A DNA stretch of 35,834 nt from Caulobacter sp. D5 (lineage in GTDB: Bacteria > Pseudomonadota > Alphaproteobacteria > Caulobacterales > Caulobacteraceae): assembly GCF_003185805.1 (NCBI RefSeq), contig NZ_QHJY01000414.1, positions 1 through 35,834 on the forward strand. The letters are read 5' to 3'. This document shows positions 1 through 35,834 of this stretch, piece after piece (the first letter of the stretch is position 1; every line of letters starts with the position of its first letter). Position numbers and translations under genes: made by a program. The notes under the pieces were generated by a model. The model made no database searches, was not told where the DNA came from, and saw only the letters and a list, made by a program, of their open reading frames with translations.

Positions 1-180
1 GTCGAGGAAGTCGCCCCCGCGCCGCGCGCGTCGCGCGAGCGTCCGCCGATGCCGGTGCGCGGCGTCCAGCCGGTCCGCGCCCGCGACGACGACGACGATC
101 GCCGCGTGGTCGGCTTCGGCAACGACATCCCCGCCTTCCTGCTGCGGGCTCCGCCCCGCCTGGCCAAGGTCGAGGACTGA
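1..180 (+). CDS. C-terminal tail of a probable DEAD-box RNA helicase (RhlB-like), partial
   Basis: An open frame enters from the left edge and ends at TGA 178-180, giving the last 59 residues of a protein. The tail is low in complexity: Pro/Arg/Ala-rich, then a run of five Asp, then a compact end reading GFGNDIPAFLLR. Disordered basic/acidic tails ending in a 'PAFLLR'-like patch are common in alphaproteobacterial DEAD-box helicases. The neighbourhood resembles the C. crescentus region that I recall carries rhlB upstream of dgcB. The helicase core lies outside the window, so no catalytic motif can be checked. The assignment is inference from the tail and synteny. A strong terminator follows at 207-245. 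Confidence 0.5.
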   Translation, partial: VEEVAPAPRASRERPPMPVRGVQPVRARDDDDDRRVVGFGNDIPAFLLRAPPRLAKVED

Positions 181-206
181 CGAACCGCCCATTCGGGCGT
201 AGAGTG

Positions 207-245
207 GCCGGCGTGCTCCACGGAGCCGCCGGCTTTTCTTTGTTT
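207..245 (+). terminator. Rho-independent terminator after the helicase gene
   Basis: The arms GCCGGCG (207-213) and CGCCGGC (227-233) pair perfectly around a 13-base loop. They are followed directly by TTTTCTTTGTTT (234-245). It sits 27 bases after the helicase stop codon. Confidence 0.85.
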
Positions 246-300
246 CCTCGACGGTTCCGCGCGTTTGCCAAGAACGAGCAAAAAGCCCGGAGGAACCGCC

Positions 301-558
301 ATGGCCAATTTCGCGCCGTCCCAATCAGACGCCGACCTGCTGACCCACGAACGCACCTACCACGCCTTCAGCGTGCTGATCCGCTGGTGCGTCGTCGCCC
401 TGGCGGTGGCCATCACCACCCTGACCCTGTGGTTCGCCACCCCGGCGGGCTTCTTCGGCGGACTGATCACGGGCGTCGTGCTGGCCGTGGCCGGCTATTT
501 CGCGGTCATCCGCCACGAGGCCAAGCAGCCGCTGGACCTGTGGACCGAGGGGCGGTGA
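301..558 (+). CDS. aa3-type cytochrome c oxidase subunit IV-like small membrane protein
   Basis: This 85-residue protein has a short soluble N-terminus containing 'ERTYHAFSVLIRW', a first hydrophobic segment at about residues 28-45, a second at about 50-70, and a basic end. The 'TYxxF..L.RW' motif before a transmembrane helix is typical of the bacterial aa3 oxidase subunit IV family (PF07835), an accessory subunit of the terminal oxidase in the inner membrane. The family usually has one helix and this copy appears to have two, so the match is partial. ATG 301 is chosen because GGAGG lies at 289-293; an in-frame TTG at 265 has no such site. The gene stands alone between the helicase terminator and a repeat pair, not in an oxidase operon. 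Confidence 0.65.
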   Translation: MANFAPSQSDADLLTHERTYHAFSVLIRWCVVALAVAITTLTLWFATPAGFFGGLITGVVLAVAGYFAVIRHEAKQPLDLWTEGR

Positions 559-567
559 AGACCAGAC

Positions 568-611
568 CCTCCCCCTGAAGGGGGAGGTGTCGGCGAAGCC
601 GACGGAGGGGG
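568..611 (+). repeat. Intergenic hairpin repeat, copy 1 (of an inverted pair)
   Basis: A 9-base-arm palindrome (CCTCCCCCT 568-576, AGGGGGAGG 579-587) is followed by T, a second hairpin GTCGGC-GAA-GCCGAC (589-603) and GGAGGGGG (604-611). The same architecture occurs on the other strand at 658-699 with a different central hairpin. It lies between two convergent genes. Confidence 0.85.
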
Positions 612-657
612 ATGTGGCCTCCTACGCCGGCGTCGGCTTCAAATTCAGCAGACCTTT

Positions 658-699
658 CCCCCTCCGGCCCTCCGGGCCACCTCCCCCTTCAGGGGGAGG
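658..699 (-). repeat. Intergenic hairpin repeat, copy 2 (inverted relative to copy 1)
   Basis: Read on the minus strand it has the same palindrome (699-680), T, a central hairpin GGCCC-GGA-GGGCC (678-666) and GGAGGGGG (665-658). The flanks match copy 1 while the middle stem is replaced by another sequence that still pairs. Confidence 0.85.
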
Positions 700-704
700 A
701 TTTC

Positions 705-2162
705 TCACCGCTTGATCTGCCCCGCCAGATACTTCCGGATCGCCGCCCCGTAAGGCGGGCGCAGCGCCAGCATCGGGCCGATGTCCTTCTTCAGCTGGTG
801 GAACACCGCCTTGCGGTGGCTGAACTCGCGGAAGCCGTCGTGGCCGTGATAGGCGCCGGTGCCGGCCGGGCCGACGCCGCCGAACGGCAGGTCCTCCTGG
901 GCGACGTGGAAGATCACGTCGTTGACCGTGGCCCCGCCGCTGGTCGTGGCGTCCAGCACCTTCTCGCGCTCGGCCTCATTGGTCCCGAACCAGTATAGAG
1001 CCAGCGGGCGGGCGTGGGCGTTGACGTAGCCGATGGCGTCCTCGACGCGGTCATAGGCCTTCACCGGCAGCAGCGGACCGAAGATCTCGTCCTGCATCAC
1101 CGTCATGTCGTCGGTGGGATCCAGGATCAGGGTCGGCGGGATCTTGCGGTGCTCCTGCTGGGCGAAGTCCTCGCCGGCCGGATTGAGCTCGACCACCCTG
1201 GCGCCCTTGGCCCGTGCGTCGTCGACATAGCCCTTCACCCGGTCGTAGTGGCGCTGGGCGACCAGGGCCGTGTAGTCGGGATTGTCCTTCAGGGTCGGGA
1301 AGCTCTTGGCGACCGCCGCCTTGGCCGCCGCGACGAAGCGGTCGACGTCCTCGGCCGGGGCCAGCACATAGTCGGGCGCCAGGCAGATCTGGCCGGCGTT
1401 CAGCGTCTTGCCGGCCATCACCCGCGCCGCGGCGGTCTCCAGGTCGGCGCCGCGCGACAGGATCACCGGGCTCTTGCCGCCCAGCTCCAGCGTCACCGGC
1501 ACCAGGTTCTCGGCCGCCGCCCGCATCACGTGGCGCGCCACCGAGGTCGCCCCGGTGAACAGCAGGTGGTCGAAGGCCAGGCCCGAAAACGCCTGCCCCA
1601 CGTCCGGACCGCCGGTGACGACCGCGATCTCCTCCTCGTCGAAGGCCTTGGCGAACATCGCCTTCATCAGCTCCGACGTCGCCGGCGTGAACTCCGATGG
1701 CTTGATCATCGCCCGATTGCCGGCCGACAGCACCCCGGCCAGCGGCGCGAAGGTCAGGTTGATCGGGAAGTTCCACGGGCTGATCACCCCGACCACGCCC
1801 TTGGGCTGCCAGCGCACCTCGGCCTTGGCCCCGAACACGCCCAGCAGCGCCGGCGTCGTGCGTCGCTTCTCGGTCTTCATCCACTGGCGCAGATGGTCGC
1901 GGGCGAACTTCAGCGGCCCGATCGAGCCGGCGACGTCGGTCAGGGCCGTGGCGTCCTTGGAACGCACGCCGAAATCGTCGCTGACCGCCTTGGCGATGTC
2001 GTCCTGGTGATCGACCAGCAGGCCGATGCTGCGGTTCAGCCAGTCGATACGCCGTCCGGCCGATGGCGCGCCGTCACGCAGGTGGGCGGCCTTCTGCTTC
2101 TGCAGCACCGTCTCCAGGCCGGCCCGGACGGCCTCCGGACCAAGGTTGGCGGGGGCGTTCAT
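705..2162 (-). CDS. Coniferyl-aldehyde-type aldehyde dehydrogenase
   Basis: This 485-residue NAD(P)-dependent aldehyde dehydrogenase would oxidise an aldehyde to its acid in the cytoplasm. Visible ALDH landmarks are the 'SPWNFP' loop with catalytic Asn131, 'FTGATSVAR' near 202-210 in the coenzyme fold, general base Glu226 in 'LELGGKSP', and nucleophile Cys260 in 'NAGQICLAPDY'. The Cys context 'GQICLAPDY' and overall length fit the coniferyl aldehyde dehydrogenase (CalB) branch, which acts on lignin-derived aldehydes. The true substrate may be a broader range of aromatic or fatty aldehydes. The ATG at 2162 is preceded by a GGGAGAG ribosome site. The gene is divergent from dgcB and has no pathway partners beside it. 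Confidence 0.88.
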   Translation of the reverse strand: MNAPANLGPEAVRAGLETVLQKQKAAHLRDGAPSAGRRIDWLNRSIGLLVDHQDDIAKAVSDDFGVRSKDATALTDVAGSIGPLKFARDHLRQWMKTEKRRTTPALLGVFGAKAEVRWQPKGVVGVISPWNFPINLTFAPLAGVLSAGNRAMIKPSEFTPATSELMKAMFAKAFDEEEIAVVTGGPDVGQAFSGLAFDHLLFTGATSVARHVMRAAAENLVPVTLELGGKSPVILSRGADLETAAARVMAGKTLNAGQICLAPDYVLAPAEDVDRFVAAAKAAVAKSFPTLKDNPDYTALVAQRHYDRVKGYVDDARAKGARVVELNPAGEDFAQQEHRKIPPTLILDPTDDMTVMQDEIFGPLLPVKAYDRVEDAIGYVNAHARPLALYWFGTNEAEREKVLDATTSGGATVNDVIFHVAQEDLPFGGVGPAGTGAYHGHDGFREFSHRKAVFHQLKKDIGPMLALRPPYGAAIRKYLAGQIKR

Positions 2163-2342
2163 GCGGCGTCTCTCCCGAAAACGGCCTCTCGGCTCATCTT
2201 ATCAGCGTTCAGGATGCGTTGAAGTTGTGACCGGCGCAAGCGCGCCCGTCCGGCCTTAACCGCTCGTTTGAACTCTTGCGCTTATGTTTGGCGCGCAAGC
2301 GATCGGCCCTGGAGAAACCGGGACCGAACGGGGGAATGAAAG

Positions 2343-3404
2343 ATGTCGGACGTCGAGACCACTCTGCGCGGCCCTGAAGCCTACAAGATCGCCCGTCGGG
2401 CCCTGGACCTGATGGAGCGTCATCAGATCTGGCCGACCGCGCTGAACTTCGAGCTCTGGACCCATTATGTGGCCGATCCGGACGGCGCCCTGGCGCGCGA
2501 GATCACCCGCCTGATCTCGATGGGCGAGCCCATCACCGAGATGCTGAGCGAAGAGCTGGCCGCCGCCTATCTTCCCAAGGCCCGCCTCAACGAACAGATC
2601 CGTGACGCCGGCGACCTGCTCTCCAAGGAGCTGGAATCGGTTTCGAAGGCCATCCAGAACGCCCAGAAGACCAACGCCGCCTTCGGCAAGACCCTGGCCG
2701 GGGTCTCCAAGGACCTCGACGGCCCGACCGCCGTCGAAGGCATCAAGGCCGTGGTCACCAGCCTGGCCGCCGCCACCCGGCAGGTCGCCAAGGAAAACAA
2801 GGCGCTGGAAAACCGCCTGGCCGAGTCCACCGCCGAGGTCGACCGCCTGCGCGAACACCTGGAGCAGGTGCGCCGCGACGCCACCACCGACGGCCTGACC
2901 AACCTCGCCAACCGCAAGGCCTTCGACGAAGAGCTGGAGCGCGCCTGCGCCGAGGCCGACGAGGCCGGTTCGGCCATCTGCCTGGCCGTGCTCGACATCG
3001 ACCACTTCAAGGGCTTCAACGACACCTGGGGTCACCAGACCGGCGACCAGGTCATCCGCTACGTCGCCAGCGTCATCGGCCGCGTCGCCGCCCTGCCCCG
3101 CTTCGCCGCCCGCTACGGCGGCGAGGAATTCGCGATGATCTTCCCGGGCGAAGCGGCCGCCGTGGTCAACGCCACGCTGGAAGAGATCCGCGTCGAGGTC
3201 TCCTCGCGCATGCTCAAGCGTCGCTCGACCAACGAGGACCTGGGCGCCATCACCCTGTCGTCCGGCTTCGCCGAACGCCGCAAGGGCGAGACCGCCCACT
3301 CGGTCATGGAACGCGCCGACACCGCGCTCTACGCCTCCAAGCGCAGCGGCCGCAACCGCGTCACCGCCGCCGAGACCCAGCAGGAATCGGCCAACGCCGC
3401 CTGA
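2343..3404 (+). CDS. dgcB: Diguanylate cyclase, DgcB-like (GGDEF domain)
   Basis: This soluble 353-residue protein makes cyclic di-GMP from two GTP. The N-terminal ~90 residues are helical, residues ~90-178 look like coiled coil (Glu/Lys/Leu-rich, suited to dimerisation), and a GGDEF domain occupies ~180-345. The metal-binding 'LDIDHFK' (217-223) and active-site GGEEF (259-263) are intact, so activity is expected. The usual RxxD inhibitory site before GGEEF is not seen: Ala250 and Arg253 stand where Arg and Asp are expected. Length, coiled coil and position resemble C. crescentus DgcB (CC1850 as I recall), linked to the motile-to-sessile switch. There is no membrane or sensory domain. A strong terminator follows, so it is probably monocistronic. 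Confidence 0.88.
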   Translation: MSDVETTLRGPEAYKIARRALDLMERHQIWPTALNFELWTHYVADPDGALAREITRLISMGEPITEMLSEELAAAYLPKARLNEQIRDAGDLLSKELESVSKAIQNAQKTNAAFGKTLAGVSKDLDGPTAVEGIKAVVTSLAAATRQVAKENKALENRLAESTAEVDRLREHLEQVRRDATTDGLTNLANRKAFDEELERACAEADEAGSAICLAVLDIDHFKGFNDTWGHQTGDQVIRYVASVIGRVAALPRFAARYGGEEFAMIFPGEAAAVVNATLEEIRVEVSSRMLKRRSTNEDLGAITLSSGFAERRKGETAHSVMERADTALYASKRSGRNRVTAAETQQESANAA

Positions 3405-3442
3405 GAACAGAACACGCGTTCTTCTCCAGAGAACCGCGTCCG

Positions 3443-3481
3443 GAGCCCGTCGATCCCAGGATCGGCGGGCTCTTTCCTTTT
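3443..3481 (+). terminator. Rho-independent terminator after dgcB
   Basis: The arms 3443-3456 and 3459-3472 (GAGCCCG...CGGGCTC outermost, one mismatch inside) form a long stem. It is followed by TTTCCTTTT (3473-3481). Confidence 0.9.
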
Positions 3482-3561
3482 GAGCCATCCAGCGCTTGCG
3501 TTCCCCCGGGGCAGCCGCGCCTAGCTTGCCTTCAGGCGCGAAAAGACGCCCGGAGGATGTG

Positions 3562-4365
3562 ATGGCCTACGAGAAGATCCGGCTGGAAACCGAAGGCGGC
3601 GTGGCCGTCGTCACCCTTTCCGACCCCACCTCGCTGAACGCCGCCAGCCCCGACGTCGCCCGCGAACTGGCCCACGCCTTCGGTGCGATCGCCGCCGGCC
3701 AGGTCGAGGCCCGCGCGGTCGTCCTCACCGGCGAAGGCCGCGGCTTCTGCTCGGGCGCCAACCTTTCGGCGGGGGCGACCGCCGGCCGGCCGATGGACGC
3801 CGACGGCAAGCCCGACGCCGGCGCGGCCCTGGAAAGCGTCTACAATCCGCTGGTGACGCTGCTGCGCGACTTCCCGCTGCCGATCGTCACCGCCGTCAAC
3901 GGCCCGGCCGCCGGCATCGGCTGCTCCCTGGCCCTGCTCGGCGACATCATCGTGGCGGCCGAGAGCGCCTATTTTCTGCAGGCCTTCCGCCGCATCGGCC
4001 TGGTGCCTGACGGCGGCTCGACCTGGCTGCTGCCGCGCCTGGTGGGCAAGGCCCGGGCGATGGAGATGATGCTGCTGGGCGACAAGATCCCCGCCGCCAA
4101 GGCCCTGGACTGGGGCCTGGTCAACCGCTGCGTTCCCGACGCCGAGTTGATGCCGACCGCCCTGGAGCTGGCCCGCGCCCTGGCCGAGGGGCCGGCCTCG
4201 CTCGGCGCGATCCGGCGCCTGGTCTGGAACAGCCTGGAGACCGACTGGATCGGCCAGCTGCACGCCGAACGCCAGGCCCAGCGCGCCGCCGGCAAGACCG
4301 AGGACTTCATCGAAGGCGTCTCGGCCTTCCTGCAAAAGCGCCCGGCGGCCTTCAAGGGGCGGTGA
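3562..4365 (+). CDS. Enoyl-CoA hydratase/isomerase family protein
   Basis: A 267-residue crotonase-fold enzyme of acyl-CoA metabolism. Oxyanion-hole elements are 'GEGRGFCSGANL' (57-68) and 'GPAAGIG' (114-120). 'GLVPDGGSTWLLPR' carries Asp150 where many hydratases have Glu; an acidic residue here is seen in PaaG-like isomerases. Because the first catalytic Glu of hydratases is replaced by an Ala/Ser-rich loop near 120-125, an isomerase role is as likely as hydration, and the substrate cannot be fixed. ATG 3562 is chosen over an upstream in-frame start because GGAGG lies at 3552-3556. It follows the dgcB terminator and faces the TonB receptor gene tail to tail. Confidence 0.85.
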   Translation: MAYEKIRLETEGGVAVVTLSDPTSLNAASPDVARELAHAFGAIAAGQVEARAVVLTGEGRGFCSGANLSAGATAGRPMDADGKPDAGAALESVYNPLVTLLRDFPLPIVTAVNGPAAGIGCSLALLGDIIVAAESAYFLQAFRRIGLVPDGGSTWLLPRLVGKARAMEMMLLGDKIPAAKALDWGLVNRCVPDAELMPTALELARALAEGPASLGAIRRLVWNSLETDWIGQLHAERQAQRAAGKTEDFIEGVSAFLQKRPAAFKGR

Positions 4366-4464
4366 AGGCGTTAGAGCCCCCACCTTGGAGGTTATCGCCA
4401 ATTTCCTACGGACGACGCCTTCAGGTTGAGGTGATCCTGGACCGGATCGATATTCGCAAAGCCG

Positions 4465-4575
4465 CCTTCCTGGGCCTTGTGCCCAGGATCCATCGTTCCG
4501 CCGCTCAGACCTTGGCTGCATGGCAAAGGTCTGAGCGGTCGCTGGCATGGGCCCTCGCCACAAGGACGAGGGAGG
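4465..4575 (+). repeat. Three-hairpin intergenic repeat, copy A
   Basis: About 110 bases with three stems: CCTGGGC/GCCCAGG around CTTGT (4469-4487), a perfect 13-base-pair stem (4501-4513 with 4526-4538), and CCCTCG/CGAGGG (4552-4572). A clearly homologous copy is at 21021-21131. The first stem differs by a paired change between copies. Confidence 0.88.
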
Positions 4576-4624
4576 CGATAGAGAGATGGCGCTTCCCGCC
4601 GCGGTAAAAGTCGACCTCGCCCCC

Positions 4625-7600
4625 TCAGTACTTCAGCCTGAAGCCCACCGACACGCTGCGCCCGGTCGAGCCATAGTTGGTGACCAGGTGGTTGGCGTCG
4701 TAGGCCCAGCGCTCGGTCTTCTGGTTGGTCAGGTTCAGCGCCTCGACGTTCAGGGTGATGAACTTGTTGACCGTGTAGGTCGCCGAGCCGTCGAGGTTGA
4801 ACGTGGCGTTGGAGCCGCCGAAGTCGTTGACGTAGGGCGAGGAGCAGTCGCCCGGCGCGCAGGTGCCCGAGGCCAGCGGATAGGTCGTGTAATAGGCCGC
4901 GCGATAGGCGCTCGACAGGCGGGCCGACCACTTGTCGGCGTCGTAATAGACCGTGAAGTTCACGGCGTCGGGCGAAGCGCCCAGCCACGGCCCCTCGACG
5001 ATGCCGTCGGCCTTGTCGGGGTTGAGGATGTAGCCCAGCTTGGATTCCAGGTGGGTGTAGTTGGCCTGGACGCCCAGCTTGTCGAACGGCGCGGGCAGGA
5101 AGGTCAGGTTCTGCTGGTAGCTGAACTCGACGCCCGAGATCCGCCCGCCGGGCGCGTCGACGTACTGGCGGATGGTCCAGTCGCCGTCGGCGGCGATATA
5201 GGCCAGCAGCGCGGTGTTGGTCAGGGCGTCCTTCACCGAGGCCAGGCTGTCGCTGTCGAGCAGCTGGCTGAGCGGCCCCGAGCGGGTCACGTTCTGCGGG
5301 AAGCTGCTGATCTCCTTGGTGAAGATCGCCGCCGAGAACAGCGCCCCAGGCGCGAAGTACCATTCGAACGACAGGTCGTAGTTGGTGGCCCGGAACGGCT
5401 TGAGTTCAGGATTGCCCAGGGTGATCGACGGCAGCGAGCTCGACGGCAACGAGGTGCTGAGCGACGAGATGCCCGGCGACAGGTTGGCCAGTTGCGGCCG
5501 CGCCATCACCTTGGCCGCCCCGAAGCGCAGCAGCATGTTGTCCTTCAGCTCGTAGGCCAGGTTCAGCGACGGCAGCAGGTCGTGGTACTTGTTGGTCGCC
5601 GTCAGGGCGCGGGCCGAGGTCGAATAGCCGTTCGATTCCAGCTCAGTCAGGGCGTAGCGCACCCCGACATTGCCGCGCAGGGTGCGGTCGAACAGCCCGC
5701 TGCGGAAGTCGAACTGGTTGTAGAAGCTGGTGTCGGTCTCGGTCACCGAATAGGCGTTGCCCGGGTTGGACTTCGACGACAGCCGCCAATCGCCCCACTT
5801 GTTCACGCAGTTGCAGTCGAAGCCGAACAGGCTGCGGAACTTGTCGATGTCGGGCACGATGAAGCTGGTCGGCGTGCCGGACGAGACGTCCAGGCCCGCG
5901 CCCCAGTTCACCAGCTTGCTCATCGCCGCGGTCGTGGTGCCGGCTTCCAGCAGCGTCGGGTTCAGGGTCTCGGTCGACAGGCGTTGGTACTGCGCCGTCG
6001 TGAACTGGTAGACGCGCCGGGCGACGCCGCCGCTCCAGGTCAGGTCGTCGTCGATGTCGTACTTCAGATCGACCTTGGCGGTCTCGTAGCGGTTGTCGAC
6101 ATAGCGCTCGTAGTGGCGCAGGGCCGAGAAGCCCTTGACCGTGTCCCACTGGGTCGGGTCGGCCACGTCGAAGCCGAAGTTGAGGATCGGCATCGAGCCG
6201 CCGCCCCGCTCGTCATAGACCACCCCGTCGGCGTCCATGTGGTTGAACTCGACCAGCAGGCCGGTGTTCTGGGTGCGCGAGCGCGACAGGCCGTAGGTGG
6301 CGTTCAGGGTGAAGCGGTCGCTGAACTCGTGGGCGACGTTGAACGAGGCCTGCTGGAAGGTGGTGGTGTAGTAGCTCTCGTCGGCCGCCGAGCGGACATC
6401 GACATTGTCCATCACCAGATAGTCGGCCTGGTTGGCGTCGTTGACGTGGGCTTCCAGCACCTGGGTCGCCGGCCGGCCGACCAGGGCCTGGATCGCGCCC
6501 AGCACGCCCGCCGTGCCCGTCTGCCCGTTGTAGCCGTACTTGTAATAGTAGTCGTAGGGATCGAGGTTGTTGGGATTGTAGCTGTAGCTCGTGCCCGACA
6601 CGAGCGAGGAGCCGTAGAGGTCTGTGCCGCAGTCGATGGCGTCGCGATAGGCCGTGGCCGTTTGGCTGGTGCAGTACGGCAGGATCTGGCGCTGCACGCT
6701 CGCCGGCGCGGTCGAGGCGTTGTAGGTCGAATAGGTCTTGCCGCCCGAGGTCACCGTCTTGGTGTTGTTGCGGTTCAGGCCGACGGTCTGCAGCTGGTAG
6801 TTCGTCTGGTCCTGCCACAGGCGCGAATAGACCAGATCGGTGGTCACCGTGGTCTTCGGGGTCGGCCGCCACTGGAAGGCCGCCGTGGCGCCGATCCGCT
6901 CCTGCTGCAGCTCGGCGTGGTTCAGGGTCGCAAGCGCCGGGATCACCGTCAGGTCGTTCATCTGGGCCAGGGCGTCGGCGCTGGAGCCTTCGGCCACAGT
7001 CGCAAAGCCGGTGGCCGTCGTCGTCGCGCCGGTGTGGGTGGCGTTGCGATACAGCAGGTCGCTCTGGCCGGCCTGGCGCTGGTAGCTGTCGATGGTCTGC
7101 TTGCGCGAGTTGTAGGCCAGCGAGAACAGCGCCCCGAGGTCGCCGATCTTGGTGTCGTTCCAGCGGTCGGAGACGAGGCCCGCGATGCGCGGCACGTGAT
7201 TGCCGCCGTTCTCGTAGTAGGAATCCTGGATCGACAGGGCCAGGCGCCGGCCCTTGAAGTCGAACGGCCGGCCGGTCTGCAGGTCGACCGTCGCGCCCAG
7301 CGAGCCCTCGTCGGTCTCGGCCGAGGCGGTCTTCTGGACCTTCAGCGAGTTGAACAGCTCCGAGGCGAAGGTGTTGAAGTCGAAGCCGCGCGAGCGGTTG
7401 GGGCTGGTGCCGGAATCGGTGGCCGCCGCCGTCGACAGCGCCTCCAGACCGTTCAGGCGCACACGGGTGAAGTCGCTGCCCAGGCCCCGGACGGTGATGG
7501 TGCGCCCTTCCCCGTTCTCACGGTCGATCGACACGCCCGGCAGGCGCTGGAGGGATTCCGCCAGGTTGGCGTCGGGGAAGTCGGCGATGTCCTCGGCGTT

Positions 7601-7825
7601 GATGGCGTCGACCATCACGTTGGCGTTGCGCTTGACGCTGATCGCGCTCTGCAAGGCCGCGCGGTAGCCGGTGACCACCACCTCCTCGACGGCGGTGCTC
7701 TCGACGGACTGGCCCGAGGCCTGAGCCGCCTCTTGAGCGTGAGCCGCCCCGGCGCTCAGAGCCAGCACGGACGCGGCCGCGCACAGACGCGCCGCGGCGC
7801 GACGTTCGAATGTCGTTTGAAGCAT
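4625..7825 (-). CDS. TonB-dependent outer-membrane receptor (Xanthomonas/Caulobacter type)
   Basis: A 1066-residue outer-membrane active transporter. It has a signal peptide with an Ala-rich core ending in 'AHAQ', then a TonB-box-like 'VEEVVVTGYR'. The plug domain contains 'IADFPDANLAESLQRLPGV' and 'ITVRGLGSDF', typical of the TIGR01782 branch. The rest is a long Tyr-, Asn- and Thr-rich beta-barrel ending in aromatic 'GFRLKY', the outer-membrane insertion signal. ATG 7825 is chosen because GGAGGGGGAGG stands just upstream and it starts a proper signal peptide; longer in-frame starts would bury it. This branch often takes up plant-derived carbohydrates, but the substrate cannot be read here because no transport or catabolic genes adjoin. 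It faces the enoyl-CoA hydratase gene across repeat copy A. Confidence 0.92.
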   Translation of the reverse strand: MLQTTFERRAAARLCAAASVLALSAGAAHAQEAAQASGQSVESTAVEEVVVTGYRAALQSAISVKRNANVMVDAINAEDIADFPDANLAESLQRLPGVSIDRENGEGRTITVRGLGSDFTRVRLNGLEALSTAAATDSGTSPNRSRGFDFNTFASELFNSLKVQKTASAETDEGSLGATVDLQTGRPFDFKGRRLALSIQDSYYENGGNHVPRIAGLVSDRWNDTKIGDLGALFSLAYNSRKQTIDSYQRQAGQSDLLYRNATHTGATTTATGFATVAEGSSADALAQMNDLTVIPALATLNHAELQQERIGATAAFQWRPTPKTTVTTDLVYSRLWQDQTNYQLQTVGLNRNNTKTVTSGGKTYSTYNASTAPASVQRQILPYCTSQTATAYRDAIDCGTDLYGSSLVSGTSYSYNPNNLDPYDYYYKYGYNGQTGTAGVLGAIQALVGRPATQVLEAHVNDANQADYLVMDNVDVRSAADESYYTTTFQQASFNVAHEFSDRFTLNATYGLSRSRTQNTGLLVEFNHMDADGVVYDERGGGSMPILNFGFDVADPTQWDTVKGFSALRHYERYVDNRYETAKVDLKYDIDDDLTWSGGVARRVYQFTTAQYQRLSTETLNPTLLEAGTTTAAMSKLVNWGAGLDVSSGTPTSFIVPDIDKFRSLFGFDCNCVNKWGDWRLSSKSNPGNAYSVTETDTSFYNQFDFRSGLFDRTLRGNVGVRYALTELESNGYSTSARALTATNKYHDLLPSLNLAYELKDNMLLRFGAAKVMARPQLANLSPGISSLSTSLPSSSLPSITLGNPELKPFRATNYDLSFEWYFAPGALFSAAIFTKEISSFPQNVTRSGPLSQLLDSDSLASVKDALTNTALLAYIAADGDWTIRQYVDAPGGRISGVEFSYQQNLTFLPAPFDKLGVQANYTHLESKLGYILNPDKADGIVEGPWLGASPDAVNFTVYYDADKWSARLSSAYRAAYYTTYPLASGTCAPGDCSSPYVNDFGGSNATFNLDGSATYTVNKFITLNVEALNLTNQKTERWAYDANHLVTNYGSTGRSVSVGFRLKY

Positions 7826-7903
7826 GATGCCTCCCCCTCCCTGTCGTTTCCTTCGGAGGAGGCCCGTGTGATCCGCGCCGCCCTCCGGTCGCCGCCCAGA
7901 AGC

Positions 7904-7918
7904 GGTAACCGGTGTCAT
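7904..7918. promoter_or_regulatory. Possible LacI-type operator upstream of the TonB receptor gene
   Basis: GGTAACCGGTGTCAT has the central CG and loose two-fold symmetry of LacI-family operators (minus strand ATGACACCGGTTACC). It lies about 80 bases before the receptor ATG, a plausible promoter position. The symmetry is imperfect and no LacI-family gene is in the window. Confidence 0.25.
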
Positions 7919-8017
7919 TATCGGCGAGACCTCTTTGGCGGCGGATTTCGACAAGTTGCCAGGTAGCGTCGTTCGGTGTCGAAAGCGCAGTGAAGCGCTA
8001 GGCGCTGGAACGACGAA

Positions 8018-8043
8018 GGGCGGCTCCGCCTGGCGGGCCGCCC
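8018..8043 (-). terminator. Hairpin after the DUF6165 gene, possible terminator
   Basis: GGGCGGC (8018-8024) pairs with GCCGCCC (8037-8043), and CCGCC/GGCGG nests inside. It lies about 50 bases past the DUF6165 stop codon on the minus strand. There is no clear U-tract, so termination is uncertain. Confidence 0.35.
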
Positions 8044-8093
8044 TCCTCTCGCGCCTCGAAAACTTGGCGCAACAGATTGATTTGAAAGACCGA

Positions 8094-8480
8094 TCAGTAC
8101 GGCTTGTAGCTCTTTTCCTCGACGATGTCGGAGCCGGTCAGGGCGTTGATCTGACGCTTCACGGCGGCGCGCTTGTCGTTGTCCATGTAGACCCGGCGGG
8201 CCAGCTGGACGAACTCGGGGCCGAATTCCTGGCGCCGTTCGCAGGCCCGCTTGCCGTCCTCGATGTCCCAAAGCGCCGCGTTGATATCGGTCAGTTCCGC
8301 CGTCAGCCGGTCGAGCTCGGCGCTCGGCGTCAGCTTTTCGGCGGCGATTCCCTCCAGCAGGGCCAGCTCCTTGCGGACATTGGCCTCCTTGGCCGCATCG
8401 CCGATCCGCTCGGCCTTCACGCGCAGGATGGTGATCTTGTCGACGAGCTCGCCGGCGGAAATGGGCGCGAGGATGGACAT
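8094..8480 (-). CDS. DUF6165 family protein
   Basis: A 128-residue soluble, charged, mostly helical protein. 'ILAPISAGELVDKITILRVK' at the start, 'LWDIEDGKR' in the middle and 'DNDKRAAVKRQIN...EEKSYKPY' at the end match the DUF6165 family as I know it; no biochemical role is established for that family. Its ATG shares one base with the TGA of the upstream glycosyltransferase gene (TGATG at 8478-8482), so the two are almost certainly translated together. That points to a role in glycan or envelope glycoconjugate metabolism, which is inference from context only. No signal peptide or membrane segment is seen. Confidence 0.82.
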   Translation of the reverse strand: MSILAPISAGELVDKITILRVKAERIGDAAKEANVRKELALLEGIAAEKLTPSAELDRLTAELTDINAALWDIEDGKRACERRQEFGPEFVQLARRVYMDNDKRAAVKRQINALTGSDIVEEKSYKPY

Positions 8481-9454
8481 CAGGAAACTCCGGCGATCAG
8501 GGTGTCGAGGGCGGCCTTCACGACGTTCGTCGGCAGCGCGGCCATGTCCTCTCCGTAGTCCTCGGCGCATAGCACCTCAAGACGGCGCGCGGCAGGCCGG
8601 AACTTGACCGCCTTGCGGCGGTTCAGTTGCAGCGACAGCAGGGGCGCCCCGCCCGCCGCCAGCATGTGTCCGGGACCGGCGTCGTTGGCGACCGCCGCCG
8701 CCAGCCGGCCGGCCAGGGCGATGGCCAGCAGCGGCCCCTTCACCGCGGTGAAGCCGTCGCCGCGATCGGCTTCGGGAAACAGGGCCCCGGGAACCTCGGC
8801 GCGGGCGATCGCCGCGTCGGCCGCCTCGTCGGGTCCGAAGAAGAACACCGGCGTTCGCCCGCCCACCTGCTGGTCGCGGGCGAGGTCGAGATAGCGCTCC
8901 AGCGGCCAGCGCTTTTCCTGGCCGCCGGCGCCGGGCGCGAGACCCACATAGACGGGGCCGTCCGGCAGCAGGGCGCTGGCGGCCGAAAGGGCGTCGGTCT
9001 CGGTCAGGGCCAAGGGCCGCAAGGCGCCCTGCCCGTCGCTCGCCAGGGCCAGCAGCCGCGCCAGCCGATCGACAACGGCCGCCGGCCAGTCGCTCTTGCG
9101 GGCCTCCATGGCGGCCGAGACGAAAGCGCCCTTGGCGGCTCGCCGCGCGACCAGGCTGCGGCGCAGGTTCTCCTGGGTGTCGATGACGAGGTCGAAGGTC
9201 CGCCCGCCGAACGGCCTGACCCAGGGCAGCACGTCCAGCGCGCCCGCGCCGGTGACGCCGTCCTTGAGGATCTCGTCGACATAGCCGGCCACGACGCGCT
9301 TCAGCGGCCCGTCATAGACCGTCTCGCCCTTGGCCGCGCACCAGGTGATCCGCGCACCGGGAAAGGCCGCGCGCAGGCCGGCCACGAAGGGCAGCTTGAT
9401 CAGGCCGTCGCCGATCACCTCGCCCATGGAATAGATCAGAACCGTCTGGACCAT
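8480..9454 (-). CDS. Glycosyltransferase family 9 (heptosyltransferase-like) protein
   Basis: A 324-residue cytoplasmic protein with two Rossmann-like halves. The N-terminal 'YSMGEVIGDGLIKLPFVAGLR' resembles the GT9 start (GDxL...P.l..Lr), and 'VANDAGPGHMLAAGGAPLLSL' is the conserved donor-site motif (D-S/A-G-x-x-H). GT9 enzymes add heptose or related sugars to lipopolysaccharide core. The acceptor here is unknown, and no other LPS genes adjoin. ATG 9454 is preferred; a GTG 27 bases earlier (9481) is also possible and neither has a clear ribosome site. The gene is divergent from the TetR gene and overlaps the DUF6165 gene by one base. Confidence 0.8.
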   Translation of the reverse strand: MVQTVLIYSMGEVIGDGLIKLPFVAGLRAAFPGARITWCAAKGETVYDGPLKRVVAGYVDEILKDGVTGAGALDVLPWVRPFGGRTFDLVIDTQENLRRSLVARRAAKGAFVSAAMEARKSDWPAAVVDRLARLLALASDGQGALRPLALTETDALSAASALLPDGPVYVGLAPGAGGQEKRWPLERYLDLARDQQVGGRTPVFFFGPDEAADAAIARAEVPGALFPEADRGDGFTAVKGPLLAIALAGRLAAAVANDAGPGHMLAAGGAPLLSLQLNRRKAVKFRPAARRLEVLCAEDYGEDMAALPTNVVKAALDTLIAGVS

Positions 9455-9502
9455 GGCCGTGCATGACCGCGCCCGTCCCACTCGTCAATTGGTAAGCCGT
9501 AT

Positions 9503-9514
9503 GTGAGCGCTTAC
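9503..9514. promoter_or_regulatory. Probable TetR-family operator
   Basis: GTGAGCGCTTAC is a near-perfect 12-base palindrome (one mismatched pair). It lies in the 95-base gap between the divergent GT9 and TetR genes, 35 bases before the TetR ATG. GTAAG (9492-9496) and CTTAC (9510-9514) add an overlapping second symmetry. Palindromes of this kind next to tetR-family genes usually serve autoregulation. Confidence 0.55.
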
Positions 9515-9549
9515 TTGCAATCCGTTCGATCTGATGTAACGTCGGTCTC

Positions 9550-10110
9550 ATGAGCGCAAAGCCCCGCATCGAACGCGCCGCCCTCGAGGTCTTCGCCGCC
9601 CAGGGCGTCGACGCGGCCACCACCAAGCTGATCGCCGCCCGCGCCGAGGTCTCGGAAGGCGCGATCTACCGTCACTGGAAGAGCAAGGACGAGCTGGCCA
9701 TCGGCCTGTTCATGGCCGCCCACCGGCGCCTGTCCGAGCTGATCGAAGCCGAGGCGAGCGCCGTCCATGGCGTCGAGGCCAAGGCCGGCGCCATCGTCCG
9801 CGCCTACTGCACGGCCGCCGACGAGGACTGGACCCTGTTCTCGTTCCACCTGCTGCAACTGCACCACTTCCTGCCCTACTACCAGGAAGATGGCCGCGAT
9901 CCGGTCACCCTGGTCGAGACGATCATCAAGCACGCCATGCTGAAGATGGAGCTGCCGCCGGGCGACCCGCGCGTCATCGCCGCCATGGCCATCGGCGTCA
10001 TCACCCAGACCGCCCAGAACCGCGCCTACGGCCGCCTGGGCGAGGACCTGCTCTCGGCCCACGCTCCTTTGATGACCGCGGCGGTCCTCGCCGTGCTGAA
10101 AGCCCGCTAG
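9550..10110 (+). CDS. TetR/AcrR family transcriptional regulator
   Basis: A 186-residue repressor-type protein. Residues ~5-50 form the three-helix TetR DNA-binding domain ('IERAALEVFAAQGVDAATTKLIAARAEVSEGAIYRHWKSK' in part, with the hallmark 'GAIYRHW...KDEL'). The rest is a helical ligand-binding and dimer domain rich in His, Phe and Leu, which could bind a hydrophobic effector. It is probably the first gene of a + strand cluster: the acyltransferase gene starts 13 bases after its stop. It may therefore regulate phospholipid or membrane genes, possibly through the palindrome at 9503-9514. The effector is unknown. Confidence 0.9.
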   Translation: MSAKPRIERAALEVFAAQGVDAATTKLIAARAEVSEGAIYRHWKSKDELAIGLFMAAHRRLSELIEAEASAVHGVEAKAGAIVRAYCTAADEDWTLFSFHLLQLHHFLPYYQEDGRDPVTLVETIIKHAMLKMELPPGDPRVIAAMAIGVITQTAQNRAYGRLGEDLLSAHAPLMTAAVLAVLKAR

Positions 10111-10123
10111 GGAACCTCGATAC

Positions 10124-10909
10124 ATGCGCAGCGCGCTGTTCAACGCCTACTATTGGGTGCTGTCGATCTTCTACGGCCTGTCGGCGGCGCTCTCGGCGCT
10201 ACTGCCGGGCCGCCGGCCGGTGACCTTCGCCCTGCGGCTCTATTCGAAGCGCATGCTGTGGGCCCTGCGGGTCTTCGCCGGGGTCGAGGTCGAGCTGAAG
10301 GGCCAGGAAAACCTGCCGAAGGGCGCCTTCATCATCGCCGCCAAGCACCACAGCTGGGGCGACGGCTTCGTGATGTTCGCAAATCTCGACAATCTCAGCT
10401 TCGTCACCGGCGACCACCTGGAGAAGTTCCCGCTGCTGGGCGGCATCCTCAAGAAGTTCGGGGCCATCGTCGTCGACAGCTGCGGCGGGCCGGAAGCCCG
10501 CGCCGCCCTCTCCAAGAGCGCCGCCCAAGTGGCCGCCGAGGGCCGTCGCATCCTGATCTATCCGGAGGGCCACCTGGCCGCGCCGGGCGAGCGCTATCGC
10601 TATCGCACCGGCGTCTATCACATGAGCCAGGACTTCGGCCTGCCGGTGGTGCCCGTCGCCACCAATCTCGGCTGCTTCTGGAAGCAGCAGGAGAAGAAGA
10701 AGACCCCCGGCCGCGCCACCGTCGAGTTCCTGCCCGCCCTGCCCCAGGACCTGCAGAAGGTCGAGTTCATGAAACTGCTGGAAAACACCGTCGAAGGCCG
10801 CACCAACGAACTGATCGCGCAAGCCACGGGCCAGCCGGTGAAGGCCTCGGTGCTGGTCGATCCGCCGCGCAAGAAGCCGGCGGCCGAAGCCGAACCGCTG
10901 TCGGCCTGA
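10124..10909 (+). CDS. 1-acyl-sn-glycerol-3-phosphate acyltransferase family protein (PlsC-like)
   Basis: A 261-residue membrane-associated acyltransferase. The N-terminal 30 residues form a hydrophobic membrane segment. The catalytic HxxxxD motif is 'HHSWGD' (His75, Asp80). The substrate-binding block is 'YPEGHLAAPG' (146-155), where most PlsC proteins have 'FPEGTRS'. PlsC enzymes transfer an acyl chain to lysophosphatidic acid to make phosphatidic acid. The altered FPEGTR block suggests a specialised paralogue rather than the housekeeping enzyme. The C-terminus is a Pro/Ala/Glu-rich tail. It lies 13 bases after tetR, with a phosphatidyltransferase gene two genes downstream, which fits a lipid-remodelling cluster. 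Confidence 0.85.
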   Translation: MRSALFNAYYWVLSIFYGLSAALSALLPGRRPVTFALRLYSKRMLWALRVFAGVEVELKGQENLPKGAFIIAAKHHSWGDGFVMFANLDNLSFVTGDHLEKFPLLGGILKKFGAIVVDSCGGPEARAALSKSAAQVAAEGRRILIYPEGHLAAPGERYRYRTGVYHMSQDFGLPVVPVATNLGCFWKQQEKKKTPGRATVEFLPALPQDLQKVEFMKLLENTVEGRTNELIAQATGQPVKASVLVDPPRKKPAAEAEPLSA

Positions 10910-10958
10910 GCCCATGCGCCGCGCGTCTGTCCGGATGCTTCTCGCAGGAACAAAACGC

Positions 10959-11516
10959 ATGACACGCTTCCCGCCGCTGGCGGCCCTGGCCTTGCTGTCC
11001 CTGCTCGCCCCGATCCCCGCCGCCGCCCAGATCACCAAGGCCGTGATCCCGACGGAAACAGGCTTCGAGCCGCACTGGTGGCCCGAGATCACCGCCCCGG
11101 CGGGGTGGAGCGCGCTCGAAGACGTCAGGCACGAGAACAACTGCAAGGCTCTCACCCCGACGGGCCAGACCTTCAGGGACGCTCCGGCGGTCATCTACGC
11201 CTGCGCCACCCGTCGCGACGGCGACGCCGACGACCTGGCGGGGTTCCTGGAGCAGGACCAGGCCAAGTTCCTCGCCGACGATCCAGGCCTGAAGCTCGAA
11301 CGCCTGCCCGACATGGCCACAGCAGCCGCCGGCGCGCTGACGGTCTACCGGCAGACTCCGGGCAAGGGCGCCAACTGGGAACTGGTCGCCTACGGCCAGG
11401 AAAACGACGCCGACGGCCAGACCTTCTTCCTGACCTTCGTGCTCAGCGCCCGCTCATCGGAAGCGCTGGACAAGAGCCAGGCCGCCTACAGGACGGTGGT
11501 CGCCGCCTATCGCTAG
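10959..11516 (+). CDS. Exported protein of unknown function
   Basis: A 185-residue protein with a clear Sec signal peptide: 'MTRF', a Leu/Ala core, and cleavage likely after 'AAA' before 'QITKAVIP'. The mature part is small and acidic with two Cys (in 'NNCKAL' and 'YACATR') that could form a disulfide in the periplasm. I do not recognise the family. ATG 10959 is chosen because AGGA stands just upstream and the signal peptide begins there; in-frame ATGs at 10914 and 10935 would add a charged stretch before it. It lies 49 bases after the acyltransferase gene and 12 before the phosphatidyltransferase gene, so it is probably co-transcribed. Confidence 0.75.
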   Translation: MTRFPPLAALALLSLLAPIPAAAQITKAVIPTETGFEPHWWPEITAPAGWSALEDVRHENNCKALTPTGQTFRDAPAVIYACATRRDGDADDLAGFLEQDQAKFLADDPGLKLERLPDMATAAAGALTVYRQTPGKGANWELVAYGQENDADGQTFFLTFVLSARSSEALDKSQAAYRTVVAAYR

Positions 11517-11528
11517 AAGGAGGCCGAC

Positions 11529-12080
11529 ATGCTGGCCAACCTGCTGACCGCGCTTCGCCTGATCGCCCTGCCCTTCCTGGCCTGGGCCGTGCTCGCCGAC
11601 GCCGGCTGAGTCGCCCTGGCCCTGTTCCTCGGCGCCGGCCTGACCGACGTGCTCGACGGCTGGGTCGCCCGGCGCTTCGGCCAGACCTCGACCTTCGGGG
11701 CGATGTTCGACCTGCTGGCCGACCGGTTGCTGACCCTGGTCAGCCTCGCCGCCCTCATGGCGGCCGGCGCCTTTCCGGGCGCCTGGATCTCGGTTTCGCT
11801 GCTGCTGATCGCCCGCAACTTCTTCGTCGCGGGCCTCCAGCAGGCCCAGCCCGAGCGCGACTTCAACTACCCGCCGCTGGAGCATCCGAAGATCGCGCTG
11901 AACTTCCTGGGCGTCGGCCTGCTGCTGGCCCCGCTCGGCGCCCAGACGGCCGGCCTCTGGGCCCTGGCCGCCAGCGCGGCGCTATCGGTCGTGACGGTGG
12001 CGATCTATGCGCGCCGAGCCGCGCCCGGCTTCGTCGGCGCCGAAAACCCGGCCAGCGCAACGAGCAGCCTATCCCAATGA
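11529..12080 (+). pseudogene. CDP-alcohol phosphatidyltransferase, interrupted by one in-frame TGA
   Basis: The frame starts at ATG 11529 behind an ideal AAGGAGG (11517-11523). It reads 26 codons of a hydrophobic first segment, hits TGA at 11607-11609, and continues without shift for 156 more codons to TGA 12078-12080. The part after the stop contains the complete CDP-alcohol phosphotransferase signature D-G-x2-A-R-x8-G-x3-D-x3-D ('DGWVAR' to 'FDLLAD'), followed by membrane helices. Enzymes of this family make phosphatidylglycerophosphate, phosphatidylserine or related lipids. TGG (Trp) to TGA is a single-base change, and nothing else is damaged. It is either a very recent mutation, a sequencing error, or possibly UGA readthrough. 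Restart at an internal codon such as 11649 would lose part of the motif region. Confidence 0.8.
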
Positions 12081-12083
12081 CGA

Positions 12084-12446
12084 TCAGCGAAGGGCGAAGG
12101 TTGCGATCAAGAGCATGATGGGGACCAGAGGCGCGCAATATCCCCACGTCGCCAGCTTTCGACGGCTCCGAGCAACGCCGAGAAAACAACAGAGGGCTCC
12201 GCCCATCGCCACGGTTGGCGTCAGGATCAGAGCCAAGGCAAAAGCCGGGCCCCGGCTCGCACTCAGATCAACGCCCGGAACCAGCAGCATGGCGATGATC
12301 AGCGCCGGCAAGCTGAACAGAAGCCAGATGACGCCGAAAACGGCCGCCATCCCGCGCCAGAACTGACTGCTTGCTGCTATGGTCTTGGCCAACGGCCTGT
12401 TCGCTTTCTCGCTATGGCCGTCGGCCTCGCTTGATCCAGCGATCAA
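12084..12446 (-). CDS. Small membrane protein of unknown function
   Basis: A possible 120-residue protein with three hydrophobic segments (about residues 32-57, 67-90 and 98-118) and a charged N-terminus. I do not recognise the family. The longest reading uses TTG 12446, 21 bases after the sufA stop on the same strand, with only a weak AAAGG upstream; an internal ATG at 12350 is an alternative. It is tail to tail with the phosphatidyltransferase gene, three bases apart. It could be the last gene of the suf operon by position, but nothing links it to Fe-S assembly. Confidence 0.45.
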   Translation of the reverse strand: MIAGSSEADGHSEKANRPLAKTIAASSQFWRGMAAVFGVIWLLFSLPALIIAMLLVPGVDLSASRGPAFALALILTPTVAMGGALCCFLGVARSRRKLATWGYCAPLVPIMLLIATFALR

Positions 12447-12467
12447 GCCTTTCGATCGTCTAAAGCG

Positions 12468-12863
12468 TCACGCCTCGGAGGGCTCAGCCGCCGGCTGGAT
12501 GGTCACGCTCTCGCCGCAGCCGCAGGCGTCGGTCTCGTTCGGGTTATGGAACACGAACTTCGACGACAGCTTGGTGACCTCGTAGTCGATCTGCGTGCCG
12601 ATCAGGAACAGCACCGCCTTCGGCTCGATCAGGATGGTGACGCCCTTGTCCTCGACGACCTCGTCGATCGGGCCCTTCTCCTTGGCGTACTCGAAGACGT
12701 ATTCCTGGCCCGCGCAGCCGCCGTTCTTCACGCCCACGCGCAGACCGGCATAAGGCTGGTCGGCCCTGTCCATGATCTCCTTCACGCGCGCGGCGGCGGC
12801 CTCGGTCAGGGTGACGACCTTGGGGCGCGGGCGGCGCGGGCGGGCGGTGACGGCGGTTTCCAT
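12468..12863 (-). CDS. sufA: SufA/HesB-family Fe-S carrier protein
   Basis: A 131-residue A-type Fe-S carrier that receives a cluster from SufBCD and passes it to apoproteins. The three conserved cysteines are present: Cys50 in 'NGGCAGQEY' and the Cys114/Cys116 pair in 'ACGCGES' near the C-terminus. An Arg/Pro-rich N-terminal extension of about 15 residues precedes the fold. ATG 12863 is chosen from a GGA ribosome site and the start of family homology. It sits 14 bases after the SufT-like gene and ends the recognisable Fe-S part of the operon. Confidence 0.93.
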   Translation of the reverse strand: METAVTARPRRPRPKVVTLTEAAAARVKEIMDRADQPYAGLRVGVKNGGCAGQEYVFEYAKEKGPIDEVVEDKGVTILIEPKAVLFLIGTQIDYEVTKLSSKFVFHNPNETDACGCGESVTIQPAAEPSEA

Positions 12864-12877
12864 GGCGGGTCCTGCCT

Positions 12878-13237
12878 CTAGAACATGTTCAGCTGCAGCT
12901 TGGCCTCGTCGCTCATCCGCGACGGGTCCCACGGCGGGTCGAAGGTCAGGTCGACATTGCACGAGCGGATGCCGTCGATCTCCATGACCGCGTCCTTGAC
13001 CCAGCCCGGCATGTCGCCGGCCACCGGGCAGCCCGGCGCAGTCAGGGTCATGTCGATGGCCACGTCCTTGTCGTCGCTGACGTCGACCTTGTAGATCAGG
13101 CCGAGTTCATAGATGTCGACCGGGATTTCCGGGTCGAACACCGTCTTCAGCTTCTCGATCAGCTGGTCGGTCAGGCGGTTCAGCTCTTCGGAGGAAAGAG
13201 CCGTCGCGGCTTGCGGGACTTCGGCTTGGTCGGTCAT
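12878..13237 (-). CDS. SUF-associated DUF59/MIP18 family protein (SufT-like)
   Basis: A 119-residue protein of the MIP18/DUF59 family, with 'DPEIPVDIYELGLIYKV' (about residues 35-51) and the Cys-containing 'TAPGCPVAGDMP'. SUF-linked members of this family are thought to help in Fe-S cluster maturation or transfer. The gene is 4 bases after sufS and 14 before sufA, so context agrees. It does not have the extra domain of the longer SufT proteins. Confidence 0.9.
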   Translation of the reverse strand: MTDQAEVPQAATALSSEELNRLTDQLIEKLKTVFDPEIPVDIYELGLIYKVDVSDDKDVAIDMTLTAPGCPVAGDMPGWVKDAVMEIDGIRSCNVDLTFDPPWDPSRMSDEAKLQLNMF

Positions 13238-13241
13238 AGGC

Positions 13242-14458
<1,217 letters not shown>

Positions 14459-14462
<4 letters not shown>

Positions 14463-15484
14463 TCAGAACGCCCCAGCTGCTTGGCGACCCAGGCGGCGGC
14501 GATCTCGCGCGCGCCGGCGTGCTCGATGCGCTCGACCACCTCGCCGACGAAGGCCTCCGTCAGCATCGCCCGGGCGTCCAGCTCGGGAATGCCGCGCTGG
14601 CGGGCGTAGAACACCGCTTCCTCGTCCAGGGCGCCGATGGTGTTGCCGTGGGCGCAGGCGACGTCGTCGGCGAAGATCAGCAGTTCCGGCTTGGCGTCGA
14701 TCTCGGCCTTGTCCGACAGGATCAGGGCGTGGTGGCCCATCCGCGCGTCGGTCTGGTCGGCGCCAGGCTGGACGATGATCCGGCCCTGAAACACGCCGCG
14801 GGCCTGATCGGCGACCATGCCCTTGGTCAGCTGGCTGGTCACACCGTCGACGCCGTCGTGGGTGACCACGGTGGTCTGGTCGGCATGGCGCTGGCCGCTG
14901 AGCAGGTAGATCCCGTCCAGGCGCGCCTGGGCGTGGGCGCCGGGATGGGCGACGTGCGTCTCGATCCGCTGGCGACGCGCGCCGCCGGTCAGGACGGTCT
15001 GGGCGAAGCTCGCGCCGGCGGCGAGTTCGACGCGGGCGGTGACGACGTCGACGGCCTCGGCGTCATCCTCGACCAGCACGATGCGCGTCAGGCTCGCGCC
15101 CTCGCCCACGGCGATGTCGAGCGACACGTCCGAGATGTAGCCGGCCGCGCGGCCCTCATGGCTTTCCAGCAAGGTCAGGCTGGCGCCCGGCTCGACCACG
15201 ACCGCGTACGACGCGGCCTGCGAGGCCTTGTCGGTCGCCGCGACGAAGCGCAGCGCCAGGACATCGCCCTGCCCGCTCGTGGCCACGTGGCGGCCGTTGA
15301 CGAACAGGATCTCGCCGTCGGCCAGGCCCGCGAACGGACCGGCCGGAAGCTCGCCGTCGAACTTCGGCGCGGGCTCGGGCAGCACGCGGATCAGGCCGCG
15401 CAGGTCTGTCCAGCGCCAGTCCTCGTCGCGGCGCGACGGCAGCGCGGTGACGTCGCCGGTCTTGAGAGCGGTGGAAAGGCTCAC
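14459..15484 (-). CDS. sufD: Fe-S scaffold subunit SufD
   Basis: A 341-residue SufD, partner of SufB in the SufBC2D scaffold. The beta-helix core has repeated acidic, Val-rich strands. The C-terminal block 'CAHGNTIGALDEEAVFYARQRG' (quoted in part) contains the conserved His of SufD and matches the family end. The N-terminal half is shorter than in E. coli SufD (423 residues), as is common in alphaproteobacteria. The gene overlaps sufC and sufS by four bases each, indicating translational coupling. Confidence 0.94.
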
Positions 15485-16230
15485 GCGGCGGCCCCGACGT
15501 ACTTGTCGTAGCCCTCGGCTTCCAGCTGCAGGGCCAGCTCCGGACCGCCCGACGCGACGATGCGGCCAGCGGCCAGCACGTGCACGCGGTCGGGTTTGAT
15601 GTAGTCGAGCAGGCGCTGGTAGTGGGTGATCACCAGCATGCCGCGCTCAGGACTGCGCAAAGCGTTGACGCCTTCGGAGACGATCTTCAGGGCGTCGATG
15701 TCGAGGCCCGAGTCCGTCTCGTCGAGGATCAGGAACTTCGGCGACAGCATCGCCATCTGGAAGATTTCCATCCGCTTCTTCTCGCCGCCCGAGAAGCCGA
15801 CATTCAGGCCGCGCTTGAGCATCTCGAAGTCGATCTTCAGCGAGGCGGCCTTTTCCTTGGCCAGCTTCAGGAAGGCCGGGGCGGCGATCTCGTCCTCGCC
15901 ACGGGCGCGGCGCTGGGCGTTCACGGCGGTGCGGATGAAGGTCAGGGCCGGCACGCCGGGGATTTCCAGCGGATACTGGAACGACAGGAACACGCCCTTG
16001 GCCGCCCGCTCGTTGGGCTCCAGGCTCAGCAGGTCCTCGCCGTTCAGACTCGCCGAGCCCTCGGTCACTTCATAGCCGCCGCGGCCGCTCAGCACGTAGG
16101 ACAGCGTCGACTTGCCGGCGCCGTTCGGACCCATGATGGCGTGCACCTCGCCCGCCGGCACCTCGAGCGTGACGCCCTTCAGGATCGGCTTGTCTTCGAC
16201 GCGGGCGTGGAGGTTTTGGATGGAGAGCAT
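15481..16230 (-). CDS. sufC: Fe-S assembly ATPase SufC
   Basis: A 249-residue ABC-type ATPase that drives the SufBCD complex. Walker A is 'GPNGAGKST' (34-42), the signature is 'FSGGEKKRME', Walker B is 'FLILDETDSGLD', and the switch His lies in 'VITHYQR'. It starts three bases after the stop of the ParE-like toxin gene, so its ribosome binding region lies inside the toxin coding sequence and translation is probably coupled. It overlaps sufD by four bases. Confidence 0.96.
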   Translation of the reverse strand: MLSIQNLHARVEDKPILKGVTLEVPAGEVHAIMGPNGAGKSTLSYVLSGRGGYEVTEGSASLNGEDLLSLEPNERAAKGVFLSFQYPLEIPGVPALTFIRTAVNAQRRARGEDEIAAPAFLKLAKEKAASLKIDFEMLKRGLNVGFSGGEKKRMEIFQMAMLSPKFLILDETDSGLDIDALKIVSEGVNALRSPERGMLVITHYQRLLDYIKPDRVHVLAAGRIVASGGPELALQLEAEGYDKYVGAAA

Positions 16231-16233
16231 GGT

Positions 16234-16536
16234 TCAGACTTCACTCAGGTCGATGACGTCGAGATCCTGACGGGCATCGAGAAAGGCGATTACGGAGATG
16301 CGATCAGGCAGGATCTTGAACACGATCAGCTTTTTCCAGCGCACCAGGCTGAGTTCGCGCGCGCCCGGCCAACGCTGCGAGGCGCGCCCCGGAGTCGGCA
16401 TGTAGACCAGACGGCGCGTGGCAGCCTGGATTTCTTCGCTGGCGCGTTTCGCCGCCAAAGAATTCAGACCAAGAAGCAGATCCAAGAATCGTTCGGCCGA
16501 CTGCTGGGCAGGTGTGGTCCATTTGACGATCCTCAC
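16234..16536 (-). CDS. ParE/RelE-superfamily toxin
   Basis: A 100-residue basic protein. The C-terminal half, 'PGRASQRWPGARELSLVRW' then 'LIVFKILPDRISVIAFLDARQD', follows the ParE pattern (PGR..R.GxREL, hydrophobic strands, final RqD). ParE toxins target DNA gyrase, while RelE relatives cut mRNA; the target here is not known. GTG 16536 is chosen because it overlaps the antitoxin stop by four bases (GTGA); an upstream TTG at 16554 is also in frame. Order is antitoxin then toxin, as usual for ParDE. The pair lies between sufB and sufC in the same direction. Confidence 0.8.
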   Translation of the reverse strand: MRIVKWTTPAQQSAERFLDLLLGLNSLAAKRASEEIQAATRRLVYMPTPGRASQRWPGARELSLVRWKKLIVFKILPDRISVIAFLDARQDLDVIDLSEV

Positions 16537-16979
16537 CCGTATTTCGCCCGCCAACGGGCGAAGACCTCATCTTGAGGGGTCTCGTCGCCGCGCTCCATCG
16601 CCGCCAGGCCTTCAGCGACACGGGTGTCCGCGTCCTCGTCCAAGGCTGGCAGGTCGGCCGCCAGATTCAGGAACTCGCTATAGGATTCCAGAGCGCGTTC
16701 GATGATCTGCCGCCCCGTCGCCTCCGGAAACTTCTCGCGAATCTGGGCCATGACCTCCTCGCTAGAAAAGGTCTCCCCGCGATCCGCCTCGGCTAGGCCT
16801 TCCTCGATTTGCGCGATCTGTTCAGGGGTGAAAGGCTCGCGGGCGTACATCTCGTCCTCCGCGATCAGCCATTGGCTGGCGGACAGCAGGAAGTCCTCGA
16901 CGCTGAGGTCGCGCTCGGCCGCGTGGGCGACGAGCGTCTGTTCGAAGGCCTCGTCGATCTGAACCGTATAGGCTTTCAC
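16533..16979 (-). CDS. Antitoxin of the ParE-like toxin, with duplicated C-terminal motif
   Basis: This 148-residue acidic protein is far longer than usual ParD antitoxins (about 80-95). Residues ~1-45 fit a ribbon-helix-helix type start ('YTVQIDEAFEQTLVAHAAERDLSVEDFL' in part). Residues 58-84 carry the typical antitoxin tail pattern 'EEGLAEADRGE...EEVMAQIREKF'. The same pattern recurs without gaps 63 residues later (121-147, 'AEGLAAMERGD...DEVFARWRAKY'), with 11 of 27 positions identical. The protein may thus carry two toxin-neutralising segments. The GTG start at 16979 has AGGAG upstream. It lies 34 bases after sufB. Confidence 0.78.
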   Translation of the reverse strand: MKAYTVQIDEAFEQTLVAHAAERDLSVEDFLLSASQWLIAEDEMYAREPFTPEQIAQIEEGLAEADRGETFSSEEVMAQIREKFPEATGRQIIERALESYSEFLNLAADLPALDEDADTRVAEGLAAMERGDETPQDEVFARWRAKYG

Positions 16980-17013
16980 GTCATGGCTCCTGCGTGGCGA
17001 GGAACATATCGTA

Positions 17014-18482
<1,469 letters not shown>

Positions 18483-18483
<1 letters not shown>

Positions 18484-19631
18484 CAAGCCACCTCCCGGCG
18501 CCGGGCGCCGATACGCTTCCAGGCGGCGAGCCAGGCGTCGCCGCACACAATCCAATCCGCTTCGGTGCTCGCCCAACCGCCGCTGACACGCAGCGCATAG
18601 GGGGCGAGATCGGAGCGGCCCATGGCCTCGACCACGCGACTGGCCTTGACCTTGCCCGACGAGCAGGCGCTGCCGGCGCTGACCATCACCCCGGCGAGAT
18701 CCAGGTTCATGACCTGGACCTGCGAGGCGAAGCCCTCGGCGGCCAAACAAAGAGTCTGGGGCAGGCGACCAAGACCGCCTTCTGGGCCCTCCCCGAGCAC
18801 CACGCCGCCGGCGTCCTTGACCCGCTGGGCCAAGGCGTCGCGCCAAATGCCCTGATCGGCCGCCTGGGGCAAGTCCCGCAGGGCCGCCGAAGCGGCCGCG
18901 CCGAAGCCGGAAATCCCGGCGACGTTCTCGGTGCCGGCCCGACGTCCGCGCTCCTGGCCGCCGCCATGCTGACGACGCACCACATTGGCCCGCGTGCCGG
19001 CCACCAGCGCGCCGACGCCTTGCGGGCCGCCGATCTTGTGGGCCGACAGCGCCAGGGTGTCGGCGCCCAGGGCGGAGAAGTCGATGGCGATCTTGCCGGC
19101 CGCCTGCACGGCGTCGACATGCAGCAGTCCGTCGGCCGCGCGCACGATCGCCGAAGCCTCGGCGACGGGCTGGATCACGCCCGTCTCGTTGTTGGCCAGC
19201 ATCAGGCAGACCAAGGTCCGCCCCTCGCCCGCCAGCAGGTCGGGAAGCTTGGAAAGGTCGGCGACGCCGTCGGCGTCGACCGGCAGCACGGAGACGGACA
19301 CGCCGCTCGCGGCGGCCGTCTCGACCACGGCGTCATGCTCGATGGCGCTGACCACGATGCGCTTGACGCCCGAGGCGACGGCGCTGTCGATGGCCAGGGC
19401 GTTGGCTTCGGTGCCGCCGCTGACGAAGGTGACCGAGCCGGCGACCACGCCGACCAGTTCGCCGACCTGCTTGCGGGCGGTCTCGACCACGTCGCGAGCG
19501 GCGCGGCCGGCCGCGTGCACCGAGCTGGGATTGCCGGCCAGATCGAAGGCGCGCAGCACCGCGTCCCGCGCCTCGGGGCGGATCGGGGCGGTGGCGTTGT
19601 AGTCCAGATAGATGGCGGGCTTGCTGGTCAC
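18483..19631 (-). CDS. Cysteine desulfurase, IscS/NifS type (class I)
   Basis: A 382-residue PLP enzyme. The start '[10 protein letters not shown]', PLP lysine Lys199 in '[10 protein letters not shown]', and the longer active-site loop with Cys323 in '[14 protein letters not shown]' define class I (IscS/NifS). It would supply sulfur for Fe-S clusters or tRNA thiolation. GTG 19631 is chosen because it overlaps the iscR stop by four bases (GTGA) and precedes 'SKPAIYLDY'. It shares one base with sufB downstream. A second, class II desulfurase (SufS) lies in the same operon. Confidence 0.93.
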
Positions 19632-20080
19632 GCCGCGACCTTCGCCTCCGGCCGCAGGCGGCCTTCCAGAACGTCGGCGATGGTCACCGAGGCCAGGTAG
19701 GAATGGATCTGGCGGCCCATCTCCTCCCACAGGTCGTGGGTCAGGCACTTGGCGCCGCCGGCCATGCAGCCCTTGTGGCCGGTCTTGCCCACGCCGCAGC
19801 GGGTGGCGCGCAGGGGCTCGTCCACGGCCATGACGATGTCGGAGATTCGGGTCGAACGGGCGTCGGTCGCCAGGCGATAGCCGCCGCCGGGCCCTCGGGC
19901 GCTGACCACCAGCCCCTTGCGGCGCAGGCGGGCGAAAAGCTGTTCGAGATAGGAAAGAGAAATCTGCTGGCGGGCGGCGATCTCGGCCAGGGCCACCGCG
20001 CGGCCCTCCGCCTCGTCCTGCTTGCGGGCGAGGTCGGTCATGGCCATCACGGCGTAACGTCCCTTCGTGCTCAGGCGCAT
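19628..20080 (-). CDS. iscR: Rrf2-family Fe-S regulator IscR
   Basis: A 150-residue winged-helix regulator. 'MRLSTKGRYAVMAMTDLA' and 'LSYLEQLFARLRRKGLVVSARGPGGGYRLA' (in part) are the Rrf2 DNA-binding domain. Cys95, Cys105, Cys112 and His115 ('RCGVGKTGHKGCMAGGAKCLTH' region) match the [2Fe-2S] ligand pattern of IscR. Holo-IscR normally represses Fe-S assembly genes and loss of the cluster relieves repression. As first gene of the operon it probably autoregulates. ATG 20080 has GGGAGAG upstream; longer readings add a basic stretch without homology. Confidence 0.94.
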   Translation of the reverse strand: MRLSTKGRYAVMAMTDLARKQDEAEGRAVALAEIAARQQISLSYLEQLFARLRRKGLVVSARGPGGGYRLATDARSTRISDIVMAVDEPLRATRCGVGKTGHKGCMAGGAKCLTHDLWEEMGRQIHSYLASVTIADVLEGRLRPEAKVAA

Positions 20081-20178
20081 CAGGCGCTCTCCCTTGCAGA
20101 TTCCCCGCGCAACCGCATTTGCGTATGCTACAAGCCGCGACTTCGCCCCGCGCCCGGCTGGGCGGTGCGCGCGATGCG

Positions 20179-20207
20179 GATTTAGGAAGACCAAGCGCGG
20201 CGGTCAA
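20179..20207 (-). promoter_or_regulatory. Candidate sigma-70 promoter of the iscR-suf operon
   Basis: On the minus strand, -35 TTGACC (20207-20202) and -10 TAAATC (20184-20179) are separated by 17 bases. They lie about 100 bases before the iscR ATG. ATACTTGACC at the -35 end could overlap an IscR site, but no full two-fold IscR site is visible. Confidence 0.5.
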
Positions 20208-20274
20208 GTATTCCATGCGCCTTTCACGGCGAATGGTACAGGCCCCGACGCCCCAACTCGTGACGGGGACCTGT

Positions 20275-20928
20275 ATGCCTGACGTGATTTTGACCGGCGC
20301 CGCGGGCCGTATCGAAGGCCGCTATTCGCCGGGCAAGACGGACAATGCGCCCATCGCGCTGATCCTGCACCCGCACCCCAAGGCCGGCGGTCACATGAAC
20401 CACCCGGTGTCGGTGCAGCTGTACCACCTGTTCATGAAGCGCGGCTTCGCGACCCTGCGCTTCAACTTCCGCGGCGTCGGCCGCAGCCAGGGCGAATTCG
20501 ACAGCGGCATCGGCGAACTGGCCGACGCGGCCACGGCGCTCGACTGGCTGCAGGCCAACAACCCCGCCGCGGCCCAGACCTGGGTCGCCGGCTACAGCTT
20601 CGGCGCCTATATCGGCATGCAGCTGCTGATGCGCCGTCCGGAGACGGACGGCTTCATCTCGGTGTCGCCGCCGACCAACATGTACGACTTCAGCTTCCTG
20701 GCCCCCTGCCCGGCCTCGGGCCTGATCCTGACCGGCGGCGCCGACACCGTCGTGCCGCCCGTCGAGGTCGAGCGCGTGGTCTCCAAGCTGCGCACCCAGA
20801 AGGGCATCGTCATCGACTATGAAGTCGTCGACAAGGCCACCCACTTCTGGGCCGAGCACCTGCCCAGCGTCGAGCAGGCCGTCGGCGGCTATCTTGACAA
20901 GCGCCTGGAAGCCAACCCGATCCCGTAG
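20275..20928 (+). CDS. Alpha/beta hydrolase (COG2945-like)
   Basis: A 217-residue serine hydrolase fold. 'ILHPHPKAGGHMNHP' (about 30-45) is typical of this branch, the nucleophile elbow is 'GYSFGA', the acid is probably the Asp of 'TGGADTVVPP', and the base is the His of 'KATHFW'. Natural substrates are unknown; esters or small acyl compounds are likely. There is no signal peptide. The ATG at 20275 begins the homology; upstream in-frame starts cross the iscR promoter region and are rejected. The gene is divergent from iscR and ends at a strong terminator. Confidence 0.88.
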   Translation: MPDVILTGAAGRIEGRYSPGKTDNAPIALILHPHPKAGGHMNHPVSVQLYHLFMKRGFATLRFNFRGVGRSQGEFDSGIGELADAATALDWLQANNPAAAQTWVAGYSFGAYIGMQLLMRRPETDGFISVSPPTNMYDFSFLAPCPASGLILTGGADTVVPPVEVERVVSKLRTQKGIVIDYEVVDKATHFWAEHLPSVEQAVGGYLDKRLEANPIP

Positions 20929-20954
20929 GGGTTGGGAGCTTTCGAGTTTCGAAG

Positions 20955-20990
20955 AGCCCGCTCTCGGCGACGAGGGCGGGCTTTTTGTTT
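20955..20990 (+). terminator. Rho-independent terminator after the hydrolase gene
   Basis: AGCCCGC (20955-20961) pairs with GCGGGCT (20976-20982), and CTCG/CGAG extends the stem inward. It is followed by TTTTGTTT. Confidence 0.92.
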
Positions 20991-21020
20991 GGCGATCACC
21001 CAATCACGCTAAAAACTCCA

Positions 21021-21131
21021 CCTTCCTCGGCCTTGTGCCGAGGACCCATCGTTCAGCCGCTCAGACCTCCACACGCGCGGCCAAGTTTTGAGCCGTCGCC
21101 GGCATGGGCCCTCGCCACAAGGGCGAGGGAG
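21021..21131 (+). repeat. Three-hairpin intergenic repeat, copy B
   Basis: Homologous to 4465-4575 and in the same orientation. Stem 1 is CCTCGGC/GCCGAGG around CTTGT (21025-21043). Stem 3 is CCCTCGCC/GGCGAGGG (21109-21129). The middle stem is degraded compared with copy A. The rest of the 330-base gap 20929-21258 holds the terminator and a GGAGAA ribosome site near 21244; nothing else is evident. Confidence 0.88.
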
Positions 21132-21258
21132 GCAACTGGGGTTAGCGGAGGGCGAGAAATCCGCCGCCCGACCACGCCGCCCCTCGCAACCGCGAGACAG
21201 ACTCGCCGCCGCCCTCTAAAACCGTCGTTATCGCTCCCATTCGGAGAACGGCCGACCC

Positions 21259-22539
21259 ATGCATTATGACATCGTGATCGTCGGCGGCGGCGCCGGAGGC
21301 CTCGAACTGGCCGCGCAACTGGGCCGCAAGCTGGGGCGCCGGGCCGGCAAGGAGCGGATCCTGCTGATCGACCGCTCCAGCTTCCACATCTGGAAGCCGA
21401 CCCTGCACGAAGTAGCCGCCGGCACGCTCGACGTGCACCAGGAAGGGCTCTCCTATTCGATCCTGGGCCGCGCCAACCATTTCAGCTTCCTGCTGGGCGA
21501 CCTGGCCGCGCTGGATCCCACCGCCAAGCGCCTGACGCTGAAGCCCATCGCCGCGCCCGATGGCGGGGTGCTGGTGCCCGAGCGCTCGATCACCTTCACC
21601 TGGGGCGTGCTGGCCATCGGCAGCGGCTCCAACCTGTTCGGCACGCCGGGCGCCGAGACCGCCCACCTGCTGGAGCGCACGGAAGACGCCGAGGCCTTCC
21701 ATACCCGCCTGCTGGCCACCTTCATGAAGGCCTCGTTCGCGCCGGAACGCACCATGGGCGTGGCCATCGTCGGCGGCGGCGCCACGGGCGTCGAGCTGTC
21801 GGCCGAACTGCTGGAAGCCCACCGCGCCCTGCTGGACGCCTTGGGCGCCGAGCAGCGCTTCCGCCTCGACATCACCATCGTCGAGGCCGCGCCGCGCATC
21901 CTCGGCGGCCTGCCCGACAAGACGTCTGCGCAAGCGACCGTCGCCCTGGAGCGCAAGGGCGTGCGCGTGCGCACCGGCGCCAAGGTGCTGGCCGTCCACG
22001 CCGACCGCCTGGAAACCAGCCACGGCGACATCCCCGCCGACCTGATCGTCTGGGCCGCCGGCGTAAAGGCCGCCGAGAGCAACACGGCGCTGGGCCTGGA
22101 AACCAACCGCCTCAACCAGTTCGTGGTCAACGACCGACTGGAAAGCTCCGCGCCGGACATCTGGGCCCTGGGCGACTGCGCCGCCTGCCCCTGGAAGGAC
22201 GGCAAGCTGGTCCCCGCCCGCGCCCAGGCCGCCCACCAGCAGGCCAGCTACCTGGCCAAGGTGCTGCTCGCCCGCCTGCGCCAGGCGCGGGTCGAGGAGC
22301 CCTATGTCTACAAGGACTTCGGCTCGCTGGTGTCGCTGGGCGAGAACAAGGGCGTCGGCGCGCTGATGGGCGGCCTCGGCGGCCCCAACTTCTTCATTGA
22401 GGGCCTGGTCGCCAAGTGGTTCTACGTCTCGCTGCACCTGGCCCACCACAAGGCCATCCTGGGCGTGACCAAGACGGCGCTGCTGGCCCTGGCGCGCCTG
22501 CTGCAGCAGCGCGTGGCGGGGCGGCTGAAGCTGCACTGA
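21259..22539 (+). CDS. Type II NADH dehydrogenase (NDH-2-like FAD oxidoreductase)
   Basis: A 426-residue flavoprotein that would pass electrons from NADH to quinone at the inner face of the membrane without pumping protons. The N-terminal 'IVIVGGGAGGLELA' binds FAD, the second 'VAIVGGGATGVELSAEL' (about 168-184) binds NAD(H), and 'DIWALGDCA' is the second FAD motif. 'ARAQAAHQQ' is the quinone-site motif of NDH-2. The C-terminal 60 residues are hydrophobic and amphipathic, suited to membrane attachment. GGAGAA precedes the ATG. It is convergent with anmK. Confidence 0.9.
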   Translation: MHYDIVIVGGGAGGLELAAQLGRKLGRRAGKERILLIDRSSFHIWKPTLHEVAAGTLDVHQEGLSYSILGRANHFSFLLGDLAALDPTAKRLTLKPIAAPDGGVLVPERSITFTWGVLAIGSGSNLFGTPGAETAHLLERTEDAEAFHTRLLATFMKASFAPERTMGVAIVGGGATGVELSAELLEAHRALLDALGAEQRFRLDITIVEAAPRILGGLPDKTSAQATVALERKGVRVRTGAKVLAVHADRLETSHGDIPADLIVWAAGVKAAESNTALGLETNRLNQFVVNDRLESSAPDIWALGDCAACPWKDGKLVPARAQAAHQQASYLAKVLLARLRQARVEEPYVYKDFGSLVSLGENKGVGALMGGLGGPNFFIEGLVAKWFYVSLHLAHHKAILGVTKTALLALARLLQQRVAGRLKLH

Positions 22540-22569
22540 CCGGAAACGGAGCAGCCCGACTTCTGCCTC

Positions 22570-22667
22570 CGTAAAATCCCCGCGAAAGCGGGGACCCAGG
22601 TGTTTTATCGTCGAGCGCCGCAGGTTTCAGAAAAAGCCTGGGTCCCCGCTTTCGCGGGGATTTTACG
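22570..22667. repeat. Perfect 31-base inverted repeat with GAAA-loop hairpins
   Basis: The arms 22570-22600 and 22637-22667 are exact reverse complements around a 36-base spacer. Each arm itself contains a hairpin (CCCCGC-GAAA-GCGGGG in the left arm). It lies between the convergent ndh-like and anmK genes and may act as a two-way terminator or a mobile REP-like pair. Confidence 0.92.
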
Positions 22668-22685
22668 GGTGTGGGATCCGAAGGA

Positions 22686-23789
22686 TCACGGCCGCACGAT
22701 CCTCCCGCCCGTCATCGCCTCACGCACCCCCGTCGTCCCGGGGAAGCTGATCGGCAGCCCTCGCGCCGTCCGGGCCGCGAGATAGGCGAACGCCTCGGCC
22801 TCGATCGCATCCCCACGCCAGCCGTAGTCCTCGGCCGTCTTCACCGGCACCGGGCAGCGCTCGGTCAGCACCTTCATGATCTGCGGATTGTGCCGCCCGC
22901 CGCCGCAGACGATCAGGGCGCTGGGCCGCGCGCCGTGCTCGAAGGCCTTGACCACGGCCTCGGCGGTGAAGGCCACCAGGGTGGCCGCCGCGTCCTCGGC
23001 CGACAGCGGCTCGACCAGATCGAGCGGGAAGTCGTAGCGGTCCAGCGACTTGGGCGCGGGGCCGGCGAAATAGGCGCTGGCCAGGAACCGCTCGAGGATC
23101 GCTTCGTCCACCCTGCCCGCGGCGGCCAGCCGGCCGTTCTCGTCGAACCGGCCCAGGCCCCGCTCCTGCAGCATCAGGTCGATCATGCCGTTGCCGGGAC
23201 CGGTGTCGAAGGCCAGCAACGTGCCGTCCGCGTCGACCAGGGTGATGTTGGCCACCCCGCCGATGTTCAGGGCCGCCACCGGCGCGGCCAGGCCCGAGGC
23301 CCGGGCGCGGGCGTCGTGATAGATCGGGGCCAGCGGCGCGCCCTGCCCGCCCGCCGCCACGTCGGCGGTGCGGAAGTCGAAGGCCACCGGCCGCCCGGTC
23401 AGGCGCGCCAGCCGCTCGGCGTCGAGCAGTTGCACCGTCCGGCCGATCCGCTCGGGCGTTGGCCGCTCGTGCAGCACCGTCTGGCCGTGCACGCCCAGCA
23501 AGTCGAAGTCGCTCCAGGAAAGGCCATGCTCGGCCAGGAAGCTCTCGGCGGCATGGAAATGCTCGTCGGCCACGACCTGGGCGGCCTCGGCGAAGATCTC
23601 CGGCTCGGGTCGCTCGCGCGGCCAGCCGCGGGCGATCTCGGTCGCCACCAGCAGCAGATCGCGCGTCTCCTCGCGCAGCTTGCGTTCGCCCGAGGGCCCG
23701 AAGGCCTGGATCGTCTCACCGTCGGTCTCGAGCACCGCCATGTCGACCGCGTCGAGCGAGGTGCCGGTCATGAATCCCAGAATGCGCAT
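22686..23789 (-). CDS. anmK: Anhydro-N-acetylmuramic acid kinase AnmK
   Basis: A 367-residue sugar kinase of the ASKHA fold. It converts 1,6-anhydro-N-acetylmuramic acid released from cell wall turnover to MurNAc-6-phosphate. Family motifs are 'MTGTSLDAVD' near the start, 'GVHGQTVLH' in the middle, 'NIGGVANIT', 'AFDTGPGNGMID' and the late 'VCGGGRHNP'. The canonical start reads MSGTSxDGxD, so this copy varies slightly. ATG 23789 begins at the motif; a longer reading adds residues overlapping the tyrS promoter. It is divergent from tyrS. Confidence 0.94.
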   Translation of the reverse strand: MRILGFMTGTSLDAVDMAVLETDGETIQAFGPSGERKLREETRDLLLVATEIARGWPRERPEPEIFAEAAQVVADEHFHAAESFLAEHGLSWSDFDLLGVHGQTVLHERPTPERIGRTVQLLDAERLARLTGRPVAFDFRTADVAAGGQGAPLAPIYHDARARASGLAAPVAALNIGGVANITLVDADGTLLAFDTGPGNGMIDLMLQERGLGRFDENGRLAAAGRVDEAILERFLASAYFAGPAPKSLDRYDFPLDLVEPLSAEDAAATLVAFTAEAVVKAFEHGARPSALIVCGGGRHNPQIMKVLTERCPVPVKTAEDYGWRGDAIEAEAFAYLAARTARGLPISFPGTTGVREAMTGGRIVRP

Positions 23790-23796
23790 GGGTCCG

Positions 23797-23826
23797 TTGA
23801 CTGCCACGGCCCGCGTCGGGTAGCTA
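23797..23826 (+). promoter_or_regulatory. Candidate promoter of the tyrS leader
   Basis: -35 TTGACT (23797-23802), an 18-base spacer and -10 TAGCTA (23821-23826). The expected start point, six to seven bases after the -10, falls on or next to the A of ATG 23833, so the leader frame would be leaderless. Confidence 0.55.
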
Positions 23827-23832
23827 GGCCCC

Positions 23833-23883
23833 ATGACCGCCAAGGCCCTCCGTACCCGCGCCTATTATCGCCCGCTGATCTAG
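23833..23883 (+). CDS. Putative 16-residue Tyr-Tyr leader peptide of tyrS
   Basis: The frame ATG 23833 to TAG 23883 encodes [16 protein letters not shown]. Two adjacent TAT codons (23863-23868) are followed at once by a 7-base-pair GC hairpin that includes the peptide stop codon. It lies 104 bases before the tyrosyl-tRNA synthetase gene and has no ribosome site, but a promoter is placed for leaderless translation. By analogy with amino-acid biosynthesis and aminoacyl-tRNA synthetase attenuators (trp, his, phe), stalling at Tyr codons when charged tRNA-Tyr is low could change the downstream fold. The function is inferred; the frame and hairpin are seen. Confidence 0.55.
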
Positions 23884-23933
23884 CGGGCGAACGACCGGTC
23901 ATGTCGACGCACCGCCACCTGGCCGGCGATGCG
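23869..23933 (+). promoter_or_regulatory. Possible attenuator: competing hairpins in the tyrS leader
   Basis: Segment 1 CGCCCGC (23869-23875) pairs perfectly with segment 2 GCGGGCG (23883-23889). Segment 3 (23908-23916) pairs with segment 4 (23925-23933) with one mismatch. Segment 2 can instead pair with 23908-23915 (seven pairs, one bulged A). This is the 1:2 + 3:4 versus 2:3 layout of classical attenuators. No U-tract follows segment 4, so control of translation or of Rho is more likely than intrinsic termination. Confidence 0.45.
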
Positions 23934-23953
23934 TCCCTCCCCTTACCGACGAC

Positions 23954-23981
23954 GTCTCCGGCGCACAGCCTTCAAGGAGAC
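23954..23981 (+). promoter_or_regulatory. Hairpin covering the tyrS ribosome binding site
   Basis: GTCTCC (23954-23959) is complementary to GGAGAC (23976-23981), which overlaps the AAGGAG ribosome site (23974-23979) seven bases before ATG 23987. When folded it would hide the site. Confidence 0.5.
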
Positions 23982-23986
23982 TATCG

Positions 23987-25315
23987 ATGAAACCCTCGCC
24001 ACAGACCGCCCCGCCCGTGCTAGACGCGCGGACCAGCGATACAGAGAGTCGAGCCATGTCCGCGCCGCAGAGCTTCAAGTCCGATTTCCTCAAGACCCTG
24101 CAGGCGCGCGGCTACATCCACCAGATCACCCATCCGGAAGAGCTGGATACGGCGGCCGCCTCGGGCGTCGTCACCGCCTACATCGGCTTCGACGCGACAG
24201 CCCCCAGCCTGCACGTCGGCAGCTTGATCCAGATCATGATGCTGCGCCGCCTGCAGCAGGCCGGCCACAAGCCGATCGTCCTGATGGGCGGCGGCACGAC
24301 CAAGGTCGGCGATCCGACGGGCAAGGACGAAAGCCGCAAGCTGCTCAGCGACGCCGACATCCAGGCCAACATCGCCGGCATCAAGCAGGTCTTCGCCAAG
24401 TTCCTGACCTTCGGCGACGGCCCGACCGACGCCATTATGGTCGACAACGACGAGTGGCTGAGCAAGTTCGGCTACGTGCAGTTCCTGCGCGACTACGGCG
24501 TGCACTTCACGGTCAACCGCATGCTGGCCTTCGACTCGGTGAAGCTGCGGCTCGAGCGCGAGCAGCCGATGACCTTCCTCGAGTTCAACTACATGCTGAT
24601 GCAGGCCACCGACTTCCTGGAGCTGAACCGCAAGTACGGCTGCGTGCTGCAGATGGGCGGCTCGGACCAGTGGGGCAACATCCTCAACGGGGTCGAGCTG
24701 ACCCGTCGGGTCGACCAGAAGGCCGCCTTCGGCCTGACGACGCCGCTGCTGGCCACGGCCTCGGGCGCCAAGATGGGCAAAACCATGTCGGGCGCCGTCT
24801 GGCTGAACGCCGAGCAGCTGAGCCCGTACGACTACTGGCAGTTCTGGCGCAACACCGAGGACGCCGACGTGGGCCGCTTCCTGAAGCTGTTCACCGACCT
24901 GCCGCTGGAGACGATCGCCGAGCTGGAAGCCCTGCCGGGCGCCCAGATCAACGACGCCAAGAAGGTGCTGGCCGACCAGGCCACCCGCATGGCCCACGGC
25001 GAGGAAGCCGCCAAGGCCGCCCGCGACGCCGCCGAGAAGGCCTTCGAACAGGGCGCGCTGTCGGCCGACCTGCCGACGGTCGAGATCGCCGCGTCCGTCC
25101 TGGCCGAAGGCGTGCCGCTGGCCGTGCTGGCCACCGACATCGGCCTCACCGCCTCGCGCGGCGAGGCCCGTCGCCTGGCCCAAGGCGGCGGCCTGCGCCT
25201 GAACGACGCTCAGGAGAAGGACGGCGACCGCCTGGTGACCAACGCCGACCTCGTGGACGGCGTGGTCAAGCTTGGTCAGGGCAAGAAGAAGATCGTGCTG
25301 GTCAAGCCGGTCTGA
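23987..25315 (+). CDS. tyrS: Tyrosyl-tRNA synthetase
   Basis: A 442-residue class I synthetase that charges tRNA-Tyr. The HIGH-like motif is 'LHVGS' after '[10 protein letters not shown]'. Tyrosine-pocket residues appear in '[11 protein letters not shown]' and 'MGGSDQWGN', and the KMSKS-like motif is 'KMGKT'. The C-terminal ~80 residues form an S4-type RNA-binding domain ('[16 protein letters not shown]'). ATG 23987 has an excellent AAGGAG site; ATG 24056 is an in-frame alternative nearer the start of homology but with a weaker site. The upstream leader is described separately. Confidence 0.95.
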
Positions 25316-25394
25316 GATGCTGCGTTCCCGGGGTCGGCCTAGCCGGCTCCGGGATCACTATGATGTTGGCCTCCGTGATCTTGGAGAGAGTGCG

Positions 25395-25862
25395 ATGCTG
25401 AGCCCCGGCGACAAGGCCCCCGACTTCGACCTGCCCACCGACACCGGCCGCGTCAGCCTGGCCGGCCTGAAGGGCAAGGCCGTCGTGCTCTACTTCTACC
25501 CGAAGGACGACACGACCGGCTGCACGTCGGAAGCCCTGCAGTTCTCGGCCGAGGTCGAGGAGTTCGCCAAGGCCGGCGCGGTGATCATCGGCGTGTCGAA
25601 GGACAGCGCCGCCAGCCACGGCAAGTTCCGCAAGAAGCACGACCTGACCGTCGAGCTCGCCGCCGACACCCTGGGCGAGACCGTCGAGGCCTACGGCTCG
25701 TGGGTCGAGAAGAACATGTACGGCCGCAAGTACATGGGCATCGACCGCTCGACCTTCCTGATCGACCGCGAAGGCGTGGTCCGCGAGGTCTGGCGCAAGG
25801 TGAAGGTGCCCAACCACGTCAAGGCGGTGCTCAAGGCGGCCCAGGCGCTGAAGGCCTCCTGA
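25395..25862 (+). CDS. bcp: Thioredoxin-dependent thiol peroxidase, Bcp/PrxQ family
   Basis: A 155-residue cytoplasmic peroxiredoxin that reduces hydroperoxides. 'APDFDLPTDTG', 'VVLYFYPKDDTTGCTSEALQF' (in part) and the final 'HVKAVLKA' fit the family. The peroxidatic Cys is Cys43. The resolving Cys five residues later in E. coli Bcp is replaced by Leu48, and no other Cys is present, so this is a 1-Cys form needing an outside thiol partner. It starts 79 bases after tyrS and may be co-transcribed. Confidence 0.92.
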   Translation: MLSPGDKAPDFDLPTDTGRVSLAGLKGKAVVLYFYPKDDTTGCTSEALQFSAEVEEFAKAGAVIIGVSKDSAASHGKFRKKHDLTVELAADTLGETVEAYGSWVEKNMYGRKYMGIDRSTFLIDREGVVREVWRKVKVPNHVKAVLKAAQALKAS

Positions 25863-25924
25863 GCGCGGCAGCCAAAAGTGTCAGCGGTTTTGGCGCCCGC
25901 CGCGCGACCACTAAAGTGTGGCGC

Positions 25925-25942
25925 CGAGGCCGCAAGGCCTCG
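25925..25942 (+). terminator. Hairpin after bcp, possible terminator
   Basis: CGAGGCC-GCAA-GGCCTCG is a perfect 7-base-pair stem (25925-25942) with a short CATTTC tail. The rest of the 258-base gap up to 26120 shows no other clear feature. Confidence 0.5.
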
Positions 25943-26120
25943 CATTTCGGCAACGACTCCCGTGTCGCGTGTAGCCAAGTCGTTCATGCGGCGTTAATCG
26001 ACGCAGACGCATGGTCGAAACTTGACCTTTCCGCGCCTTCGCAGGTGCGAAGAGTCTTGCGCCTTTCCGCTTTCTCGTTGCATATCGCCAGGACCTTGAA
26101 AACGGGGGGTTTCCTGGGCC

Positions 26121-27272
26121 ATGGCGATCGCGCGTTTCCAACGCCTATTCAAGACCCTCGAAAGTCTGTTTCCCGAACGACATCTGTATGTTCGCTCGGG
26201 CGGAGAGATGCGCGGCTACGTGCTGTCGACGGGTAAGCAACTGGCCTGCGCCGCCGGCGTCGGCGCCGCGGCCCTGTGGATGGGCGTGTGCACCGCAGCG
26301 ATGATGGTCAACGCCCTGGCCGTCAGCCAGACCGACCAGGTCGTCCTCAAGCAGAAAGCCTATTACGAGCGGCTCAACGCCGACCGTCAGGCCCGCCTCA
26401 ACAGCGCTGTCGCCCAGCTGTCGGCCACCAGCGGCTCGCTCGACGAACTGGCCGCCTCGGTCGAGAAGCGCCACGCGGCGCTCGCCCTGCTGGTTAGCGA
26501 CTTCAAGGGCGCGCCCGGCGCCGCCCAGGCCCTGGCCGTGGGCAAGCCGACCCTCGCCGACGCTTCGCCGGTCGAGCGCATCCAGGCCACCCGCATCGAC
26601 CAGGAGCGCCTGATCGACGCCGCCGAAGGCTTCGCCAAGAGCCGGGCCGAGCGCCTGCGCCTGGCCATGCGCATGGCCGGCCTCGACGCCGGCAGCTTCA
26701 CCGGCCGCGGCTCGGGCCTCGGCGGTCCGCTGATCGAGGCCAAGGATCCCCGCGCGCTTGCCGCCGTGCTCGACGTCGACGAAGAATTCGCCAGCCGCAT
26801 CCACCGCGCCGCCAGCGACATGTCCGACATGCGCTCGCTGTCCAGCGCCGCCCAGCGCCTGCCCTTCTATCGCCCGACCTCGAACCCGGCCCTGTCGAGC
26901 AGCTACGGCGTCCGCTTCGACCCGTTCACCCATCGCCCGGCCTTCCATTCGGGCCTCGACTTCCCCGGCGCTTTCTACACGCCGATCATGGCCACGGCGC
27001 CCGGCGTCATCTCGTTCACCGGCGTGCGCTCGGGCTACGGCAACACCGTCGAGATCGACCACGGCGGCGGCTTCAAGACCCGCTACGCCCACCTGCAGGC
27101 CATTGCGGTCCGGGTCGGCCAGCGCGTCTCGATCGGCCAGCGCGTCGGCGCCATGGGCTCCACCGGCCGCTCCACCGGCCCGCATCTCCACTACGAGGTC
27201 TGGGTCAACGGCCGCGCCCAGAACCCCAACCGTTTCCTGAAGGCAGGCGAGTATGTTCAGCAAGCCAGCTAA
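26121..27272 (+). CDS. M23 (LytM) family peptidoglycan endopeptidase
   Basis: A 383-residue inner-membrane protein with the catalytic domain outside. A cytoplasmic basic stretch (1-38) precedes one transmembrane helix (~40-62), a coiled-coil and Ala-rich stalk (~70-180) and a LytM domain (~250-375). Zinc ligands His276 and Asp280 ('HSGLD') and His357, with His324 ('RYAH') and His355 ('HLH'), are all intact, so it should cleave peptide crosslinks. Its 3' end overlaps the bactofilin gene by 20 bases. M23 peptidases coupled to bactofilins shape cells in related stalked bacteria and in Helicobacter. Confidence 0.93.
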   Translation: MAIARFQRLFKTLESLFPERHLYVRSGGEMRGYVLSTGKQLACAAGVGAAALWMGVCTAAMMVNALAVSQTDQVVLKQKAYYERLNADRQARLNSAVAQLSATSGSLDELAASVEKRHAALALLVSDFKGAPGAAQALAVGKPTLADASPVERIQATRIDQERLIDAAEGFAKSRAERLRLAMRMAGLDAGSFTGRGSGLGGPLIEAKDPRALAAVLDVDEEFASRIHRAASDMSDMRSLSSAAQRLPFYRPTSNPALSSSYGVRFDPFTHRPAFHSGLDFPGAFYTPIMATAPGVISFTGVRSGYGNTVEIDHGGGFKTRYAHLQAIAVRVGQRVSIGQRVGAMGSTGRSTGPHLHYEVWVNGRAQNPNRFLKAGEYVQQAS

Positions 27273-27750
27273 GGGGTCCAAGACCCAGCCCCAGATCGAG
27301 CCGCTGCCGCTGACCCCGGCCGCGCCCGCCGTCGAGCCGGCCCGCAAGGCCCCGCCGCGCGTGGCCTCACTGATCTCGTCGGACATCACCATCGAGGGCG
27401 GCGTCAACGGCGACGGCGAACTGCAGATCGACGGCGTGGTGCGCGGCGACGTCCGCGTCGGCCGCCTGACCGTCGGCGAGACCGGCCATGTCGAGGGCGG
27501 CGTCTACGCCGAGGTGGTGGAAGTGCGCGGCCGCGTGGTCGGCGCCGTCACCGCCAAGCAGGTGCGCCTCTACGGCACGGCCTATGTCGACGGCGACATC
27601 ACCCACGAGCAGCTGGCCATGGAAACCGGCGCCTTCTTCCAGGGCCGCAGCCTGAAGTTCCAGCGCCAGGCCCCGCCGCAGGCCGCGCCGGTCTCGGCGG
27701 CGCCCGCGCCCGTCGCGGACCTGACGCTGACGGCCCGACCGGTGGGCTGA
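27253..27750 (+). CDS. bacA: Bactofilin (BacA-like)
   Basis: A 165-residue cytoskeletal protein. A disordered Pro/Ala-rich N-terminus (1-38) leads into the right-handed beta-helix of the bactofilin (DUF583) domain (~40-140), with regular 'I.G...G.L.IDG.V.GDV' type turns, then a Pro/Ala-rich tail. Bactofilins polymerise without nucleotide and, in C. crescentus, BacA gathers wall enzymes at the stalk base. The start lies inside the end of the peptidase gene, so the two are translated together, consistent with a direct partnership. Confidence 0.95.
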   Translation: MFSKPAKGSKTQPQIEPLPLTPAAPAVEPARKAPPRVASLISSDITIEGGVNGDGELQIDGVVRGDVRVGRLTVGETGHVEGGVYAEVVEVRGRVVGAVTAKQVRLYGTAYVDGDITHEQLAMETGAFFQGRSLKFQRQAPPQAAPVSAAPAPVADLTLTARPVG

Positions 27751-27765
27751 AGCTAAGGCCCGCGC

Positions 27766-27800
27766 CCAAAAGAAAAACGCCCCGGATCACTCCGGGGCGT
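27766..27800 (-). terminator. Rho-independent terminator of prfB
   Basis: ACGCCCCGGA (27777-27786) and TCCGGGGCGT (27791-27800) form a 10-base-pair stem. On the minus strand it is followed by TTTTTCTTTT. It may also stop + strand transcripts from bacA, though without a U-tract on that side. Confidence 0.92.
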
Positions 27801-27828
27801 TCGTCGCTTCAGGCCAGACCCAAGAGCC

Positions 27829-28948
27829 TCAGCCCTCGGCGTCCCGCGTCGCGCCGACCCGCTGGGCCAGCGAGGCGCCCATGAAGGCGTCCAGGTCGCC
27901 GTCGAGCACGCCGGCGGTGTCGGAGGTCTCGACGTTGGTCCGCAGGTCCTTGACCATCTGGTACGGCTGCAGGACGTACGACCGGATCTGGTGACCCCAG
28001 CCGATGTCGGTCTTCTGGTCGTGCAGCGCCTGCTGGGCGGCTTCACGCTTCTGAAGTTCAGCCTCGTACATCCGGGCGCGCAGCATCTTCCAGGCCTCGT
28101 CGCGGTTCTGGTGCTGCGAGCGGCCGGCCTGGCAGGCCACCACGATGCCGGTCGGGATGTGCGTCAGACGCACGGCCGAGTCGGTCTTGTTGATGTGCTG
28201 CCCGCCGGCCCCGGAGGCCCGGTAGGTGTCGGTGCGCACGTCCGACGGGTTGATGTCGATCTCGATCGTGTCGTCGATGACCGGATAGACCCAGGCCGAG
28301 GCGAACGAGGTGTGGCGCCGGGCGCTGCTGTCATAGGGGCTGATCCGCACCAGACGGTGCACGCCGGCCTCGGTCTTCAGCCACCCGTAAGCGTTCGCGC
28401 CCTTGACCAGCAGCGTGGCCGACTTGATGCCGGCCTGATCGCCGTCGGTCTCTTCGACCAGCTCGGTGGTCATGCCATGGGCGTTGGCCCAGCGGGTGTA
28501 CATCCGCAGCAGGATGCCCGCCCAGTCGCACGACTCGGTGCCGCCGGCCCCGGAGTTGATTTCGATATAGGCGTCGTTGCCGTCGGCCTCGCCCGACAGC
28601 AGGGCCTCGAGTTCGGCCCGGGCGGCGCGTTCCTTGATGGCCTTCAGCTGGGCGCGGGCGTCGTTGAGGGTGTCCTCGTCGGACTCCATCTCGGCCAGTT
28701 CGGCATATTCGAGCGCGTCCTTGACGTCGCGTTCGATGCTCTGGACGGCCTCGACCTTGGCGGCCAGGTTGGCGCGCTCGCGCGACACGGCCTGGGCTTC
28801 GGACGGACGGTCCCACAGCGTCGGATCTTCGACCCGCGCGTTCAGTTCATCGAGTTTTCTAAGGGCGACATCCCAGTCAAAGACGCCTCCTGAGCAGTCC
28901 AACGGACTGCTCGATGTCGGCCGCGGCGGCCTCGACATCCGGTCTCAT
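27829..28948 (-). CDS. prfB: Peptide chain release factor 2, with +1 programmed frameshift
   Basis: RF2 ends translation at UGA and UAA. The gene opens at ATG 28948 and reads 23 codons to an in-frame TGA at 28879-28877. The site is AGGAGG, three bases, CTT TGA C, the same layout as E. coli prfB. Shifting +1 at CTT joins the second frame (28878-27829) and gives a 372-residue protein. The '[12 protein letters not shown]' block carries the catalytic GGQ. The stop-codon recognition tripeptide reads SPY rather than the usual SPF ('[15 protein letters not shown]'). GGAG stands before ATG 28948. RF2 scarcity raises frameshifting, giving self-control. Confidence 0.96.
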
Positions 28949-28963
28949 CACGTAGCTCCGTGA

Positions 28964-28997
28964 CACAAAGTAAGGGCGCGGGACATAGCCCGCGCCC
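28964..28997 (-). terminator. Rho-independent terminator after the PBP1A gene
   Basis: GGGCGCGGG (28974-28982) pairs with CCCGCGCCC (28989-28997). On the minus strand it is followed by TTACTTTGTG. A second stem, GGGGCGG/CCGCCCC (29012-29030), lies just before it. Confidence 0.8.
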
Positions 28998-29043
28998 GGA
29001 GTCGGCGCAATGGGGCGGCGCAACCGCCCCGGCTCCTCGAGAC

Positions 29044-31425
29044 CTAATAGAGCCCGCTGATGTCCGGCTGCTTGGGCTGCTGCCTGGGCTGAGGTTCGGA
29101 CGGCGAAGGCTGGCCGGTCGGCACGCCGTTGGGCCAGGCGTCGCCGTAGGAGATCGGGCCGCCGGTCGGGGTCGGCGCCGCCACCTTGGGCTCTGTGCCC
29201 GGACGGAAGGCCTCGCGCACGCCGCGCACCATGGCGAACTTGGCGGTCTTGGGCGGCTTGAAGTCGGTCTTGGGCTGGTCCTTCAAAGCCACCTTCATGA
29301 AGTCGATGAACACCGGCACGGCGTCCTGCGAGCCGGTCTCGCCCTCGCCCAGCGAGCGGTTGTCGTCGAAGCCCACGAACACGCCGACGATCAGGTTGGG
29401 CGAATAGCCGATGAACCAGGCGCTGCGGTACTCGTTGGTCGTGCCGGTCTTGCCGGCCAGCGGATAGCCCAGCTGGCTGACCGAAGCGGCCGTGCCGCGC
29501 TGGACCACGCCCTGCAGCATCGAGGTGACCTGGTAGGCCGTGACCGGGTCCATCACCTGCTCGCCCGGCGCGGTGACGCGCGGGCTCTCGTCGCCGTTGA
29601 AGCCGGCGGTGCAGCGCGGGCAGTCGCGCTTGTCGGCCCGGAAGATCACCTTGCCCTCGCGGTCCTGCACCAGCTCGATCAGGTGCGGCTCGATACGGCG
29701 GCCGCCGTTGGCGAACGGCGCATAGGCCGAGGTGATCTTGAACGGCGTGGTCTCGCCCGCGCCCAGAGCCATGGCCAGCACCGGCGACATGTCGCGCACA
29801 ACGCCGGTCTTCTTGGCCATCTCGATGATCTTCTTCATGCCCACGCCCTGGGCCAGGCGCACGGTCATGGCGTTGATCGAGCGCTCCAGGCCCTTGCGCA
29901 GCGGCAGGGCGCCGTAGAACTTCTTCTCGTAGTTCTCCGGGCTCCAGTCCTGGCCGTTGGCGCCCTTGAAGGTGATGGCGCTGTCCAGGATGACGCTGGC
30001 CGGCGTGTAGCCGTTCTCCAGGGCCGTGGCGTAGACGAACGGCTTGAACGACGAGCCGGGCTGACGCATCGCCTGGGTGGCGCGGTTGAAGTTCGACAGC
30101 GAGAACGAATAGCCGCCCACCAGGGCCACCACGCGGCCGGTATAGGGCTCGATGGCCACCAGGGCGCCGTTGACGGCCGGAACCTGCCTCAGGCGATAGG
30201 TCGACGTGCCCTCGACCTGCTCGACGAACACCAGGTCGCCGGTCTTCAGGCCCTTGCCGGCCTTGGCCCAGACGATGTCCTCGCCGGCCAGGGTCCCCTG
30301 CCCTTCGCCCTTGATCAGGCGCACGCCGCCGCCGGCCGAGGTGACCACGGCCGCGCGCCAGCCGCGGCGCTCCGCCGGCGGACGCTTGGCCTGGGCGGCC
30401 TTCTCCCAGCCCTCGTCCAGGCTCTCGACATGGCCCCAGGCCCCGCGCCAGCCGTGGCGGCGGTCATAGTGCTCCAGCCCGTCCATCAGCGAGGCCCGCG
30501 CGGCGGTCTGCAGCTTCGGGTCCAGCGTGGTGCGCATGTAGTAGCCGCCCTCGTTCAGGCGGTCGCCCAGGGTGGCCATGCCGCGCTGGCGCACTTCCTC
30601 GACGAAGTAGTCGGCGTCGCGATAGGCCGCGCGCTTGGGGGCCGGCTGCACGACCAGGTCCTCGGCCATCGCCTTTTCGGCGTCGGCGCGGCTGACCCAG
30701 CCCAGCTCGGCCATCTGGCCCAGGATCCAGTCGCGACGGGCCTTCGCCTTGGCCTTGTTGCGGATTGGGTGATAGTTGTCCGGTCCCTTGGGCAAGGCCG
30801 CCAGATAGGCGCTTTCGGCCAGGGACAGTTCGGGCAGCGACTTGCCGAAATAGTTGTAGGCGGCCGCGCCGACGCCGAACGAGCGATAGCCCAGCCAGAT
30901 TTCGTTCAGGTACAGCTCAAGGATCTGCTGCTTGTCGAGCGACTGCTCCAGGCGGCGGGCCAGGATCGCTTCCTTGAACTTCCGGCCCACCGTGGCGTCG
31001 CTGGTCAGCAGGACGTTCTTGGCCACCTGCTGGGTGATGGTCGAGCCACCTTCCAGGCGCCGGCCGCGCATGGCGTTGCCGACGTTCTTGAGCATGGCGC
31101 GCGAGAAGCCGCCGACGTCGACGCCGCCGTGCTTGAAGAAGTTGCGGTCCTCGGCGGCCATGAAGGCCTGGGCCAGCTGCGGCGGGATCTGGTCGTAGGG
31201 AACGAAGATCCGGCGCTCCTTGGAGTACTCGCCGATCAGGGTGCCGTCCCAGGCATAGACGCGCGTCGCCGTCGGCGGACGGTAGTCCTGCAGCTCGCCA
31301 GCGTCCGGCATGTCGTGGAACAGCCACGCGGCGTAGATGGCGATGGCGAACCCCGCCACCGCGATCGTCGACAGAACCGCGACGCCGGCTATGGCGATCC
31401 ATCTTTCGGCGGGCTTCAAGTCCAC
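29044..31425 (-). CDS. pbp1A: Bifunctional penicillin-binding protein 1A
   Basis: A 793-residue class A PBP that polymerises glycan and crosslinks peptidoglycan in the periplasm. One N-terminal membrane helix (~10-35) is followed by the GT51 domain with Glu92 in 'AAEDRNFFKHGG', 'GGSTITQQVAKN' and 'LNEIWLG'. The transpeptidase has Ser458-x-x-Lys461 ('GSSFKPF'), an SxN motif ('RSINAM') and 'AGKTGTT'. A Cys pair ('DCPRC') lies in the transpeptidase region. The tail is Pro/Gln-rich. The start is GTG 31425 with GGAG five bases upstream. Next to amiC, prfB, bactofilin and M23 genes, it belongs to a wall-growth block. Confidence 0.95.
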   Translation of the reverse strand: MDLKPAERWIAIAGVAVLSTIAVAGFAIAIYAAWLFHDMPDAGELQDYRPPTATRVYAWDGTLIGEYSKERRIFVPYDQIPPQLAQAFMAAEDRNFFKHGGVDVGGFSRAMLKNVGNAMRGRRLEGGSTITQQVAKNVLLTSDATVGRKFKEAILARRLEQSLDKQQILELYLNEIWLGYRSFGVGAAAYNYFGKSLPELSLAESAYLAALPKGPDNYHPIRNKAKAKARRDWILGQMAELGWVSRADAEKAMAEDLVVQPAPKRAAYRDADYFVEEVRQRGMATLGDRLNEGGYYMRTTLDPKLQTAARASLMDGLEHYDRRHGWRGAWGHVESLDEGWEKAAQAKRPPAERRGWRAAVVTSAGGGVRLIKGEGQGTLAGEDIVWAKAGKGLKTGDLVFVEQVEGTSTYRLRQVPAVNGALVAIEPYTGRVVALVGGYSFSLSNFNRATQAMRQPGSSFKPFVYATALENGYTPASVILDSAITFKGANGQDWSPENYEKKFYGALPLRKGLERSINAMTVRLAQGVGMKKIIEMAKKTGVVRDMSPVLAMALGAGETTPFKITSAYAPFANGGRRIEPHLIELVQDREGKVIFRADKRDCPRCTAGFNGDESPRVTAPGEQVMDPVTAYQVTSMLQGVVQRGTAASVSQLGYPLAGKTGTTNEYRSAWFIGYSPNLIVGVFVGFDDNRSLGEGETGSQDAVPVFIDFMKVALKDQPKTDFKPPKTAKFAMVRGVREAFRPGTEPKVAAPTPTGGPISYGDAWPNGVPTGQPSPSEPQPRQQPKQPDISGLY

Positions 31426-31597
31426 GCGGCCTCCGTCGAGCGGCGCGGGGGTCGCGCGCTCAAATCATCTCAAGCGATGGCTGTAACCCGCATCGGGCGA
31501 GGCGCCAACGCCCCTGCCCTCCTGCCACTCTTCCCGAAGGTCATCGCCCGGCTTGTCCCAGCGCCCCAGTCGGCGCCTGACGACCGACACCAAACAT

Positions 31598-31738
31598 CGT
31601 CATCCCGGCCGGAGCGAAGCGCAGAGCCGGGACCCAGGGGCCGCCGCATTGCGTTGGCGCCCGCTGGGGCGGATGGACTGAACGCGACGCCCAGTCCCCC
31701 GGGTCCCGGATAGCCTCTGCGAGGCTTCCGGGATGACG
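31598..31738. repeat. Nested palindromic intergenic element
   Basis: The ends CGTCATCCCGG (31598-31608) and CCGGGATGACG (31728-31738) are exact reverse complements. Inside them, CCGGGACCC (about 31627) faces GGGTCCCGG (about 31701). The 141-base unit can fold into one long arm. It lies in the 381-base gap between amiC and pbp1A (31426-31806), which otherwise should hold the pbp1A promoter. Confidence 0.85.
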
Positions 31739-31806
31739 AAAGATCTTATGCCGTTGATATTATTGGATTGCCCGGGAGGAGCATCAGGCCCTGGCGGGCA
31801 ACCGCC

Positions 31807-33003
31807 TCAGCGCGCCGCCATCCGGGTCTGGGCGGCGAAATAGGTCTCGATCGAGCCGGCCACCGCGCCCATCAGGCGTTCGCGTCCCGAAGCGCTCTTC
31901 AGCAGCTTCTCGTCCTCGACATTGGTCATGAAACCCATTTCCAGCAACACGGCCGGAACGTCGGGCGCCAGCAGCACGATGAAGCCGGCGTCGCGGTGGC
32001 TGCGGCGCAGCAGCACGGTCTCGTCGCCGACCTTCTCCAGCAGGGTCTCGGCGAAGGCGGCCGAACGGTTCTTGGTGGCGCGCTGCGACAGGTCCAGCAG
32101 GATCTGGCCGACCGCGCGGTCGCGGCCCGGCAGGCTGGCCTTCATCAGCCAGTCGTCCTTCTCCAGCACCCGGGCGGCGCGCTCGGCGCCCTTTTCCGAC
32201 AGGGTGTAGACGCTGGCGCCTCGGGTGCCGACGTCGGGCCCCGAGTCGGCGTGCAGCGAGATGAACAGGTCCGCGTCGGCGCGGCGAGCGATCTGCACGC
32301 GCGATTCCAGCGGGATGAAGGTGTCGGTGTCGCGGGTCAGCACGACGTTGAAGCGGCCGGACTTCTCCAGCTTGGCCTTCAGCGCCTTGGCCGCGGCCAG
32401 GGTGACGTCCTTCTCGTTGGTGTTGGCGCCGGCCGAGCCGGGATCCTTGCCGCCGTGGCCGGCGTCGATGACGATCGTCTTCTTCAGCTTCAGGCCCGAG
32501 GGCTTGATCGGCGTCGAGACGGTGGTCGGGCGCATCACCGCGGCGTTGGCCGTGGCCGGATCGCTGGCGGCCAGGTCGATGACGTAGCGATAGGCGGTCG
32601 CGCCGTCGGCCGGCGGCAGCAGGAAGCGCCGCTTGACCACGGCCTTGGCCGAAAGATCCAGGGAAAGGCGCGCGCCGCCGGCGGCCTCGTCGATGACCCA
32701 GCGGTCGACCAGGCCGTGGCCCGCGCCCTGAAGATCACCCGAAACGGTCACGTTGGGCAGGCCGACCACGACTCGGCTGGCGGCCGCGCCGTCGCCGATC
32801 AGCTTGCCGACGGCCGCCCGGTCCAGGTCGATGACGACTCGGGTCTCGGCGCGGTCGCCGCCGAAGCGGACCTTCTGCACGCCGGCGGCCGGCGCCGGGC
32901 CCTGCACGGTCGCCACGGCCACGCCGGCGAGCGCTAGCGCGCCGACGATCAGCGCCGCCTTCGCCCAACCCGTTCTCGCAGCTCCGATGACGACCTTACG
33001 CAT
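31807..33003 (-). CDS. amiC: N-acetylmuramoyl-L-alanine amidase AmiC
   Basis: A 398-residue exported amidase that cuts the stem peptide from MurNAc, mainly for daughter-cell separation. The N-terminal ~40 residues are a signal peptide or anchor, residues ~42-145 an AMIN-type domain, and ~175-390 the Amidase_3 domain. Zinc ligands are His182 ('DAGHGG'), Glu197 ('NEKD') and His251 ('SLHAD'); the catalytic Glu is Glu355 ('LLEMGFMTN'). It matches the single AmiC of Caulobacter in type. It is divergent from rne. Confidence 0.94.
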   Translation of the reverse strand: MRKVVIGAARTGWAKAALIVGALALAGVAVATVQGPAPAAGVQKVRFGGDRAETRVVIDLDRAAVGKLIGDGAAASRVVVGLPNVTVSGDLQGAGHGLVDRWVIDEAAGGARLSLDLSAKAVVKRRFLLPPADGATAYRYVIDLAASDPATANAAVMRPTTVSTPIKPSGLKLKKTIVIDAGHGGKDPGSAGANTNEKDVTLAAAKALKAKLEKSGRFNVVLTRDTDTFIPLESRVQIARRADADLFISLHADSGPDVGTRGASVYTLSEKGAERAARVLEKDDWLMKASLPGRDRAVGQILLDLSQRATKNRSAAFAETLLEKVGDETVLLRRSHRDAGFIVLLAPDVPAVLLEMGFMTNVEDEKLLKSASGRERLMGAVAGSIETYFAAQTRMAAR

Positions 33004-33548
33004 TACCGCCCAGCCTGCTGGCGCTTACTTGAAAACCAATGAGGGATATCCGCACGGACGGGTAGCAAAACCGTTAAGGAAACCGATCTCTTCATCAATT
33101 TCGCTGCTTGCTCCACGGCGCTTTTCATTTGCGTCGCGTTCTTGCTAGAGTAGCGCCGTACGCAGAGCGACGTCGTCAGACGCAGCGCCTTGCGTGAGCG
33201 GTTCCCAAATGTCGGACGCGCCCCATGCGTCCCCCACGCCGGAGCCGCCGGACTTTTGAGCTTGCGGGCGACGGCCGGCCTGGGACGCGATGTCTCGGAG
33301 CCCGAACCCAACAAAGGCCCCGCGTCGGGCCTTTCGCCGCTCCCGGCGACGACGCGTCATCCGAACCGCGCCACTCCGGCGCGTCAAAGGAAACAAACGA
33401 AACCCCATGGGCTGCGCCGCACCCGATCGCCTCTGGCAACCGCCCTTCGAACTTCGCTCCGGCGAAGTCGCGGTCTGCGATGCGCGCGCCCCTCATTCAT
33501 ATCGGCGCCCGGGCCTCGCGCCCGCCGCGCGCCGTGGAGATTCCCTGT
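33004..33548 (+). promoter_or_regulatory. Long structured 5' leader of rne
   Basis: No convincing gene lies in these 545 bases. Perfect hairpins are AAAGGCCC/GGGCCTTT (33313-33334), CGCGCC/GGCGCG (near 33367-33383) and ACTTCGC-TCCG-GCGAAGT (33451-33468). Between the last two is an unstructured A-rich stretch around 33389-33402. A 73-codon frame from ATG 33405 overlaps the rne start in another phase. In E. coli, RNase E limits its own mRNA through a long leader; the same may hold here. Confidence 0.5.
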
Positions 33549-35834
33549 ATGTCGAAGAAGATGTTGATCGACGCCGCCCACGCCGAAGAGACGCGTGTGG
33601 TGGTCGTGGACGGTTCGCGGGTTGAAGAGTTCGATTTCGAGAGCCAGACCCGCAAACAACTTCGTGGAAATATCTATCTCGCCAAGGTGACCCGCGTTGA
33701 ACCCAGCCTCCAGGCTGCGTTCATCGAATACGGCGGCAACCGCCATGGTTTCCTCGCCTTCAACGAGATCCATCCGGACTACTACCAGATCCCGGTCGCC
33801 GACCGTGAAGCGCTGATGCGCGACGACTCGCACGACGACGAGGACGACGCGCCCGTCTCGCGCCGCGCTTCGGGCGGCGCCGACGAGGACGACCACGATC
33901 ACGCCATCGACGACGAAGACGACGACGTCGAAGAAGAACTGGCGCGCCGCAAGCGCCGCCTGATGCGCAAGTACAAGATCCAGGAAGTGATCCGCCGCCG
34001 GCAGATCATGCTGGTTCAGGTCGTCAAGGAAGAGCGCGGCAACAAGGGCGCGGCTCTCACGACCTACCTGTCGCTGGCCGGACGCTACGGCGTCCTGATG
34101 CCCAACACCGCTCGTGGCGGCGGCATCAGCCGCAAGATCACGGCCGTGACCGACCGCAAGCGCCTCAAGAGCGTCGTGCAGAGCCTCGACGTGCCGCAGG
34201 GCATGGGCCTGATCGTCCGCACGGCCGGCGCCAAGCGCACCAAGGCCGAGGTCAAGCGCGACTACGAGTACCTGCTGCGTCTGTGGGAGAACATCCGCGA
34301 CAACACGCTGCACTCGGTCGCCCCGGCGCTGATCTACGAGGAGGAAGACCTCGTAAAGCGCGCTATCCGCGACATGTACGACAAGGACCTCGACGGCATC
34401 TGGGTCGAGGGCGAGGCCGGCTACCGCGAAGCGCGCGACTTCATGCGCATGCTGATGCCCAGCCAGGCCAAGAAGGTGTTCCCGTACCGGGAAGCCGCCC
34501 CGCTGTTCGTCAAGCACAAGATCGAAGACCACCTGGCCCAGATCTACTCGCCGGTCGTGCCGCTGCGTTCGGGCGGCTACCTGGTGATCAACCAGACCGA
34601 GGCCCTGGTCGCCATCGACGTCAACTCGGGCAAGGCCACGCGCGAGCGCAACATCGAGGCCACGGCCCTCAAGACCAACATCGAAGCGGCTGAAGAAGCC
34701 GCCCGCCAGCTGCGTCTGCGGGATCTCGCCGGCCTGATCGTCATCGACTTCATCGACATGGATGAAGGCAAGAACAACCGCACGGTCGAGAAGGTCCTCA
34801 AGGACGCCCTCAAGGACGACCGCGCCCGCATCCAGATGGGCAAGATCTCGGGCTTCGGCCTGATGGAGATCAGCCGCCAGCGCCGCCGCACCGGCGTGCT
34901 GGAAGGCACCACCCACGTCTGCGAGCACTGCGAAGGCACCGGCCGCGTCCGCTCGGTCGAATCGAGCGCTCTCGCCGCCCTGCGCGCCGTCGAGATCGAG
35001 GCCCTGAAGGGCAGCGGCTCGGTGGTGCTGAAGGTCAGCCGCGCCGTCGGCATCTACATCCTCAACGAAAAGCGCGCCTACCTGCTGCGCCTGCAGCAGA
35101 ACCACGGCCTGTTCGTCACCGTGCTGGTCGATGACGGCCTGCGTCAGGCCGAGCACGAGATCGAGCGCACCGAACTGGGCGAGCGCATCGTGCCGCCGCC
35201 GGTCGCCTACGAGCCCGATCCGGTGTTCGACGAGGTGTTCGACGACGAGGACGAAGACGAAGAGGAAATCATCGTCGACGAGTCCGAAGAGGACGAAGAC
35301 GAGGACGAGGCGCCCCGCAAGGCCCGCTCGGACGACGATCGCGGCGGCCGTCGCGGCAGCAAGCGCCGTCGTCGCGGCCGTCGTGACGAGGAAGAGACCG
35401 CCGAGGACGCTCCGGTCGAAGACGCCGAAGCCGAGTTCGACGCTGAAGCCGACGCCGACGGCGACGACGAGGAATCGCGCCGTCGGCGCCGTCGCCGGGG
35501 TCGCCGCGGCGGCCGTCGCGGCGGTCGCGAGGACGGCGATCGCGCCGCCGACGCCTATGTCTGGACCCGTCCGCGCGTCCCGTTCGGCGACAACCCGTAC
35601 GTCTGGCACGATCCGGAAGCCCTGGAAGCCCGTGGCGGCGAAGGCCGTCGCGACCGTCCGGAGCGCGGCGAGCGCCCCGAACGTGCTGAACGTCCCGAAC
35701 GCGCCGAGCGTCCTGAGCGCACCGAAGCCGCCGAGCGTCCCGAACGCGCTGAACGCCCCGAGCGTTCGGAGCGCCGTGACCGCCGTCGCGGTCGCGACCG
35801 CCAGCCGGCCGCCGAGACCCCGATCGCGCCGGTC
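33549..35834 (+). CDS. rne: Ribonuclease E, partial (C-terminus outside the window)
   Basis: 762 residues are visible of the endonuclease that starts mRNA decay and scaffolds the degradosome. The S1 domain (~35-185) is interrupted by an acidic insert (~91-130). The DNase I-like catalytic site has Asp357 ('VAIDVNSG') and Asp400 ('LIVIDFIDMD'). The zinc link is Cys458/Cys461 ('CEHCEGTG'). After ~560 the chain is disordered: an acidic block, Arg-rich blocks ('RRRRGRR' type) and a repeat of about six residues (ERPERA) from ~705. ATG 33549 has GGAG 12 bases upstream. The frame is open at the right edge. Confidence 0.96.
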   Translation, partial: MSKKMLIDAAHAEETRVVVVDGSRVEEFDFESQTRKQLRGNIYLAKVTRVEPSLQAAFIEYGGNRHGFLAFNEIHPDYYQIPVADREALMRDDSHDDEDDAPVSRRASGGADEDDHDHAIDDEDDDVEEELARRKRRLMRKYKIQEVIRRRQIMLVQVVKEERGNKGAALTTYLSLAGRYGVLMPNTARGGGISRKITAVTDRKRLKSVVQSLDVPQGMGLIVRTAGAKRTKAEVKRDYEYLLRLWENIRDNTLHSVAPALIYEEEDLVKRAIRDMYDKDLDGIWVEGEAGYREARDFMRMLMPSQAKKVFPYREAAPLFVKHKIEDHLAQIYSPVVPLRSGGYLVINQTEALVAIDVNSGKATRERNIEATALKTNIEAAEEAARQLRLRDLAGLIVIDFIDMDEGKNNRTVEKVLKDALKDDRARIQMGKISGFGLMEISRQRRRTGVLEGTTHVCEHCEGTGRVRSVESSALAALRAVEIEALKGSGSVVLKVSRAVGIYILNEKRAYLLRLQQNHGLFVTVLVDDGLRQAEHEIERTELGERIVPPPVAYEPDPVFDEVFDDEDEDEEEIIVDESEEDEDEDEAPRKARSDDDRGGRRGSKRRRRGRRDEEETAEDAPVEDAEAEFDAEADADGDDEESRRRRRRRGRRGGRRGGREDGDRAADAYVWTRPRVPFGDNPYVWHDPEALEARGGEGRRDRPERGERPERAERPERAERPERTEAAERPERAERPERSERRDRRRGRDRQPAAETPIAPV

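Follow-up and report, generated by a model that had tools for sequence, protein, structure and literature searches.

The tyrosyl-tRNA synthetase gene tyrS of Caulobacter sp. D5 is probably controlled, at odds we put at about three in four, by tyrosine-responsive translational attenuation, in which a predicted leaderless leader peptide with two adjacent tyrosine codons would set the state of a chain of competing RNA helices. It is near certain that the leader and the competing RNA structure are conserved, very likely that they serve tyrosine-responsive attenuation of tyrS whatever the output, and likely that this output is translation rather than termination; from the arrangement of the parts we infer that ribosomes stall on the leader tyrosine codons and that tyrosine hunger raises TyrS. 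The sequence-based support comes from the leader itself, the position of its tyrosine codons, the spacing of its promoter, the complementarity of helix arms within their own species and a near lack of T-runs. The attenuator that the original prediction placed before tyrS is supported, with the amendment that it probably acts on translation initiation, through a sequestered Shine-Dalgarno sequence, and not on termination.

The window (the whole stretch of DNA analysed, 35,834 nucleotides) comes from a 5.29-Mb genome assembled as 587 contigs, and the features of its tyrS leader are collected in Table 1. Of the tyrS genes on named public contigs, those most similar belong to Caulobacter. Read directly, the promoter, the 16-codon frame and its tyrosine codons are as first described, and the proposed pairing of segments 2 and 3 is indeed complementary, with one bulged base. 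The hairpin beside the tyrosine codons, put forward as a perfect 7-bp stem, exists and is longer, at 10 bp, and the 3:4 stem is real and reaches two bases beyond the stretch originally considered. Two elements were absent from the original prediction: a helix, P0, in which the start of the leader pairs just beyond hairpin 1:2, and a further pair of segments, 5 and 6 (together 23953-23981 in the window), which sequester the Shine-Dalgarno sequence of an ATG at 23987. Six bases separate the -10 element from the leader ATG, and the leader stop codon opens the second arm of hairpin 1:2. The segments can pair in two alternative chains, 1:2, 3:4 and 5:6 versus 2:3 and 4:5, with segment 6 being the Shine-Dalgarno of the ATG at 23987, which is in frame with tyrS.

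Table 1. Features of the tyrS leader region in the window.
Feature	Position	Strand	Details
anmK	22686-23789	-	divergent neighbour of tyrS; start codon 23789-23787
Promoter P1	23797-23826	+	-35 TTGACT 23797-23802, 18-base spacer, -10 TAGCTA 23821-23826
Leader-peptide frame, candidate leaderless	23833-23883	+	16 codons and stop TAG 23881-23883
Control codons TAT TAT (Tyr-Tyr)	23863-23868	+	read directly
Hairpin 1:2	23868-23890	+	23868-23877 with 23881-23890, 10 bp
Helix P0	23833-23902	+	23833-23839 (start codon plus four bases) with 23896-23902; in the minimum free energy fold
Hairpin 3:4	23906-23935	+	23906-23916 with 23925-23935
Alternative pairing 2:3	23883-23915	+	23883-23889 with 23908-23915, one bulged base
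Alternative pairing 4:5	23920-23965	+	23920-23931 with 23953-23965
Hairpin 5:6	23954-23981	+	anti-Shine-Dalgarno GTCTCC 23954-23959 with GGAGAC 23976-23981
Shine-Dalgarno AAGGAG of upstream tyrS start	23974-23979	+	read directly
tyrS from upstream ATG (23987)	23987-25315	+	442 aa; usual start MSAPQ at 24056
TGCTAGAC, probable -10 of second promoter P2	24018-24025	+	motif TGnTAn[AC]n

Conservation of the short frame and its tyrosine codons in relatives had been set beforehand as a test of the prediction. A search of the genus covered 61 genomes, 59 of them with tyrS, and a search of the family 159 genomes, all with tyrS. Upstream DNA was obtained for 60 loci from the 59 genus genomes and from another 98 genomes, 5 of them in the genus and 93 among the 128 from other genera (the 35 left out include the sole genome of genus g16), giving a Caulobacteraceae set of 158 loci from 20 of 21 genera. 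One genome (G028) has two tyrS genes; at one of them (L133) the leader resembles those of g7, and the contig may be foreign. Frames of 10-24 codons that contain Tyr-Tyr and start no more than 320 bases upstream of tyrS were found at 120 of the 158 loci, and the same rule applied to first-order Markov shuffles of these regions returned 10 of 3160. These frames occur in 13 of the 20 genera, with counts of 62/65 in the window's own genus, 29/30 in g7, 8/20 in g3 and 0/6 in g14.

All 120 leaders start with ATG, 118 are 15-17 codons long (the other two have 21), and in 114 the tyrosine pair occupies codons 11-12. The residues before the pair vary widely between genera (MIAKAALAAL, MSAHRRTLTT and MFAARAITGL are examples) around this fixed position. 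The residue after it is arginine in 102 of the 120, alanine in 15, and valine, proline and glycine in one each. The recurrent arginine would suit an arrest peptide that responds, through its nascent chain, to a ligand (free tyrosine, for example) instead of to tRNA charging; we consider this highly improbable, since it is the position and number of the tyrosines that hold and not the residues before them, and since the arginine codon also falls in or beside the first arm of hairpin 1:2.

The tyrosine codons are themselves biased. The pairs are TATTAC in 104 leaders, TATTAT in 10, TACTAC in five and TACTAT in one, so that the first codon is TAT in 114/120 and the second TAC in 109/120. TAT is used for 19 of 224 tyrosine codons in tyrS itself (30 genus loci) and for 18 of 55 in nine genes of the window, and a role as codons therefore does not alone explain the choice of the first one. 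The bias could be taken to mean that a TATTAC block is kept for its DNA sequence, perhaps within a promoter of the divergent anmK, with the frame incidental. We give this account almost no credence: the N-terminal motif of anmK was found upstream in 85 of the 120 loci and not in the other 35, the tyrosine codons hold a constant position relative to the ATG and are shortly followed by a stop, and both synonymous codons occur at each position.

Thirty-eight of the 158 loci lack the Tyr-Tyr frame. Five of these retain both the promoter and a leader that has a single tyrosine codon (L136, L183, L205, L208 and L216), and at two others (L162 and L215) the leader persists without any; a chance-like frame at L178 was excluded from this count, and by the same rule the remaining loci have no such leader. 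At L135 the sequence SYSYR precedes a matching hairpin, with no ATG in place. At L013 of a close relative (genome G005), whose TyrS is 89% identical, the promoter and the adjacent ATG are kept and the frame runs for 67 codons without tyrosine into the upstream tyrS start, a stop closing that start before tyrS; the switch has apparently been lost there. Outside the family, tyrS was present in 63 sampled genomes, and 28 loci drawn from them, one per other alphaproteobacterial family, held no convincing leader; AT-rich frames at two (L277 and L279) look like chance and were rejected. Among 32 further public contigs of lower identity, selected by their titles, the search returned one chance-like frame (L095); at least one of these contigs (L084) is actually a family member and no outside case.

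Upstream of the leader, TTGAC lies at -38 to -35 relative to the ATG in 119 of the 120 Tyr-Tyr loci, and the remaining locus is cut by a contig end. From this fixed distance we infer a leaderless start: P1 would begin the RNA at or beside the ATG at 23833. A scan with the E. coli sigma-70 consensus, whose hexamers are stricter than those of P1, did not list P1.

We assessed the helices with a swap test, which asks whether a segment pairs better with the partner from its own species than with that of another species, needs no alignment register, and is scored by the number of permutations at or below the observed energy. From the 120 leaders, 52 were kept by dropping those longer than 17 codons or at least 82% identical to one already kept; 41 of them have a recognised Shine-Dalgarno, and the 11 without such a start were omitted from 4:5, from 5:6 and from the comparison of ribosome positions below. 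None of 20000 permutations reached the observed energy for P0, 1:2, 2:3, 3:4 or 4:5, and 61 of 20000 did so for 5:6, while the control combinations (nucleotides 14-30 with P0', 5' end with distal, 3:5 and 4:6) were flat. The 1:2, 2:3 and 3:4 pairings originally proposed are thus each better within species than between species. With permutation confined to g1, g3, g7, g21 and a pooled rest, the counts per 10000 were 0 for P0, 0 for 1:2, 49 for 2:3, 0 for 3:4, 5 for 4:5 and 513 for 5:6, and the controls 1:3, 3:5, 4:6 and 2:5 were again flat. By covariation, 5:6 is the least certain helix, at about 0.05 once stratified, as one might anticipate if the Shine-Dalgarno itself makes up its core.

These figures come from a leader set and anchors (alignment A1) that were revised once, to the 52 leaders below 82% identity, after a first swap result. 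That first run used 15 leaders below 65% identity with poor anchors for segment 5; per 20000 permutations, P0 (4) and 1:2 (3) were significant, 4:5 (936, 13 leaders) was borderline, and 2:3 (11858) and 5:6 (7778, 7 leaders) were flat.

Compensatory change is seen in P0, where bases 3-8 contain GAUCG, GUUCG, GACCG, GAACG, GGUCG or GCGCG, each with its exact complement in at least one species; an exact complement to the own 5-mer is present in 35 of 52 leaders, compared with 780 of the 2402 cross pairs whose 5' words differ. For 4:5 the longest uninterrupted stem differs little, with means of 6.83 bp for own and 6.42 bp for cross pairs, and reaches at least 7 bp in 24 of 41 own pairs and 45% of cross pairs. 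RNAalifold predicted no pairs on a MAFFT alignment of the 52 leaders, and both P0' and the arms change register from clade to clade, so that the case for covariation is built on the swap test. When the best hairpin following 1:2 was sought without guidance at the 120 loci, 3:4 came out in some species and the overlapping 4:5 in others, and by eye CTCC pairs with GGAG over the next Shine-Dalgarno in many loci.

Folded as a single sequence, the 138-base RNA of the window is only moderately more stable than its shuffles (z -2.24), and the evidence is therefore comparative. All our fold models are equilibrium folds of isolated RNA. The free minimum of the window RNA, at -61.8 kcal/mol, combines P0, 1:2, 3:4 and 5:6, the blocked state. 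With a ribosome on the tyrosine codons (bases to 23878 held), 2:3 with 4:5 becomes best, at -38.6 versus -37.5 for 3:4 with 5:6, a preference of 1.1 kcal/mol; with the ribosome at the stop codon, 3:4 with 5:6 is favoured over 4:5 by 5.0 (-32.9 versus -27.9). When the stalled position was compared with the stop position in the 41 leaders, counting changes above 0.05, the probability of 4:5 rose in 21 and fell in none, that of 3:4 fell in 26 and rose in none, and that of the Shine-Dalgarno pairing with segment 5 fell in 28 and rose in one. Shuffling the stretch of segment 2 lowered the mean change in the probability of 4:5 from 0.286 to 0.154, keeping about half, and moved that of the Shine-Dalgarno pairing with segment 5 from -0.281 no further than to -0.227; much of what the model shows is therefore independent of segment 2. 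Mutually exclusive pairings are supported by the swap tests, and in the constrained equilibrium folds the choice between them depends on ribosome position.

What would the relay control? Accessibility of the Shine-Dalgarno was computed over 102 loci, the 18 of the 120 in which none was recognised, by a rule slightly different from that used for the 52 leaders, being left out. Its mean unpaired probability was 0.067 in the free RNA and 0.071 when a ribosome stood at the stop codon, and shuffles gave 0.202 at the stop and 0.234 when stalled, the real sites being more buried. As expected of a translational attenuator, the Shine-Dalgarno is sequestered in the default state, both across the 102 loci and in the minimum free energy fold of the window. 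Its net opening is small at equilibrium, from a mean of 0.071 at the stop to 0.134 when stalled; stalling raised the value by more than 0.1 in 32 of the 102 loci and lowered it in four. In 92 loci the start served by this Shine-Dalgarno precedes the first aligned TyrS residue, and in all but one of them it is in frame with an open path to tyrS; of these 91 loci, 80 gain at least 17 residues and 11 have in effect the ordinary start; at 10 further loci it is the tyrS start itself. The buried Shine-Dalgarno and the in-frame upstream start together point to translation of TyrS, often in a longer form, as the controlled step. In the window, 23987-24055 encodes a conserved in-frame N-terminal extension of TyrS of 23 residues.

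Classical transcription attenuation, as in E. coli trp or pheST, would employ the same leader, control codons and competition of 2:3 with 3:4, with 3:4 or 5:6 serving as terminator and a stalled ribosome permitting read-through into tyrS, and a pyrimidine-rich stretch does follow 3:4 in the window. We regard it as unlikely: there are no terminator-like sites in 23700-24100, and from the leader stop to tyrS no T-run exceeds 3 in 116 of the 120 loci, whereas by eye a terminator-like stem upstream of pheS in the same genome (L245) has TTTTT; segments 5 and 6 would also have no part to play. The near lack of T-runs itself makes translation initiation, not termination, the probable output. Less likely still is an attenuator in which the position of the ribosome sets the exposure of a C-rich stretch to Rho, instead of or besides that of the Shine-Dalgarno; such a stretch follows 3:4 (23936-23950) and 23700-24100 contains no intrinsic terminator, but the own-species pairing of 4:5 and 5:6 would be left unexplained.

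A second promoter, P2, probably supplies a basal, unattenuated tyrS transcript. Its motif, TGnTAn[AC]n, resembles the Caulobacter -10 element and occurs, as raw counts, between leader and tyrS in 97 of the 120 Tyr-Tyr loci and upstream of tyrS in 29 of the 38 others. The window copy, read as codons, includes CTA, a codon absent from the window tyrS, and the recurring VLD/VLE of the TyrS extension is encoded by this probable -10.

Together, these data suggest the following model for translational attenuation of tyrS. The RNA would start at the ATG of the 16-codon leader, so that a 70S ribosome could start translating immediately. When Tyr-tRNA is in sufficient supply, this ribosome would reach the stop codon and cover segments 1 and 2, allowing 3:4 to form; segment 5 would then be free for 5:6, the Shine-Dalgarno would be blocked and translation of TyrS would stay low. 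Once the ribosome has gone, 1:2 and P0 would lock the blocked state and bury the leader's own start codon. When Tyr-tRNA is short, the ribosome would wait on the paired tyrosine codons, hold segment 1 and free segment 2 for 2:3, which in turn would free segment 4 for 4:5; with segment 5 occupied, the Shine-Dalgarno would open and more of the enzyme that charges tRNA-Tyr would be made. Inside the region, P2 would add a basal unattenuated supply.

Similar leaders may precede other synthetase genes. Upstream of hisS in the window genome (L249) lies an ATG frame rich in histidine, MTRTPHHHGCHHHPTSPRGIGRVRTL, as also at L250, L288, L294, L297, L298 and L306, and frames of 8-40 codons with at least four histidines occur upstream in 12 of 30 family loci (L312 being wrongly anchored); judged by eye, the RNA that follows might fold into a comparable relay of hairpins reaching the start site. 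The RNA family RF01528 (Caulobacter sRNA CC3513) matches the hisS leader region of L249 (2150-2314) with 98.4 bits on the strand opposite hisS, and this sRNA may be a histidine leader or antisense to one. Short ATG frames with RWR lie upstream of trpS in 18 of 30 family loci (among them L240, L242, L313, L315, L317, L320, L321, L331 and L339), with MAFNGSRARRWRNWL in the window genome. Upstream regions of pheS in four genomes yielded no phenylalanine leader by the rule used.

A broader design may tentatively be drawn for the clade. Leaderless leaders at the 5' end of the RNA would control synthetase genes (tyrS, and trpS and hisS in part of the family) through a six-segment relay to a Shine-Dalgarno instead of a terminator; a covarying helix would bury the leaderless start after one reading, so that only ribosomes loading during RNA synthesis would read the leader; and an attenuated and a constitutive promoter would yield long and short TyrS from a single gene. 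This design would be new as a combination, and we put the odds that it holds at somewhat less than even.

The original remark that peptide-based control of tyrS had not been described in alphaproteobacteria agrees with the open-access literature searched, in which we found no tyrS leader peptide in this class. A work on attenuation of amino acid and aminoacyl-tRNA operons, reportedly by Lopatovskaya et al. in 2010, may list this leader. Within the open-access literature searched, the tyrS leader would be the first case of a tyrosyl-tRNA synthetase under leader-peptide control. It occurs in the clade of the model organism Caulobacter and would join in one leader two subjects usually studied apart, leaderless translation and attenuation. 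Lacking a 5' UTR, such a leader would make a one-shot, co-transcriptional gating of ribosomes by a leaderless start testable. It would also give a reason for the conserved in-frame upstream start of tyrS, which could yield a longer TyrS.

Several known systems share parts of this arrangement. In Firmicutes, tyrS is controlled by a T-box, an RNA that binds tRNA directly and takes uncharged tRNA-Tyr as its signal. Gene and signal are the same here, but the leader has no T-box match: Rfam gave no T-box or other match at gathering score in the window, and a search of 23780-24070 with E up to 5 gave one match of E 4.4, to a Caulobacter sRNA family, far below gathering score. Attenuators of gammaproteobacteria, pheST included, have a leader with repeated cognate codons and exclusive hairpins and are coupled to the aminoacylation of one tRNA. 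The likeness to the tyrS leader lies in a cognate-codon leader and mutually exclusive hairpins before a synthetase gene, and pheST is named as a gammaproteobacterial example of attenuation in front of a synthetase in an earlier paper (PMC1262725, 2005). Unlike that type, the tyrS leader concerns tyrosine and tyrS, would lack a 5' UTR, has no U-tract terminator, and carries two further elements, a 4:5/5:6 chain that ends at the Shine-Dalgarno and a helix, P0, that covers the start codon.

Closer in phylogeny is C. crescentus, for which excerpts of a study report 375 leaderless mRNAs and, by ribosome profiling, a small leader CDS upstream of trpS (PMC4117421, 2014). That leader shares with ours the clade, a synthetase gene and a short upstream CDS; it concerns tryptophan, and the excerpts give no mechanism for it. 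The RWR frames described above are in line with it, and the name tyrS is absent from the paper's main text. In translational attenuators of the ermC type, a ribosome stalled on the leader by its drug-bound nascent peptide frees a Shine-Dalgarno. The tyrS leader shares with these the logic of 1:2 and 3:4 against 2:3 and a ribosome-binding site as output, and differs in a stall that would come from codon hunger, in six segments instead of four and in a putatively leaderless frame.
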